Below, piece after piece: positions 1 to 64,000 of a stretch of DNA of 64,000 nucleotides. This stretch comes from Candidatus Bathyarchaeota archaeon (GTDB lineage: Archaea; Thermoproteota; Bathyarchaeia; Bathyarchaeales; Bathycorpusculaceae). The stretch lies in the NCBI GenBank assembly GCA_012515445.1, contig JAAYYI010000112.1, forward strand, positions 1 through 64,000, written 5' to 3'. A program made the position numbers and the translations under genes. Under the pieces are notes generated by a model. The model was given only the letters and a program-made list of their open reading frames with translations, was not told the origin of the DNA and did no database searches. Position 1 is the stretch's first letter. Every line of letters begins with the position of its first letter.

Positions 1-334
1 ATAGAGGGGGAATTGACTGGTTATGTTTATGGTTTGCGCTCGAAAGCCGAACAACATAGATAGGCAATTAACGAGCAGATTATTGTACAGCTAACTGGTT
101 GGACACTACATAATCGTGAGCGTTTTCCTTTAATTGAAAGTTAAGACTACTGGCAAGATTTTTTAGGATCTCCAAACAAGCTACAGTCACTTCACTTTTA
201 AGAGCATATAGTGTACATTCGCTAACCATTTCATCGCGAATTCCAAGATTCATAACGAAAGGTATTTCCAACTACAAGGACTGAGTAAACAATAGCATGT
301 CCTGGTGGTTTAAAAGTTATGTATCAGCGTATGT

Positions 335-510
335 CATGCAGAACTGAAGTTTTTTTTGTAAATGCATTTACCCAGGGGTTGTTGCGCTGTCACCACAACC
401 AACCTGCAACGCTTCCCAGCTGCCAATTTAAAAAAGAAATCTTAGCTTAAAATTATGGAAGATGACGTTAGCGAGGCCGAATTCTCTTTTTCTTCAAATT
501 TGTAAAAAAA
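335..510 (+). repeat. Dispersed repeat family 1, copy 1 (degenerate)
   Basis: CACAACCAACCTGCAAC at 394..410 identical to copy 2; flanks align in order with copy 3. Confidence 0.5.
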
Positions 511-692
511 TGTTAGTCAGCCGCTGGATCTTTGAGGCCAAAACCCTAAAAAACAAACAACACAACACAGTACATGGACAGGAACCTGTTTTTTATGACC
601 CCAAACCGCTACTTTGAACATAAAATCTGCGTTTTTAGTGCAAAGTATAATAAAGCAGACAGGATAGCCATAGCCAGAGAGGCAAATAAACC

Positions 693-1973
693 GTGAAACT
701 ACTCTTCATCGCCATAGACGGAATGGGCGACCTCCCGATTCCGGCGTTGGGTAACAAGACCACTCTTGAAGCCGCCCAGACACCAAACCTTGACTCGCTT
801 GTAAAAATCGGTAAAACAGGAGTAATGTACACCGTACAGGAGGGTGTTGCGCCGGAAAGCGACGTGGCAGTCATATCGCTACTAGGCTATGACCCGTTTG
901 TGTACAGCACCGGAAGAGGAGTCACGGAAGCAGTCGGCGCTGGACTTGACATGCATGACGGCGACCTCGCATTACGCTGCAACTTTGCCACACTAGGCGA
1001 AGGCAAAAACATCGTTGACCGCAGAGTGGGACGCAACCTTACCAACGAGGAAGCAACTGAGCTCTCAGCAGCCGTCAACAGAGAACTTAAACTAACATCT
1101 TACCCAGCCACATTTGAATTCAAAAATACACTTGGCCACCGCGCAGTCCTGCTAATCAAAAGCAAAGACAAGCCGCTGTCAAGCCACATAACAAACAGCG
1201 ACCCCGCATACGCAATCATAAACGGCTTGGGCGTGGCGCAGACAAACCCCGAAATGGTCGTAAAAACCGTCCAAGCCACAGACGACACAGAAGCCGCCAA
1301 GGTTTCGGCGGATTTAGTTAACGAGTTCATAGAGAAATCGCACGCAATATGGCAGAATCACTCAATCAACAAGAAACGCGCAGAGGAAGGCAAACTCAAA
1401 GCCAACGTCATTCTAACCCGCGACGCCGGCCACATGCTCCCCAAACTTTTCAACATCAACCAGCGCTACAACGTAAGCTTCGAATGCCTCGCAGACATGA
1501 ACACCGAACGCGGAATAGCCGAAATGGCGGGGATGGAGTCCTATCTTCTTGCGCCGCCCTCAGGCAACCTGCAATCAGACATGCAAGTCCGCGTTGAAAT
1601 GCTGCTAAAAGACCTTCCAAAACACGACTGCTTCTACATACACCTCAAAGGCCCAGACGAACCCGGCCACGACGGCAACTATAAACGCAAAATAGAAATC
1701 ATCCAAGCAATCGACAGGTACTTCTTTGGGCCACTGCTAAAACAGATCAACCTCAAAGACACAATCATCTGCGTAACCTCAGATCACTCGACTCCATGCA
1801 TCCTCAAAGTGCACAGTGACACCCCGGTTGCGGTGCTGATCGCAGGCGGCAGCGTTGCAGGCGAAGGCAGAGCTGTAAAGTTCAGCGAGAAAAACGCCTC
1901 TTTGGGCAGCTTGGGGACGATTGCACGGGGCTGCGAGTTAATGCCTAAGTTAATGGAGCTATTTAGGCAGTAA
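693..1973 (+). CDS. apgM: 2,3-bisphosphoglycerate-independent phosphoglycerate mutase, archaeal type
   Basis: N-term LLFIAIDGMGDLP, catalytic Ser region APESDVAVISLLGYDP, C-term metal-site TSDHSTP; typical archaeal length (426 aa). Confidence 0.93.
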   Translation: MKLLFIAIDGMGDLPIPALGNKTTLEAAQTPNLDSLVKIGKTGVMYTVQEGVAPESDVAVISLLGYDPFVYSTGRGVTEAVGAGLDMHDGDLALRCNFATLGEGKNIVDRRVGRNLTNEEATELSAAVNRELKLTSYPATFEFKNTLGHRAVLLIKSKDKPLSSHITNSDPAYAIINGLGVAQTNPEMVVKTVQATDDTEAAKVSADLVNEFIEKSHAIWQNHSINKKRAEEGKLKANVILTRDAGHMLPKLFNINQRYNVSFECLADMNTERGIAEMAGMESYLLAPPSGNLQSDMQVRVEMLLKDLPKHDCFYIHLKGPDEPGHDGNYKRKIEIIQAIDRYFFGPLLKQINLKDTIICVTSDHSTPCILKVHSDTPVAVLIAGGSVAGEGRAVKFSEKNASLGSLGTIARGCELMPKLMELFRQ

Positions 1974-2512
1974 CTATTCCGCCTATTAGGTAAAATACCA
2001 GCCACAGCACAAACGAGAAATACCCACACAGAGTTAGGTTTTTTAGCTTACTGATTGGTTCTGATACCCAAGCGCAACCTCCAAACCCACATCAAGCACA
2101 ACAAGACAAAAGCGTTTACACATATGCGACAATAGTAGAAGAAAACAAGCAAAGCAAACCACCCATCACCAAAAACACACAGAAAACAATTCATCCAAAC
2201 ACATCAACTAACAAACAACAAAAACACGCACCCAACACACATCCAACAACCAACAATCCACAAACAACCACAACCCAACAACACCCAAAACAAAACCCAA
2301 AAACCCCACCCCCCCCAAAACACCACAACCACACAAAACAAAAAACGATTAACACATACAAGCAATCCCACGTATACCAAAACCAGCACATGCTTAAAGT
2401 CGCCAAAAAAGCAATCGAAAAGGCTTAACTTTCAAATTTAGACATATACCTGTCTTTTCTACACATTGTCTGACTGCCAAAGATACAGGGGAACTACCGT
2501 AAGTATTAAAGA

Positions 2513-5500
2513 ATGATCACGACAATACCACTACTGTATTTCGCGTGGATGTGCCATTTCATGACTGAACAAACAGAGTTCACTCTTACTTCTTCAGCAA
2601 TGAAGCGAGTCGAAGACTGGAAATCCAGACTCATCGACCTCTCCAAAAAGAACAATCTACTCTACTTCAAAAAAGGCAAACGAGGAAACCTAACAATCAC
2701 ACAACCCGATTCACAGAAAATATTCGACACCCTTATAATTAAAAAAAGCCGGCTGGAATTCTACCTACCCCCTGAAGAGAAAAAACCTGCTAAAACTGAG
2801 ACAGAATCGCCTGAGAAACAAAAATCCAGAGGTAAAGCAAAAGCCAAAGTGAAAGAGCAACCTGAAGCTAAAGTGGCGAAAGGACCAGTCAAGGCCGCCA
2901 CAATGGAAGAGCAGCCAAAGAAGCCATCTGCAAACCAGCTTGTCTGCGGCAGCCTAAGTCGACAGGAACTCGAACGCGCCATAAAACTACTTGAACGCCG
3001 ATCACTACTCGATTACCGCGAACGCGGTGTACGCATCCTCTATGCAGCTTTCGGCACACTCAACTGGGTTGACTCAGAAACAAAAGAAGCCGTCCAGTCA
3101 CCGCTAATTCTGGTTCCGCTGGAGATAGGCAAAGAATCAATCCGCGCACCATACAGCATCGGCTTGCCACCGGTTGAAGACGAAGCTGTCCTAAACCCCG
3201 CTCTGCAGGCTAAACTAAAAAACGACTTCAGGATTGATTTGCCGCCGCTGCCTGAGGAGTGGGATGAAGCTAAACTTGCCGATTACTACACGCAAGTCGA
3301 GGCTGCTGTTGCTGAGTTGAAGTGGAAAACCGAGGCATCAACGAACCTTGGCTTGTTCAGCTTCCAGAAACTGGTCATCTACAAGGACCTTGAAGCTAAC
3401 GCGCAAATAGTTACACAAAACCCAATCGTCCGGGCTATTGCCGGATTAAAAGAAGATAACCTCATTGTTTCTGGGCTTCCAGACGAGAAAGACGTTGACA
3501 AGATTGAGCAACCCGCTAAAACCTATCAGGTACTCGACGCTGACAGCAGCCAACGCGTCTCAATCGAGTACGCCCTGCGCGGCCAGAGCTTCGTGATGAA
3601 GGGTCCGCCGGGAACAGGAAAAAGCCAAACAATCGCCAACATGGTCGCAGAATGCATAGCCAACGGTAAATCCGTGCTGTTTGTCAGTGACAAGATGGCT
3701 GCGCTCGAAGTTGTTTACAAACGCCTCAGCGAAGTGGGTTTAGCTCACTTCTGCTTAGAGTTGCACAGCAGTAAAGCTAACAAGCAGCAAGTCGTCGCCG
3801 AGTTGAAGCGCAGTTTAGACGAGAACCTTGTACCCCGCAAACTGCCATCCGCCCACGAATTCGACCGGTTAACCGAGTATCGTGATTCACTTAACGGTTA
3901 CGTGGCTGCACTGCATGGCAAACGCCAGTATCTGCAGAGAAGCGCATACGAAGTCCTAAGTATCATATCCAGCCTTGAACGTGTACCCTTCGTACCCGTC
4001 GGCTTACCCGAAGTAGGCACCCTGACACCGCAGAAGATGCGTGAACTCGAAGAGCTCGTAAGCCAACTTAGCAAAGTCTGGGCAGTTGTTGAAGAGCAGG
4101 ATTTCCCGTGGGTGGGTTACCGCGCTGACAAGTACAACCTTGAAATCCGCAGCGAACTACTCACAACCCTTGAGGCAATCAACCAGTCACTACACGATTT
4201 AGAGCTGGAAACTGAGGCTTTCTCCGCCAAACTCGGCGTTTTCCCACCGGAATCCTATGCCCGCATCCAGTGGCTACTTGACGTCAGCAAACTACTGCTT
4301 GAAAGCCCCAAGCCGGAGCAGGCATGGATGACTGACCAAACATTAGATAAACTGCTGGCTGAAGCGAAAGCTTACCTAGAAACCATGAACTGGATAAAGC
4401 AAACCCGCACAGAACTACTACAACGATACAGCCCCGCAGTTTTCGATCTGCCTTTGTCGCGCTCAGGGGAGCTGCAGCAAGCAATAACAACCTTGGGCAA
4501 AATCTCCGCCATTCCAGATATAGCAGGCGGCGAATTCCTCGCAAAACGCGAAAAATTCCTTACATTCGTTAAAAATACACAGTTAACTACGAAAAAATGG
4601 CAGGACCTCTCCCGGCAGCTTACGCCGCTGCTTGGTTTAGACACCGGCGACCTAACAATCACGCAACTCAAGCAACTCGCACGTATGGCGCTTTTGTGCT
4701 TCGCCGAGGACAAGCCAGAGCCGCAATGGTTTGACGCAAAATACCTTGAGGAGGTACAGGAAACCATCACAGATGCCCGCCAAATCTACCAGGAATACGG
4801 ACTGCTGAAAAGTAGGCTAGACCAGACCTACACGGACGAACTCTACAGCCTCGACTTAGACACATTAATCGCGAACTACAGTGGTCCCTACCAGAACGGC
4901 ATCAAGCTATTCAATAGCGACTACCGCAACGACCAGAAACGCATCGCCAAAGTCACCAACGACGGCAAAGTACCCAAAGAAGTACTCCAAGACCTCATCG
5001 ACGCCAGAAAAGTCCTAAAACTAAAAAAGAAAATCGACTCCTCAGCGGAAACTGTCCAGAATCTACTCGGCCACTACTACCACAAAAGCCGCACAGACTT
5101 CAACGGCGCAGAAAAGGCCGCGGCGATCGCCGAGGAAATCCGCAAGTTATCTTGGGCGACAAGCGTACCGGAACCACTTATTAAACTGCTAACGGCATCA
5201 GCTGCTCCTTCACCTATGATTAAGAATCTGGGTCAGGAACTCCGTGACGGCGTGGAAAAGTGGGAGAGCCAAGCGGAAGAATTCACTGCTTTGGTGCCGC
5301 AGGTTATGGTGAAATCTGAGAAGGCACTCGCTGACACAGAGCTTCTACTGGTTGAGGAGTGGGCAAACGACGTAGATCGCCTGCTAACGCCGCTGTGTAA
5401 CGTAACCAAAGACACCTTAAGCGTAGCAAAAGCCGAGCCGAATAGTTACAGCCAATTAATCGGCGACCTTCAAAACGCTGAGGAAATCCGCAAGAAAGAG

Positions 5501-8245
5501 GCACAGATAGTGGGCGAAAAAGCTCAATTAGCAGAGAAATATGGTGTCCGCTTCCAAGAGCTCCAAACCGACTGGCAAGATATCGTGTCAGTGCTGGAGT
5601 GGGTTGTTAAGGTTCAGGCTGCCTTCGGCGATATGCCCGTGCCCGAAGCGTACGCTGAACTTGCAGCAAAAGGCCCAGATGCGGCTCCTTCAAGCACAGA
5701 GTTAGTCGCTAGACGGGACGCCTCACTTAAAGTGCTAGCGGACTTTGGCAGACGCTTTGAATCTGAGATGCGTTACCAGAACCGGAAATTAACCGACTGT
5801 GAAATCAAAGCTATCGAAGAACGCATACAATCCCTCAGGGACAGGGTTGATGACTTACAGGTCTGGATAGACTACAATGACACAAAGAACCGCTTTGCTC
5901 TGCGTGGGCTTGACCCATTCTTCGCCAAGCTGGTGGAGCTCAAGCTGCCCGCAGCGGATCTGCAGCCAACATTCTGCAAAGGCGTCTACCAAGAATGGAT
6001 AAACAACCTCTACAACGAAGACCCCAAACTCGGCAGGTTCCGAAGAGAAAACCATGAACAGCTAATCGCTGACTTCAGGAAACTCGATCAGGAACTCATC
6101 GCCTTAACCTCCGGCATGGTTATAGACTCAGTGAACAGCAGAAAACCCCAAGATATCCTCATCCAAGCCGCAGACACCGAAGCAGCAGTACTCTCCAAGG
6201 AAGCCGCAAAGAAGCGGCGCCTGATGCCCATACGCACATTAATGCAGAAAATCCCCAACCTGCTCGTTAAACTTAAACCCTGCCTGCTAATGAGTCCCAT
6301 CTCAGTCAGCCAGTTCCTACCGCCCGAAGCCAAATTCGACCTGGTACTCTTCGATGAGGCATCACAGCTTGTACCCGAAGACGCAATCGGCGCGATCTAC
6401 CGCGGCAAAACAGTCGTAGTCGCAGGCGATAACAAGCAGCTGCCGCCCACATCGTTCTTCCAGAAGAGCCTGCTTGACGATAAAGACTGGGATGAACTCG
6501 CCGACGAAGACGTTGAAGTATTTGACAGCATCCTAGACGAATGCTTAGGCATCGGCTTACCTGTTAAAACGCTGAAGTGGCACTACAGAAGCAAACACGA
6601 AGACCTAATCGCGTTCTCTAACCAGCGCTTCTACGACGGCGCCATGATCACCTTCCCAGCGGCGAAGGCGCAAACAGATAGCTTAGGTGTAAAACTGGTC
6701 TACGTCGCCGACGGCGTATACGACAGAGGAGGCAAACGAGATAACCCCGTTGAAGCAGAGAAAGTCGCAGACTTAGTCTTTGAGCACTTCAAAAACTATC
6801 CAAAGAAGACGCTTGGTGTGGTGACGTTTAGCATCGCGCAGATGGATGCAGTGCAGGAAGCAATCGACCGCAGACTCGAAGCTCAGCCGGAATTCGACCG
6901 GTTCTTCAAAGAAGACCGCCTTGAAGGCTTCTTCATCAAGAACCTCGAAAACGTGCAGGGAGACGAACGCGACGTAATATTCTTCAGCGTCGGCTACGGC
7001 TACGACCAGAACAGGGGCATATCGATGAATTTCGGCCCGCTAAACAAGGCAGGCGGCGAACGCAGACTAAACGTAGCAGTCACGCGCGCAAGGGAAAAAG
7101 TGGTGCTGATCACCTCGATTAAAGGCTCAGACATTGACCCTGACGCTAAAGCACTGGGGGTACAGACGCTACGGACATACCTCGACTACGCCGAGCACAG
7201 CACAAGCACATATAAAGCAAAAGATAACCAAGGCACCTTCGACTCCGCACTCGACGAAGACGTAGCTAACGAAATCAAAAAGCTGGGCTACCAAATCACT
7301 CCCGAAGTCGGATCCAGCGGCTACAAAATCGACATAGGCATACTTGACCCCGTAAACAAGGGCCACTACCTCATAGGCGTAGAATGCGACGGCACAACAT
7401 ATCAGTCGAGCAATAGCGCACGCGACCGCGACCGTCTCCGCGAGCAGGTACTGCGCAAACTGGGCTGGCGTATCCACCGCATATGGGCACCCGCATGGGT
7501 TGCTAGACGCGACAGCGAAATCCGCCGCTTACAAGAAGCGATTGAACAGGCGCAGAAGCAGCAGATAGAGAGCGACTCACAGAAGCCAGCAACTGCCACA
7601 GTTATCGACGTGCAGAAGAACAGCTTCGGCGGTGTCGAAAAACTCGCCGTTCCCTACAAGGTTCACCCGCTTAAAGCCACATACAACCCCTACATCAAAG
7701 TCGCCAACGGCAGAACCACAGTCGACTCAAAAACCAAAAACGAGTTCCACTACCCAGAAAACCGCGAAAACCAAACAAAAATGCTCTCAGACCTAATCAC
7801 AAACGAGGGCCCAGTGCACTTCGACTACGCCGTGGAACGCTTAGTAGCAACCTGGGGCATAAAGCAGCATAACCCAAAAATTTCGCATGCAGTCAAAGAA
7901 GCACTAAACAACCTTATCCGCGAAAAGAAAGTCAACATAAAAGGCAGCTTCCTCTGGCCAGCAGGGCTAAAAGAAGTCCCTATCCGAATCCCAACACAAG
8001 GCACGCCTGAATCGAGACGTAAAGCACAGTACATTGCACCAGAAGAAGTCGAGGCAGCCATGAAGGCAGTGGCGCAGTACGCTCTTGGCATAAGCGAAGA
8101 TTCACTAATTTCAGAGACAGCAAAACTGTTCGGGCTTAACCACTCAGGCGACGACGCAAAGCAGGTTTTCAGCGAAATACTCCGCCGCCTAATAAGAGAG
8201 CGTAAACTGGTTCAGAGAGACGACGGCGTAGTAGTCGTCGCCTAA
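2513..8245 (+). CDS. Very large DUF4011-type SF1 helicase with C-terminal Vsr/MTES_1575-like nuclease domain and DUF3320-like tail; start may be internal (MTEQTEF or MKRVEDWKSRLID)
   Basis: N-term RVEDWKSRLIDLSKKNNLLYF (DUF4011-like), Walker A GPPGTGKSQTIANM, Walker B LVLFDEASQLVPEDA, GDNKQLPP, nuclease-like YKIDIGILDP...YLIGVECDGTTYQSSNSARDRDRLREQVLRKLGWRIHRIW. Confidence 0.9.
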   Translation: MITTIPLLYFAWMCHFMTEQTEFTLTSSAMKRVEDWKSRLIDLSKKNNLLYFKKGKRGNLTITQPDSQKIFDTLIIKKSRLEFYLPPEEKKPAKTETESPEKQKSRGKAKAKVKEQPEAKVAKGPVKAATMEEQPKKPSANQLVCGSLSRQELERAIKLLERRSLLDYRERGVRILYAAFGTLNWVDSETKEAVQSPLILVPLEIGKESIRAPYSIGLPPVEDEAVLNPALQAKLKNDFRIDLPPLPEEWDEAKLADYYTQVEAAVAELKWKTEASTNLGLFSFQKLVIYKDLEANAQIVTQNPIVRAIAGLKEDNLIVSGLPDEKDVDKIEQPAKTYQVLDADSSQRVSIEYALRGQSFVMKGPPGTGKSQTIANMVAECIANGKSVLFVSDKMAALEVVYKRLSEVGLAHFCLELHSSKANKQQVVAELKRSLDENLVPRKLPSAHEFDRLTEYRDSLNGYVAALHGKRQYLQRSAYEVLSIISSLERVPFVPVGLPEVGTLTPQKMRELEELVSQLSKVWAVVEEQDFPWVGYRADKYNLEIRSELLTTLEAINQSLHDLELETEAFSAKLGVFPPESYARIQWLLDVSKLLLESPKPEQAWMTDQTLDKLLAEAKAYLETMNWIKQTRTELLQRYSPAVFDLPLSRSGELQQAITTLGKISAIPDIAGGEFLAKREKFLTFVKNTQLTTKKWQDLSRQLTPLLGLDTGDLTITQLKQLARMALLCFAEDKPEPQWFDAKYLEEVQETITDARQIYQEYGLLKSRLDQTYTDELYSLDLDTLIANYSGPYQNGIKLFNSDYRNDQKRIAKVTNDGKVPKEVLQDLIDARKVLKLKKKIDSSAETVQNLLGHYYHKSRTDFNGAEKAAAIAEEIRKLSWATSVPEPLIKLLTASAAPSPMIKNLGQELRDGVEKWESQAEEFTALVPQVMVKSEKALADTELLLVEEWANDVDRLLTPLCNVTKDTLSVAKAEPNSYSQLIGDLQNAEEIRKKEAQIVGEKAQLAEKYGVRFQELQTDWQDIVSVLEWVVKVQAAFGDMPVPEAYAELAAKGPDAAPSSTELVARRDASLKVLADFGRRFESEMRYQNRKLTDCEIKAIEERIQSLRDRVDDLQVWIDYNDTKNRFALRGLDPFFAKLVELKLPAADLQPTFCKGVYQEWINNLYNEDPKLGRFRRENHEQLIADFRKLDQELIALTSGMVIDSVNSRKPQDILIQAADTEAAVLSKEAAKKRRLMPIRTLMQKIPNLLVKLKPCLLMSPISVSQFLPPEAKFDLVLFDEASQLVPEDAIGAIYRGKTVVVAGDNKQLPPTSFFQKSLLDDKDWDELADEDVEVFDSILDECLGIGLPVKTLKWHYRSKHEDLIAFSNQRFYDGAMITFPAAKAQTDSLGVKLVYVADGVYDRGGKRDNPVEAEKVADLVFEHFKNYPKKTLGVVTFSIAQMDAVQEAIDRRLEAQPEFDRFFKEDRLEGFFIKNLENVQGDERDVIFFSVGYGYDQNRGISMNFGPLNKAGGERRLNVAVTRAREKVVLITSIKGSDIDPDAKALGVQTLRTYLDYAEHSTSTYKAKDNQGTFDSALDEDVANEIKKLGYQITPEVGSSGYKIDIGILDPVNKGHYLIGVECDGTTYQSSNSARDRDRLREQVLRKLGWRIHRIWAPAWVARRDSEIRRLQEAIEQAQKQQIESDSQKPATATVIDVQKNSFGGVEKLAVPYKVHPLKATYNPYIKVANGRTTVDSKTKNEFHYPENRENQTKMLSDLITNEGPVHFDYAVERLVATWGIKQHNPKISHAVKEALNNLIREKKVNIKGSFLWPAGLKEVPIRIPTQGTPESRRKAQYIAPEEVEAAMKAVAQYALGISEDSLISETAKLFGLNHSGDDAKQVFSEILRRLIRERKLVQRDDGVVVVA

Positions 8246-8919
8246 ACTTTATCCATCTTTTTTATTAAAACCGGCAGATCAATCAGCGATGTTATGATAT
8301 AGTTGGCTCCATGAGCCTGCAACTGCTTCTGTGTAGCTAAGCCTGTGGGTATACCGACTGCTACTGCTTTAAGGTCTTTTGCACTTTGCATGTCCGCTAT
8401 GCTGTCGCCTACTATAACCGTGGTAGCGGGCTTTGCGCCCAGTGCTTTTAGCGTCAGCTCAAACTGCTCCGTATCGGGCTTAACATTCTTGACCTTATCG
8501 CGGGAGACAACAACTTGGAAGTACTCCGATATTTTGAAGCGCTGAAGGATATAGTTGACGGCGGTTTCGCTGCTGGTTGTACATAAACCGATTTTTAGCT
8601 TCATTTTCTTTAATTCTTTGAGTGCCTCGACGGCGCCGGGTTGCAGGCTGGTGAGCGCGGCGGCTTCCATCTCATGTTTCTCTGCAATCGATAGGCATTG
8701 AGCTCGGATTTCCTTAAATACCTGCGACGGCTTGCTGTTTCTGAAGAAGATTTCTGCCTCTTGCAACATCTCAAATACGCTTTCGTTAACCTTTAGCAGC
8801 GATGCGGGGACACCTGCTCTTAGGAGGTATTCTCTTACTTCGCCGCGTAGCGCTTTGTAGTCAAGGTTGAATGATGTTATTGTTCCGTCTAAATCGAATA
8901 TGACTGCTTCAGTGGCCAT
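8242..8919 (-). CDS. HAD-superfamily phosphatase (phosphoglycolate phosphatase-like)
   Basis: VIFDLDGTITSF motif I, CTTSSE motif II, VGDSIADMQSAK motif IV. Confidence 0.88.
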   Translation of the reverse strand: MATEAVIFDLDGTITSFNLDYKALRGEVREYLLRAGVPASLLKVNESVFEMLQEAEIFFRNSKPSQVFKEIRAQCLSIAEKHEMEAAALTSLQPGAVEALKELKKMKLKIGLCTTSSETAVNYILQRFKISEYFQVVVSRDKVKNVKPDTEQFELTLKALGAKPATTVIVGDSIADMQSAKDLKAVAVGIPTGLATQKQLQAHGANYIITSLIDLPVLIKKMDKV

Positions 8920-9200
8920 CAGAATTCACCTATTGGCTGATACTTTGGGGGTTTACACTCCCTGAATGCAAGATATACTTTGTGGTTAAACCTTGAGCGG
9001 AATCTATTAACTTACGATTCAATTATGCCTGTTTAAATGTTAATGCCGTTTTTGCGACTAGTATTTTGCTAGTTTATGATGTGAAAGATAGTGAGGTCCT
9101 AATTAGTGCATGCTACATTGGCGCCGTCCTTTTTCATACTTCGCATTCAAATTATTTATTTAATGCATGCTATTTACTTATTTGAATAGTTGTTTGTAGC

Positions 9201-10172
9201 TTACTTTTGAATGATTACCTTTAGCGCTTTTTCCTGTGGGTTAGCAGCCGTTTGCAGTGCAGCTTCAAAGTCCTCTAGCTTAAAACGGTGAGTAATTAAC
9301 CCTTTGACATCAACTAGATGGCGCTCTATCAGCTCCACGGCGGCGGGGTACTCGACCGGCGAAATGTACATGGTTAAAAACTGGGCTTCGTCTGCGTCTT
9401 CGAGGTTGAGGTAGCCTTTAGATTCTCCGATTAACGCTACTTTCCCCGCTTTGCGCACCAGAAACGGCGTCTGCTCAACTGTTTGCTTGGTTCCGGCGGC
9501 TTCGATGACGTGGTCAGAGCCGATTTTAGTGATTTCACGGACGGCTTTAGCAACGTCTACTTTAGTTGCATCTATAGCTGCGTCTGCCCCGTACTTCTGC
9601 GCCCTCTCCAGTCGGTCGATATCTATGTCCACTGCTATTACGCGACAGCCCTTCATCAAAGCCACCTGCGTCATCAATAACCCAATTGCGCCCTGCCCGA
9701 CTACCGTAACCCAGTCGCCCAGATTCGGTTGCAGATGGTTAAGCACCCTGAGCGCCAACGCAACGGGCTCCACCACCGCTGCTTCCTCATCGCTGATGCT
9801 ATCGGATATAGGGATTAATGCTCTTGGCGGCATGGTTTTAGATTCGGCGAAGAAGCCGTCGCGTGTTAAGCCATAGAATTTGCCGCGCAGGCAGTAAGTG
9901 GGCAATCCACGCAGGCAGAAGAAGCAGTGGCCGCAGTTAACAATCGGCACCATAACTACGCGTTCGCCAGTGTCGTCTCTTACTCCACATGCGTCATGGC
10001 CGATGATTCTGCCCCGCTTCATCCATCGCCAGTCACCGCGGTAGAAGTGCATGTCAGTTCCGCATAGGCTGCCTGCCTTGAAGTTGACGAGTACTCTGCC
10101 GGCTTTAACCTCTGGTTCCAGGACTTCTTCGAGTTTAATATTGTATGGTCCATGGTAGACTGCCGCTTTCAA
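9201..10172 (-). CDS. Zinc-dependent medium-chain alcohol/sorbitol dehydrogenase; probable TTG start at LKAAVYHGP, so the upstream ORF extension is likely spurious
   Basis: CGTDMHFYRG, GHDACG, structural-Zn cysteines CGHCFFCLRGLPTYC, Rossmann VVGQGAIGLL. Confidence 0.88.
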   Translation of the reverse strand: MKAAVYHGPYNIKLEEVLEPEVKAGRVLVNFKAGSLCGTDMHFYRGDWRWMKRGRIIGHDACGVRDDTGERVVMVPIVNCGHCFFCLRGLPTYCLRGKFYGLTRDGFFAESKTMPPRALIPISDSISDEEAAVVEPVALALRVLNHLQPNLGDWVTVVGQGAIGLLMTQVALMKGCRVIAVDIDIDRLERAQKYGADAAIDATKVDVAKAVREITKIGSDHVIEAAGTKQTVEQTPFLVRKAGKVALIGESKGYLNLEDADEAQFLTMYISPVEYPAAVELIERHLVDVKGLITHRFKLEDFEAALQTAANPQEKALKVIIQK

Positions 10173-10265
10173 AAAACATACCTCAATTGCTAGGCTGTAT
10201 TGCGCGGATTTATGTTTACTGTTTTTATCCCACCGCACTGTATATGCAGTCAATGGGTGATTTGA

Positions 10266-10502
10266 TTGAACTTGGATGAGTACAGTAAAGAGCAGCTTTG
10301 GAAGATGCTTGTTGACGCGGTTCATGGCTCTTTTATGTATGCAAGTCACAAAGCCTACGTCAGAGACTCGATTTTACCCAGCCAACCCGAGGTTTCCGCG
10401 CTTGAACTTGCAGAGCGGCTCAGTATACCGATTGCTGAAGGCATTGTTATCCTTGAAGAGTTGGCGGAAGCCAAAAAAGCCCAAGCGGCACAGCCTAAAT
10501 AG
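10266..10502 (+). CDS. Small hypothetical protein, possible HTH
   Basis: 78 aa ORF, helical composition (LALELAERLSIPIAEGIVILEELAEAKK-like), divergent from the dehydrogenase. Confidence 0.55.
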   Translation: MNLDEYSKEQLWKMLVDAVHGSFMYASHKAYVRDSILPSQPEVSALELAERLSIPIAEGIVILEELAEAKKAQAAQPK

Positions 10503-10630
10503 CAACTGCCAACTTGTGCCAAGCCCACAACCAACCTGCAACCTAAACCAGACGCTGAACCAGGAACAGCTGTTTCTGCAACTAGTTATAGAAGATGAAG
10601 TAGCAGGGCTGAGTTCTCTTCTTCTAATTC
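10500..10630 (+). repeat. Dispersed repeat family 1, copy 2
   Basis: CACAACCAACCTGCAAC 10526..10542 and AGTTATAGAAGATGAAGTAGCAGGG 10584..10608. Confidence 0.7.
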
Positions 10631-10697
10631 GAAAATAAAAAACTGAAACTACTATTTACTTTTAACTAAAAGTAAAATTAAGAAAAGGAAAGGTTGT

Positions 10698-11267
10698 TTA
10701 TTCGACCACGTAGCGGTAAGTTACGTGTTCGCCTGCAGTCGTGCTTTTCCTTGTGATTCTAAGCACGTCGCCAGGTTGTGCGCCGATGACTTTGACTGCT
10801 GGATCGCCAGATTTGATCTGTGGCATCTGGAACGGTTTAACCTTGAATTGATCAAGCAACGCAGCCTTTTCTTTTTCAGTTAGGATTTCGTGGTATGGCA
10901 CAAGTGCATGCTCAAATATGTCAAAGACCGGGAACGATTTTGGCAGGAGTTCAACGTTCTTCTTCTTTGCGCCGAGCTTTACCGCGTGGGTGTATCGTCC
11001 TTCGGTTACGACGATTGCTCGTTCAAGGCTTTTTTCCTTCATCACCTTGTAGAGGGTGTTCATGGCTGCGATACCGACTGTTGCTTCGCCAAGGATACAC
11101 CAGACGATGGCTCTCTCTTTATCCTGTGGAATATCGATGATGTAGGCAATTGTGCCTTCGTACGGTTGCTTCTCAATTAGTTTATATTTTCTTAGTTTAA
11201 TGAGGACTTCAGCTTTCCGTTCCTCGATTGTTAATTGTTTAGTAGTACTCAAACCACAAACCCTCAA
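10698..11267 (-). CDS. rpoH: DNA-directed RNA polymerase subunit H (Rpo5/RPB5 family) with N-terminal extension resembling eukaryotic RPB5
   Basis: C-term HEILTEKEKAALLDQFKVKPFQMPQIKSGDPAVKVIGAQPGDVLRITRKSTTAGEHVTYRYVVE matches RpoH/Rpb5-C; N-term ATVGIAAMNTLYKVMKEKSLERAIVVTEG resembles the RPB5 jaw domain. Confidence 0.9.
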   Translation of the reverse strand: MRVCGLSTTKQLTIEERKAEVLIKLRKYKLIEKQPYEGTIAYIIDIPQDKERAIVWCILGEATVGIAAMNTLYKVMKEKSLERAIVVTEGRYTHAVKLGAKKKNVELLPKSFPVFDIFEHALVPYHEILTEKEKAALLDQFKVKPFQMPQIKSGDPAVKVIGAQPGDVLRITRKSTTAGEHVTYRYVVE

Positions 11268-11401
11268 ATAGGAATACTCGCATGTAAAAGAGTTATTTAC
11301 CCTTAAACTTTTCTCTTTACAATAAGAGTGAAGATAGAGAAAATTTGGTTTTCGCTTGTTTAAGCGAAATTTAGCTGTGTTGTCTATTCAAAAAAGCATG
11401 C

Positions 11402-11629
11402 TTAGAGGTCGTCGTCGCGGTGTCGGTGTGTATCGTCCCTTAAGCTGCGTTTCAGCTCCCCGATCTTCTCCTGTGCTTTGCCCTCGGTTTTCTCTATTCT
11501 GCCCTCTGCCTGCCAACGCTTGTTATCCGTTAAAACGCCCGCTGCTTCCTTAATTTTACCCTTGACTTGTTTGCCTGATCCTCTAGCTTCATCCTCATCA
11601 TGCCTGTGACTCATACAAAAAACCCACAA
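11402..11629 (-). CDS. CsbD-like stress-response protein
   Basis: GSGKQVKGKIKEAAGVLTDNKRWQAEGRIEKTEGKAQEKIG, typical CsbD pattern. Confidence 0.85.
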   Translation of the reverse strand: MWVFCMSHRHDEDEARGSGKQVKGKIKEAAGVLTDNKRWQAEGRIEKTEGKAQEKIGELKRSLRDDTHRHRDDDL

Positions 11630-11682
11630 AAACTATGCTGCAGCCGATATAGAAGCGTAATGGCAGAGAAGCGGATTACACT

Positions 11683-12279
11683 TTAAGCTTTGACTAGCTT
11701 ATACCCGATACCGCTGCCCATACCATACTTGTAGGCTAAATTAATCAGCATGTTACCCATAGCTTCCAGAAAGCGTGCATTCTTAAGGGGACCACAATCT
11801 ACCGGGTCAAAGCCCATGTCACGCGTTAACTGTGCCACCGTCTGCTTAGCGCCCGCGTCGTCGCCTGCAAAGAACGCCGTCAACTGCTGGCCATCAACTT
11901 TAGCGGTGCTCTGGTTGGGTGCAAACACCGTGTTAAACGCTTTCACCACATGAGCTTTAGACAGTTGCTTCTGCGTTTCCTCTGCAGTGGAAGTAGTGCA
12001 GCTTATACCCAGCTCCATATTCTTATCCATAGCGTTCATAACGTCAATCACTGTTTTGCCGTCAGCGTACGCTTTGATGTTCCCTCTAGCGTCATCTGCC
12101 GCATCATGAGGAACCGCTAATATAATGACTTCACCCCACTTGGCGGCGTCTACAACCGATTCGTTGGGGTCTCTGTGACCGAACCTTGTCTCATGTCCGC
12201 CTCGACTTAAGCCATTTTGCAGTGCAGTGCCCACGTTTCCTTTTCCGATTATTGCAATTTTCACAAAAAGTCGCCTCAT
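11683..12279 (-). CDS. NAD(P)-binding reductase, NADPH:F420 oxidoreductase (NpdG-like) family
   Basis: N-term Rossmann KIAIIGKGNVGTALQNGLSRGGHE, VVKAFNT motif. Confidence 0.8.
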   Translation of the reverse strand: MRRLFVKIAIIGKGNVGTALQNGLSRGGHETRFGHRDPNESVVDAAKWGEVIILAVPHDAADDARGNIKAYADGKTVIDVMNAMDKNMELGISCTTSTAEETQKQLSKAHVVKAFNTVFAPNQSTAKVDGQQLTAFFAGDDAGAKQTVAQLTRDMGFDPVDCGPLKNARFLEAMGNMLINLAYKYGMGSGIGYKLVKA

Positions 12280-12374
12280 CTACTGGTGGACTATGGTGCT
12301 TTTTAGTGGTTGTGACTGCATTGTAGCTACAACAAGGGCTTCTATGAGAAACAGAGGGGTCGAAAATTAGCAAA

Positions 12375-12425
12375 AGTTTGCCTTTAAATAAGGGCGGGGG
12401 AGGTACCGCTGAGGCAGGTAGGTCA
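12375..12425 (+). repeat. Dispersed G-rich repeat family 2, copy A (short)
   Basis: GTTTGCCT...AAGGGCGGGGGAGGTACCGCTGAGGCAGGTAGGTC. Confidence 0.5.
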
Positions 12426-14144
12426 AAGGTAGGCATCAGTCACGTATCTGCGCATCATGCGGTGACTGTTAAAGTAATACGCGACTTTACCAATCGAGTT
12501 CTTCATAAGCCAAACCCACTCGTCCCGCCGGTCATAGTACATGGGCATAATGACGTATTCGAGTTTATTGTAGAGGTCCTCAAGCTCTTTTCTGAGACAC
12601 GCTTCATCGCTTAGGTTCTCGCTGGGATGCGGCCCAATCGACCATCCGGTTAGATTCTCTATCCAACCCTCAATCCACCAGCCGTCCAATACACTGAAGT
12701 TCATGACGCCATTATGCGCTGCCTTCATACCGCTGGTACCTGACGCCTCCATCGGCCTCATGGGCGTATTCAGCCAAACATCAACTCCGCCGACCATCTT
12801 CCCGGCGATGTCCATATCATAATTTTCAAGATAAACAACTTCGATGTCGCCTTTAAGCTGGCGGCCATAACTGTAGATCTGCTCGATTAACCTCTTGCCG
12901 CCCTCATCACGAGGATGAGCTTTGCCAGCGTAGATAACCTGCAGTTTTGCACCGTGACCGATAGAGCGTAGGCGCTCCAAGTTCGAGAAGAGAAGCGTAG
13001 CACGTTTGTACTCTGTTGCACGCCGCGCGAAACCTAACGTGAAAACTTCAGGGTTAAGATGAGAGCCGGTGGCTTGGTTAGCGTAGTCGATTAAGAGCTG
13101 CTTTTGCTCTTTATGCGCCTGCCAGACTTCGCCGTCAGGAATCAAGTCAGCCCGCGCCAGCAGTTCAGGCTCGATAGCCCAACCCGGCAGGTACTTATCG
13201 AAGATTCTTCGGAACGATGGACCTGTCCATGTGTATGAGTGGACACCGTTAGTGACTGCATGGATTTCATATCCACTGAACATTTTACTGGAGATTTCTT
13301 GATGGCGCTTAGCCACGCCGTTCACATATGCACTGAGGTTGAGTGCTAAACGCGTCATATTCAGCTTATCGTGTCCAGCGTATTTTTTAAGCAACTCTAA
13401 ATCGACGGTTTCAAGCACAGAACGCACTAAGTCGTAGCTGAATTTATCGTGCCCCGCCTCTACTGGGGTGTGAGTAGTGAAGACGCAGAGTTCCTTGACT
13501 CTCTCTTCATCCATATCATACTTACGCAGAAGCTCAACTGCAAGAAAACTCGAGTGACCCTCATTCGTATGGTACTTTCGTACGCTGAAACCCAACGCGT
13601 CAAGCATGCGTACGCCGCCAAAGCCCAAGATCGCTTCCTGCTTTAAGCGGTAACGTTCATCTCCGCCATAGAGGTAGAACGAGACTTCACGGTCCTGCTG
13701 CGCGTTCGGTTCAAAATCCGTATCCAAGAAAAGAACTGGGACGACTCCGCCGGTGACGCTCTGGTACTTATACAGCCAAGCTTTAACCTTCACAGTGTGC
13801 CCCTCAATCTGCACGTTAACTTCGTTTGGCAGGAGAGTCATCATTTTCTCGGGCACCCAAAGGTTCTGGAGTTCAGTCTGGCGGCCGTTCGCATCAAGTT
13901 TCTGCTTGAAGTAGTTTCTTTTACTGATTAACGTGACTGCGACGAGAGGTAGCTTAAGGTCAGCGCTGGATCGGATAGCATCGCCCGCTAAGGTGCCTAA
14001 ACCGCCTGCGTATGTTGGAATTGCGCTGGTTAAACCTACTTCCATCGAGAAATAAGCGATTTTATGTCCTTTGAGTAAACCCTTAAGCTCATCCAATGCA
14101 TGTTCCCCTCCCTTGGCTAACAATTTAGCCGCAACACTCAGCAT
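12423..14144 (-). CDS. glgP: Alpha-glucan (glycogen) phosphorylase
   Basis: IAYFSMEVGLTSAIPTYAGGLGTLAGD, TNEGHSSF, TPVEAGHDKF, PLP region EASGTSGMKAAHNG. Confidence 0.93.
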   Translation of the reverse strand: MLSVAAKLLAKGGEHALDELKGLLKGHKIAYFSMEVGLTSAIPTYAGGLGTLAGDAIRSSADLKLPLVAVTLISKRNYFKQKLDANGRQTELQNLWVPEKMMTLLPNEVNVQIEGHTVKVKAWLYKYQSVTGGVVPVLFLDTDFEPNAQQDREVSFYLYGGDERYRLKQEAILGFGGVRMLDALGFSVRKYHTNEGHSSFLAVELLRKYDMDEERVKELCVFTTHTPVEAGHDKFSYDLVRSVLETVDLELLKKYAGHDKLNMTRLALNLSAYVNGVAKRHQEISSKMFSGYEIHAVTNGVHSYTWTGPSFRRIFDKYLPGWAIEPELLARADLIPDGEVWQAHKEQKQLLIDYANQATGSHLNPEVFTLGFARRATEYKRATLLFSNLERLRSIGHGAKLQVIYAGKAHPRDEGGKRLIEQIYSYGRQLKGDIEVVYLENYDMDIAGKMVGGVDVWLNTPMRPMEASGTSGMKAAHNGVMNFSVLDGWWIEGWIENLTGWSIGPHPSENLSDEACLRKELEDLYNKLEYVIMPMYYDRRDEWVWLMKNSIGKVAYYFNSHRMMRRYVTDAYL

Positions 14145-14268
14145 TAGAGCTAAGCATTGATTGTTATCTTGCAGTGGGCTGGGTTTAATATCTACCTTTC
14201 CGTCTCAGCAGCGGCATTGTTGCCCGACAAAAAACAGGTAAATAAGGCTAGCAAGAGAGCGCTTGAGG

Positions 14269-15405
14269 CTAAGTTGGTGATGGCCGAATACCCAATGTAA
14301 CATCGACTTGCGTCTCAGTGCTGCCTCTCATGACTGTCACCGTTATAGTGTTTCCTGGAAGTGTATGCTGCTCAAGGTAGCTTGCAAGGTCATCGTTGTG
14401 TCTGATTGTTTGACCGTTAAGTGCAATTATGATATCGTTTACCTGCAGCTTGCCTGCGCTTGGCCCTGTACTGTTAACGAGGGCTAATTTCCAGCCATAC
14501 GTTACGCTGTCACCGCTTTCCTGGGCCAAACTGTAACTCATATCAGTGCCTGATACCCCCAGATACGAGTGCCCTCGATAGGCTCCAGTTTTGACAAGCG
14601 AATCGATCTCTCTTAGAATAGTGCTTGAGGGTATAGCGAATCCTAAACCCTGCGAGTCACTCACGATCGCGGTGGTTATGCCCACAACGTTACCCAACGA
14701 GTTAAGCAGTAACCCGCCGGAGTTACCGGGGTTTATAGCTGTATTGGTCTGGATGACGTTCGCAATCGCGTACCTGTCTGTTGCATCCTCTGTTATGCTT
14801 CTGCCCACTGCGCTGACGACGCCCGTGGTCATTGAACCGACTAATCCATAGGGGTTGCCGATGGCGATAACTTCCTCGCCGACGGTTAAAGCGGAGGATT
14901 CCACAATAGTTACTGGCTTAAATTCCGAGGCAGGCGCATCTGGCACTGTTACAACAGCTAAATCCGCATATGGATCCTGACCAACAATGTTGGCTGCATA
15001 GCCTCTGCCGTTTGAGAACGTCACTGCCAAACTTGTGGTGTCTTCTACAACGTGATGGTTAGTTAATATGAGGTTCATTCCCTGATACTGGTAGGCGAAC
15101 CCTGAACCCTGCACTGAGCCATCGTTTGTCGTGCCCGTAATTAAGACTACAGAGTCACGTACGTTATTGTAGAGCTGCGCAAGCGAGGTGCCGTTCTGTA
15201 GAATAGTGATGTTCTGGTAGGTGGCGTTCTGCGTTCCTTCAAGGACAGAAACCTTGGTTTTAAGCTCTGAAACCTGAGTGCTTAAACCCGAAATCTGGCG
15301 GTAATTGAGGTAGAACATTAACAGTCCGCCCATGAGGAGCCCCGCTAAAAGAACTAGGATTAGGATGCTGCCTGAAGTCTTCCTTGCAGAGTCAGAGGTA
15401 TACAT
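14269..15405 (-). CDS. HtrA/DegP-like membrane-anchored serine protease with PDZ domain
   Basis: N-term TM, catalytic triad contexts LTNHHVVEDT, DPYADLAVV, NPGNSGGLLLN, C-terminal PDZ. Confidence 0.92.
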   Translation of the reverse strand: MYTSDSARKTSGSILILVLLAGLLMGGLLMFYLNYRQISGLSTQVSELKTKVSVLEGTQNATYQNITILQNGTSLAQLYNNVRDSVVLITGTTNDGSVQGSGFAYQYQGMNLILTNHHVVEDTTSLAVTFSNGRGYAANIVGQDPYADLAVVTVPDAPASEFKPVTIVESSALTVGEEVIAIGNPYGLVGSMTTGVVSAVGRSITEDATDRYAIANVIQTNTAINPGNSGGLLLNSLGNVVGITTAIVSDSQGLGFAIPSSTILREIDSLVKTGAYRGHSYLGVSGTDMSYSLAQESGDSVTYGWKLALVNSTGPSAGKLQVNDIIIALNGQTIRHNDDLASYLEQHTLPGNTITVTVMRGSTETQVDVTLGIRPSPT

Positions 15406-15464
15406 ATGTTAAGCCTGAAAAAAGATAAAGATTAAAGGAAAAAAACCTTTTCCCAAAAGTATTA

Positions 15465-16469
15465 CTATGATCTACGATCGATAATATCTAACGCTTCAGG
15501 ACCAGTTCCAATTAAAGTCACTGGCACGCCAGTGCGTTTCTCGACTTCTTTAATGAAATCTTTTGCCTCCGCCGTAAGGTCATCAAACTTCCGTGCACCT
15601 GTGACGCTTGGGAACAACACGTCAAGTTTGGTCATAGCGGCCTGTGTGGCTCCGTTGATCTTAGCGGTCTTCTTAGCTAAATCAAAATCAAAGGGCGCTG
15701 CACGTCTATCTCGTCCCGTACCTGCGGCGACCTCGAACCAGTTACGTTTCTGTGCTTCCTCTTTACTGATTTCACCCGGTAATGGCCCAGCGCCAACGCG
15801 TGTGATAAACGATTTATAGACTATGATTACGTCGTCAACTCTTGTGGGGCCAACGCCTGCTTCTGAAGCAATGGCGGATGCGCCTGTATCGCGGCCAGTG
15901 ACGTATGGGTAGCCGCCGCTTAAGAATAGCGAGAGCATGAAGCCCTGTGTGCCTTCTAGGATAACGCTTTTGCCCTCGTCTAAGCCGTCGTTGACTTCCT
16001 GTATACCGTCACAGAGGAACGGTTTTAGTTCAGGCATGTCTTTAACGAGTTTAGCGGTGCGTCTGACGCGTTCTTCAAGTGAGGGACCGACTCCCCAACC
16101 TGTAGTGCCTATGCCCTTGTTTACTGCTGAAGCCTTGTCCTGTTCGCTGTGCTTCTGCTCGATGATTGAAGCGTTCTGATCAATGCCCACCCGTTTAGGG
16201 TCAACCTGTGTCAACTCTATTTCCTTCTGAAATTGGCCGATGTGAACGTTGGCGCCTGCAGATATGAGTAGCCGCGTCTTCGGATTGATGAACGCCGCTG
16301 GCACCATATGAAGAGCGTATTTTTTGCCTTCATACCACACTGTGTGGGCTGCATTCACTGAGCCTGTTCTAACGCAAAAATCAACGTTATCTTTGAGTGC
16401 TAGATAAGAAATTATTTTTCCTTTGCCTTCGTCTCCCCAGAAGGCGCCGACGATTACTGAACATGGCAT
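15465..16469 (-). CDS. purA: Adenylosuccinate synthetase
   Basis: VIVGAFWGDEGKGKIISYLA, GTTGWGVGPS, LEGTQGFMLS. Confidence 0.93.
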   Translation of the reverse strand: MPCSVIVGAFWGDEGKGKIISYLALKDNVDFCVRTGSVNAAHTVWYEGKKYALHMVPAAFINPKTRLLISAGANVHIGQFQKEIELTQVDPKRVGIDQNASIIEQKHSEQDKASAVNKGIGTTGWGVGPSLEERVRRTAKLVKDMPELKPFLCDGIQEVNDGLDEGKSVILEGTQGFMLSLFLSGGYPYVTGRDTGASAIASEAGVGPTRVDDVIIVYKSFITRVGAGPLPGEISKEEAQKRNWFEVAAGTGRDRRAAPFDFDLAKKTAKINGATQAAMTKLDVLFPSVTGARKFDDLTAEAKDFIKEVEKRTGVPVTLIGTGPEALDIIDRRS

Positions 16470-16517
16470 GGCTATTACCTTCTACAAGTCATCTTAGGGC
16501 TTATTTAAAGTTGTAGA

Positions 16518-16739
16518 TTAAACTTCTTGTCTCTTTGATGTCTTGTCATCACTTACCAGCGCGGCAAGCTGATAAGTCACATATGCGGAAAAGCTACGTA
16601 TGCCCCGTTTAATTGCATATTCATCCTTGACTTTCATCCATTCTTTGAAAAAATAGTCATAAACTTCAGTCTTTACAGTAATCGTTTTATAGCCTTTCTT
16701 TGGCGTGTCAAGTTCCCTCTGAGAATAGTTAGCGCTTAC
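16518..16739 (-). pseudogene. Short ORF resembling a CopG/VapB-like antitoxin fragment, no conventional start codon
   Basis: Manual translation: ...SQRELDTPKKGYKTITVKTEVYDYFFKEWMKVKDEYAIKRGIRSFSAYVTYQLAALVSDDKTSKRQEV*; in-frame TGA just upstream and no ATG/GTG/TTG before the conserved-looking part. Confidence 0.4.
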
Positions 16740-16960
16740 TCATTTATTTAAGGTTTAACAAGACTTAGGTACTTTACCGGATAATCGGTTTTTTCCGTTA
16801 ATTATATATTGCAAGATATTACCGTACTGTACGGAGAAGGAACCTCGCTGGAAAGAGTACGCCCAAAAAGGCGCCATCCGCCCAGTAGTAGCAAACAAGT
16901 AAATACACCATACAGCAATTTGCTTGAGAAGGAACACGACCAAGGAGGGGTAAGGGGCTA

Positions 16961-17128
16961 TTGCCAACAAGACTAATCCAAAGTAATGACCGTGTCGCTG
17001 AAGTCCAATACATTTGTGATGTCTGCTCCAAATTAATACAGACCAGACTAATTTCAAAAGCGGAAGCAGATTTACAGCAAAACCAACGGTTCATTTGCTG
17101 TCAATGCAAAAAAGCGGCAAAAACCTAA
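16961..17128 (+). CDS. Small zinc-ribbon-like protein (55 aa, TTG start), not in ORF track
   Basis: Manual translation LPTRLIQSNDRVAEVQYICDVCSKLIQTRLISKAEADLQQNQRFICCQCKKAAKT*; two CxxC knuckles, upstream GGAGG. Confidence 0.5.
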   Translation: MPTRLIQSNDRVAEVQYICDVCSKLIQTRLISKAEADLQQNQRFICCQCKKAAKT

Positions 17129-17505
17129 ACTCGCCTGTCAGCTGCTTCGCAATCAATAATTTCTAGAAGCTTAACCACACGTTTACCCTTAACCGCTTTC
17201 TCTTGATCCGAAATAGAGCCACGTGACTCACATATAGTATCTAGAACTATGCCAACCTCCTCGTCGACGATGACGGGGTAAACCCTGCAGCCTGAAGGCC
17301 GATATAGGTACTCGCTGCACCTGCGATTTGTCAGGTCATAAAATACGCAGTAACCATCACGGTTCTTTAGCGTAGCGTAACCCTGCTTATCGTAGCGCAC
17401 AAACTGCTTCTGGCTGTAGCCTCGTGCTTCTAGGCGTTTGATGTCTTTTTTTGACAGCAGCATTTCCGTTTCTGTGCAGCATACGCCGCAGTGTGTGCAA
17501 TCCAT
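17125..17505 (-). CDS. YkgJ-family Fe-S/zinc cysteine cluster protein
   Basis: MDCTHCGVCCTETEMLLSKKDIKRLEARGY...CVFYD...CSEYLYRPSGCRVYP. Confidence 0.85.
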   Translation of the reverse strand: MDCTHCGVCCTETEMLLSKKDIKRLEARGYSQKQFVRYDKQGYATLKNRDGYCVFYDLTNRRCSEYLYRPSGCRVYPVIVDEEVGIVLDTICESRGSISDQEKAVKGKRVVKLLEIIDCEAADRRV

Positions 17506-17557
17506 AAACGCAGAATCATGTTGGCTGTATTTCTATTTTTACTTCCACAACCCGGTT

Positions 17558-17794
17558 TTATGCGGTTATCCTCATAATATTTGAATTCAGCATTTCAGCG
17601 TAGGCCACACTTTTGAGCGGTATCCTTGTTGCTTTTCGGTTTCTCATGGTGTACTCGATCTGGTTGTTGTTTTTTCCAGCGCATTTCTTAAGCTTGGTCA
17701 ATTGAACGTTCACTATTACAGCGCCGTCTTTAAGGTGAAGGTTAACGTTTCTACCGATGTATGATTTGGCGCTGTTTGCACTGAAGCTCTCCAT
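17558..17794 (-). CDS. Small hypothetical protein
   Basis: 78 aa ORF directly abutting the small Zn ORF upstream. Confidence 0.5.
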   Translation of the reverse strand: MESFSANSAKSYIGRNVNLHLKDGAVIVNVQLTKLKKCAGKNNNQIEYTMRNRKATRIPLKSVAYAEMLNSNIMRITA

Positions 17795-17935
17795 TTACCA
17801 TTCCTCTTCAGCTATTTTGTTCCAGCATTGCTGGCATATCGGAAGGTTTTGGCCTCTGACCTGTATGTAGAGTTTGATATCTTCGCTTTTACAGGTGCCG
17901 TTTGTGGGGTTTCTACAATGTTCCATTTTAATCAT
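17795..17935 (-). CDS. Small putative zinc-binding protein (46 aa), not in ORF track
   Basis: Manual translation MIKMEHCRNPTNGTCKSEDIKLYIQVRGQNLPICQQCWNKIAEEEW*; four Cys, stop immediately before the ATG of the 17558..17794 ORF. Confidence 0.55.
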   Translation of the reverse strand: MIKMEHCRNPTNGTCKSEDIKLYIQVRGQNLPICQQCWNKIAEEEW

Positions 17936-18051
17936 CGAAGATGCGTTACTGTGTTTTTTGCTTTTAAGGCGGATGCAGAATCGACATTGCAGTGTGGGGG
18001 AGGGGTGACTGAAAGTAATGCTTAAGAATCTGCAAAGTTTACTAGATAGCG

Positions 18052-18504
18052 GTGTTTTTTCAATTGGACCCGATAATCTTGGTTACAGCGGTAAGTCTCA
18101 TAGTCCAGATAGTTGTTTTCCTATTACTTGTTCTCGGCTACTTCTACAAGCGTAAACTTAAGTTTTACATGCATGGCGCTGTTATGGCTGTTGCTGTTGC
18201 GCTGCATCTAATAACGGTTTTCGCCGTTATGGTGCCATCTTTTGTTTTAGGCGTTATACCCTACTATGTTATTCCTGAGCCCTTAATGGTGATTTCACTG
18301 GCGAGTGTTATCCATGGCGTTCTGGGTATCGTTGCTATAGTGCTGGGGGTTTATTTGGTGGCGGCTTGGGCTTTTCGCAGAAATGTTAACGGCTGTTTTA
18401 AGCGGAAAAATGTTATGCGCTTGACTATATCTGTCTGGTTTGCTTCGCTAATCCTCGGTTTTCTACTGTATATAACATTCTATGGAACGACGCTGTTTGG
18501 CTAG
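18052..18504 (+). CDS. Polytopic membrane protein, DUF420-like
   Basis: Four to five hydrophobic helices, HGAVMAVAVALHLITV and SVIHGVLGIVAIVLG. Confidence 0.6.
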   Translation: MFFQLDPIILVTAVSLIVQIVVFLLLVLGYFYKRKLKFYMHGAVMAVAVALHLITVFAVMVPSFVLGVIPYYVIPEPLMVISLASVIHGVLGIVAIVLGVYLVAAWAFRRNVNGCFKRKNVMRLTISVWFASLILGFLLYITFYGTTLFG

Positions 18505-19043
18505 ATTTCGATAATTTCCGGCTCGATACTTTCTTTACTTATCCTCAGTATACCCACCGTCGTTTTACCCAGCGGCGATGCGGGTACGGTTGCGCTACCC
18601 GGGTTAATATAGAGCGTTTGACCTTCCCATTTAATGTCGGCGGCATGCGTATGTCCATAGACGAAAACGTCAAATCCGTTTTCCCTCACTAACTCGCGGA
18701 TTTTGTTAAAGCCAAATGCGATGTCAGGGTCATGCATTACACCGATTTTCCAGTTAAACACCCTTAAAGAATTCAATTTAGGGAGCGCGTTGCCGACGTC
18801 TATGCCGTCCATGTTGCCTTGAACAGCTAAAACGGGTGCGATCTGTTCTAAGTCGTCTATTACTGATAACTCAACTATGTCGCCTGCGTGGATGATGTAA
18901 TCGACGCCTTGGAAGGCTTCATGGACTTTTTTTGGGGTTTGATGCGCTCTTTTAGGTACATGAGTGTCGGAGATTAACCCCACGGTTTTTGTTGGTTTAA
19001 GGTTTGGCAATTCTTTTGATACTAAAGAGGTTCCACTAAACAT
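18501..19043 (-). CDS. YfcE/MJ0936-family metallophosphoesterase
   Basis: GLISDTHVPKR, HAGDIVEL, VQGNMDG, VYGHTHAA, INPGSAT. Confidence 0.92.
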   Translation of the reverse strand: MFSGTSLVSKELPNLKPTKTVGLISDTHVPKRAHQTPKKVHEAFQGVDYIIHAGDIVELSVIDDLEQIAPVLAVQGNMDGIDVGNALPKLNSLRVFNWKIGVMHDPDIAFGFNKIRELVRENGFDVFVYGHTHAADIKWEGQTLYINPGSATVPASPLGKTTVGILRISKESIEPEIIEI

Positions 19044-19131
19044 GCTATGTGTGCCTCAAGCAGGCGATTGACTGATAGACACATGTGAGTTTAGTAATAA
19101 AAAAGCGGCGGTTTAAAAAAAGCTGACTTGC

Positions 19132-20508
19132 TTAAGTCATAAACCGTTTAACCGTTTCGTACAGTACGCTTGTGCCGAAAACTAGGTTCTCGATGGTTAT
19201 TCGTTCATCGATGCCGTGCATACGCTTCTCTAGTAGATCGATGGGTTCGTCGGGGCGCATTGGGTGGAAGCCGTAGGCTATGCTGCCGGTTTCTCTGAAG
19301 AAGTGTGAGTCTGTTCCGCCGGTAGTCATAGTTGGTGTGATGCCGCAGTTGGGTTCTAGTTCGCGGAGTACGCTTGTTATAGCGCTGTAGAGCGGCGTGT
19401 GGGTGGTGGATTCGTTGCCGTCGTGCTTCTGGATGATTTCAAAGCTTAACTTATCGAAGCCGATGTCTTGGAGTAAGCCTTTGATTGTGTCGAGGGTTTC
19501 TTCTACGCTTTGCCCCGGTAGTACTCGGCAATCGAAAACTGCTTCTGCTTCTGATGGAATGATGTTCTCTTTGACTCCGCCGCTGATTATTGTTGGGGTG
19601 ATGGTGGTTTTTGTTCTTGGACGTATTTCCTCGGCTAAGGCTTTATCTTTCTTTGCGATTTCATCGATTATCTGCTCGCTTTGAGTGGGGTTATTTAGCA
19701 GCTTTGTGAAGTCTTCTTTTAAGTCTGGGTTGATTAGGGATATTTCGGCTAGGTACTCTTTAAGGGTTGGTACATAGGTGATTTCAGGTTTGTAACTGTC
19801 AAGTTTAGCGATGACTTTGTTTATGCGTAGGATAGCGTTATCGGCGGTGTTTGGCATTGAGCCATGTCCAGGAGTGCCTTTAGCTTTCACTTTAAACCAC
19901 AAGATGCCCTTCTCTGCGGTTTGGACTGGGTACACGTTGACGCCGTTTTGTGGTATGGCTAAGCCGCCACCCTCGTTAATTACGTAGGGGCACCAGACTT
20001 TGTCTTTATGGGTACGCAGTAGCCACTCTGCGCCTTTTTCACCGCCGCGTTCCTCATCAGCGGTAGCCGCCAAAACTATATCGCCTTTTATTGGGATCTT
20101 ATTTTGTTTAAGCAGTTTTAATGTGAATATTTCGATGGCGACCATGCCTTTCATGTCGTACGCGCCCCGTCCGTAGACGTAGCCGTCTTTTACGAGTCCG
20201 TCGAATGGGGGCACAGACCATTCCTTGGCGTTTGCGGCGACCACGTCAAGGTGGCCCAGTAGAAGCAGGCTGGGTTTTTCTCCTGTGCCTTTTAAGCGTG
20301 TAATTAGGCTACCTCTTTGGGGTTCTGACTCTAGGATTTCTGATTGGAAGCCGTCTCTCGCCAGAAAATCTTGTATGTATTTGGCTGCATTGATTTCGTT
20401 GCCGGGCGGGTTAGTTGTGTTTATGCGGATTAGTTCAGACAGGAATGATGTTATTTCTGATTCAATATTATTAAAATTTTGAATAGTCAATATTTTTGTG
20501 CTCCGCAT
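19132..20508 (-). CDS. M20-family peptidase/deacylase (ArgE/DapE/ACY1)
   Basis: LLLGHLDVV, GRGAYDMKGMVA, ADEERGGEKGAEWLL, GGTDSHFFRETG. Confidence 0.9.
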   Translation of the reverse strand: MRSTKILTIQNFNNIESEITSFLSELIRINTTNPPGNEINAAKYIQDFLARDGFQSEILESEPQRGSLITRLKGTGEKPSLLLLGHLDVVAANAKEWSVPPFDGLVKDGYVYGRGAYDMKGMVAIEIFTLKLLKQNKIPIKGDIVLAATADEERGGEKGAEWLLRTHKDKVWCPYVINEGGGLAIPQNGVNVYPVQTAEKGILWFKVKAKGTPGHGSMPNTADNAILRINKVIAKLDSYKPEITYVPTLKEYLAEISLINPDLKEDFTKLLNNPTQSEQIIDEIAKKDKALAEEIRPRTKTTITPTIISGGVKENIIPSEAEAVFDCRVLPGQSVEETLDTIKGLLQDIGFDKLSFEIIQKHDGNESTTHTPLYSAITSVLRELEPNCGITPTMTTGGTDSHFFRETGSIAYGFHPMRPDEPIDLLEKRMHGIDERITIENLVFGTSVLYETVKRFMT

Positions 20509-20644
20509 TCTTTTATTAGTTTGTATTCTCTTAAGAGTATCTGTTGCTGTTAACTGTGGTAAGTGGATGGATTTTTTGTTTATTCAACATGTAGGTTTAT
20601 ATATTATGGCAAAAATTGCTATTGGTTAAAAAAATATTCATGAG

Positions 20645-21169
20645 TTGAATACTATGAAAGAACTAAAACCAATCGATTACAAGATTCTGTTCGAGCTCAT
20701 GAAGGACTCACACAGAAGCGATCGTCAACTAGCAAAAGCCTTAGGTGTATCTCAGCCGACCGTCACCCGAAGACGTGCCATGCTTGAGGAAAACTTTATC
20801 GAAGGATACACTGTTATTCCCAAATTTGGACAAATCGGATTTGAGATTGCAGCTTTAACATTTTTGAAGAGCAAAGTAAAGACCAAGACCGGCGACGAGA
20901 GAACTCAGGCATTACAGAAGATGAAAGAATGGTACATGAAGCAAACCAACGTTATCATGGTCATGGACGGCCGCGGTATGGGTTGGGATGCAGTATGCAT
21001 TTCATTACATGAGAACTTTGCAAACTTCGCTGACTTCATACGTGCACATGACTCAGAATTATCTGACTGGGTTATCGAAAGCCAGACTTTCAACGCTGAC
21101 CTTAAAGGCGGCATAATGATCAAGCCGTTCCACCTCAAGTACCTCGCATCTTCTCTGAAGCAACAATAA
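20645..21169 (+). CDS. Lrp/AsnC-family HTH transcriptional regulator
   Basis: DYKILFELMKDSHRSDRQLAKALGVSQPTVTRRRAMLE. Confidence 0.85.
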   Translation: MNTMKELKPIDYKILFELMKDSHRSDRQLAKALGVSQPTVTRRRAMLEENFIEGYTVIPKFGQIGFEIAALTFLKSKVKTKTGDERTQALQKMKEWYMKQTNVIMVMDGRGMGWDAVCISLHENFANFADFIRAHDSELSDWVIESQTFNADLKGGIMIKPFHLKYLASSLKQQ

Positions 21170-21438
21170 GCTTGCTTCCCCCCAACAATTATTTCTTTTT
21201 TATATCTAACGCGCACGACACTTTTTAGCGATTTCTGGTTTTTCTCTTTGACGCTCTCTGATTTGTCTAGTTACGGCTTAGCGCAGTGGAGTTTTTTTAA
21301 GTAAGCGTTTCTTGGGTAACTTGGGCTTTTTTACCCTGATAGCGTCTGCAGTCAAATAGCCACCAAAGAATAATTCATACCTATAATTTTTAGATTTGAG
21401 GGAAAAGGAATAAGTTGTTGGCTAAAAAAAAGCGGTTT

Positions 21439-21873
21439 TTACTTTTTCCAGTTGCTGCCAGAAGCCCACTTATAGAAGCTTGTCGGCGTGATCTTGATGA
21501 TCGGGAGGTCGCCTTCTTTCCATCCGCCATCTTCTGTCTGGTACTCTGGGTACTTCTCTTTTAGCAGTTCATGTGCATAGCGGTATTCTTCGCCATCCCA
21601 CATAAGTTCGGCTTCGCCTTGGATGCGTATGCCTTTGATGTTTGACCAGTTGTTCTTGTCGTAGTCGTCAATGACAAGTGAAACCTGCGGGTTTGCTTCG
21701 ATGTGCTCCAGTTTTGGTGTGTCTGGGTCAGAGGCAAAATAGAAGTATACGCCGTCGAAGACAGGCCAGATTGGTCGTACTACTGGTTCGCAGTCCTCAG
21801 TTGCTGTTGCTAAGCGTCCTACTGGCAATTCAGAGATGAATGTTTTATCGGATTTTGATAGTTTTATTCCCAT
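21439..21873 (-). CDS. Pyridoxamine 5'-phosphate oxidase-family / FMN-binding split-barrel protein
   Basis: LPVGRLATATEDCEPVVRPIWPVFDGVYFYFASDPDTPKLEHIEANPQVSLVIDDY. Confidence 0.85.
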   Translation of the reverse strand: MGIKLSKSDKTFISELPVGRLATATEDCEPVVRPIWPVFDGVYFYFASDPDTPKLEHIEANPQVSLVIDDYDKNNWSNIKGIRIQGEAELMWDGEEYRYAHELLKEKYPEYQTEDGGWKEGDLPIIKITPTSFYKWASGSNWKK

Positions 21874-21964
21874 TTAACCACCAATGTGGGTTTAGAGTAC
21901 CTGACTGAATAGTTTATGGGTCTTCCTTTTAAAAGTTAATGTTTTGATGATGTAGTGGAAATCT

Positions 21965-23497
21965 CTATGTTGTGTTGTTCCAGTAGTATACATTGGAGTA
22001 CCGACTATTTGCTTGGGCGGCAGAGTCTTCATAAATGATGTCTAGTTTGCCGTCTTTGCTGTCCAAATGGTTCTGTATAGCGTTCCAGATTTGCGCGGCT
22101 TTGTCATCGGGTTGCCATAAACCCCAAATCGTGTCGTTTACACTTCGCATACCCCAACCGTAATCCGCCGGCAGAACCAGCGCGGTCTGCATTTTTATGT
22201 TGTTTGTAATGTCGGGGTTTCGGATTATTTCCTTCCAAAAGCGCTCAATAGCCAAGTAATGCTCGTCCTGCAACAGCCCAGCGCCGTTGTCAGGGGAATA
22301 GTTGAATACAGCCGCATATTCTGCGCCGCTTTGGTAGCTCAGTCTTAGGTTTTCAAACATTTCGTCTCCGCTCATCAGCGATGAGGGGTCTGTGCCGTTT
22401 TTCCAAGTTAGAATAGTGCCCCATGGCTTATCATGCATGGAGGCGGCGCCTCGTACTAAAGCGATTTCCTGTTTAGGATTTTCATTTGGGCCAAGCTGGG
22501 CGAGTACTGTATCATAGCCGGCTTCGTAGTCAAACCAATATAGCGCATAGTCCGAGGTGAAAACCTTGCAGGTTGATTGGTTCTTTACGAAGTCAACCCA
22601 TTTCTGCATGCCATCCGTGTATACTTTGGAGGCGTCGCTGTAGGTTTGGATTGGTCTGCTGTCCCAGAGTTGCTGGTAGGGCGTAAACTGGGTTATGTCG
22701 CCTTGGTCGGTCACGTAGATGCCGTTTTCGTCCTGTACGCTTCCGTCTGGATGGTAAAACAGCAGTGCCGTGCTGTAGACGGCAGCTGCGGCTGAATTGA
22801 AGGTCCGGTTCTCTATGCTGTACTGGATTGTCCCGTTAAGCTGGTAGGTGGTTTTTGTATCGAAATATTTGGAGGTGTTATTCTGATGGAGTGATTCGGT
22901 GGTTTCGGTGCTTATTACGCCTGTTTTCTGAAAATAAGTCTCTTTGTACTGGCTGGCGGAGTTATCACTGGCGCTGATGCTTGTGTCAATGCTTTTGTCA
23001 ATTTGTTTTATTCCCCCGTCTTCGTATTTTGTAATGTTTCCTAACTCCAAGCGTAAATCAAGCATTTTTCCGCCTGGTTCATCATTGTAGTAGAGCCCCA
23101 AGAAGTGGCTGCCCCACCGCGACTCCGCGGTGCATAGGAAGCTGGTAACGGTGTTTTCCTGAGCGTGGTAGGCGCCGAAGTAAACAATCAAATCTAAGCC
23201 TTCGTTTACGGCGTAGTCGCAGACTTGAATTAACTCGTCGATGTGTGTCTGTAGATAATATGACTGTACAATGAAGAGATTCGTGTAATTTTTTACTTTA
23301 TCCACCAACTGGCATGCTTCGTTTACTGATGAACCACAGTATGTTACTCCGAGGTAGAAGGGCTTCTTTGATGCATCTTCTTTTTCTGGCTGCAGACTGT
23401 TACTGATAACCGAAGCGAAAACCGAAACGGCAACAACAAGCAACAGGACCGCTGCCAAGGCATAGACGTTATCTCTCTTCAAGTCACATATCGCCAA
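21965..23497 (-). CDS. Exported/membrane-anchored hypothetical protein, possible TIM-barrel glycosidase-like ectodomain
   Basis: N-terminal TM helix, many N-glycosylation sequons, FYLGVTYCGSSVNEACQLVDKVKNYTNLFIVQS start. Confidence 0.6.
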   Translation of the reverse strand: MAICDLKRDNVYALAAVLLLVVAVSVFASVISNSLQPEKEDASKKPFYLGVTYCGSSVNEACQLVDKVKNYTNLFIVQSYYLQTHIDELIQVCDYAVNEGLDLIVYFGAYHAQENTVTSFLCTAESRWGSHFLGLYYNDEPGGKMLDLRLELGNITKYEDGGIKQIDKSIDTSISASDNSASQYKETYFQKTGVISTETTESLHQNNTSKYFDTKTTYQLNGTIQYSIENRTFNSAAAAVYSTALLFYHPDGSVQDENGIYVTDQGDITQFTPYQQLWDSRPIQTYSDASKVYTDGMQKWVDFVKNQSTCKVFTSDYALYWFDYEAGYDTVLAQLGPNENPKQEIALVRGAASMHDKPWGTILTWKNGTDPSSLMSGDEMFENLRLSYQSGAEYAAVFNYSPDNGAGLLQDEHYLAIERFWKEIIRNPDITNNIKMQTALVLPADYGWGMRSVNDTIWGLWQPDDKAAQIWNAIQNHLDSKDGKLDIIYEDSAAQANSRYSNVYYWNNTT

Positions 23498-23558
23498 AGA
23501 GGTTCTGGCGGGTAATTGATAAATCCCTTGAGGTACAATCCCTTACCATTCAGCTGCT

Positions 23559-24410
23559 CTACTTTTGGCAGGCTGGGCAGAGGTAGACTTGTCCGCCGCC
23601 GAAGCTGATCTTTGCGATTCCTTGGCCGCATCTTTTGCAGGGTTGATCTTTCATGTTTGGCCCCATAGCAGCCACATACGTACCTTGGTTACCGTAGAAG
23701 TCTACAAACTGCTCTTTACCACCTGACTTAATTCGGTCCTCAACAACGTTTTTGACTGCTTCATAGAGGGCTTTCAGTTCAGCCTCGTTGAGTTCCCCTG
23801 TTTTATGCTTGGGGTGCAGGGCTGCTCTGTAGATTATATCTTGGAACGCAGCGTTGCCTAGGCCCACCACGGCTGCTTCCTTGCCGACCAGTGCGGTTTT
23901 CAAGTTAGTGTTCTTCCTGTTGAGGTCGGTTGAGAATCGCTTAAACGTGAAATCCAGGTCCAGCGGGGAGGCGGTGGATGAGAAGTCCCTGTGGTAAAGG
24001 TAGTTGTCCTGCAGCTCTGGGTCGGTTAGTGCTTTTATTAATCCCATTCCGGTCAGCGATACTGTTAATGCGGATTCATCTGTGAATTCGAGTTTTAGCG
24101 TGTACTTTTTTGGCGGTATACTTCCCTGTGGATGGTAGAGGGTTATTCCGCCGTACTCAGGCGCCAGTAATAGGTTCATGTCGCCGTCGAATTTTACTCT
24201 AATCGTGTTGCCCCGGGATGAGGCGCCCTCGATTTTGCGTGTGTGCAGTCGGTTGAAGTCCGAGAGGTAAGTGTTAACGAAACCGAGTCGCTGATAGTTT
24301 GTGCAGTTCTGCAGTTTGCATTTGGCGGCTTCTTTTCCTTTAAGTTCACTGTTCATCTGTTTGGCTAATATGTAGGCTTCGGGGAGTTCAACACTCAAAG
24401 CTGGCACCAA
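23559..24410 (-). CDS. Fpg/Nei-family DNA glycosylase homologue with atypical N-terminus
   Basis: ELPEAYILAKQMNSELKGK, C-terminal zinc finger CKRCGQGIAKISFGGGQVYLCPACQK. Confidence 0.8.
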   Translation of the reverse strand: MVPALSVELPEAYILAKQMNSELKGKEAAKCKLQNCTNYQRLGFVNTYLSDFNRLHTRKIEGASSRGNTIRVKFDGDMNLLLAPEYGGITLYHPQGSIPPKKYTLKLEFTDESALTVSLTGMGLIKALTDPELQDNYLYHRDFSSTASPLDLDFTFKRFSTDLNRKNTNLKTALVGKEAAVVGLGNAAFQDIIYRAALHPKHKTGELNEAELKALYEAVKNVVEDRIKSGGKEQFVDFYGNQGTYVAAMGPNMKDQPCKRCGQGIAKISFGGGQVYLCPACQK

Positions 24411-24496
24411 AAGGTAATAGCTTCAAAGAGTACTTAGGTTTGTTGCATAAACGGGTAGCGTAACTCTAATATCCACAGGGTAAGGCTACTTTAATT

Positions 24497-25474
24497 ATGA
24501 TAAGACTCGTCCAATTGGGCAGCAACAGCGAAAGCATTATTTCGACTAAAGAGTTGCCATGCCAGGAATTAAGCAACGTGTGGATAGAGCTGGTGGATCC
24601 CTCAGAGGACGAGTTGCATGCGGTGGCAGACTGCACCCAGATACCTATAAGTTTTCTGCGGTTGCCCGAAGACAGACAGATTGATCTCCGGCTTGAGCCG
24701 GGCTATGGCGTAATCAACTTTATCGTGATGCAGGATGTAACTTCTACAAAAGATACTTACCCCGTGAATCTTGCTTTCTCTAAAGATTTTCTTATCAGCG
24801 TTGCCCCCAAAGAAGTCCAGTACATAGTGAACCTGGCTAAGGAACGTATGAGCAGAACAAAAATTGACCCGCCAGCCCATGTAGTGTACTTCATTGTCGA
24901 CGAAATCGCTTCTAGCCATTTTGGGCATCTGGAAAACATTGAGACAGTAACCTCAGACATCGAGGAAGAAATCATCGAGAAACCCAACCCCCAGATTCTT
25001 AAGAAGATACTTTCGTTGAAATCCAACCTTATCAGCTTTAACAAGAACCTCTGGTATGAACGAGGCTTAGTCTTTAACCTACGTAAGTATGAGAGTGTGA
25101 TGCCGAAGAAAATCCGTGACCTCTTTGATACAACTCATGAGGATTTAACTCGGCAGATAGATATCGCTGAAACCTACCGCGAAATCCTCTCAGACGCCAT
25201 CAATGTGCACCTATCTGCTACATCGAATAAAATCAACGTCTCAATCAACAGCTTAACAATCGTGATATTCTATCTGACTATTATTACGACGGTGACTTCC
25301 TTTCCGAACATGGTGGCGACGTTTTTCGGAATCGGCCAATTCGGCAGCACCCACTATGCAATAATCATAGCGGCGATCCTTGCTTCTACTATTCTGCCTT
25401 TTGTTTGGCTGTGGCGCAAGAAGTGGCTAAGCGCCAGAACCGCTTTGAGGCAAATCGATGAAGAACAAACCTAA
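24497..25474 (+). CDS. corA: CorA-like magnesium/divalent cation transporter
   Basis: Cytosolic N-domain, two C-terminal TM helices; IFYLTIITTVTSFPNMVATFFG replaces the typical GMN loop region. Confidence 0.82.
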   Translation: MIRLVQLGSNSESIISTKELPCQELSNVWIELVDPSEDELHAVADCTQIPISFLRLPEDRQIDLRLEPGYGVINFIVMQDVTSTKDTYPVNLAFSKDFLISVAPKEVQYIVNLAKERMSRTKIDPPAHVVYFIVDEIASSHFGHLENIETVTSDIEEEIIEKPNPQILKKILSLKSNLISFNKNLWYERGLVFNLRKYESVMPKKIRDLFDTTHEDLTRQIDIAETYREILSDAINVHLSATSNKINVSINSLTIVIFYLTIITTVTSFPNMVATFFGIGQFGSTHYAIIIAAILASTILPFVWLWRKKWLSARTALRQIDEEQT

Positions 25475-25498
25475 ACCGCCCTAATCTATTGACGCAGC

Positions 25499-25855
25499 GT
25501 GGTCGTTACAGCTTTAACGGTTGCACAATTACTAATCGGCGTTATCCACATAGTTTCGGGGACGCTGCTGTTTGCCTACGAGGACTTCTCAAACCTGCCA
25601 GCAACAGCAGCATACGACATCTACACGCTCGCCTACGGTCTGCTTGTGCTGGTTTTCGCTGTTTACCTTTGGCGCGGCAGATGGGTAGGCTAGGTCGGCA
25701 CAGTAGCCTTGTCAGCCTTCGTAATCGCAGCAGATTCATTAACACTGATGAATTTACCCAGCGTACCCGGAATCCCCAAAGCACCAGCCGTAGTAGAAAT
25801 CATCTACAGCATAATAGTCACTGGATATCTGCTCTATAGACGGAATAAAAAGTGA
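25499..25855 (+). pseudogene. Four-TM small membrane protein interrupted by in-frame TAG (25691-25693)
   Basis: MVVTALTVAQLLIGVIHIVSGTLLF...YLWRGRWVG*VGTVALSAFVIAADSLTLMNLPSVPGIPKAPAVVEIIYSIIVTGYLLYRRNKK*; frame stays open after the single stop. Confidence 0.65.
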
Positions 25856-25929
25856 CTCAACGATAGCAGCTGCTGTTATGCCGTGTGATGGGCTACGATG
25901 TAATGAGCTGATAGTGCCCAAACTCATTA

Positions 25930-26085
25930 GTAGTTTGCCTATTTGCTCTGTTAGCAGTTCTACGCTGGAACTATAGAGGGGGTACCTGAAATCTTTGATA
26001 GGGAGGGGGAGGTCACTCTGAGACGGGTAGGTCCTATTTAGGCGCTTTATATAAGGGGAGGGAGCTAGCTGGAAAGCAACAAAGC
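25930..26085 (+). repeat. Dispersed G-rich repeat family 2, copy B
   Basis: GTTTGCCTATTTGCTCTGTTAGCA...AGAGGGGGTAC...TAGGGAGGGGGAGGTCACTCTGAG (25999..26022)...GCGCTTTATATA. Confidence 0.7.
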
Positions 26086-26225
26086 CTCAAAAACCGCTGA
26101 AAACCCTAAAGTACCAAAAACACTCGCGTAGCCACAACCAAAACCCCCCATGCAACCAAACACTCCCCGACAAATGCGCCTGACAGTTGCAGCTTTCATG
26201 CTTCCATCTGTCCACAGTTATTGAG

Positions 26226-26421
26226 CCTTTAACAGTGGATCAAAATTTGGGTTTGTTTCTTGCGGTTCTATGTGTGGGTTTTTCTTTATTGTTTCTGGTT
26301 TAATAGTTATGGTTTGAAAGATTGAAAGAAAAACAACAGACTCTGGGAAAACTCTTGTTGTTCTTCCATAGAGCAAAATTACACAGGCTACATAGAGAAA
26401 TTTTTGATCTACTGATAAAGG
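26226..26421. repeat. MITE-like element with about 23 bp imperfect terminal inverted repeats
   Basis: CCTTTAACAGTGGATCAAAATTT (26226..26248) versus reverse complement of 26398..26421 = CCTTTATCAGTAGATCAAAAATTT. Confidence 0.55.
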
Positions 26422-26513
26422 GGGGTCTAGAAAAAAATTGCAGTTGAAGCCCAAACCCGATGCTAGGCATACCTTAAAATTCTAAGTAGACAACTACCCT
26501 AAAGTGCAAGCAT

Positions 26514-26786
26514 ATGATCACAGCACAAACCATCCGTAAATTAACGTTCTTTATTGCTGTAGCATCATTTTTCTTCACCCTAATCACTGCCTTTTTAAAG
26601 TATCTGCAGCTTGATTTAACAACAATTGGCGCACCACCAAGTTTCTATCTTTACTCGGTGCTCATCGAGGTTATCCCATACATCTTCGTCGGCGTCATAT
26701 CCCTGCTTATTTCGATTCTACTACACGACCAAGAACAAGCGCAAAAACAGCCGTTGATTACGCCAGAAATGCCCCAAGCAGCCTAA
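26514..26786 (+). CDS. Small two-TM hypothetical membrane protein
   Basis: Two hydrophobic helices; promoter-like upstream region. Confidence 0.6.
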   Translation: MITAQTIRKLTFFIAVASFFFTLITAFLKYLQLDLTTIGAPPSFYLYSVLIEVIPYIFVGVISLLISILLHDQEQAQKQPLITPEMPQAA

Positions 26787-26811
26787 ACAACCTTTTTCCT
26801 AAAAGAGTAAT

Positions 26812-27789
26812 TTAGAGTCCAACGGTGTAGATACGCAGCGCAGCAACAGGCAAAACCAGAACTAAACCAAACAGCACAGCAGTCAAAGTCATCATCCGCA
26901 GCGCCTTGCCAATATCCTCATGCGAAATGTGCCCATGATCATCCCCGAGACAATAGCTACCCTGCTTCTCAAGTTGAATGCATAGCGCACCCGCCATTGC
27001 CGAAATAGTGAACCCCGCATTGGGGCTAGACGTTTTATGCTTATCACGCTGCAGCACGCTCCACGCTTCACGCCAATTCTCCCCTAGCAGAAAAGCAGAC
27101 GCAACCATTAAGTAAGCCGTGATTCTCGCAGGCAACCAATTCGTTAATGTATCCATCTTAGCGCTAAACCAGCCAATATTTCTAAACTCCACAGTCTTGT
27201 AGCCAACCATCGAATCCAACGTGTTAATCACGCGGTAAGCAAAAGCACCTGGAACCCCAAAGAACGCATAGAAAAAGAATGGTGCAGTGATACCGTCAGT
27301 TGTAGATTCAGCGATTGACTCAACTGCTGCGGAAACTATTTGCCGCTCATTTAAGCTGTTTGGGTCTCTGCGAACGATGTAGGGCAGCCACTTTCGTGCG
27401 CCATCCAGATCACGCTTCTTAAGCGCAGTGGCAATCGGTTTAGTATACTGCCCCATACCGCTGATTGCGAAGGTTGCTTTGAATAGGATTGCGCCAACGA
27501 TGATGTATGGGATTGAGCCGAAGTAGAACCGTAGACCAAAAAGCAAAGCGCCAACCGGTAACGCAAAGATTAGCATAATCGCAATTGCCATCAAGATGCC
27601 GTTGACCTTCTCAATGCGCGGATTAGGCGACTTCGCCCTCTTCTTGAAAAAGAGAATCAATTTACCTATAGCAACGGTGGGATGAATCCTATCTGGGTAT
27701 TCGCCTACGACGAGGTCGATTAGAACCGCTAAGGTGAATATGAAGACCGAATCGATGAACCAGGACAGGTCAAATGCGAACATAGCCAA
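26812..27789 (-). CDS. cbiB: Adenosylcobinamide-phosphate synthase
   Basis: LIDLVVGEYPDRIHPTVAIGKLI, ESIAESTTDGITAPFFFYAFFGVPGAFAYRVINTLDSMVGYK. Confidence 0.93.
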   Translation of the reverse strand: MAMFAFDLSWFIDSVFIFTLAVLIDLVVGEYPDRIHPTVAIGKLILFFKKRAKSPNPRIEKVNGILMAIAIMLIFALPVGALLFGLRFYFGSIPYIIVGAILFKATFAISGMGQYTKPIATALKKRDLDGARKWLPYIVRRDPNSLNERQIVSAAVESIAESTTDGITAPFFFYAFFGVPGAFAYRVINTLDSMVGYKTVEFRNIGWFSAKMDTLTNWLPARITAYLMVASAFLLGENWREAWSVLQRDKHKTSSPNAGFTISAMAGALCIQLEKQGSYCLGDDHGHISHEDIGKALRMMTLTAVLFGLVLVLPVAALRIYTVGL

Positions 27790-27791
27790 AC

Positions 27792-28928
27792 CTAAACCGC
27801 TTTAAGCGCCTTCTTAAACGCATCTATCAACCGCACGTTTTCCTCATGGGTTTTAACCGCAACTCGAATGTAGAACTCGTTAAGCCCCACAAAGCTACTG
27901 CAGTCACGGATCAAGATTCCCTGCTTTAGCATCCGATGCTTCAACGCGTTGGCTGTGAGGTTGGTGTTTCGGATGTCTATGAAGAAAAAGTTCGCGTCTG
28001 GCTCGCTAAAGCAGAAGCCGCTGAATTGGCCCAGCTCCTTCTGCAGATATGCCTTCTCCTGCTTGATTAATGCACGTGTGACTTTAAGGTGCTCTTCGTC
28101 TTTTAACGCGGCAATCGCGGCTGGCTGAGCAAGGCAATTAACGTTCCAGGGAATCTTGCTGCAGAGCAATACGTTGATGATTTCTGGATTAGCTACTCCG
28201 TAGCCGCAGCGTAAGCCTGTTAAGCCGAAGATTTTTGTGAATGAACGCAGGATGAAGAGGTTTGGGTACCGATCGATTCTGTGAATCATAGTTCGACTTT
28301 TTTCGTCATCGATGAACTCTAAGAAGTCCTCGTCAAGGAAAACAAGCATATCCTGACTTAATGCTGTATCAAGAATCTCTGTGAGTGTTTTTTGAGGAAT
28401 CAGTTTGCTAGTGGGATTATTCGGGTTGCAAAGGAACAGCAGTTTACATCCGGGCATTTCCTGCCGGAAAGCTTGAGCTTCAATCTGGAAATTACCCCCT
28501 AACCTGACAAATTTTACGCATTCGCCGGTTTTGCGTACGGCACTCTCGTATTCTCCGAAAGTCGGCGCAGCCATAACTGCTTTCTCGCCTCTACGCAGAA
28601 ACGCCTCAGCGAAAAGGTACATTAACTCTGTTGAGCCGTTACCCACTACGATGTTGTCCTTTGTGATTGAGCCGCCAAAGTGCTCAGCGAGAATCTGCCG
28701 CAGCGCATTAGAATTCGAATCTGGATACGCCTCAATCTTGCCGAAAGCACCAGTGATCGCATCAAGCGCCTTCTGTGAGGGCCCAAGTGGGTTTACGCTT
28801 GAACTGAAATCCAAGATTTCCTCGGTTTTGAAACCGCTTTCTTCAGCGGCGCCATAAACCTCTGCGCCATGCACACAGGGCTTAAGGTTCCTAACGTTAT
28901 CTCTAACCAAACTCTCGATGGGTTTCAT
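27792..28928 (-). CDS. Class I aminotransferase, CobD-like threonine-phosphate decarboxylase / HisC family
   Basis: HGAEVYG, LDFSSSVNPLGPS, NPNNPTSKLI, RSFTKIFGLTGLRCGYG; adjacent to cbiB. Confidence 0.88.
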   Translation of the reverse strand: MKPIESLVRDNVRNLKPCVHGAEVYGAAEESGFKTEEILDFSSSVNPLGPSQKALDAITGAFGKIEAYPDSNSNALRQILAEHFGGSITKDNIVVGNGSTELMYLFAEAFLRRGEKAVMAAPTFGEYESAVRKTGECVKFVRLGGNFQIEAQAFRQEMPGCKLLFLCNPNNPTSKLIPQKTLTEILDTALSQDMLVFLDEDFLEFIDDEKSRTMIHRIDRYPNLFILRSFTKIFGLTGLRCGYGVANPEIINVLLCSKIPWNVNCLAQPAAIAALKDEEHLKVTRALIKQEKAYLQKELGQFSGFCFSEPDANFFFIDIRNTNLTANALKHRMLKQGILIRDCSSFVGLNEFYIRVAVKTHEENVRLIDAFKKALKAV

Positions 28929-29087
28929 GTATGTCTGTTTCCTGTGCCGCTGAATTCTATGGTTTGTTGTTAACGTAAATTGTAATAAATGTTTTCTCGG
29001 ACGTCATATCCAAGTCATGCTTGTTGCAAAAGACTTTTAGGCGTAGCCGTAACTCGGTACTAGTAGCTTTTATGGACGGTTTTTTGT

Positions 29088-29276
29088 ATGAGTAAAAAAA
29101 TTGTTGACGAAACACACGCTAAAGAAACCTTAAAAGAGATGATTGAGGACAGGAAACAGGGTGAACCAGTTGAGGAAGTACTGGCAATCTTCTGCCAGAG
29201 ATACAGCGTAACTATGGCAACCTGCAAAGAATTCTACGACCAATTAGTAGCGAAGGGCGAAATCAAAGAAAAATAA
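29088..29276 (+). CDS. Small hypothetical protein
   Basis: 62 aa ORF between divergent promoter region and dph5. Confidence 0.5.
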   Translation: MSKKIVDETHAKETLKEMIEDRKQGEPVEEVLAIFCQRYSVTMATCKEFYDQLVAKGEIKEK

Positions 29277-29316
29277 CTTAAACCACACTAAAGTATACTT
29301 CAGCAAGGGCACAGCA

Positions 29317-30111
29317 ATGGAACTAGTATTCGTTGGGTTAGGATTAAACGACGATAAAGGCATAACCGTTAAAGGTTTAGAGGAAACCAGAACCGCAGAC
29401 GCAATATTTATGGAGACATATACAAGCCGCATGCCAGACTTCTCGATGCCACGCTTCGAGCAAGCGACTGGCAGAAAAGTGCAGTTGATAAAACGCCAAG
29501 ACCTCGAAGAAGACAACGGTAAAGTTATTCTTCAAGCGGCAAAAGCTGGCAAAGCAGTGTTTCTGGTTCCAGGCGACCCATTCATAGCCACAACCCACGT
29601 TACACTGCGAATCGACGCAGAAAAAGCTGGTATAAAAACCCGCGTGGTTCACGGAATCTCTATAATGTCAGCGATAGTAAGCCTCTCCGGTTTGCACAAT
29701 TACAAGTTCGGCAAAACAGTCACAGTGCCCTTCGCCGATAACTTCTCAGAAACCCCCTACAATGTAATCGCTCAGAACAAGAAGCTTGGTCTGCATACGC
29801 TTTGCCTTCTTGATTTGCGGGCTGCAGAAAACCGCTACCTTACAATAAACGAGGGCCTGAAGCTTCTGCTTGAAGTAGAAGCAAAAAAGAACTTGGGTAT
29901 AATCACAGCCGCTACTCCTGCTTTGGGACTTGCACGTGCAGGAGGCGACAATCCAGTGCTGAAAGCTGATTTCGTCGAGAAACTGGTCAATTACGATTTC
30001 GGGCAGCCGCCTTTTAGTCTGATTATTCCGGGCGATATGCATTTTATGGAAGTAGACGCCTTAATCGCCTTCGCTGGAGCTCCAGCCGAATTTAAGAGGT
30101 TAAGCCGATGA
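29317..30111 (+). CDS. dph5: Diphthine synthase
   Basis: LVFVGLGLNDDKGITVKGLEETRTADAIFMETYTS, VPGDPFIATTHVTLR, HGISIMSA. Confidence 0.95.
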   Translation: MELVFVGLGLNDDKGITVKGLEETRTADAIFMETYTSRMPDFSMPRFEQATGRKVQLIKRQDLEEDNGKVILQAAKAGKAVFLVPGDPFIATTHVTLRIDAEKAGIKTRVVHGISIMSAIVSLSGLHNYKFGKTVTVPFADNFSETPYNVIAQNKKLGLHTLCLLDLRAAENRYLTINEGLKLLLEVEAKKNLGIITAATPALGLARAGGDNPVLKADFVEKLVNYDFGQPPFSLIIPGDMHFMEVDALIAFAGAPAEFKRLSR

Positions 30112-30395
30112 GCACAGAGGAACTCGCCGCCAAATACATCGGCTCAGCCGAGAAAGTGCTTGCTTCACTTACGCGGACACAAACTCCCATAACATTAAAC
30201 GAGGCTACTGTGAGTGAGGTGCTGCGTTGGGCGCATGATTACTTGGCAGATGCAAAGTATTATAAGGCTCAGGGTAAGCTTGGAACCAGTTTAACCTCTG
30301 TAGCTTACTGTGAAGGGCTGCTTGACGGTTTACGCTTGATGGGTGCAGTGAACTTCGTATGGCCAACCAGACAACAACCAGAAAGCAAAGAGTAG
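30108..30395 (+). CDS. DUF357-family protein
   Basis: DYLADAKYYKAQGKLGTSLTSVAYCEGLLDGLRLMGAV. Confidence 0.85.
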   Translation: MSTEELAAKYIGSAEKVLASLTRTQTPITLNEATVSEVLRWAHDYLADAKYYKAQGKLGTSLTSVAYCEGLLDGLRLMGAVNFVWPTRQQPESKE

Positions 30396-30826
30396 TGCTT
30401 GCTTCAGGCGTCTTTGACCTGCTGCATCTTGGGCACGTCCGCTTCTTAGAAGACGCAAAAAAGGCAGGCGGCGCGGGCGCTAAACTTGTGGTTATCGTCG
30501 CCAGAGACAGCACCGCTGGTAAGCTCAAAGGCAGAAAACCCATCATGTCTGAGGATCAACGCCGTGCCCTAGTTGAGTCGCTTAAGGTTGTTGACGATGC
30601 TGTTCTGGGCTTTGAAGGCTTAGACATCGGCGAAGTTATCGAAAAAATCCATCCTGATATAATAGCGCTCGGATACGACCAAGCAGAGATGGAAGCGGAA
30701 GTAAAAAATTACCTGATCAAACATCAGCTGCCTGTTTCTGTTGTTCGTGTTGGCAAATTTGGGGAGAATATTTTAGATAGCTCAACAAAGATTAAACAGA
30801 AAATAATCGATAAACTCTCCAAGTAA
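30359..30826 (+). CDS. ribL: FAD synthase, archaeal nucleotidyltransferase
   Basis: VVLASGVFDLLHLGHVRFLEDAKKAG, RDSTAGKLKGRKPIMSEDQR, LGYDQ. Confidence 0.92.
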   Translation: MANQTTTRKQRVVLASGVFDLLHLGHVRFLEDAKKAGGAGAKLVVIVARDSTAGKLKGRKPIMSEDQRRALVESLKVVDDAVLGFEGLDIGEVIEKIHPDIIALGYDQAEMEAEVKNYLIKHQLPVSVVRVGKFGENILDSSTKIKQKIIDKLSK

Positions 30827-30835
30827 AGATGGCTT

Positions 30836-31447
30836 ATGGTAAACTGCGAGAAATATAAACCGACGTATGTACTGATTGCCTTAAACGTAGCCATATACAT
30901 CGCTGGTGCATTCATCGGCGGCGACGCAATCTATACGCCTGACAGCGTGGTTTTGGCTTGGGGGCAAGTTAACTATTTCATTATCGACTTTGGCTGGTAC
31001 TGGCAGCTGCTGACATCCATGTTTATTCACGCCTCGATATTCCATTTGGTTGGTAACATGCTGTTTCTGCTCATCTTCGGTTTACGTGCAGAAGAAATGT
31101 TCTCGCTTCCAGAGTACCTCGGAGTTTATCTGCTCGGTGGCTTAGCGGGAAACCTTCTGTACCTCGCAACTGGTGTTAATGCGGCTCCGGCTGTCGGCGC
31201 TTCAGGTGCAATATTCGCGGTTTTCGCGGCTGCCTTAGTTTATGATAGGCATTCAATCCGCCAATCCATCTTGGGGGCAGTGATCTTCGCTTTCTTCTTG
31301 TTCTTCCTAAATATAGGCGCTAACACTAACTTGTTGGCGCACCTCGGAGGCATATTAGCCGGCTTAGCGCTCGGCTACATCATCGCTTCCAGACGCAAAC
31401 CCGCCGATTACAGTACAGAGTTCAGGTACCGAAACACGCCTTTCTAG
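30836..31447 (+). CDS. Rhomboid-family intramembrane serine protease
   Basis: HLVGNMLFLLIFG, AVGASGAIFAVFAA (GxSG), AHLGGILAGLALG. Confidence 0.93.
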   Translation: MVNCEKYKPTYVLIALNVAIYIAGAFIGGDAIYTPDSVVLAWGQVNYFIIDFGWYWQLLTSMFIHASIFHLVGNMLFLLIFGLRAEEMFSLPEYLGVYLLGGLAGNLLYLATGVNAAPAVGASGAIFAVFAAALVYDRHSIRQSILGAVIFAFFLFFLNIGANTNLLAHLGGILAGLALGYIIASRRKPADYSTEFRYRNTPF

Positions 31448-32163
31448 AATTGGGTTAGGATTTCCACTTTTACTTTGTTGCCGTCTTTTAGGTTTAGCTG
31501 CTTTCGCAAGCATACGGGTGCGATGATTTCCAGCACTGAGGCGTCGTAGTGGCTGCGGGTTGCGGTTACGAGCGCGCCTTTTACTTTGCCGCCGATTATT
31601 GCTGGGTAGCATTTAACGAGTCCGAAGCTGCGGTCTTCATTCTGGAAACCCATAACCTCCAAAGCGGGGTAGGCTTCGATGTCTTTGCTTGTCTTTATGT
31701 CGTAGTCGCTGTTCAGTTTGACGTTAAGTGTGCCGGGGTAGGGTTCGAAGCCTAATTTATCGATGAGTTGCTTCTTGTAATCCGTCTTGGAGATGTAGTA
31801 TGCGCCTTCGCCTAATCCAGTGAAAACTGTGCCCTCCAACGTTACGGAAGGCGGAATGTTGGTTTCCATAATAACCTTGAGGTTAGAGTATAACCTGCGG
31901 AGCTCCTGTATGCCTGGCTCCTTAATCTTGATTAAGCTGCCATCCGGTGTGACTTTCCGCTGAATCCAGCTGCACCGCTCGAGCTCTATCAGGTAACGCG
32001 AGGCGGTCTGCTGAGAAAAACCCAGCTTTTTAGCCAGATACTCAGTTGATATCTTAGCGGTACGATTGTAAGCACCCATTTCAGCGAGTTTTAGAAGCAT
32101 GTATAGCTGCTGCCATTGCTGCTTTTCAGTCACAGAGGTCTCCTGTGAATATGTGAGTATCAT
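31444..32163 (-). CDS. ribK: CTP-dependent riboflavin kinase with N-terminal HTH
   Basis: GFSQQTASRYLIELE HTH; GTVFTGLGEGAYYISKTDYKKQLIDKLGFEPYPGTLNVKL. Confidence 0.93.
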   Translation of the reverse strand: MILTYSQETSVTEKQQWQQLYMLLKLAEMGAYNRTAKISTEYLAKKLGFSQQTASRYLIELERCSWIQRKVTPDGSLIKIKEPGIQELRRLYSNLKVIMETNIPPSVTLEGTVFTGLGEGAYYISKTDYKKQLIDKLGFEPYPGTLNVKLNSDYDIKTSKDIEAYPALEVMGFQNEDRSFGLVKCYPAIIGGKVKGALVTATRSHYDASVLEIIAPVCLRKQLNLKDGNKVKVEILTQF

Positions 32164-32405
32164 GCTGGGTATTTAAGCGGCTCGAAACCAAAAAGGCAAA
32201 CGCTGCTGCTCTCAGGCGACCCCCATCTCCTTATATAAAGCCGATAAAGTTGACCTGTGGTTTTGAAAAGCTCAAAATTTAGCCGTAAGCAGCTACTTTT
32301 CATTTGGTAAAATCCTTTCTGCTAGTGTTATCTTTAGTTGACAAACCTTGACTTGAATCCCAAATCTTTTAAACAAAACCCTCGCATAGTAGGGCGGAGG
32401 TACCT

Positions 32406-32648
32406 ATGCCAACAGCATACGTCTTAGTGAATACTGAAACAGGCTGCGAGTTTGATGTTGTTAGGGAACTGAAAGAATTGGAAGGCGTTCAGGAAGCGTC
32501 GCCAGTTTATGGCGCTTATGATATTGTTGTAAGAGTATCCTCGGAGTCGCCTGAGGCGCTTAAGCGCCTAATCACTTGGCAGATAAGGAAATTGGGTAAT
32601 GTAAGAGCCACGTTGACTAATATCATCTATGAAAAAAGCGAAACTTGA
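32406..32648 (+). CDS. Stand-alone Lrp/AsnC ligand-binding (RAM) domain protein
   Basis: AYVLVNTETGCEFDVVRELKELEGVQEASPVYGAYDIVVRVSS. Confidence 0.88.
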   Translation: MPTAYVLVNTETGCEFDVVRELKELEGVQEASPVYGAYDIVVRVSSESPEALKRLITWQIRKLGNVRATLTNIIYEKSET

Positions 32649-32659
32649 AGCAAAAAAAG

Positions 32660-33364
32660 TTAAGGGTTAGCTTTCTGTGCTACGATCATGGCGTGTGCTA
32701 TATCGTAGGGGTCTAACTCTACAATTTCTTTCACGTCATAACCCCGTTTGCGCAGAACCTGAGCTTCCTGTTTATAGACATCCTGGGGAGACATTGTAAC
32801 GTCGATGCTTTGGGATTTGCATGCGAGCATAACCCATCCGCCCTGCTTCAGAAATACGTCAGCGTTGTCTGATAGCAGTTTTGCCTGTTCAGGTTGGGCA
32901 ACATCGCAGTAGACTAGGTCAACTTTACCTGATATGAACATGGCATAGCGCTCAGGCATGCGGGCGTCCTCAAGCATAGGAGTAATGTTTGGCCTGAACT
33001 GTGCAACGTTATTAACTAGGTCTCGTAAGCTACGTTGCGCGAATTCTACACAGTAAACTTGGCCCGTTTCGCCAACAATGTCTGAAACATGGCTGGGTGT
33101 AGTTCCTGAGGCTGCACCCAAATAGAGAACTTTAGAGCCCTCCTCAATAGGCACTGTCTGCAGGCCCTTTATGATTGCACCCGCAAGTTTACTGCGGAAA
33201 GCATCCCATACACGGTACTCGACGCCCTTGAATTTAACAAGGCGTTCACCGTAAACGTTTCGTCCGGGCGTTAAGTTCTTTGTTCCCAACCGTTTAGCGC
33301 CGTCTTCAAGCACTACATTGTAGATTTCTTTGAAGACTGGATGCGGCTTAACTCTCAGACCCAC
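32660..33364 (-). CDS. flpA: Fibrillarin-like rRNA/tRNA 2'-O-methyltransferase; likely GTG start at VGLRVKPHPVF
   Basis: VKPHPVFKEIYNVVLEDG, VLYLGAASGTTPSHVSDIVG, YCVEFAQRSLRDLVN; the ORF-track extension to 33595 overlaps nop5 out of frame. Confidence 0.92.
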   Translation of the reverse strand: MGLRVKPHPVFKEIYNVVLEDGAKRLGTKNLTPGRNVYGERLVKFKGVEYRVWDAFRSKLAGAIIKGLQTVPIEEGSKVLYLGAASGTTPSHVSDIVGETGQVYCVEFAQRSLRDLVNNVAQFRPNITPMLEDARMPERYAMFISGKVDLVYCDVAQPEQAKLLSDNADVFLKQGGWVMLACKSQSIDVTMSPQDVYKQEAQVLRKRGYDVKEIVELDPYDIAHAMIVAQKANP

Positions 33365-34811
33365 GTCTGTCCTGTCCTCTGTTTTGATCGCCGCCGCTTC
33401 CGCCGCGCCTGTCTCGTCGATCTCGCCCGCCGCCTCCGTGTCCACCGAAGCGTCTGCCGCCTCCTCCGCCGCCAAAGCGTCTTGGTCCGCGGTCACGTGG
33501 CTTAAAGCCCCCGCCTCCACCGCCTTCACGTCTTGGGGGTCTGTCGAAGCGTCTTTCGCCACCTTCACGGCGTTCTCCGCCCTCTCGGTAGCCAAAGCCG
33601 CCTTCTCTGCGTTCGAAGCCTTCCCGTTTCTCTTTCGGTTTAGGCTCCTTTGGTGGTGGTGCTTCCTTGTATTTCTCGCGGATTTCTTCTATGCGTTTAG
33701 CGATATCCTCTTTGAGTGCGTCGCCAATGTAGTGGCCTTCTCCGAATGCGTCGGCTCTGGCTGCGATGGCTAGTTTGCCTGCGATTACGCGGGCGATCTT
33801 TCCACGTTGCCACCGTTTTGCATCATGCAGTAGGGTGTGCTGGAAGATTAAGCCGTGTTTTGGTGGGCGTGCGCCGGTTTTTAGTGAGCGGAATAGTGCT
33901 TTTTCTGCGCCGAGAACCTGTATTGTGCTTGCGGGTCTCATGGCGAGGTTTTGTAGGCCGCCCGCGAGGGATATCATGCGCGCGCCTAGGAGTGCTCCCG
34001 CGACTGCTTTGACGTTGGGCGCCATCTCTTCCATGGTGCGTTCGACGTATTCTTCCATGCTCTTTCGTAATTCGTAGAATGTGATTACGTCTTTTGCCAG
34101 TTGCTGTACCTGTGCGAGGTCAGAATCCGATATGTCTGCGCCCATTGATGATTCTGCTGCTTTTACAAGGAATTCTGTGCGCTCTTTTGGTATGTTTTCT
34201 GCTTCCAAGTTTTCTACGCTGAAGCTTTCTCGGTTGCCTAGTTTTATGACTAGTCTTGCGTAGGTTTCGTGTTTCTCTACTAATCTGTCCATTTCTGGGA
34301 AGTAGATGCCGTACCATTCGCGTAGCCTGCCCATGAACAGGTTGACTGTTTGGTCTAGGCTATCAAGGGTTTGGATGCCCTGTGAAACGATCAGGTCGCG
34401 TTTGCCTGTTGCGCCCTTTATGCGTAGCTTGGAGAGTTCCATGCTTACGTTGCGGTTCCAGATGTCGAGTTCCTGCTGGTTAGCTGCGAAGCCTGATTCG
34501 ACTGCTACTTCGCTCATGCGGGAACTGTGCACTGCCGCTTGGGCTGGTGTGGCTACTTCGACTGTGACTTTGAGTTTTTTCTGTGCTTCCTCGGCGACTT
34601 TACCGTTTTGGAAGACGAAAACGTCGTAACCTGCGTTTTTAAGTAAAGTTATTAGTGATGTTGTTTGGTCTGATAGTTTGCCCGATTCGGATCTCAGCAG
34701 GCTTTTTGCTGCTGCCTGCGGTTTTTTGGGAAACAGAGCCTTCTCTACTAAGCTGTTTTCTTCGTCGAAGGCTGCAACGCCGAATGGGAATTGTACAATG
34801 AAAGCTTTCAT
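33348..34811 (-). CDS. nop5: Nop5/Nop56/Nop58 C/D-box snoRNP core protein with C-terminal RGG tail
   Basis: APNVKAVAGALLGARMISLAGGLQNLAMRPASTIQVLGAEKALFRSLKTGARPPKHGLIFQH (Nop domain); RGG tail. Confidence 0.95.
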   Translation of the reverse strand: MKAFIVQFPFGVAAFDEENSLVEKALFPKKPQAAAKSLLRSESGKLSDQTTSLITLLKNAGYDVFVFQNGKVAEEAQKKLKVTVEVATPAQAAVHSSRMSEVAVESGFAANQQELDIWNRNVSMELSKLRIKGATGKRDLIVSQGIQTLDSLDQTVNLFMGRLREWYGIYFPEMDRLVEKHETYARLVIKLGNRESFSVENLEAENIPKERTEFLVKAAESSMGADISDSDLAQVQQLAKDVITFYELRKSMEEYVERTMEEMAPNVKAVAGALLGARMISLAGGLQNLAMRPASTIQVLGAEKALFRSLKTGARPPKHGLIFQHTLLHDAKRWQRGKIARVIAGKLAIAARADAFGEGHYIGDALKEDIAKRIEEIREKYKEAPPPKEPKPKEKREGFERREGGFGYREGGERREGGERRFDRPPRREGGGGGGFKPRDRGPRRFGGGGGGRRFGGHGGGGRDRRDRRGGSGGDQNRGQDRRGSES

Positions 34812-34999
34812 CTCTATATGCCCCAGTAAACGTATGTATCTTCAACACTCTGGGTTAATAAATAAATTGTTTAGTGTTCCCTGAGATTCATATGCCCTAG
34901 AGGTTAATGCTCTATAGCTTTACAATGGGTCAATCTGTTGACAATCAATTGGTGACACATCCGCCGATTCTACCTTGGTTAGACAAAGCGTCTACTATG

Positions 35000-36258
35000 T
35001 CATTCTTTAAGCGGTAACCTAATAGTAAATTTTGTTCCTTTGCCCGATTTGCTCTCAAACATTATGGTACCGCCCAAAGCCTCCACGATTCTCTTTACTA
35101 CGGATAAACCTAAACCTTGACCCTTAGCTTTAGTAGTTACTAGAGGCGTGAACAGACGGTTTTTAACTTCTTCTGGTATGCCTTTGCCTGTATCTTCTAT
35201 TTTGAAGATGGCTTGTCTGCCGGTTTTTTCGGCGTTTATTGTTAGTGTACCCCCTTCAGGCATTGCTTGTATAGCATTAATCACCAAGTTAGAAAGCGCA
35301 CGGCGTATAAGCGTTAGATCTGTCTCTATTTTGGGAAATCCCTTCAGGTCGATTACCAATTTAATTGAGTCAGGCACTTTTACAGTTTGGAATATGCTGG
35401 CGATAACTTTAGTGATATCTACTTCTTCAAGTTCAGGTTTAAGCGGTCTAGCATAATCCTGCAGGTCGGATACTATTTTACTTATGTAGTCGGTTTGTTC
35501 CTCAATAAGGTTGATGCTTTCGAGGGCTAGCCCCGCAAGTTCTTTGATTGGTGTTTCTGCGATGGATTGGCGTGCAATGTAGAGTTCACTTGTGATGGCC
35601 TGCAGTGGATTACGGATGTCGTGTCCGATCATGCCCGCGGTTTGGCCGATGGCGGCTAAGCGATCTGTTTCTTTACGTTCTTTTGACAGTAGAAAAGTTT
35701 GCCAACGATAGGAATGCGTTTCGAGGCTACTAAGTGCCCTACAATGTTGACAAATAGTATACTAAATAGTGCCGTGTCAAGTCCCACTGGCATAATTTCT
35801 TGAAAAGTGAACATGATAATGGCTGCTTCGCCTATGCTGAAGAGCAATGCAGGTATTGCTTGGTAGATAAACTTGATTGGTATTATTAGGTACACAACCA
35901 GCACAGCTATATCTAATACAATTATGTGTGGAATAAAATTGGTTGGACGGGTTAAGTTAACGAGCAGTATTCCGATGACAACTATTATCATGTAAACTAA
36001 TGTTGAAGTGTCGTAGGCTTTTTAGTCGAGGCTTCTGTTGATGTATCTTATCTGAAGCAGGGAATAAGCGATTAGTGCGGCTCGTAAGACAACTAGGGCG
36101 AAGAATTCATTGGCTAAACCTAAGTTAATGTAATCACCGATCGTGAATAAGCCGATGGTTATGGCTAAGAAGAAGATGATCAGTTTTGTCTGAGGTATAT
36201 CCGCTGATAGGAAGCTTTGTCTGTACTCGCGGTTCTCGTCGGCGGATGCTGCCTTCAA
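35000..36258 (-). pseudogene. Membrane sensor histidine kinase broken by an in-frame TAA (~36022) and a frameshift (~35690)
   Basis: TM-rich ORFs 36022..36258 and 35656..35991 lie in one frame; LLSKERKETDRLAAIGQTAGMIGHDIRNPLQ recovered across the frameshift; N/G boxes NLVINAIQAMPEGG, DTGKGIP, GQGLGLSVVKRIVEALGG. Confidence 0.75.
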
Positions 36259-36421
36259 GGTAGACTTGAACCTAGCCCAGAGCTGTTTGAACTCAGAAAC
36301 TGGTCCTCTTTCTCCGATTATAAGTCACCCGCAAGCTTGAGGAACATTAAAACCCTGAATAATGGGAGTAAAAGCCGCAATTAACCTATTAGATTTACAT
36401 GCAAATTAAGATTCGCATCGA

Positions 36422-38119
36422 TTACTGCTTGGAAAGCTTGCCATAAGAAGCCGTTAACTCAAGAATCTTTTTTACAACATCAATACCAGAGACTACCCCA
36501 ATCAGCTGGTCTTCTTCGTCAACAACAAATACGTGGTCTTCTTCGTTGTCCATCATTAGGCGGGCAACAGCCTCCAAGCTTGTATTCGCCTTGATTAAGG
36601 TAGGCTTATGGAATATAGTTTCAGGTAGCTCTGCGTCCTGCTGCCTGACATCTATGTATCCGAGGTCCTCTAAGTTAACTACACCCACAACATGACTGCT
36701 TTCATCGATTACAGGCATGACTCTTAAATTATGCTCTTCAAAGGTTTCAACAGCCGCCTTAACGGTTGTTCCTTTGTATAGCAAGTAGGGGTTGGCGGTC
36801 ATGAATTCAGCTGCTTCTGTTGCCTTCAGCTCGTTTGGAACAACCTTTTGCCCTCTAAGGTAAAACCTCTCGAGCGCTAACCCCTCAGTTTTCAGCTTTG
36901 TATGTGGTTGAAGAGGATAGAAGGATGCTTTGCCTGAGAGAACGTAGCTTATTCCGCTTGCCAACAGGGCAGGTATGGCAAAGACGCCGCCGAGTGTTTC
37001 AATTACGAACGCCACGGGGGTCAAGAGTATTTTATGGGTTCCAGCAAGCAAAGCAGCCATGCCGACAGCAATAAACATGACTGCTAAGTTCACGCTTAAA
37101 ACCTGCGCGAAGATGTAGCCTAAACCGGCGCCGATTACGATGGTTGGAAAGAATAAGCCGCCGCTTCCACCCCAATTAAGCGTGGTGGTAGTGATGAATG
37201 TTTTCAGAAGTATAATCGCAATTAGGGCAGCTATGCTAAAGCCTGCCCCGCTGATAAGCGCATTAACGAAGTGCAAACCCACACCGATCGAGTAAATTGA
37301 GATTAATCCTGAAGCTGCAATCGATAGCGCACATAGCGAAACGACTACGGCGTCTCCGTATTTTGTCCTCAGCTTAACGCCAAGCTGGTTTGCGAAAGTG
37401 AAGGCTTTCGTGAAGAAAACCGCATATAAGCCGCATATGGAGCCCAGCAGTAGCGAAAGCCCAATAACATCCAAAGTGAGTGCAGGCGATGGTATATTGC
37501 CAAAGATCGGTTCCGCGCCAAGAATCGCTACAGAAAGTAGGTAAGCCGGTATCGATGAAATGATGGCTTCGATGAAGGTTTCACGGTCTAAGTCGTTTTT
37601 GTAGGGGATTTCTAGCGCAAAAAGTATGCCTGTGAGTGGCGTTCGGAAAATTGCAGCTAAGCCCGCTGCTGCTCCGGCGACGAAGAGTCTGCGGCGAAGG
37701 TCAGATCGAACTTTTAGGTGTTTGCCTATCTGGGAGGCTACTCCGCCCCCTGCAAGCAAGCTTGGTCCTTCTGGTCCCGCGCTGCCGCCTAAACCGATTG
37801 TTAACATTCCCGCGATTGGCTTGATTACGGTGTCTCGGAAGCTTACTGCGCCGTTGGTTAAGTGGTAGGCTTCAAGTACGGTGTGTGTGCCTGACCCTGT
37901 GGTTTTGGTTTTGGCGAACCGCTTAACCAGAAAATACGATGCGACAACGGCTGCAAACGCCAACGGAATTACTAGAAATGTCGAGAAACCGATTGCGCCA
38001 ATTGTAAACGCCCATAGCTCCGTGTAGACAACGTATAAGGCGATGGCGAGGGCTGCAGAAACTAGTCCCGTGGCGCCGACTAACACATAGTAAGTGATGT
38101 TATCGCTGAATTTGCTCAT
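36422..38119 (-). CDS. ClC-family chloride channel/antiporter with C-terminal CBS pair
   Basis: GSAGPEGPSLLAGG, GAAAGLAAIFRTPLTGILFALE, two CBS domains at the C-terminus. Confidence 0.93.
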   Translation of the reverse strand: MSKFSDNITYYVLVGATGLVSAALAIALYVVYTELWAFTIGAIGFSTFLVIPLAFAAVVASYFLVKRFAKTKTTGSGTHTVLEAYHLTNGAVSFRDTVIKPIAGMLTIGLGGSAGPEGPSLLAGGGVASQIGKHLKVRSDLRRRLFVAGAAAGLAAIFRTPLTGILFALEIPYKNDLDRETFIEAIISSIPAYLLSVAILGAEPIFGNIPSPALTLDVIGLSLLLGSICGLYAVFFTKAFTFANQLGVKLRTKYGDAVVVSLCALSIAASGLISIYSIGVGLHFVNALISGAGFSIAALIAIILLKTFITTTTLNWGGSGGLFFPTIVIGAGLGYIFAQVLSVNLAVMFIAVGMAALLAGTHKILLTPVAFVIETLGGVFAIPALLASGISYVLSGKASFYPLQPHTKLKTEGLALERFYLRGQKVVPNELKATEAAEFMTANPYLLYKGTTVKAAVETFEEHNLRVMPVIDESSHVVGVVNLEDLGYIDVRQQDAELPETIFHKPTLIKANTSLEAVARLMMDNEEDHVFVVDEEDQLIGVVSGIDVVKKILELTASYGKLSKQ

Positions 38120-38301
38120 TTTTGGAGTTACGGAAACAAAGACGTTAAATAAAGAGTAATAAATGTATTGAACAGCTGTAGAGAAACCAAATCAAAACAG
38201 AATCAACTAGCAAAAGCTCGCGAGTTTTCAGGGTTGGGTCTTGTCGACAGCTGTTTTTTCTGTTGCTTATAAAAAAGTTAATAGAATAGCCCATAAATTA
38301 T

Positions 38302-39228
38302 TTGCAGTCAAGGATGGACAAGCATATATCAGAATACAAGGCACCCCAAAACGCAGCCGGCAAGACAGTAGTTGTCGGGCTGATCCAAATCACAGTAAGC
38401 GAAGACTTAGCGGTGAACTTGAAGAAAACAGAGCAGAAAATCACAGAAGCCGCAAAAAAGGGAGCACAGATTATTTGCCTGCAGGAGCTCTACCGATCAC
38501 GCTACTTCCCGCAAGAAGAAAACGTTGACGTTTCGGGCTTAACGGAGTCCATCCCAGGCCCATCAACGGTAGCCTTCTCTGCGCTGGCAAAGAAACTTTG
38601 CGTTGTGATAATTGCGCCGATTTTTGAGAAGAACCCGAACGGTAAAAACTATAACACCGCCGTAGTTGTTGATGCCGATGGCTTGATCGCGGGGATTTAT
38701 AGAAAAGCGCATATTCCCTACGACCCGTACTTCTACGAGAAAGACTACTTTGCAGCAGGCGAAGAACCGTACCGTGCAATAGATACAAAATACGCACGCA
38801 TCGGCGTTCTCATTTGCTATGACCAGTGGTTCCCCGAGCCTGCACGCATCAACGTGCTTGATGGCGCCGAAATCATCTTCTACCCGACCGCGATCGGCTA
38901 CATTAAAGGTCACACGTCGGCGGACGGCGACTGGCATGACGCCTGGCGAACCGTACAGCGAGCACACGCGATAGCTAACGGCGTTCACGTGGCGGCGGTT
39001 AACCGCGTTGGCGAGGAGGATTGGCTGGAGTTCTGGGGCGGCAGCTTTGTCTGCGACAGCTTCGGCAAAGTCCTAGCAGAAGCCAGCACCGATAAAGAAG
39101 AGGTTGTCGTGGCAACGTTGGATTTATCCCATAATGAGCTCATCAAGGAAGGCTGGGGTTTTCTGCGTAACCGCCGCCCAGACACCTACAGCCCGCTCAC
39201 AGAGAAAGTCAAGGAGGCACAGAAATGA
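38302..39228 (+). CDS. aguB: N-carbamoylputrescine amidase (nitrilase superfamily)
   Basis: GAQIICLQELYRSRYFPQEE, GVLICYDQWFPEPARINVLDGAEIIFYPTAIG; overlaps agmatine deiminase by 4 nt. Confidence 0.92.
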   Translation: MQSRMDKHISEYKAPQNAAGKTVVVGLIQITVSEDLAVNLKKTEQKITEAAKKGAQIICLQELYRSRYFPQEENVDVSGLTESIPGPSTVAFSALAKKLCVVIIAPIFEKNPNGKNYNTAVVVDADGLIAGIYRKAHIPYDPYFYEKDYFAAGEEPYRAIDTKYARIGVLICYDQWFPEPARINVLDGAEIIFYPTAIGYIKGHTSADGDWHDAWRTVQRAHAIANGVHVAAVNRVGEEDWLEFWGGSFVCDSFGKVLAEASTDKEEVVVATLDLSHNELIKEGWGFLRNRRPDTYSPLTEKVKEAQK

Positions 39229-40262
39229 GCTGCGCACGCGAGCAGGGCTTTGTTATGCCCGCCGAGTGGCAGCCTCACAGCGCGATTTGGCTGGCTTGGC
39301 CCTATGACCCTACAACTTTCCCCGACCGTGTACCAAAAGTAGAAGCAACATACGTGCAAATCGTTAAGGAAATCCATGAGAGCGAAAACGTTAACATATT
39401 CGTAATTGACGAACCCACAAAGAAGAAAGCGGCAAGAATGTTCCAGGAAGCCGGCATCGAGATGGGTAAGGTTCGCATCTGGGTATCTGACTACGCCGAT
39501 GTTTGGTTTCGTGACTATGGCCCAATCTTCGTAAAGAATCCAAAGCATGAGTTGGCGATGATACATTGGGACTTCAACAGCTGGGGCGACAAATATGAAA
39601 CGCTTCTTAAGGACAAAGAGATCCCCGACGTAATCAACAAGGATTTGAACATAAAATGCTTCAAGCCCGGAATCGTTATGGAGGGCGGCTCAATCGACGT
39701 TAATGGCGAAGGCACCCTGCTGACAACCGAGCAGTGCCTGCTAAACAGCAACCGTAACCCCCACCTCAAAAAGCAGGATATTGAACGGTACCTCTCCGAC
39801 TTCTTGGGGGTGCGCCACTTCATCTGGCTTAAGCGGGGAATCCTTGGCGACGACACAGACGGCCACATTGACGATTTAGCCCGATTCGTAAACGCAAACA
39901 CGATTGTGTGCGCTTTTGAGGATAACCCAGACGACGCCGACTATGAGGCGCTGAAAGAAAACTATGATTTGCTCTGTAAGTCAACTGACCAAGACGGCAA
40001 ACCGCTTCGCATAGTGAAGCTGCCGATGCCTAAAGTTGAAGATGAAGGTGGCTGTAGATTGCCCGCAAGCTACACCAACTTCTACATAGGCAACACCAAA
40101 GTGCTCGTGCCAGTCTTCGATCACCCCAACGATGCAAAAGCGCTAGCGATATTGCAGGAGCTTTTTCCCACACGCAAAGTGGTTGGTATCTGTTGTAAAG
40201 ACCTCGTGTATGGCTTTGGCACGCTGCACTGCATTAGCCAGCAGCAGCCCTGCCCCGAATAG
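39225..40262 (+). CDS. aguA: Agmatine deiminase
   Basis: MPAEWQPHSAIWLAWPYDPTTFPDR, VWFRDYGPIFV, MEGGSIDVNGEGTLLTTEQCLLN, DDTDGHIDDLARFV. Confidence 0.93.
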   Translation: MSCAREQGFVMPAEWQPHSAIWLAWPYDPTTFPDRVPKVEATYVQIVKEIHESENVNIFVIDEPTKKKAARMFQEAGIEMGKVRIWVSDYADVWFRDYGPIFVKNPKHELAMIHWDFNSWGDKYETLLKDKEIPDVINKDLNIKCFKPGIVMEGGSIDVNGEGTLLTTEQCLLNSNRNPHLKKQDIERYLSDFLGVRHFIWLKRGILGDDTDGHIDDLARFVNANTIVCAFEDNPDDADYEALKENYDLLCKSTDQDGKPLRIVKLPMPKVEDEGGCRLPASYTNFYIGNTKVLVPVFDHPNDAKALAILQELFPTRKVVGICCKDLVYGFGTLHCISQQQPCPE

Positions 40263-40373
40263 ACATCAACTGTACTACTCTTTTCTTTCCTTTTTCTTTT
40301 TAGTTAACTTTAAAGTCTCCAGTGGAATTATAGGTAGGTCTCTACGAAATCGGAGAAGAAGGGACAGAGGGGT

Positions 40374-42590
40374 ATGGTTAGTCAGCAGCCACAGAGAAGC
40401 CGCGGCGTTAAAGTGCTAAAAGCCATTTCGTCACCGCTTAGGCTGCAGATTCTTAACCTGCTGTTCGATAAGAATGCGCTTTCCTACACTGAGCTTATGA
40501 CTGAGCTTAAGATGAATCCGAGCCGCGACGCAGGCAGGTTTGCTTATCACCTGAAATTCATGCTCAAAGCGGGCCTAGTGGAGGCTGATGTTGAAGCAAA
40601 GAAGTATTACCTTACCGACCTTGGCAAGATGGTTCTGGATGTGGCTGACCGCGTTGAGAAGAAAGCGGTTAAGCCGCATGGCATGATGGTCCGAACCTCG
40701 CATTTAACTCTTGAGGAATTTGACGCTAACAAAATCGCCAACTCACTCATCAAAGAGGCAAAGGTCCCCGCAGAGTTAGCGCAGAAAGCCGCGAAGGAAA
40801 CCGAAAAGCGCCTCACAAAATCTAAAACCAAGTATATTACCGCGCCGCTTATCCGCGAAGTAGTTAACGGCATCCTCGTCGAGAAAGGCTACGAGGAATA
40901 CCGCCATAAACTCACCCGCGTCGGCATGCCCATACATGAAGTGACAGCGCTGATTGAATCCAAGGAAGCCCCGCTTGACGCCTCAGCAGCCATTGAGAAG
41001 GCGGGTAAAGTAGTCCTGGCCGAATATGCATTGCTGAACATTTTTCCACGCGACATTGCTGACGCGCACCTCTCGGGCGCTATCCACATCGTCGGCGTCG
41101 GCACATGGGCGCTTAAACCCAACGAAGTAGTGCATGACATACGCTACTTCCTCATGCACGGTATAAGACTCGACAACGCATGCCAGACGGTCATGGCGCC
41201 GCCGAGGGATTTTAAGTCGACGCTCTCAATCGCGTTTAACGTGCTACTTCACAGCAGCAGAGAAACCAACGGCACACAAACCTACAACTACTTCAACATC
41301 TCCCTTGCACCCTACATACGAGGCAACGACGTTGCGCACGTAAAAGAGAGCCTGCGCCTCTTCATCCTAAACCTCAACCAACATGTAGACGCCACCTTAG
41401 CAATCGAGTTGGCTATGCCAAATATGGTCAGCGTGAAAGACGCAATTGGACCCGAAGGGAAAATCGCGGGTAAATATGGCGATTTTACGCAGGAAGCCCA
41501 GTTGCTCGCGTCGCTTGTGATTGACATATTTACTGAAGAGGGCGCAATTAAACCGCTGCTCTGCCCCAAACTGGTTATCAAAATTAACGGCGACGTACTT
41601 GGCGATGAAAATGCCCTTGCGCTGTTATCCAAGGCTCATGAGTTAGCGGCTAAAAATGGTGCAGTGTACTTTGCCAACTTTGCCAAGCAAGAAACAAAGA
41701 ATGCTGCTTTCTCGGCTTCAGGACTCAAATTTGCCTCTGACTCAACAGGCGACTGGGAAGCGGATACGCTGCGCACAGGCAATATAGGCTGCGTAGCAAT
41801 TAACATGCCCCGAATCGCGTTTGAATGCGAGAAGGACAAGAACAAATTCATCGATTTAGCCAAGGAACGCTTTGAACTCGCCGCAAGAGCACTCAGCATC
41901 AAAAGCAACGCGCTTAAGCAGTTCGGAAAAAACTCACTGCCATTCCTTATGCAGAAAGCTAACGGCGACACCTACTTCAGGCTTGAGAACTGCTCAAGAA
42001 TCATAAAATTCGCGGGTCTCAGGGAAGCAGTCGAAGCCTTCACCGAGAAACGTAATGAGTCAGAGGAGAGCCGCAAATTCACAGAAGAAGTCATCGCTGG
42101 ATTGTTGGCGTTTAAGCAGAAGCTCGGCAGAAAATATGGCAAACGCCTCTACCTCGTAGTCGTCGGCGACCGCGAAGCAGCCGAGCGCCTCGCCCAGCTT
42201 GACGTGGAACGCTTCGGCGTAGCTAAAGTAAAGTTCTCGGGCACTCGAGACAAACCCTACTACTCTACGCTAAGACGCATCACATTAAAATTCGCTCATC
42301 CGATAGTGGCTCCGTCGGGAACTATGCAGATTTTTCAGGCTACCAAGGGCTTAAACGCAGGCGGAAGCCTCGACGTGTATGAACTTGATGGCGCAGACTT
42401 CACATCTGAAGGATTATTGGACTTCACAAAGCGCATCATCGGGAGCCAATCAAGCGAGTTCTTCACCTACAGCCGTGCCGTCAGCTACTGCGGAAACTGC
42501 AAAAAGAACTGGATCGGCTCAGTGCATAAGTGCCCAAGCTGCGGCTCAATGAGCACAATAACAACGTTTGACCGATTTGCACAGACCTAA
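40374..42590 (+). CDS. NrdD-like anaerobic ribonucleotide reductase homologue with N-terminal ArsR-type HTH and ATP-cone; lacks canonical RVxGY end
   Basis: HTH VLKAISSPLRLQILNLLFDKNALSYTELM, ATP-cone TLEEFDANKIANSLIKEAKV, NrdD-like body, Zn CGNCKKNWIGSVHKCPSCGS. Confidence 0.8.
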   Translation: MVSQQPQRSRGVKVLKAISSPLRLQILNLLFDKNALSYTELMTELKMNPSRDAGRFAYHLKFMLKAGLVEADVEAKKYYLTDLGKMVLDVADRVEKKAVKPHGMMVRTSHLTLEEFDANKIANSLIKEAKVPAELAQKAAKETEKRLTKSKTKYITAPLIREVVNGILVEKGYEEYRHKLTRVGMPIHEVTALIESKEAPLDASAAIEKAGKVVLAEYALLNIFPRDIADAHLSGAIHIVGVGTWALKPNEVVHDIRYFLMHGIRLDNACQTVMAPPRDFKSTLSIAFNVLLHSSRETNGTQTYNYFNISLAPYIRGNDVAHVKESLRLFILNLNQHVDATLAIELAMPNMVSVKDAIGPEGKIAGKYGDFTQEAQLLASLVIDIFTEEGAIKPLLCPKLVIKINGDVLGDENALALLSKAHELAAKNGAVYFANFAKQETKNAAFSASGLKFASDSTGDWEADTLRTGNIGCVAINMPRIAFECEKDKNKFIDLAKERFELAARALSIKSNALKQFGKNSLPFLMQKANGDTYFRLENCSRIIKFAGLREAVEAFTEKRNESEESRKFTEEVIAGLLAFKQKLGRKYGKRLYLVVVGDREAAERLAQLDVERFGVAKVKFSGTRDKPYYSTLRRITLKFAHPIVAPSGTMQIFQATKGLNAGGSLDVYELDGADFTSEGLLDFTKRIIGSQSSEFFTYSRAVSYCGNCKKNWIGSVHKCPSCGSMSTITTFDRFAQT

Positions 42591-43878
42591 GCTCTTTTTT
42601 GCCGTTTTTTAGCAACCAAAATATAGCGGCGATGCCGATTAGGGCAAATGTAGTTAAGGCCGCAATAATCAGGTTATCGTTAGCTTGAGCAGGCGGCATA
42701 GGCGAAACTGGTAAAGGTTGAAGGTTAAACGCGTAAACTGTAGATTCATCTGAATAGAAGAGCATGTTGTTGGCAACTGAAACATAGCCGCCGTCTTGGC
42801 TATCGGAGAAACCTGAAAGAGTATACTCCCAAACGACCTCACCTGTGGTTGCATTGCATCCTACTATGCCATGCTTGTTCCATTTGCCATGGGAACCCTC
42901 ATCGCTGTGCCAGTAGTGACCGTAAAAAACGACGCCGTCAGCAAGAACGGGTGAAGAAAGCCCAGTGAGGCTATTATTCCATATCACCGTGCCACTTGAA
43001 GCATCCAGAGCAACTGAATTAATGTAAACAACGCCGTTGTTAACGGCTGCAAACCTGTTACCTCGACCTGTGTCAAGCTTCCATCTTAAGTTTTGTGCGC
43101 TTATACAGGAAAGGTTTCCGGCAATGTTATCATAAACCTGCTCGTCAGCGACACTTACGCATCCTAGAGAGCCCCAGCCTTTATCGATTGCAGAGTAACG
43201 CCATAAAAGAGCGCCATTTGCCGCGTTCAGCGCATACACTCCACCACCAGAAGAGAAGTAGACAACACCGTCTTTTACTGCTGGCGGATAATGGACCATT
43301 CCACCGTACATGAGTTGCCCCTGCTCGCCAGTAAAACTCCATACTTGCTGTCCAGTTCTGCCGTTAATGGCAATTACGCCGCCGGGGGCAAAATTGTTGC
43401 TGCTATTTGTTCCGAAGTAAACTATGCCGTTTGCGGCAGTTGGCGAAGTGCTCGCGTTTACGCTGGTATAGTTGAAGAGAAAATTGCCGTTTGAGGCATT
43501 GTAAGCCGTGGTTAAGGTATATACTATTCCATCGGCGATGGCGGGGCAAAACAAGGCGGCATAGTCCACAATATAGTAGCTGCTGTTCCAAATTAACTGC
43601 CCAGTTGAAGCGTTAACGCCATAGATTTCATTTCTTAAGAACCCATCTGAGGAAACGTAGACGACGCCGTTGGCTACTGCGGCAATAGAGAGATCGCTTT
43701 TGCCAGTGAAATTCCAAGCAGATATGGGGGAAACCTGCATAGTTGTGTTTGAGTATCCGCTGTGGGCTGCGTCATGCTGAAACATTGGCCAATTATCGGC
43801 AGCAGCATCTGACGGAAAAAAGGCGGCAAGCGGAATCAACAGGAATAAAGTAAGAACCATCGCAGGCGCTTTTGTCAT
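42481..43878 (-). CDS. PQQ-like beta-propeller repeat secreted protein with C-terminal TM anchor
   Basis: Signal peptide; repeats VANGVVYVSSDG, DGIVYTLTTAYNASNG, NGIVYFGTNSS; TM near C-term; tail overlaps nrdD-like gene antisense. Confidence 0.85.
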   Translation of the reverse strand: MTKAPAMVLTLFLLIPLAAFFPSDAAADNWPMFQHDAAHSGYSNTTMQVSPISAWNFTGKSDLSIAAVANGVVYVSSDGFLRNEIYGVNASTGQLIWNSSYYIVDYAALFCPAIADGIVYTLTTAYNASNGNFLFNYTSVNASTSPTAANGIVYFGTNSSNNFAPGGVIAINGRTGQQVWSFTGEQGQLMYGGMVHYPPAVKDGVVYFSSGGGVYALNAANGALLWRYSAIDKGWGSLGCVSVADEQVYDNIAGNLSCISAQNLRWKLDTGRGNRFAAVNNGVVYINSVALDASSGTVIWNNSLTGLSSPVLADGVVFYGHYWHSDEGSHGKWNKHGIVGCNATTGEVVWEYTLSGFSDSQDGGYVSVANNMLFYSDESTVYAFNLQPLPVSPMPPAQANDNLIIAALTTFALIGIAAIFWLLKNGKKELRSVQIGQTLLLCSLSRSLGTYALSRSSSFCSFRSS

Positions 43879-43924
43879 AGGATGCCCTAATCAGACAATC
43901 GTATTATAGTTTACTCGAAAAACC

Positions 43925-44872
<948 letters not shown>

Positions 44873-44960
44873 CTAATGTTCTAAATAACACTTTGCGTCT
44901 GGCCCAGCTTGAGAACTGTTATTATCCCACGCATCCTTAATGGATAGATTGGTGTTTTGA

Positions 44961-45359
44961 GTGCAGGTAAACTACATTAACCCTTCAGGGCTACAGAAAC
45001 CCCGAGGCTACACCCAAGTCGTCGCCGTCGCGGGTCCTAATAGAACCATTTATGTTGGCGGGCAGGACGCAATTAACGAGAAAGGCGAAACAGTCGGAAA
45101 AGGCAGTTTACAGGCGCAAACCGAGCAGGTTCTAAGCAATATAGAAGCGGCACTGGCTGCGGCGGATGCGAAACTGGAAAACCTCGTAAAACTCACTATT
45201 TACCTTGTAGCTGGGCAGAACCCGGCTGAGGGCTTTATGGCTTTCCAGCAGCGATGGCAAAACAAACCTAATCCTCCAGTAATTACGGTGCTATTCGTTT
45301 CGGGCTTAGGTAACCCCGAATTGCTTGTTGAAATAGATGCCATAGCCGTAACACCCTAA
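44961..45359 (+). CDS. RidA/YjgF/UK114-family protein
   Basis: IYVGGQDAINEKGETVGKGSLQAQTEQVLSNIEAALAAADAKLENLVKLTIYL. Confidence 0.88.
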   Translation: MQVNYINPSGLQKPRGYTQVVAVAGPNRTIYVGGQDAINEKGETVGKGSLQAQTEQVLSNIEAALAAADAKLENLVKLTIYLVAGQNPAEGFMAFQQRWQNKPNPPVITVLFVSGLGNPELLVEIDAIAVTP

Positions 45360-45403
45360 TCGGCCCTTTAAATAATGTCTGAAGAAAAATCACAGGTAGT
45401 CTT

Positions 45404-45577
45404 ATGGATTGGTCGGTTTGTGAGGTGCTTGTAGAAGACGCTTTAATCAGCTGCGTTGGTTGTACTGTGGCCGCAACCAATCTGCAACCCAAACCAAACG
45501 CAAAACCAGAAACGGCTGTTTCTGCAAAAGTTATAGAAGATGAAGTAGCAGGGTGTGAATCTCTTCTTCTAATTTAA
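45404..45577 (+). CDS. Small 57-aa ORF inside dispersed repeat family 1 (below ORF-track length cutoff)
   Basis: Manual translation MDWSVCEVLVEDALISCVGCTVAATNLQPKPNAKPETAVSAKVIEDEVAGCESLLLI*. Confidence 0.4.
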   Translation: MDWSVCEVLVEDALISCVGCTVAATNLQPKPNAKPETAVSAKVIEDEVAGCESLLLI

Positions 45578-45585
45578 AATTCAGT
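45404..45585 (+). repeat. Dispersed repeat family 1, copy 3 (longest open frame)
   Basis: AGTTATAGAAGATGAAGTAGCAGGG 45529..45553 identical to copy 2; CTCTTCTTCTAATT shared. Confidence 0.7.
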
Positions 45586-45652
45586 TCCCGGTTTGCCCTA
45601 CGAACTTTAAACTTATATAACCCCTGAGATTTAGCCTATTTAGAGGATTTTT

Positions 45653-46027
45653 ATGTCAGAATCAGTCTGGAAAAAACCGGTTGTATGCATTTTCAAGGAA
45701 CGCGGTAAGGGCGATTGGCAATCTGATCCGTTTGTTGTCGTGAAAGCCAAGCAGGTTTCAGTGGCAAAGGGTGAGAGTAAGTTTTCGGGTAAACTTGAGG
45801 AATTCTTCACACTAATGGGCGACGTGGATTACCTTTCCTCAAATGAGGGCAAAGGCGACCACTATGTAATGTGCTGGTTTGACGATGCACAGCCTGATAT
45901 GACTCATGACCTTCGTCGCTTGCATGGTGTCCGCTTCAACGGCGAAGTCTCATACCGAGAAAACGAGCAGACCCACAAGCGAACCTACAACGCCACATTC
46001 AACGCCGACCAAGCCAAACTCAGTTAA
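45653..46027 (+). CDS. Conserved-looking hypothetical protein, paralogue 1 of tandem pair
   Basis: WKKPVVCIFKERGKG...EEFFTLMGDVDYLSSNEGKGDHYVMCWFDDAQPDM. Confidence 0.7.
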   Translation: MSESVWKKPVVCIFKERGKGDWQSDPFVVVKAKQVSVAKGESKFSGKLEEFFTLMGDVDYLSSNEGKGDHYVMCWFDDAQPDMTHDLRRLHGVRFNGEVSYRENEQTHKRTYNATFNADQAKLS

Positions 46028-46077
46028 CCCCCGCTTGCCATTCTGCCGCATGGTTAATTAACTCCTCAGTTCCCTCT

Positions 46078-46464
46078 ATGAAAGGGGATACTATGCCTGA
46101 GGTTGAATGGAATAAACCAGTTATCTGCATATTTAGGGAACGCCCAAAACCCGAATCGGAACCCATCGCGGTTGCACGTGCCAGAAAAATAAAAGTAAAC
46201 CAAACCGGCGATTCAGCCTTAAATGGCGCTATTGAGGACTTCTTCAGTCTGATGGGTGATTTAGATTACTTGAATTCGCCTGAGGGTAAAACTGACCGCT
46301 ACGTGCTGTGCTGGTTTGACGATTCCGAGCCCGATATGGCTAAGGATTTCCGCAAACTCCGAGGCGTAGCTTTCAACGGCGCAGTTACATGCAGCATCAA
46401 CGAGCGCAGCCAGAAGCGAACCTATAACGCCAGATTCTCAGCTACACAGGGGAAACTAAAATAG
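46078..46464 (+). CDS. Conserved-looking hypothetical protein, paralogue 2 of tandem pair
   Basis: WNKPVICIFRERPKP...EDFFSLMGDLDYLNSPEGKTDRYVLCWFDDSEPDM, clearly similar to previous ORF. Confidence 0.7.
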   Translation: MKGDTMPEVEWNKPVICIFRERPKPESEPIAVARARKIKVNQTGDSALNGAIEDFFSLMGDLDYLNSPEGKTDRYVLCWFDDSEPDMAKDFRKLRGVAFNGAVTCSINERSQKRTYNARFSATQGKLK

Positions 46465-46624
46465 CCGCATAACCGTCGAACCGCTCGAAAAGTAACATCG
46501 AAGACGTATCCAAATAAGCGCAAAATCACCATTTTTCCATGAATTAATTGTGAATTTCGCTGTATTCTTAAACTTACTCTTAAATATATGTCCCTAAATT
46601 TCTATTGGTTAAGGTCGCTAGATA

Positions 46625-47035
46625 ATGGTGGAGCAAAAACTACGCGCAACCCTAATTACTGGTAGAACTATCGAACAGGGCGTCGGAAAAGAACTCGGAA
46701 AAGGCTCTGTCGAATACTACGATAGTTGTGCCGTCTGCTTCTTTGACAAATCTGACATGCAGAAAATAGGCATCAAAAACGGCTCAACAGTCAAAGTCAC
46801 CTCAAAATATGGTTCAGTAATCGTCAAAGCTCAAAGATACCCATGGGGCACCAACCCCGGAATGGTCTTCATCCCCTGCGGTTCATGGGCAAACTGCATC
46901 ACAGGCGACGAAACCTTCAGCATGGGCATGCCACTCTTCAAAGGGTTCCCAGTCGAAGTGGAATCAGCGCCAAACCAACCCGTCTTAACCTTAGACGAGC
47001 TCCTACTCAAACAGTTTGGAAGGAACAGCCTATGA
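46625..47035 (+). CDS. fwdD: Formylmethanofuran dehydrogenase subunit D (molybdopterin-dinucleotide-binding)
   Basis: TLITGRTIEQGVGKELGK...GSTVKVTSKYGSVIVKAQ; ATGA overlap with next gene. Confidence 0.9.
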   Translation: MVEQKLRATLITGRTIEQGVGKELGKGSVEYYDSCAVCFFDKSDMQKIGIKNGSTVKVTSKYGSVIVKAQRYPWGTNPGMVFIPCGSWANCITGDETFSMGMPLFKGFPVEVESAPNQPVLTLDELLLKQFGRNSL

Positions 47036-48612
47036 GCAAAATCATAAACAACGTTGTATGTCCAATCTGCGGTTGCCTCTGCGACGACTTAGAAGTAACC
47101 GTTAAAAACAACGAAATCGTAAAAATGAAAAACGGCTGCGCAGTCTGCGAAGCAAAAATGGTTCACGGCTACAAAAGCGAGGAACGCATCCTAAAACCAA
47201 TGATACGCAAAAACGGCAAACTCGAACCCGTATCCATGGACGAAGCCGTCAAAAAAGCAGCCCAAATCCTAACAGACGCCAAATACCCACTGCTCTTCGG
47301 CTGGAGTAGCACCGTAAACGAAGCACAACGCATAGGCGTCGAATTAGCCGAAGAACTCGGATCAGCACTCGATAACTGCTGCAGCGTATGCCACGGCCCA
47401 TCAGTCATGGCCACACAGGAAGTAGGCATCCCCGCAGCCACACTAGGCCAAATCCGCCATCGTGCAGACCTAATCGTCTACTGGGCATGCAACCCATGGA
47501 CAAGCCACCCACGCCACGTAGAACGCTACACAGCATTCACCGACGGCCGCTTCGAAGGTAGCGAATGGAAAAGCTACATGAACAAAATGAAAGCATCAGC
47601 AAGCCGCAAAAAAATGGACATAGCCTCCAAACGCATCGAACGCGAAGAAGCCCAAATCAACCCACAAGTCGAAGTTAACGGTCCACCACCACAGACTCTG
47701 CAGAAGCCAGGCCGGAAAATGATCGTGGTAGACGTAAGAAAAACCATGTCCGCTGAGGCAGCGGATTACTTCATGCAGATCGAACCTAACCGCGACTACG
47801 ACGTAATCGAAGCACTAAGATGCATCGTACAGGACCAAGAACTTGACGTTGAGAAAGTCGGCGGTGTCCCAGTAGAGTACCTGCGTGAAGTCGCAGACGC
47901 CATGATGAAATGCGAATTTGGCGTCATCTACTTCGGACTAGGCATGACACAGAGCTTAGGAAGATTCAGAAACATCGAAGTCGCAATCGCACTCGCACGC
48001 GACTTAAACCGCAAAACAAAATTCATCATCTCACCAATGAGAGGCCACTTCAACGTCACAGGCGCAAACCAGGTCTTCGCATGGCAAACAGGTTACCCCT
48101 ACGCAATCGACTTCTCACAGGGCTACCCACAATTTAACCCAGGAGAAAACACAGCAGTCGACCTACTAAAACGAGAAGACAACGACGCAACACTCGTCAT
48201 CTCCGCAGACCCTGGCGCACACTTCCCAAGCGTAGTCATGAAAAACATGATGAAGCACCCGCTAATCACAATCAACCCAGACATGAACGCCATTTCACGC
48301 TTAGGCGACGTAGTGTTCCCGACACAGTGGTGCGGCATCGAATACGTAGGCACAGCATACCGCATGGACTCAGTCCCGATTACCCTTAAGAAAGTGGTTG
48401 AAGCACCACCAGGCGTCTTAACCGACGAGGAACTCTTAAGCAAGATACTTGCTGAAGTAAGAGAAATAAAGAAGAAACGCGGCTTACCAGTCGGTTTAAC
48501 TGAGCAAAAGATCGTTCACACTGAACCGATTGAACCGCCCAGAGTCTGCCCCGCTCCAGTTACGAAACCTAAACCTAAGAAAGTAGTGAAAAAGAAGAAG
48601 GAAGCTGCCTAA
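47032..48612 (+). CDS. fwdB: Formylmethanofuran dehydrogenase subunit B
   Basis: CPICGCLCDDLEVTVKNNEIVKMKNGCAVCEAK, CCSVCHGPSVMATQEVG; true start inside ORF-track call (ATG 47032). Confidence 0.93.
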   Translation: MSKIINNVVCPICGCLCDDLEVTVKNNEIVKMKNGCAVCEAKMVHGYKSEERILKPMIRKNGKLEPVSMDEAVKKAAQILTDAKYPLLFGWSSTVNEAQRIGVELAEELGSALDNCCSVCHGPSVMATQEVGIPAATLGQIRHRADLIVYWACNPWTSHPRHVERYTAFTDGRFEGSEWKSYMNKMKASASRKKMDIASKRIEREEAQINPQVEVNGPPPQTLQKPGRKMIVVDVRKTMSAEAADYFMQIEPNRDYDVIEALRCIVQDQELDVEKVGGVPVEYLREVADAMMKCEFGVIYFGLGMTQSLGRFRNIEVAIALARDLNRKTKFIISPMRGHFNVTGANQVFAWQTGYPYAIDFSQGYPQFNPGENTAVDLLKREDNDATLVISADPGAHFPSVVMKNMMKHPLITINPDMNAISRLGDVVFPTQWCGIEYVGTAYRMDSVPITLKKVVEAPPGVLTDEELLSKILAEVREIKKKRGLPVGLTEQKIVHTEPIEPPRVCPAPVTKPKPKKVVKKKKEAA

Positions 48613-50313
48613 ATGACTGAAATACTCATTAAAAACGGCTTCGTGGTTGACCCTTTAAACAAGATTAACTGCGAAAAGATGGATATAGCGATCAAAAACG
48701 GCAAAGTCGTCGCGAAAGTCAACGAAAAGAACGCGCAGGTAATCGATGCCGCGGGCTTAACCGTCATGGCTGGTGGAGTTGATATCCACAGTCACGTTGC
48801 CGGCGCAGAAGTTAACATGGGCCGCATGATCCGCCCAGAAGACCACTACAAGGATCCCGTCCGCAAAACAGCACTAACTCGCTGTGGCACAGGATACTCT
48901 ATCCCATCCACTTTTGTTACCGGTTACCGCTACTCCGAGATGGGCTATACTTCAGTCTTCAACGGTTCCGTAGCAGCACTAAAAGCAAAACACGCCCACG
49001 AAGAACTAAACGACATACCACTAATGGATAAAGCCACCTACATCTTAACAGGCGACTGGTGGTTTGTGCTTGAAAACCTCGCCAAAGGCGATGTAGATGA
49101 ATGTGCACGCCTAGTCGCATGGTTAATGCGCGCCACAAAAGGATACGCAATCAAAATCGTCAACCCCGGCGGCTTAGAATCCTGGGGTTTTGGACGCAAC
49201 GTACACAGCATCGACGACCCAGTCCCCAACTTCGGCATCACACCAAGAGAAATCATGCGTGGCTTAATCAAAGTTAACAAAAAACTAAACATGCCCCACA
49301 CAATCCACCTGCACACAAACAACTTGGGTGTACCAGGCAACTACCAGACAACACTCGATACGATGAAAGCATTCGAAGATCTTTCTACCGATGGCAAGCC
49401 AGTAGCACACATAACCCACATCCAATTCGCCAGCTTTAAAGGTGAAAACTGGGGCAAATTCAAATCAGGCGCAGAAGAAATCGCCAAATACATGAACGCT
49501 CACAACCACATGACACTCGATATGGGCCAAGTAACCTTCAGCGACACCACAACAATGACCGCTGACGGCCCCTTCGAGTTCAGCCTCTACGAGCTGGGCG
49601 GCCACAACAAATGGGTCAACAGCGACGTAGAAACAGAGAGCAGCGGCGGCATCATACCCTTCCACTACAAGAAAAACAGCCCAGTCAACGCGCTACAATG
49701 GTCAATCGGCCTAGAAATCGCGCTACTCATCAAGGATCCATGGAAAATCTTCATGACCACAGATCACCCCAACGGTGGCCCATTCTACGATTACCCCAAA
49801 GTCCTTGCTTGGCTATACAGCAAGAAAGCCCGCGAAGCAACACTCAAAAAGTGCCACAAGAGCGCCAAGAAAAAGAGTCTGCTCCCATCAATCGATCGCG
49901 AGCTAAGCCTCTACGAAATCGCCATCATGACCCGCGCTGGAACCGCAAAAGCCTTAGGATTACCTGACAAAGGTCACCTCGGCGTAGGCGCAGACGCAGA
50001 TGTAGCTATCTTCAACATTAACCCCGAAACCTTAGACATCTCACAGAAGTTCCGAACCGCCCGCAAAGCCTTCGCCAACGCAGCATACACCATAAAAGAC
50101 GGCACCATCGTCGTCAAAGACGGCCAAGTAGTTAACAGCCAGATTCCAGGTAGAACCTTCTGGGTTGACGCAGAAACAAAAGACCCATGCAAGATCGATG
50201 ACGAAATGAAACGCAAATTCCGCGACTACTGGACTATCGAATTCGAAAACTACCCAGTCACTGACCACTACGTTAAGGTTTCAGACCGATTAGAAAGAAA
50301 GGCAAGTGTATAG
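48613..50313 (+). CDS. fwdA: Formylmethanofuran dehydrogenase subunit A (amidohydrolase)
   Basis: GGVDIHSHVAGAEVNMGRMIRPEDH, TIHLHTNNLGVPGNYQTTLDTMK, HITHIQFASF, TTDHPNGGPF. Confidence 0.95.
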   Translation: MTEILIKNGFVVDPLNKINCEKMDIAIKNGKVVAKVNEKNAQVIDAAGLTVMAGGVDIHSHVAGAEVNMGRMIRPEDHYKDPVRKTALTRCGTGYSIPSTFVTGYRYSEMGYTSVFNGSVAALKAKHAHEELNDIPLMDKATYILTGDWWFVLENLAKGDVDECARLVAWLMRATKGYAIKIVNPGGLESWGFGRNVHSIDDPVPNFGITPREIMRGLIKVNKKLNMPHTIHLHTNNLGVPGNYQTTLDTMKAFEDLSTDGKPVAHITHIQFASFKGENWGKFKSGAEEIAKYMNAHNHMTLDMGQVTFSDTTTMTADGPFEFSLYELGGHNKWVNSDVETESSGGIIPFHYKKNSPVNALQWSIGLEIALLIKDPWKIFMTTDHPNGGPFYDYPKVLAWLYSKKAREATLKKCHKSAKKKSLLPSIDRELSLYEIAIMTRAGTAKALGLPDKGHLGVGADADVAIFNINPETLDISQKFRTARKAFANAAYTIKDGTIVVKDGQVVNSQIPGRTFWVDAETKDPCKIDDEMKRKFRDYWTIEFENYPVTDHYVKVSDRLERKASV

Positions 50314-50315
50314 AC

Positions 50316-51125
50316 ATGATAACCCTAACAGCACTTAGAGCATTCGATGTACCAATCCAAACACCCTGCATAACACCTGAGAACTTTACAGGAAAAAGCT
50401 TAGCGGAAATTAAAGTGCTTCCAGTCACAGAAGGCGTCCGCAACCTAACACTTGGCGACCTATTTAAAATCGAAGAAACAAACGACGGAACCTCAAACAT
50501 CACCATTAACGGCGACTGCGCCAAAGTCAAACGCGTCGGCCAAGGAATGAAAACAGGTGAAATCACAGTCAACGGCAATATCGGCATGCACACAGGCGAA
50601 AAAATGGCCGGCGGCAAAATCATAGTTAACGGCAACGCTGGCGGCTGGACCGGCAGCGAAATGAAGAAGGGCACAATCGAAATCCACGGCGACGCAGGCG
50701 ACTACACCGCTTCACCATACAGAGGAAACGACCTCGGCATGAAAGGTGGCTTAATCACCGTCGACGGCAACGTCGGCACAGACGTCGGCTGCTACAACCA
50801 AGGCGGCGTTATTAAAATCAAGGGCAACGCAGGCAGATTCCTCGGCTTCCACATGAGTGACGGCGCTATCTATGTCGAAAAAGACGTTGACGTCCGAGCA
50901 GGCGCATTAATGACAGGCGGCAAAATTGTGGTCGGCGGAAAAATGGAGATACTACCATCCTTCACAATCGACAATGTCAAACCCAAAGTCAAGGTTGACA
51001 GTGAAACAAACGTCGCGGGACCATTCTACGTGTTTCTAGGCGACCTCTCAGAGAAGGGCACCGGCAAAATCTTCGCCAACAAAGCAGCCAATCCAGCCTT
51101 CAAGTTCTACGAAAAATACCTCTAA
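50316..51125 (+). CDS. fwdC: Formylmethanofuran dehydrogenase subunit C (GXGXG beta-helix)
   Basis: Repeated ITINGDCAKVKRVGQGMKTGEITVNGNIGMHTGEKMAGGKIIVNGNAGGWTGSEMKKG. Confidence 0.93.
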   Translation: MITLTALRAFDVPIQTPCITPENFTGKSLAEIKVLPVTEGVRNLTLGDLFKIEETNDGTSNITINGDCAKVKRVGQGMKTGEITVNGNIGMHTGEKMAGGKIIVNGNAGGWTGSEMKKGTIEIHGDAGDYTASPYRGNDLGMKGGLITVDGNVGTDVGCYNQGGVIKIKGNAGRFLGFHMSDGAIYVEKDVDVRAGALMTGGKIVVGGKMEILPSFTIDNVKPKVKVDSETNVAGPFYVFLGDLSEKGTGKIFANKAANPAFKFYEKYL

Positions 51126-51238
51126 ACGGGCAATTCTTAGGCCCACCATTTTATCTTAATTTCTACATTCAAGCGCTACTTTGATATCCGAATTACTTAT
51201 CAACGTCGCTTATCCTTGAAAAGGGCAGGTATTAGTTT

Positions 51239-52024
51239 ATGCGTCAAGTTAAGATGACCAGGCTTGACTTAGAATCAAAAAAAGCAGAAGAAATCCTCGA
51301 CGACATCGCTGAAGAGGTACCGCTACAGGTCACAGTTAACGGCGTCTACTCTTTTATTATATGGTCTTCACCTTCTCAGTTCAAGGAACTGGCGGTCGGC
51401 CACTTGTATGTCGATGACATCCTACAGGCCGTGGATGAAATTCAAGCTATAACAGAGGATAAGGCAAAAAATTTCTGCCAAGTCACACTAAAGCCCACAG
51501 TGGACTTAGAGGAGCGATTGAAAAACCAACGCAAAGGCACCCGAATAGTCCCACTCATAAAAGCTAGCACCTCTGCATATCAGCATGACGATAGATTAGC
51601 CATTGTACAGTCAAAACTAGCTATCAAAGCTCAGGTTATCCTTGATGCCATTGAACAGATGAACACAAAAGCCAAAGGCTTCAAAAAAACTGGCGGATTG
51701 CATGACAGCGGCATCTTCAAAGCGGACGGCACAATGGTTGCTTTCTCCGAGGACGTAGGCAGGCACAACACAGTCGATAAAGTCATCGGCGAAGGCTTGC
51801 TAAATGAAATTAACTTTGACGAATGTTTCATGTTCATTACTGGAAGAGTGCCGGGCGACATGATCTATAAGGCTGCAAAAGTCGGCTTACCAATCGTAGC
51901 CTCGGTTGCGGCGGTGCTAAACTCCGGCGTTGCCTCGGCTGAGAAAGCAAACATTACCTTAGTCGGTTTTGTACGCGGTAAACGCATGAACGTCTACACC
52001 TGTCGAGAACGCATCCAGCTCTAA
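51239..52024 (+). CDS. fdhD: FdhD-family protein lacking CxxC motif
   Basis: ELAVGHLYVDDIL, TGGLHDSGIF, SEDVGRHNTVDKVIG, TGRVPGDMIYKAAKVGLPIVASVAA. Confidence 0.88.
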   Translation: MRQVKMTRLDLESKKAEEILDDIAEEVPLQVTVNGVYSFIIWSSPSQFKELAVGHLYVDDILQAVDEIQAITEDKAKNFCQVTLKPTVDLEERLKNQRKGTRIVPLIKASTSAYQHDDRLAIVQSKLAIKAQVILDAIEQMNTKAKGFKKTGGLHDSGIFKADGTMVAFSEDVGRHNTVDKVIGEGLLNEINFDECFMFITGRVPGDMIYKAAKVGLPIVASVAAVLNSGVASAEKANITLVGFVRGKRMNVYTCRERIQL

Positions 52025-53037
52025 ACACCGATTTTATTTTCACAAAACGCCCTGTCAGACCGGGCCCGCGCGGCCAACGTGGCACAGCCTTTAACTTCGT
52101 ATATTGTCGCTTCTTTTGCGTAGTTCTCTGCTGCCCTTATGTAGGTTTGTTTAGCGATGGCTTTTTTGCCGCGTCCAAGCTGAGCTTCGGCTAGTTTTTC
52201 CTCGCTTACCGCTGCCCAGAAATAATTGCTTTTTGCTTCAAAGCCGATGGCAAGAGTAGCTAAGGTGTTCTGTACCTCGTAGCATCTGCTTTCATCTAGC
52301 AGCTTCTGCGCTTCCCTTAATTGGTGCAGCTGTATAACCGGTAATTCGCCTCGGTTAAAGCAGACATCATCCCTAACTAAACCAGCGGTTGAGCGGGTTT
52401 TAAGGCTGGTAAAGTCTTCTTGGGAGTTAATGTTAACGAAACTTTGGAGTTCGGGGTCGAATCGGTAGATTTCTTTTAGAGGCGACACGAAGTGTATGCT
52501 TTCTGCGGCTCTCAACATGGCGTCCGCGTTGGCTTTGTTCAGTTCAAGAAGCGTCTGCGCGGTCTCCAGACAGGTTTTCCGCTCAACCGCCATAAGCAGA
52601 GTTTCAACTGTGCCGTCTGGCCACATCGGAACCGCCGTCTGATAACCCACACAGGCCTCAATTAGGTAATCCGCGACTTTTGAATTCAGAAACGGCATAT
52701 CCGTCGGCACGATCAAGCAGTAATTGGCGTCAACAGCAGCTAAGCCAGAAACGATGGCTAACAGCGGTCCTTTAACTTGGCTGTCTCTTTGATCAACCAC
52801 AAACTCTACATTGCCGATTCCATATTCTTCGATAAGTTTCCGGTAGATGGATACGCGTTGTTGATCATTAACGCAGACCACTATCTCATCAACCGTATTC
52901 TTGAGGTTATTGATTACATGCAGAAGAAGCGGTTTGCCGTCAAGTGGTGCGAGGGCTTTATCCAGCCAAGGCTGTCCCTCTATTTGGAAGCGTTTAGCGT
53001 TTCCGCCCGATAGAATCAGCGCAGCCCGACTAGCCAT
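52021..53037 (-). CDS. MobA-like molybdenum cofactor guanylyltransferase with C-terminal helical/TPR-like extension
   Basis: ALILSGGNAKRFQIEGQPWLDKALAPLDGKPLLLHVI, VPTDMPFLNSKVADYLIEA; extra helical region after about residue 220. Confidence 0.85.
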   Translation of the reverse strand: MASRAALILSGGNAKRFQIEGQPWLDKALAPLDGKPLLLHVINNLKNTVDEIVVCVNDQQRVSIYRKLIEEYGIGNVEFVVDQRDSQVKGPLLAIVSGLAAVDANYCLIVPTDMPFLNSKVADYLIEACVGYQTAVPMWPDGTVETLLMAVERKTCLETAQTLLELNKANADAMLRAAESIHFVSPLKEIYRFDPELQSFVNINSQEDFTSLKTRSTAGLVRDDVCFNRGELPVIQLHQLREAQKLLDESRCYEVQNTLATLAIGFEAKSNYFWAAVSEEKLAEAQLGRGKKAIAKQTYIRAAENYAKEATIYEVKGCATLAARARSDRAFCENKIGV

Positions 53038-53047
53038 ATGTGTTTCC

Positions 53048-53608
53048 TCAGCATTCTTCTAGCATATGCCTGATTAGTCTAACTAATTTTTCGCCGTCTT
53101 TAGGCACTTTGATGATTGGGAGTTCGTTGTAGCTTTCTTCGGTTGTCTGGTCCGATACTACTCCAGTTGCAGCAAGCACAGGCGGAGATGTACCGTGTAG
53201 TGTCCTCTCTAAATCTTGCAGATCCTTAGCTGTTATTATCTTTAGGATATCTGACCGCTTAGCGATCAGGTTATGGAATCCTTCGATAAACACTATGTCC
53301 AGGTTTTCTTTCTCAAGCAACCCCAATATTCGGCTTAAGTCGTTTAATTCACGTTTTGTCTTTTTTATAATGTCGATTTCCTGAGGAGATATGGCGACGA
53401 CTACTTTGCTGCCCGCCGCAGCGTAGCGCCATGTGTTGGTGCCTTCGCGGTCCATGGTGAAGTCTTGATGGTGAATGTGCTTTATGGCTCCGACGCTATA
53501 TCCTTCATCAGTGAAACGGCTAATCAGATACTCGATTGTGGTGGTTTTGCCTGATCCGCTTTGACCGATTGCGGCAACTATTAAAACCGTTATTTTCGCG
53601 CTCCGCCT
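53048..53608 (-). CDS. MobB-like molybdopterin-guanine dinucleotide biosynthesis P-loop protein; start codon unresolved
   Basis: Manual extension upstream of track ORF: AKITVLIVAAIGQSGSGKTTTIEYLISRFTDEGYSVGAIKHIHHQDFTMDREGTNTWRYAAAGS; no ATG/GTG/TTG between upstream in-frame TGA and the P-loop. Confidence 0.85.
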   Translation of the reverse strand, partial: RRSAKITVLIVAAIGQSGSGKTTTIEYLISRFTDEGYSVGAIKHIHHQDFTMDREGTNTWRYAAAGSKVVVAISPQEIDIIKKTKRELNDLSRILGLLEKENLDIVFIEGFHNLIAKRSDILKIITAKDLQDLERTLHGTSPPVLAATGVVSDQTTEESYNELPIIKVPKDGEKLVRLIRHMLEEC

Positions 53609-53764
53609 TCACACAAAAGCGCCCTTTTATAATAAACTATCCTTTAATTCCGACATATTACCTGTTTCAAAAATCAATCGTAACCAACAGTGAGGCGCTC
53701 TTTATCGGTGGATCAAATTCGTTGAATAATTGTATTTTGACGATTGACTGATTTAGCGTTATGT

Positions 53765-53915
53765 ATAGCTGTTTGCCTATCTGCTCTATTAGCATTCATT
53801 GTAGAAAGATATGGAGGGGGTACATATATCGTCTGGTAGGGAGGGGGAGGTCACTCTGAGGTAGGTCTAGCCTAAAGCCGCTTTTTATAGGGAATAGTGC
53901 GGAAGGTGCGGAGCA
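53765..53915 (+). repeat. Dispersed G-rich repeat family 2, copy C
   Basis: GTTTGCCTATCTGCTCTATTAGCA...GGAGGGGGTAC...TAGGGAGGGGGAGGTCACTCTGAG (53837..53860)...GCCGCTTTTTATA. Confidence 0.7.
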
Positions 53916-53960
53916 ACAGAACACACAACTTTTAACTTCAAAACTGATTATCTTTGGTTA

Positions 53961-54296
53961 GTGGATTGTATGTCTGACAGTGAAGGTTACATCCCGCTTA
54001 TCGATGAGGAAGAACTTGAAGAAGGCAAAATGAAAGCCATCCGCGTTGAGGGTAAACCTGTGCTTTTCATTAAGCAGAATGGGAAAATCTATGTGATTGA
54101 CGACCGCTGTCCGCATATGGGCTGTAAGTTTTCGGGTGGTAGCTTGGATGGTAACGCGATAATCTGTCCATGTCATGAGTGGCGTTTTAGTCTGGAATCT
54201 GGCGAGTATGAAGAAGACTCGAATTATGTGTTGATTACTTATCCGTTTAAGGTGGTTGGGGGTAAAATCTGGATTAAACTCGAAGAGGACTTTTAG
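53961..54296 (+). CDS. Rieske [2Fe-2S] ferredoxin-like protein
   Basis: CPHMGCKFSGGSLDGNAIICPCHEWRFSL. Confidence 0.93.
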   Translation: MDCMSDSEGYIPLIDEEELEEGKMKAIRVEGKPVLFIKQNGKIYVIDDRCPHMGCKFSGGSLDGNAIICPCHEWRFSLESGEYEEDSNYVLITYPFKVVGGKIWIKLEEDF

Positions 54297-54331
54297 CCCC
54301 TTCTTCCTCTGCGGCGTATGTTAAGTTTAGG

Positions 54332-55264
54332 CTATTTTTTTGGGCACGTTATGGCATTATTTTGGAATTTGTAGGTTTTACAGAATTCCCAGAATGCCTC
54401 AGACGGCTTAAGCATCGCGTGCTTTGGACGTGCCATGTAGAGTGTACGTGCAGCCTTGGCTTCCATTATAGGTATGACTTTAATCAAGCTTGCCGCTTGA
54501 GCTTTCGCGGCGGCAATAGATGAGATAACGCTGATGCCTCTGCCTTCGGAAACTGCGGTTATCACGGATTGAGTGCTGCCGACCTCAAAAGCAACCTTCA
54601 AGTCGTCGTAGGCGATTTTGTTAGCTTCAAGTAGCTTCTCCGATTCAAGTCGTGTACCGCTGCTTTCTTCACGGATAATCACAGAATACTTTAATGCCTC
54701 CGATAGTTTGACTGTCTTTGACTTCGCTAACTCGTGATTGCAGGCGGTTATCAGTACGAGTTTATCTTCGCCGATTGGAATAAAATCGAATTTTTCTTCG
54801 AAGCCGCTTGTTGTGCCTATAGCGGCGAATTCGGCGTCGTTGGCCTGCAATGTGCTTAGACTTGTTAGGCTGTCCTGTGCTTTAATTTTGAAGCGCACTT
54901 CCGAGTACTTGTTTTGGAATTCGGCGATCAAGCCTGGAAGTATATGCTCCTCAGGTATAGTGCTTGCAACGATGCGGATAGTGCCTGAAAGGGTTCGTTT
55001 TGCGCTGGAAATCTTTGCTTTTGCATCTGTGGCTTGGTGAATTATTTTTTCTGCCGCGTCTTTTAGTGTTACGCCCGAGTCGGTTAGGTCTACGCCGTTT
55101 GCTGAACGCTTGAATAATTCAGCGTCGAAGAATTCTTCTAAGGCCGCGACATGGTGGCTTACGGTGCCCTGGCTGGTTTTCAGCTCTTTGGCAGCTATTG
55201 AGAAACTGTGTGTTCTTGCGACTGTAAGAAAGGTGTTCAGGTAGTCGAATCTTATTGTTTCCAT
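54332..55264 (-). CDS. LysR-family transcriptional regulator
   Basis: FDYLNTFLTVARTHSFSIAAKELKTSQGTVSHHVAALEEFFDAELFKRS plus periplasmic-binding-like effector domain. Confidence 0.95.
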   Translation of the reverse strand: METIRFDYLNTFLTVARTHSFSIAAKELKTSQGTVSHHVAALEEFFDAELFKRSANGVDLTDSGVTLKDAAEKIIHQATDAKAKISSAKRTLSGTIRIVASTIPEEHILPGLIAEFQNKYSEVRFKIKAQDSLTSLSTLQANDAEFAAIGTTSGFEEKFDFIPIGEDKLVLITACNHELAKSKTVKLSEALKYSVIIREESSGTRLESEKLLEANKIAYDDLKVAFEVGSTQSVITAVSEGRGISVISSIAAAKAQAASLIKVIPIMEAKAARTLYMARPKHAMLKPSEAFWEFCKTYKFQNNAITCPKK

Positions 55265-55390
55265 GCGCTTTTTTGCCTCTGCATTAATGTCTGGGTAATA
55301 CTTTATATGCTTATTCCAGTTTTGAATACACGCAATGTCTTTATATTGGATATTCTAATAGACATTATTAAACATTCACGGCTGAATAGT

Positions 55391-55741
55391 ATGACAACCT
55401 TTACCATAATCATTTACGAAGCACCTTATGCCAAAGAACGCGCCCTAACCGCGCTAAGATTCGCATGGACGGCAGACTTAGAAGGCAACAAAGTACAAAT
55501 CTGGCTTTTTGAAAACGGCGTCTACCTCGCCAAGAAAGGACAGAAACCCGCACAAGGCTTAACCAATTATGGCCAGATGCTCGAGGACCTGATTAAAGGC
55601 GGCGTGGAAGTCAAAGGCTGCGTAGTCTGCGCTGACGCTCGCGGCTTAACTCAAGATGACTTGCTTGATGGAGTAAAATTAGCTACCGTGCATGACCTTG
55701 TCGAGTGGACTGCTAACAGTGATAAAGTAATAACATTCTAG
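55391..55741 (+). CDS. DsrE-family sulfur-relay protein
   Basis: TTFTIIIYEAPYAKERALTALRFAWTADLEGNKVQIWLFENGVYLAK, VKGCVVCADARGL. Confidence 0.85.
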   Translation: MTTFTIIIYEAPYAKERALTALRFAWTADLEGNKVQIWLFENGVYLAKKGQKPAQGLTNYGQMLEDLIKGGVEVKGCVVCADARGLTQDDLLDGVKLATVHDLVEWTANSDKVITF

Positions 55742-55750
55742 GTAGGTAAC

Positions 55751-55975
55751 TTGAGCGCCGAGAAACTTGATGTATCGGGCAAAATGTGTCCGCTCCCAGT
55801 TGCATTGACTAAGCGTAAGCTAGACTCTATGGCTTCTGGACAGTTGCTGGAGGTTATTGGTGAAGGCGAGTTAGAGTTTGATAATGTTCAGCGCTGGGTA
55901 AAGAATAACGGACATGTGGTGGTTGAAGCTTCGAATGCCGACGGGACATTTAAGCTGTTGATAAAAAAGAAATAG
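55751..55975 (+). CDS. TusA/SirA-family sulfurtransferase
   Basis: KLDVSGKMCPLPVALTKRKLDSMASGQLLEVIGE (CPxP motif). Confidence 0.93.
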   Translation: MSAEKLDVSGKMCPLPVALTKRKLDSMASGQLLEVIGEGELEFDNVQRWVKNNGHVVVEASNADGTFKLLIKKK

Positions 55976-56067
55976 CTGAAAACCAATTATTATTAATTTT
56001 TTTAATAACTGAAATTACTTTTTTATAGGATGAAGTGTTTAGCATAGCAACGGCAAGTGAAAAAGCT

Positions 56068-57360
56068 ATGTCTGAAAAATACATCGAACTATGGAAAAGC
56101 ATAGACATGGATATCGAAAAACACAACATCCTACTAAACGCTCTAGGACAATTCTACGGCAGCATCTATTTACCCCAGAAGAATCGTCCACAAAAGATGG
56201 ATTACTTCAACTGGGTAGTCTCAGAAGTTCATGGTGGAAGAATCAAAGAGCTAAACGACCAACGCGCACTGGGCAAAAAAGTCGTCGGCGCATTCTGCGT
56301 CTACGCACCAGAAGAACTCGTGTTTGCAGCAGGCGCAAACATGGTCGGATTATGCGGAGGCGCAGACTTTTCGGTTCCGGACGCAGAAGCAGTCCTGCCA
56401 CGTAACCTCTGCCCACTAATCAAATCATTCTATGGCTTTAGACTCAACCGCACCTGCCCATACTTTCAGTCAAGCGATCTCGTCGTCGGCGAAACCACCT
56501 GCGACGGTAAAAAGAAAGTCTACGAGTTACTATCAGAACTGATCCCAACATACGTGATTGAAATCCCTCATCGACCCGACACACAGCAAGGTAAAGAGTT
56601 CTGGCATAAAGAGGTAGAAGCCTTTAAAATTAAACTTGAAGAAGTAACAGGCAACAAGATCACCGCTGAAGGTCTAAAGGCTTCAATCGAGTTAATTAAT
56701 AACAAGCGAAAAGCTCTCAAACGTCTCTCCGATTTACGTGCACACTCGCCTTCGCCGATCAGCGGCTTAGACGGATTACTAATCAACCAGATCAGCTTCA
56801 TGGATGACCCCAAACGCTTCACAGAAAAAGTCAACAACCTTTGCGACGAACTCGAGCAGCGAGTTAAAGATGGTGTCGGCGTCGCCGCAAAAAATGCCCC
56901 TCGTATCATTGTTGCTGGTTGCCCCATGGCAGTTCCCAACTGGAAACTCCACAGCATCGTCCAAGCAACAGGTGCCACGATTGTATCTGAAGAAAGCTGC
57001 GTTGGTACACGCTACTTCACTGACTTAGTAGAACCAAAAGGTGACAGCGTAGACGAGCTTTTATGGGCGATTGTTGAGAAATACAGCAAGATTCCCTGTG
57101 CATGCTTTACTCCAAACGACAGACGCATACAAAGCATTGAAGCGCTGGCTGGGCAGTTCAAAGCAGACGGAATCATCTACTACACTCTACAGAACTGTCA
57201 TGACTACAACGTTGAAGGCGTGAAAGTTGACAGGGCAATGAAAGCAAAGGATATACCAATGCTGAAAATCGAAACCGATTATTCGATGGGCGATGCACCG
57301 CAGATTCAGACACGCGTCGAAGCATTCCTTGAGATAATCGCGGGCAAAAAGCAAGCCTAA
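56068..57360 (+). CDS. 2-hydroxyacyl-CoA dehydratase D-component / double-cubane cluster protein family
   Basis: KVVGAFCVYAPEELVFAAGANMVGLCGG, NLCPLIKSFYGF, TTCDGKKKVYELLSE, GCPMAVPNWKLHSIVQATGATIVSEESCVGTRYF. Confidence 0.88.
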   Translation: MSEKYIELWKSIDMDIEKHNILLNALGQFYGSIYLPQKNRPQKMDYFNWVVSEVHGGRIKELNDQRALGKKVVGAFCVYAPEELVFAAGANMVGLCGGADFSVPDAEAVLPRNLCPLIKSFYGFRLNRTCPYFQSSDLVVGETTCDGKKKVYELLSELIPTYVIEIPHRPDTQQGKEFWHKEVEAFKIKLEEVTGNKITAEGLKASIELINNKRKALKRLSDLRAHSPSPISGLDGLLINQISFMDDPKRFTEKVNNLCDELEQRVKDGVGVAAKNAPRIIVAGCPMAVPNWKLHSIVQATGATIVSEESCVGTRYFTDLVEPKGDSVDELLWAIVEKYSKIPCACFTPNDRRIQSIEALAGQFKADGIIYYTLQNCHDYNVEGVKVDRAMKAKDIPMLKIETDYSMGDAPQIQTRVEAFLEIIAGKKQA

Positions 57361-57433
57361 ACTTGCCTTTCTCTTTTTCTTTTTTTAAAGTTTTTATCTT
57401 TTCAATATCAATTGACTATTGAGGTAAAACTGG

Positions 57434-58453
57434 ATGAGTTACCGCTTAACCAAAGCCGTGCCAGTACATGGCTGCAGCTGTAAACTACCACAGTACCAAC
57501 TCGGCGAACTACTTGACCAAGCAGGTATGACCAGCGAATTCGGCCCAGAAGTGCTCGCGGGTCCATGGGAAAATAGCAGCGTAGTCAAAATCGCCGACGG
57601 CATCGCTGTCCTGAACACGCTCGATTTCTTCACGCCCATGGTTGATGAACCAGAAATCCAGGGTAGAATCGCGGGCAGCAACGTAACCAGCGACATCTAC
57701 ACACTAGGCGTTACGAAAATCGCCAGCATACTCACCATAATGGCGTTCCCAGAGAATATGCCTTCTGAACTGGCGGTTGGTATGCTTAAGGGATTGGGCG
57801 ACTTCTGCCGCGAAATGGATACGCCATTGGTCGGTGGACATACAATTCGCAATCCATGGCCGATTATTGGCGGTGCGGCAACAGGAATCGGCGACCCCGA
57901 AAGAATCGTTTACACTAAAGGCGCTAAATCCGGCGATAGATTGTTCTTGACAAAGCCGCTTGGGATTGCGCCGGCTATGGCTGCATATCGGCTGCGTAAA
58001 GAGCAGGAAGGCAAAGAACTTCTCGAAGGCATATCTGAAGAGGTTATTGATGCAGCAGTCAATGGTGCAATAGAAGGGATGATTACGTCAAACAAGCCAG
58101 TGGCAGAGGTTATGCAGAAGGTGCATGTGCATGCAGCAACAGATATCACGGGGTTCGGTCTTAAAGGCCACTCAGAGAATATGGCGCGACTCAGCGGAGT
58201 CGATATAGTCATAGATAAGCTTTGGGTGATCCGCGGCACACCGCAGCTTACAGATATCTTCGGTTATCCGCTGTTCAGTGGCGAATCAAAGGAAACTGCA
58301 GGTGGAATACTAATGGCCGTGGCAAAAGAAAACGCAGATAACCTTCAGAGCGAACTAGAGAAGCGCAAGGTAAGGTACTGCGAAGTAGGTTACGTCAAAG
58401 AAGGCCCAGGTGAAGTCCACGTAATCAAAGCCGCGGAAGTCATTGAAGCTTAA
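57434..58453 (+). CDS. selD: Selenide, water dikinase (selenophosphate synthetase), Cys form
   Basis: VHGCSCKLP (C-x-C-K), VVKIADGIAVLNTLDFFTPMVDEPEIQGRIAGSNVTSDIYTLGV, LVGGHTIRNPWPIIGGAATG, AATDITGFGLKGH. Confidence 0.93.
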   Translation: MSYRLTKAVPVHGCSCKLPQYQLGELLDQAGMTSEFGPEVLAGPWENSSVVKIADGIAVLNTLDFFTPMVDEPEIQGRIAGSNVTSDIYTLGVTKIASILTIMAFPENMPSELAVGMLKGLGDFCREMDTPLVGGHTIRNPWPIIGGAATGIGDPERIVYTKGAKSGDRLFLTKPLGIAPAMAAYRLRKEQEGKELLEGISEEVIDAAVNGAIEGMITSNKPVAEVMQKVHVHAATDITGFGLKGHSENMARLSGVDIVIDKLWVIRGTPQLTDIFGYPLFSGESKETAGGILMAVAKENADNLQSELEKRKVRYCEVGYVKEGPGEVHVIKAAEVIEA

Positions 58454-58519
58454 TTTTCTTACTTTTTTATTGGGTCGTCCTGAGTGTGACTTACAATTTC
58501 AACGCTGCTATCTCCCTAT

Positions 58520-58585
58520 CCCCTTCTAAAAAGTGTCTAAATAGTGAACCTACCCTGCTCAGAAGTACCTCCCCCTCCCTATCAT
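58520..58585 (-). repeat. Dispersed G-rich repeat family 2, copy D (inverted)
   Basis: Reverse complement GATAGGGAGGGGGAGGTACTTCTGAGCAGGGTAGGTTCACTATTTAGACAC. Confidence 0.65.
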
Positions 58586-58724
58586 ATGAAAAAAGCAGCC
58601 CTCAAATGACCCCCCGCTAAAGGATTATGCATAGATTTCCTGACAGGCTCTAAAAAAGAACGCTAAACCATGCTTAACCAAAAATGGGCTGGGAGGAAAA
58701 TATTGCTCTGCCTTTTCAGAGACG

Positions 58725-59216
58725 CTAGCAGTTCATCTCAGAATCCCAATCAAAACTGCCCGAATCCTCAAGCCACTTAGGCCAATGGCTGCACCAATTC
58801 GGTATAGCAACATCTTTTACGCGGTCACCTGAAGGATGATACGGCTTCAAATCCACAATCGGCGTATCAGGCGCTGCATCAATCCACGGAATCTGTACAG
58901 TTCCCTCTTTTTGGTCTACGCCTAATATTGACACGACAGTCATAGCTATCGGGTTTGGTCTAGCGTTTGAACGCGTGGCAAAGATGCCTAATTTCTCTGG
59001 TGCTGTCCTGTAGGGCTTTTTGCACTCCAGCATTTGTCTGCCCTCGGTGTTATCGAGCATGTGGCTCCACCATAGAACAACAACGTGACCAAAATCCCCC
59101 AGTCCATTCAACGCCTTCCTGTAGGGTTCATAGACTCTAAGCTGGAATCCATAGTTTGTCTGTTCGATTTTTCCAATTGGCGATATCTTGAATGTTTGAT
59201 CACTCATCTTTTTCAC
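58725..59216 (-). CDS. TrmO/TsaA-like tRNA (t6A37) methyltransferase family
   Basis: ISPIGKIEQTN, GLGDFGHVVVLWWSHMLDN, GIFATRSNARPNPIAMTVVSILG, DAAPDTPIVDLKPYHPSGDRV. Confidence 0.92.
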   Translation of the reverse strand: MKKMSDQTFKISPIGKIEQTNYGFQLRVYEPYRKALNGLGDFGHVVVLWWSHMLDNTEGRQMLECKKPYRTAPEKLGIFATRSNARPNPIAMTVVSILGVDQKEGTVQIPWIDAAPDTPIVDLKPYHPSGDRVKDVAIPNWCSHWPKWLEDSGSFDWDSEMNC

Positions 59217-59742
59217 CTATTTCCATAAACTGTTTAGCCCATTCTTTTTCGGTTCTGAGATGCATAATCGGCCTCGTCGCCAATGCATGGTCGCTCTGTG
59301 GATAGTTGTGTTCTTGGAAGTACCTTTCTACGCTTTCATAGACGCTTATGGCTTCATCGATGGATTGGATGTACTTTTTTAGGGCTTCCTGTCTTTCTTG
59401 TTTGTTTAGGAAGCACAGGTTGGCTATGGCTAAATCGATTCGCCAGGTGGTTTTTTCAACGTTTGACAGGATGTCTATTAGGCTGTTTTTTAGTGCGGTT
59501 TGCCCGTTTTCTGTGGCTGTGTAGATTTTTTGTGCTACGTTATTTTTGGATAGTTTTATTGCTGATTTGATTAATTCTTTTTCTTCAAGCTTTTTTAGTA
59601 TTTTATATATAGAGGGCAGCGAGATTTCTGTCCAGTGGCGCATGTTTCTGTCTTCGATTGTTTTTTCTATTTCGTATCCGTGCATTGGTTTTTCGCAGAT
59701 TAAGCCGAGTATGGCTATCTCCATGTTCGATATTATACTCAT
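59200..59742 (-). CDS. PadR-family transcriptional regulator
   Basis: MEIAILGLICEKPMHGYEIEKTIEDRNMRHWTEISLPSIYKILKKLEEKELIKS. Confidence 0.93.
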   Translation of the reverse strand: MSIISNMEIAILGLICEKPMHGYEIEKTIEDRNMRHWTEISLPSIYKILKKLEEKELIKSAIKLSKNNVAQKIYTATENGQTALKNSLIDILSNVEKTTWRIDLAIANLCFLNKQERQEALKKYIQSIDEAISVYESVERYFQEHNYPQSDHALATRPIMHLRTEKEWAKQFMEIGEKDE

Positions 59743-59745
59743 ATG

Positions 59746-59765
59746 ATATTATAACGATATAATAT
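59746..59765. promoter_or_regulatory. Palindromic putative PadR operator next to its own start codon
   Basis: ATATTATaacgatATAATAT; GATATTATA direct repeat at 59729..59737 and 59745..59753. Confidence 0.55.
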
Positions 59766-59913
59766 GGCCCTAATTAAGCTACCGTAATTACCTTTGGCTC
59801 CCTTACCAACTGCACACACGCTTTCGAAAGAAACCTGCCTCCGCTCTTAACGAGCGCACAAGCAATCATAACGATACCTAAAAACAGAGCCGTCAGCTAT
59901 ATCGAAAAGGCGT

Positions 59914-60255
59914 TTACGGGTGATCTTTTAATTTAGCGGTAAAATCTTTCTGCGCTTTCCTGTACCTTTTAACTATATCCCTTCCAAAATCTGTAACTTC
60001 TGAGGAGCCTCCACCTCTAGCGCCGCCGCGGCTGCGAGTTACCAGTGATTGACTAAGTCTCTCCTCAGCTAGCGTTATCCTGTGTAAGGCGTATCGGTAG
60101 GACATGCCTAGCTCTTTTGATGCTTCTAGAACAGAATGGTGTTGGTCTATCTTTTCAATTAGTTTGGCTACGCCGTCGCCAAAGACGGGTTCTTCTTTCT
60201 CGTTTACCATCCAAAGCTTGAATCGGTAGCTTAAAGGGCACATGTTGCTGGTCAC
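59914..60255 (-). CDS. ModE N-terminal-type winged-helix regulator (no TOBE domain)
   Basis: FKLWMVNEKEEPVFGDGVAKLIEKIDQHHSVLEASKELGMSYRYALHRITLAEERLSQSLVTRSRGGARGGGSSEVTDFGRDIVKRYR. Confidence 0.9.
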   Translation of the reverse strand: MTSNMCPLSYRFKLWMVNEKEEPVFGDGVAKLIEKIDQHHSVLEASKELGMSYRYALHRITLAEERLSQSLVTRSRGGARGGGSSEVTDFGRDIVKRYRKAQKDFTAKLKDHP

Positions 60256-60437
60256 CTTGCATTATTTGTGCCGTCTGAGGACTTAAGCTTAATGTTGGCT
60301 GTGCTTTTTCGGCTGTAGAGTTAGCGTTGTTTGTGGTGTAGTTGTAGTCAACTGTAGCTAGCAAGGCTTTTATAGCATATATATTGTATATACGATTAAT
60401 ATCAAACGGGTCAACTGTCACTTAGGGAGAACGAACA

Positions 60438-61322
60438 TTGTCGGAATCCATGCAAGATACCCCAAAATTAAACCAAGTTGTCGAAAAAAAAGTCCTCAAC
60501 TCGGTAACTAAAAAACTTACCATATATGCCCCAGATATCGCTGTAAAAGCGCATGCCGGGCAATTCGTCATCTTCAAAGTACGCCAAGACAGCGAAAGAA
60601 TACCCCTAACCTTATCGTCATGGGATAAAGAAAAAGGCACAATCTCACACATTTTCCAAGAAGTAGGCTACTCAACTATCGAATTAGGCAAACTACACGT
60701 AGACGACAAAATAATGCATATAGCCGGACCACTGGGTAACGCAAGCGAAATAGAGAACTTCGGAACAGCCGTCGTAGTATGCGGAGGCTTAGGCACAGCA
60801 GTCGCCTACCCCGTAGCTAAAGCGCTAAAAGAAGCAGGAAACAAAGTCATCTCCATAGTTGGCGCAAGAAACAAAGACCTCTTTATTTTAGAGAACGAAA
60901 TGAAAGCCGTATCCAGTGAAATCTACTTTACAACCGACGACGGCTCAAACGGAACCAAAGGCTTTGTCAGCGACGTCCTTAAATCACTCATCGCAAAAAA
61001 GGAAAAAATCGACATAGTATTCGCAATCGGCCCCCCAATAATGATGAGCGTTATCGCTGACCTCACACGACCACACAAAATACGAACTATCGCCAGCTTA
61101 AACCCGATTATGGTTGACGGTATGGGTATGTGCGGTGCCTGCCGAGTATCAATCGACGGCAAAACACAATTCGCGTGTGTAGATGGCCCAGAATTTGATG
61201 CACATAAAGTTAATTTCAAAGAACTCATGCTGCGGCTTAAAAGCTATTGTACTGAAGAGAACAACCTTTCATTAGCGTACCAAAAACCCGGAGAGAATAA
61301 CTGTCAATGTCACGGACACTAA
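60438..61322 (+). CDS. Sulfide dehydrogenase / NADH-dependent ferredoxin:NADP+ oxidoreductase subunit A (FAD/2Fe-2S)
   Basis: IPLTLSSWDKEKGTISHIFQEVG, VCGGLGTAVAYPVAKAL, C-term MCGACRVSIDGKTQFACVDGPEFDAHKV. Confidence 0.9.
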   Translation: MSESMQDTPKLNQVVEKKVLNSVTKKLTIYAPDIAVKAHAGQFVIFKVRQDSERIPLTLSSWDKEKGTISHIFQEVGYSTIELGKLHVDDKIMHIAGPLGNASEIENFGTAVVVCGGLGTAVAYPVAKALKEAGNKVISIVGARNKDLFILENEMKAVSSEIYFTTDDGSNGTKGFVSDVLKSLIAKKEKIDIVFAIGPPIMMSVIADLTRPHKIRTIASLNPIMVDGMGMCGACRVSIDGKTQFACVDGPEFDAHKVNFKELMLRLKSYCTEENNLSLAYQKPGENNCQCHGH

Positions 61323-62734
61323 ATAACCAGCCCCCGACGAACAACCGCTTCACAGCGGTCAATGTCCCAAAACAAGACGCGTTTAACCGAACAAAAAACT
61401 TCAGAGAAGTCGTCTTAGGCTACACTGAAGAGCAAGCAATCGCCGAAGCATCCAGGTGCCTAAATTGTACACAACCAAAATGCGTCGAAGGCTGCCCAGT
61501 TGGCGTAGAAATCCCTGTCTTCATCAAACTTATCAAACAAAACGACCTCGCCGGCGCAATCAAAAAAATTAAGGAAAAAAATAGTTTACCCGCTATCTGT
61601 GGACGTGTTTGCCCGCAGGAAGAGCAGTGCCAAAAGAACTGTCTTGTAGGCAAGAAAGGTGATCCGGTTTCAATCGGCCGTCTTGAACGCTTCGTTGCAG
61701 ATGTGGAACGCGAAAGAGGCATCGAGGTCCCCAAGCTTCCTGTTTGCAACGGTAAAAAAGTCGCTGTTGTCGGCGCTGGCCCGGCTGGTTTAACCGTGGC
61801 TGCGGATCTTGCGAAGCTGGGTTATCCCGTCACCATTTTTGAAGCTCTCCATAAAGGCGGCGGCGTCTTGGTCTATGGCATCCCCGAGTTCAGATTACCT
61901 AAATATATAGTGCAAGCAGAAATCGACTACATCAAAAAACTCGGCGTTGAATTCCAGCCGGACTACCTTATAGGCAGAATATTCACAATCGACGAACTAT
62001 TCAAAACCTGCTTCAAAGCGGTGTTCGTAGCAACAGGCGCAGGTTTACCGAAATTCCTAGAAGTCCCCGGCGAAAACCTCAACGGAATATACTCAGCTAA
62101 CGAATTCCTCATCCGCGTAAATCTTATGAAAGCATTCATGTTCCCGCAGTCAAAGACACCCATAAAAGTCGGTAAAAAGGTTGCAGTCATCGGTGGAGGG
62201 AACGTAGCCCTCGACTCGGCACGATGCGCACTGCGACTGGGCGCCGAAAACGTCACAATCTACTACCGCAGAACAAGAAACGAGATGCCCGCACGTGAAG
62301 AAGAAATCTCCAACGCTGAAGAAGAAGGAATATTCTTCAAGTACCTAAGCACACCGGTTAAATTCGAAGGCGACGAACAAGGCAACGTTAAATCGATGAT
62401 AACTCACTCCATGAGGCTCTGTGACGCAGATGACTCCGGAAAACGCCGGGTAGCCCCAATTCAGGGTTCAGAAGTGAAAACAGACATCGACACAGTCATT
62501 GTGGCCATCGGACGCACACCTAACCCCATCATACAGTCCACAACGCCGGGACTGCAAACCGAGACAGGCGGCATAATCGCAAGCGACGAATCCTTCAAAA
62601 CCAGCCTCGACGGCGTCTGGGTAGGCGGCGACATCGCAACAGGCGAAGCTACAGTAATCAGCGCAATGGGTTCAGGCAAAATCGCGGCTAAAAGCATCCA
62701 CGAGTACCTCTCAAACCCCAAAAAAGAGCAGTAA
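61307..62734 (+). CDS. Homotetrameric glutamate synthase-like / NfnB-SudA flavoprotein
   Basis: CLNCTQPKCVEGCPVGVEIPVFIKLI, ICGRVCPQEEQCQKNC, VAVVGAGPAGLTVAADLAKLGYPVTIFEALHKGGGVLVYGIPEFRLPK. Confidence 0.93.
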   Translation: MSRTLNNQPPTNNRFTAVNVPKQDAFNRTKNFREVVLGYTEEQAIAEASRCLNCTQPKCVEGCPVGVEIPVFIKLIKQNDLAGAIKKIKEKNSLPAICGRVCPQEEQCQKNCLVGKKGDPVSIGRLERFVADVERERGIEVPKLPVCNGKKVAVVGAGPAGLTVAADLAKLGYPVTIFEALHKGGGVLVYGIPEFRLPKYIVQAEIDYIKKLGVEFQPDYLIGRIFTIDELFKTCFKAVFVATGAGLPKFLEVPGENLNGIYSANEFLIRVNLMKAFMFPQSKTPIKVGKKVAVIGGGNVALDSARCALRLGAENVTIYYRRTRNEMPAREEEISNAEEEGIFFKYLSTPVKFEGDEQGNVKSMITHSMRLCDADDSGKRRVAPIQGSEVKTDIDTVIVAIGRTPNPIIQSTTPGLQTETGGIIASDESFKTSLDGVWVGGDIATGEATVISAMGSGKIAAKSIHEYLSNPKKEQ

Positions 62735-62753
62735 ACCCCCAAAAAAGGGGGTT
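62734..62753 (+). terminator. Hairpin just downstream of NfnB-like gene
   Basis: AACCCCC-AAAAAA-GGGGGTT. Confidence 0.45.
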
Positions 62754-62774
62754 AACCCATCGGTTTTTATAAAA

Positions 62775-63315
62775 AAACCTAGCAGAATACCTGCCGCTAA
62801 CGCGGCAGGATGAATGCGTCAGTTCTATATTTTGTTCGGCTCTAAAGGTCTACCACCATTAGATAAGGAGGTGATCGACTTGGACAAGGCTAGGACTTGT
62901 GCTTACCAAGCCAACTACCACCTCATCTGGGCCACTAAATACCGTCGCAAGGTTTTGGATGGCTCAGTTAGGGTTAGGCTTGAGGAGCTACTTAAGATGA
63001 TTGCTGAGCAGAATGGTTGTCTTCTGTTGGCTGCTAGGGTTCATGATGGTGACCATGTGCATGTGTTTGTCTGTGCTCCCTCGTCTGTGTCTATTCCGGA
63101 GATGGTTCGTTTTTTCAAGTGTATTTCTGCTAAGGTGCTGTTTGAGGAGTTTGCTGGGCTTAAGCTGCGGCTTTGGGGTGGGCATTTGTGGTCTGAGGGC
63201 TATGCTGTTAGGACTGCTGGTGTTGTGCCTAGTGCAAAGATAGAGGAATACATAAATCGAAAGTAGTTTTTTTTTAGGATGCTCGCCGCGAAAGCGGCGA
63301 GTAGTTCAATTTATC
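62775..63315 (+). mobile_element. IS200-type insertion sequence (tnpA only) with subterminal hairpins; exact ends uncertain
   Basis: Left hairpin CCTGCCGC-taac-GCGGCAGG (62790..62809), right hairpin CTCGCCGC-gaaa-GCGGCGAG (63282..63301), HUH transposase between. Confidence 0.85.
62880..63266 (+). CDS. tnpA: IS200/IS605-family TnpA (Y1 HUH transposase), probable TTG start
   Basis: ANYHLIWATKYRRKVLDG, DGDHVHVFV (HUH), SEGYAVRTAG (catalytic Tyr); AAGGAGGTGATC immediately upstream of TTG. Confidence 0.93.
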   Translation: MDKARTCAYQANYHLIWATKYRRKVLDGSVRVRLEELLKMIAEQNGCLLLAARVHDGDHVHVFVCAPSSVSIPEMVRFFKCISAKVLFEEFAGLKLRLWGGHLWSEGYAVRTAGVVPSAKIEEYINRK

Positions 63316-63991
63316 CAGTTTTTGTTTCAGTTAACGGTTCATTAGGTGTTGCTTTGAACGCTCTATTCACTGCGGTTTCAGCGATGCTAAAGGTGCAGTG
63401 CGAGATGCGTTTTATGTTGTCGCGGATCGAGCATATCCCGCAGACGAGTTCAGCGCTTTTATGTGGTCCAATGAAGGCTTTAGAGGTGATTTCCACGTCT
63501 AGTTTCTCGAGTTTCTGGCGGTGTTTCATGATTGCGACGGCTGCGTCGACGTTTTTGCTGAAAAACGCCTCGACTGATTTTACATAGAGTTCAGTGACTT
63601 CTGTGCCGGCGTTAATCATGAGCGCCACAACGTCGTCGGGTATGGTTTGTTTGGCGCCGTTAAGCATGATTATGTGCTTGGTTATTTCCGCTGCGTAGTC
63701 AGATGCGTGCTCCATGCGGGTAACCAGCGTCTGGTGATCCATACAGTCAACGGGATCAACGTGCAATTCGTTTGCCAGATGCGGGTTTTGCGCGGCGTTA
63801 CGCAGTATGCGCATGATTAGGAACGCGAAGTGGTCCACATCATCGTCTAATGAGTAGGTGGATTTCGCCAGTGGCACATCATTGTTTTTGAGTGCACTAA
63901 AGGCGCCTTCGCACATGGATCGCGATATGAGGTGCATACGCTGGATCGCCTGCTCCAGTGACGCTTTAGATTCATCCATAAGGCTTTGCAT
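63311..63991 (-). CDS. PhoU-domain phosphate-uptake regulator-like protein
   Basis: ALVTRMEHASDYAAEITKHI, FIGPHKSAELVCGICSIRDNIKRISHCTFSIAETAVNRAF; PhoU-like helical pattern. Confidence 0.8.
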   Translation of the reverse strand: MQSLMDESKASLEQAIQRMHLISRSMCEGAFSALKNNDVPLAKSTYSLDDDVDHFAFLIMRILRNAAQNPHLANELHVDPVDCMDHQTLVTRMEHASDYAAEITKHIIMLNGAKQTIPDDVVALMINAGTEVTELYVKSVEAFFSKNVDAAVAIMKHRQKLEKLDVEITSKAFIGPHKSAELVCGICSIRDNIKRISHCTFSIAETAVNRAFKATPNEPLTETKTG

Positions 63992-64000
63992 GTAGACGGT

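Follow-up and report, generated by a model that had tools for sequence, protein, structure and literature searches.

A two-domain RpoH in Bathyarchaeia, with evidence that its N-terminal domain is related to the jaw of eukaryotic RPB5

The window, i.e., the whole 64,000-nucleotide stretch of a Candidatus Bathyarchaeota contig that was analyzed, contains on its minus strand an open reading frame (ORF) at 10698..11267 that opens with TTG and encodes 189 aa. The first-pass annotation had taken this ORF as the gene, and its coordinates, strand, start codon, and N-terminal sequence were as first described, but the likely product is shorter. Judging from the sequences of related loci, the true start is most likely the later TTG at 11252-11250, which gives a 184-aa product and means that the 189-aa call begins five codons early, because this TTG was kept in 29 of 29 related loci compared, a GAGG-type ribosome-binding sequence is conserved 8 to 9 nt upstream of it in these loci, and in one relative (L007) an in-frame stop lies two codons ahead of it. 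The upstream TTG at 11267 overlaps the ribosome-binding sequence. The features of the gene are listed in Table 1.

Table 1. Features of the two-domain rpoH/rpo5 gene in the window
Feature	Position	Strand	Basis
rpoH/rpo5 gene, two-domain form, 184 aa	10698..11252	-	ORF; start kept in 29 related loci; genome's only RpoH gene
Start codon TTG	11252-11250	-	Conserved in related loci
Stop codon of rpoH/rpo5	10698-10700	-	
GAGGG, probable ribosome-binding sequence, 8 nt before the TTG	11261..11265	-	Comparison of related loci
N-terminal jaw-like domain, residues 1-107, catalytically dead Mrr/PD-(D/E)XK fold by prediction, homologous to eukaryotic RPB5-N	10932..11252	-	Profiles, models, alignments
C-terminal RpoH/RPB5 assembly domain, residues 108-184	10701..10931	-	PF01191, E = 9e-29; PRK09570.1
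V59-G60, "VG" signature common to eukaryotic RPB5 (PSVGVK)	11073..11078	-	Alignment columns; G in 59/61 archaeal long forms
T88-H-A-V91, in the columns of the eukaryotic TPSA motif for downstream-DNA contact	10980..10991	-	Alignment columns; T in 55/61 archaeal long forms

Neither mark of the short archaeal RpoH, namely a length of about 80 aa with the C-terminal domain only and a gene directly upstream of rpoB, was found here. The gene lies on contig C103 and rpoB on contig C23, in agreement with the initial remark that it is not beside rpoB/rpoA. Short genes were directly upstream of rpoB in all 25 loci, versus none of 99 long genes, with the caveat that the 99 long loci include duplicates and relatives and are not independent. 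A second, short RpoH was not found in a PF01191 search of the 2.44-Mb, 92%-complete genome, in which the window gene was the sole match. Being the only RpoH in the genome, the long Rpo5 very probably serves the polymerase; its place in the polymerase and its contacts with Rpb1 and downstream DNA are inferred, in the absence of a structure.

Other genes of the window recur near long rpoH genes. A 78-aa protein without a Pfam match (10266-10502, plus strand), convergent to rpoH, is found near the long gene in 28 other loci, including those of distant Bathyarchaeia, and a HAD-type hydrolase (8242-8919, minus strand) is found near it in about a dozen; these two form a conserved neighborhood of the long gene that replaces the rpo cluster. 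The window also encodes a 1910-aa DUF4011/AAA helicase/MTES_1575 nuclease/DUF3320 protein (2513-8245, plus strand), possibly a defense helicase-nuclease.

As first proposed, the protein ends in a canonical RpoH domain. PF01191 matched the C-terminal half with 99.5 bits against a cutoff of 23.5 (residues 115-187 of the 189-aa ORF, or 110-182 of the 184-aa product), and the NCBIfam equivalog PRK09570.1 scored 100 bits against a cutoff of 83. For the N-terminal domain, which has a net charge of +7, a single-sequence Pfam search placed Mrr_cat (PF04471; 26.7 bits, cutoff 21) and NA-iREase1 above their cutoffs and gave no match to RPB5_N (PF03871). The best archaeal PF03871 score, 23.5 bits, below the cutoff of 27, came from a Heimdall-type sequence, by which we mean the named Heimdallarchaeota locus L130 and its tree neighbors. 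We infer that the PF03871 model probably rests on eukaryote-like sequences, and its cutoff is a database threshold rather than a biological defining feature of two-domain RPB5. The Mrr-type call does not contradict homology to RPB5, because the N-terminal domain of yeast RPB5 is itself known to have a restriction-enzyme fold that is catalytically dead (PMC551604, PMC1185551).

It is hardly credible that the N-terminal domain is just a miscalled start or a read-through by chance into a normal, short RpoH. The start codon is admittedly not ATG, but it is conserved, as are the domain and its invariant residues across the order, and the domain was modeled confidently (pLDDT 93). A chance ORF or read-through was excluded, since a search of 61 related genomes gave a match in 55, in nearly every case along the whole protein.

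The suggestion that the N-terminal part resembles the RPB5 jaw was borne out by sequence profiles and by structural models. A profile of 31 archaeal N-domains with the C-domain removed, searched against 177,635 PDB sequences, gave RPB5 as its best match (E = 2.6e-5) and eukaryotic RPB5 at all of the top eight ranks, and matched no restriction or Mrr enzyme among these sequences. With an Asgard N-domain profile, the 11 best PDB matches were all RPB5 (E = 4e-9 to 6e-5), and the next chain followed at 0.002. An AlphaFold2 model of the full-length protein (pLDDT 91.7) had as its best Foldseek match the RPB5 of Pol II (8uhd_E; E = 7e-16, TM score 0.79, 200 columns), covering both domains. When the N-domain was modeled alone (pLDDT 93.2), RPB5 took Foldseek ranks 1 and 2, with MspJI and AF1548 close behind. 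At the position of yeast PSVGVKTMK, Heimdall-type sequences have PQVGVKTIR. An unrelated N-terminal fold, which would have refuted the suggestion, was not found, and the Mrr-type score fits, as RPB5-N has that fold.

The route by which this homology is reached deserves attention. In HHalign comparisons, the Bathyarchaeal N-domains aligned with Asgard N-domains at 6.5e-27 over 103 columns and the Asgard N-domains with eukaryotic ones at 8e-11, whereas the direct comparison of Bathyarchaeal and eukaryotic N-domains reached only about 3e-6 (3.3e-6) over 41 columns, no stronger than that of Bathyarchaeal N-domains with Mrr proteins (8.9e-7). Homology specifically to RPB5 therefore leans on the Asgard bridge. 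Such values, together with Pfam scores that favor Mrr_cat and NA-iREase1 over RPB5_N, Foldseek ranks that set MspJI and AF1548 near RPB5, and an approximately unbiased (AU) test on the C-domain that cannot settle a single origin, leave some room for an independent fusion, in which an Mrr-like nuclease domain native to Bathyarchaeia was attached to RpoH there and came to resemble the jaw by convergence within one fold. We regard this as improbable: besides the two links of the bridge and the N-domain profile that ranked RPB5 first and no Mrr enzyme at all, the domain order and the junction are the same as in RPB5, as are the VG signature and, in most long forms, the threonine and alanine of T-x-x-A, the VG glycine occurs in only one of four Mrr rows, and the same gene relocation accompanies the long form in both lineages. 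An independent Mrr fusion was thus seriously weighed on account of the Mrr_cat call and put aside on the strength of the Asgard bridge. The combined profile, alignment, and model evidence is strong that the N-terminal ~107 residues and the jaw of eukaryotic RPB5 are homologous, chiefly via Asgard sequences.

The N-domains meet the PF04471 profile in the case of the window protein but do not contain the catalytic (E/Q)xK of Mrr-type enzymes. The column of the catalytic lysine, counted from the VECK columns of L055 only, with those of L058 and L056 left out as misaligned, was free of lysine in all 61 archaeal and all 4 eukaryotic rows, and the acidic position was W or another nonacidic residue in nearly all rows, the two motif columns being mostly W and I/V/L/F. 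On these grounds, nuclease activity of the N-domain is very unlikely. A separate Mrr-type protein in the same genome (L054, G000:C127) also lacks the catalytic lysine (VEAIRC) and may be related to the source of the domain.

The residues of the eukaryotic DNA-contact motif were kept to different degrees. The yeast RPB5 jaw touches DNA 15 to 20 nt downstream via its TPSA loop (PMC6690254). Threonine in the TPSA column was found in 55 of the 61 archaeal long forms, including all 23 from Asgards, and the alanine of the fourth position in 50 of 61; the proline, among archaea, was confined to Asgards (11/23), and the window protein reads THAV. The VG glycine was present in 59 of 61.

RpoH bearing the N-domain is a lineage-wide feature and not a lone oddity. 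Long forms were found in every sampled family of the Bathyarchaeia order to which the window genome belongs (within the class, f1-f9) and, beyond that order, in four other families of the same class (f16, f21-f23), with short forms in f10-f15 and f17-f20. A scan of 85,488 prokaryotic species, using an alignment led by plant RPB5 (its sequence checked against PDB 7eu0_E), returned mainly Candidatus Bathyarchaeota and, in addition, long forms in Borrarchaeum, Thorarchaeota, Heimdallarchaeota, and Jordarchaeia; the copy in Sifarchaeum was interrupted by a contig end. Among 201 genomes of the Asgard phylum, many had long frames and a large block had short ones. Outside the class, none of the matches listed from 401 Thermoproteota genomes covered the N-domain, nor did any of those listed from Thermoplasmatota, and no RpoH covering the N-domain was found in 112 matched genomes of the phylum of a Thermococci locus, where two weak N-only matches lay in other, larger frames. 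The original idea of an archaeal version of a domain held to be eukaryote specific is supported and can be extended to Bathyarchaeia and many Asgards.

Several long forms depart from the common pattern. In Thorarchaeota-like L137 (genes at ~1940-2503 and 2583-3152) and several of genomes G589-G615, two long rpoH genes lie in tandem at a distance of about 640 bp, a hint of two polymerase forms or of subfunctionalized Rpb5 copies. Three Heimdall-type proteins (L130, L177, and L178; frames of 242 to 294 aa) carry a lysine/alanine-rich, histone-H1-like C-terminal tail. A second long rpoH paralog, more divergent and with 35 to 45% identity to the window protein, occurs in some Bathyarchaeia (G040:C23:48611-49141, L043; G043:C48, L037). 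In a 0.9-Mb genome of the Asgard phylum (G567), the N-terminal part of a 246-aa RpoH frame (L188) was missed by the N-domain profile and is possibly a strongly diverged jaw.

As the first-pass annotation had proposed, a phylogeny was inferred with Asgard long RpoH proteins. In the two-domain tree (195 columns, 66 rows), eukaryotes joined seven Heimdall-type Asgard sequences, including named Heimdallarchaeota, with support of 97/86, and in a tree without long branches they joined eight Asgard sequences (96/92). The closest grouping of the window protein, with L078 from a named Candidatus Bathyarchaeota (100/99), is the basis for inferring that its genome belongs to Bathyarchaeia. By the AU test, placing eukaryotes with Bathyarchaeia was not quite rejected (P = 0.077). 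These placements bear on the possibility that archaea acquired the two-domain gene from eukaryotes. The domain is established as universal in eukaryotes and is patchy in archaea, as such a transfer might predict, but diversity is much greater on the archaeal side, the eukaryotes occupy one long branch next to Heimdall-type Asgards, and the archaeal N-domains are more Mrr-like, with plant RPB5 lacking any Mrr_cat match. We therefore disfavor a eukaryotic source, to which we give very little weight, and an archaeal origin of the jaw domain before eukaryotes is likely.

How Bathyarchaeia and Asgards came to share the domain is harder to say. One archaeal origin may have been followed by horizontal exchange between the two, in which an acquired long gene, unlinked to the operon, took the place of the short gene within it. 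The patchy presence of long and short forms among the families of the class, the large Asgard block with short forms, the absence of the long form outside the class among the matches listed from the sampled Thermoproteota, the position of long genes never inside the rpo cluster, and the grouping of Bathyarchaeal long forms in one clade (90/73) all speak for such an exchange. That grouping, however, fell to 38/35 in the set without long branches, and the C-domain tree, with 76 columns, was too short to show whether a single fusion underlies all long forms (AU test, P = 0.145), and a single clade of Bathyarchaeal long and short forms was not rejected (P = 0.126). Exchange thus remains a serious possibility for which we would stop just short of an even chance, and the alternative of older common inheritance with many losses is unresolved.

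Taken together, we are confident that the window gene encodes the sole Rpo5 (RpoH) of a Bathyarchaeia RNA polymerase, a two-domain protein with the architecture of RPB5; its docking, its jaw function, and its history are inferred. In the proposed arrangement, the assembly domain would dock on Rpo1'', and the jaw would be placed at the lower, distal end of the DNA cleft, gripping the downstream duplex ~15 to 20 nt ahead of the active site through its T-x-x-A loop, as RPB5 does through its TPSA loop, and may thereby steady the downstream DNA in initiation and early elongation. Historically, an Mrr-type nuclease domain would have lost its catalytic residues and been fused ahead of RpoH once, in archaea; the departure of the rpoH gene from the rpoH-rpoB-rpoA cluster is shown by computation, and eukaryotic RPB5 would have descended from the Asgard version. 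We consider it reasonably probable that the jaw is such an archaeal invention, passed vertically from Heimdall-type Asgards to eukaryotes and present also in Bathyarchaeia, where it would form a eukaryote-like downstream-DNA jaw. The open-licence PMC literature yielded no biochemical data in support of a jaw function in any archaeon.

The RPB5 jaw is, according to the literature, the largest size difference among the subunits common to archaeal and eukaryotic RNA polymerases. The domain has been called eukaryotic or eukaryote specific (PMC2675907, PMC3906176, PMC6690254), "found only in eukarya" (PMC3906176), and its absence in archaea has been restated (PMC6690254); when the yeast N-domain was joined to Pyrococcus RpoH, it was reported to be rapidly lost (PMC3906176). 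A 2026 survey of small subunits covers Rpo6 and Rpo8 and mentions the N-domain only for the eukaryotic subunit (PMC13257274). We found no report of an archaeal Rpb5 N-domain in open-licence PMC full text, including papers on Rpb5 or Asgard polymerases, and in particular none that full-length Rpb5 is common in this lineage, which would have removed the novelty; subscription papers, preprints, and supplements were outside the scope of the search, and priority is not proven. The evidence suggests that the archaeal domain was overlooked because it is tagged as a restriction-enzyme domain and not as RPB5_N. A jaw in Asgards and Bathyarchaeia would shift the origin of the domain to before eukaryotes, with the Mrr nuclease as the parent fold, and would add a marker to the debate on Asgards and eukaryotes. 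An archaeal jaw would also make a basic role testable without nucleosomes, TFIIH, or URI.

Among known systems, the window protein can be compared with eukaryotic RPB5/RPABC1 (PF03871 plus PF01191), with which it shares the domain order, an alignment colinear to the C terminus, the full-length structural match, the restriction-enzyme-like fold of a dead nuclease, the VG signature, and the threonine of the T-x-x-A signature. It differs in its length (184 aa versus 205 to 215 aa), in a shorter stretch before the jaw sheet, in the histidine that replaces the TPSA proline, and in scoring below the Pfam RPB5_N cutoff. To the short archaeal RpoH/Rpo5 of Pyrococcus, Thermococcus, and Sulfolobus, it is similar over the last ~75 aa (best archaeal Rpo5 chain in the PDB, E = 6e-24), whereas the short form has no N-domain and lies just upstream of rpoB in the loci checked, neither of which holds for the long form. 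With Mrr-type PD-(D/E)XK nucleases (PF04471; MspJI, AspBHI, and AF1548), the archaeal N-domain shares the fold and a weak sequence similarity, but it is without the catalytic lysine in every row and is fused to RpoH. Finally, Rpo13 of Sulfolobales occupies partly the same polymerase site as the jaw (PMC2675907), but it is an unrelated helix-turn-helix protein and not a domain of Rpo5.
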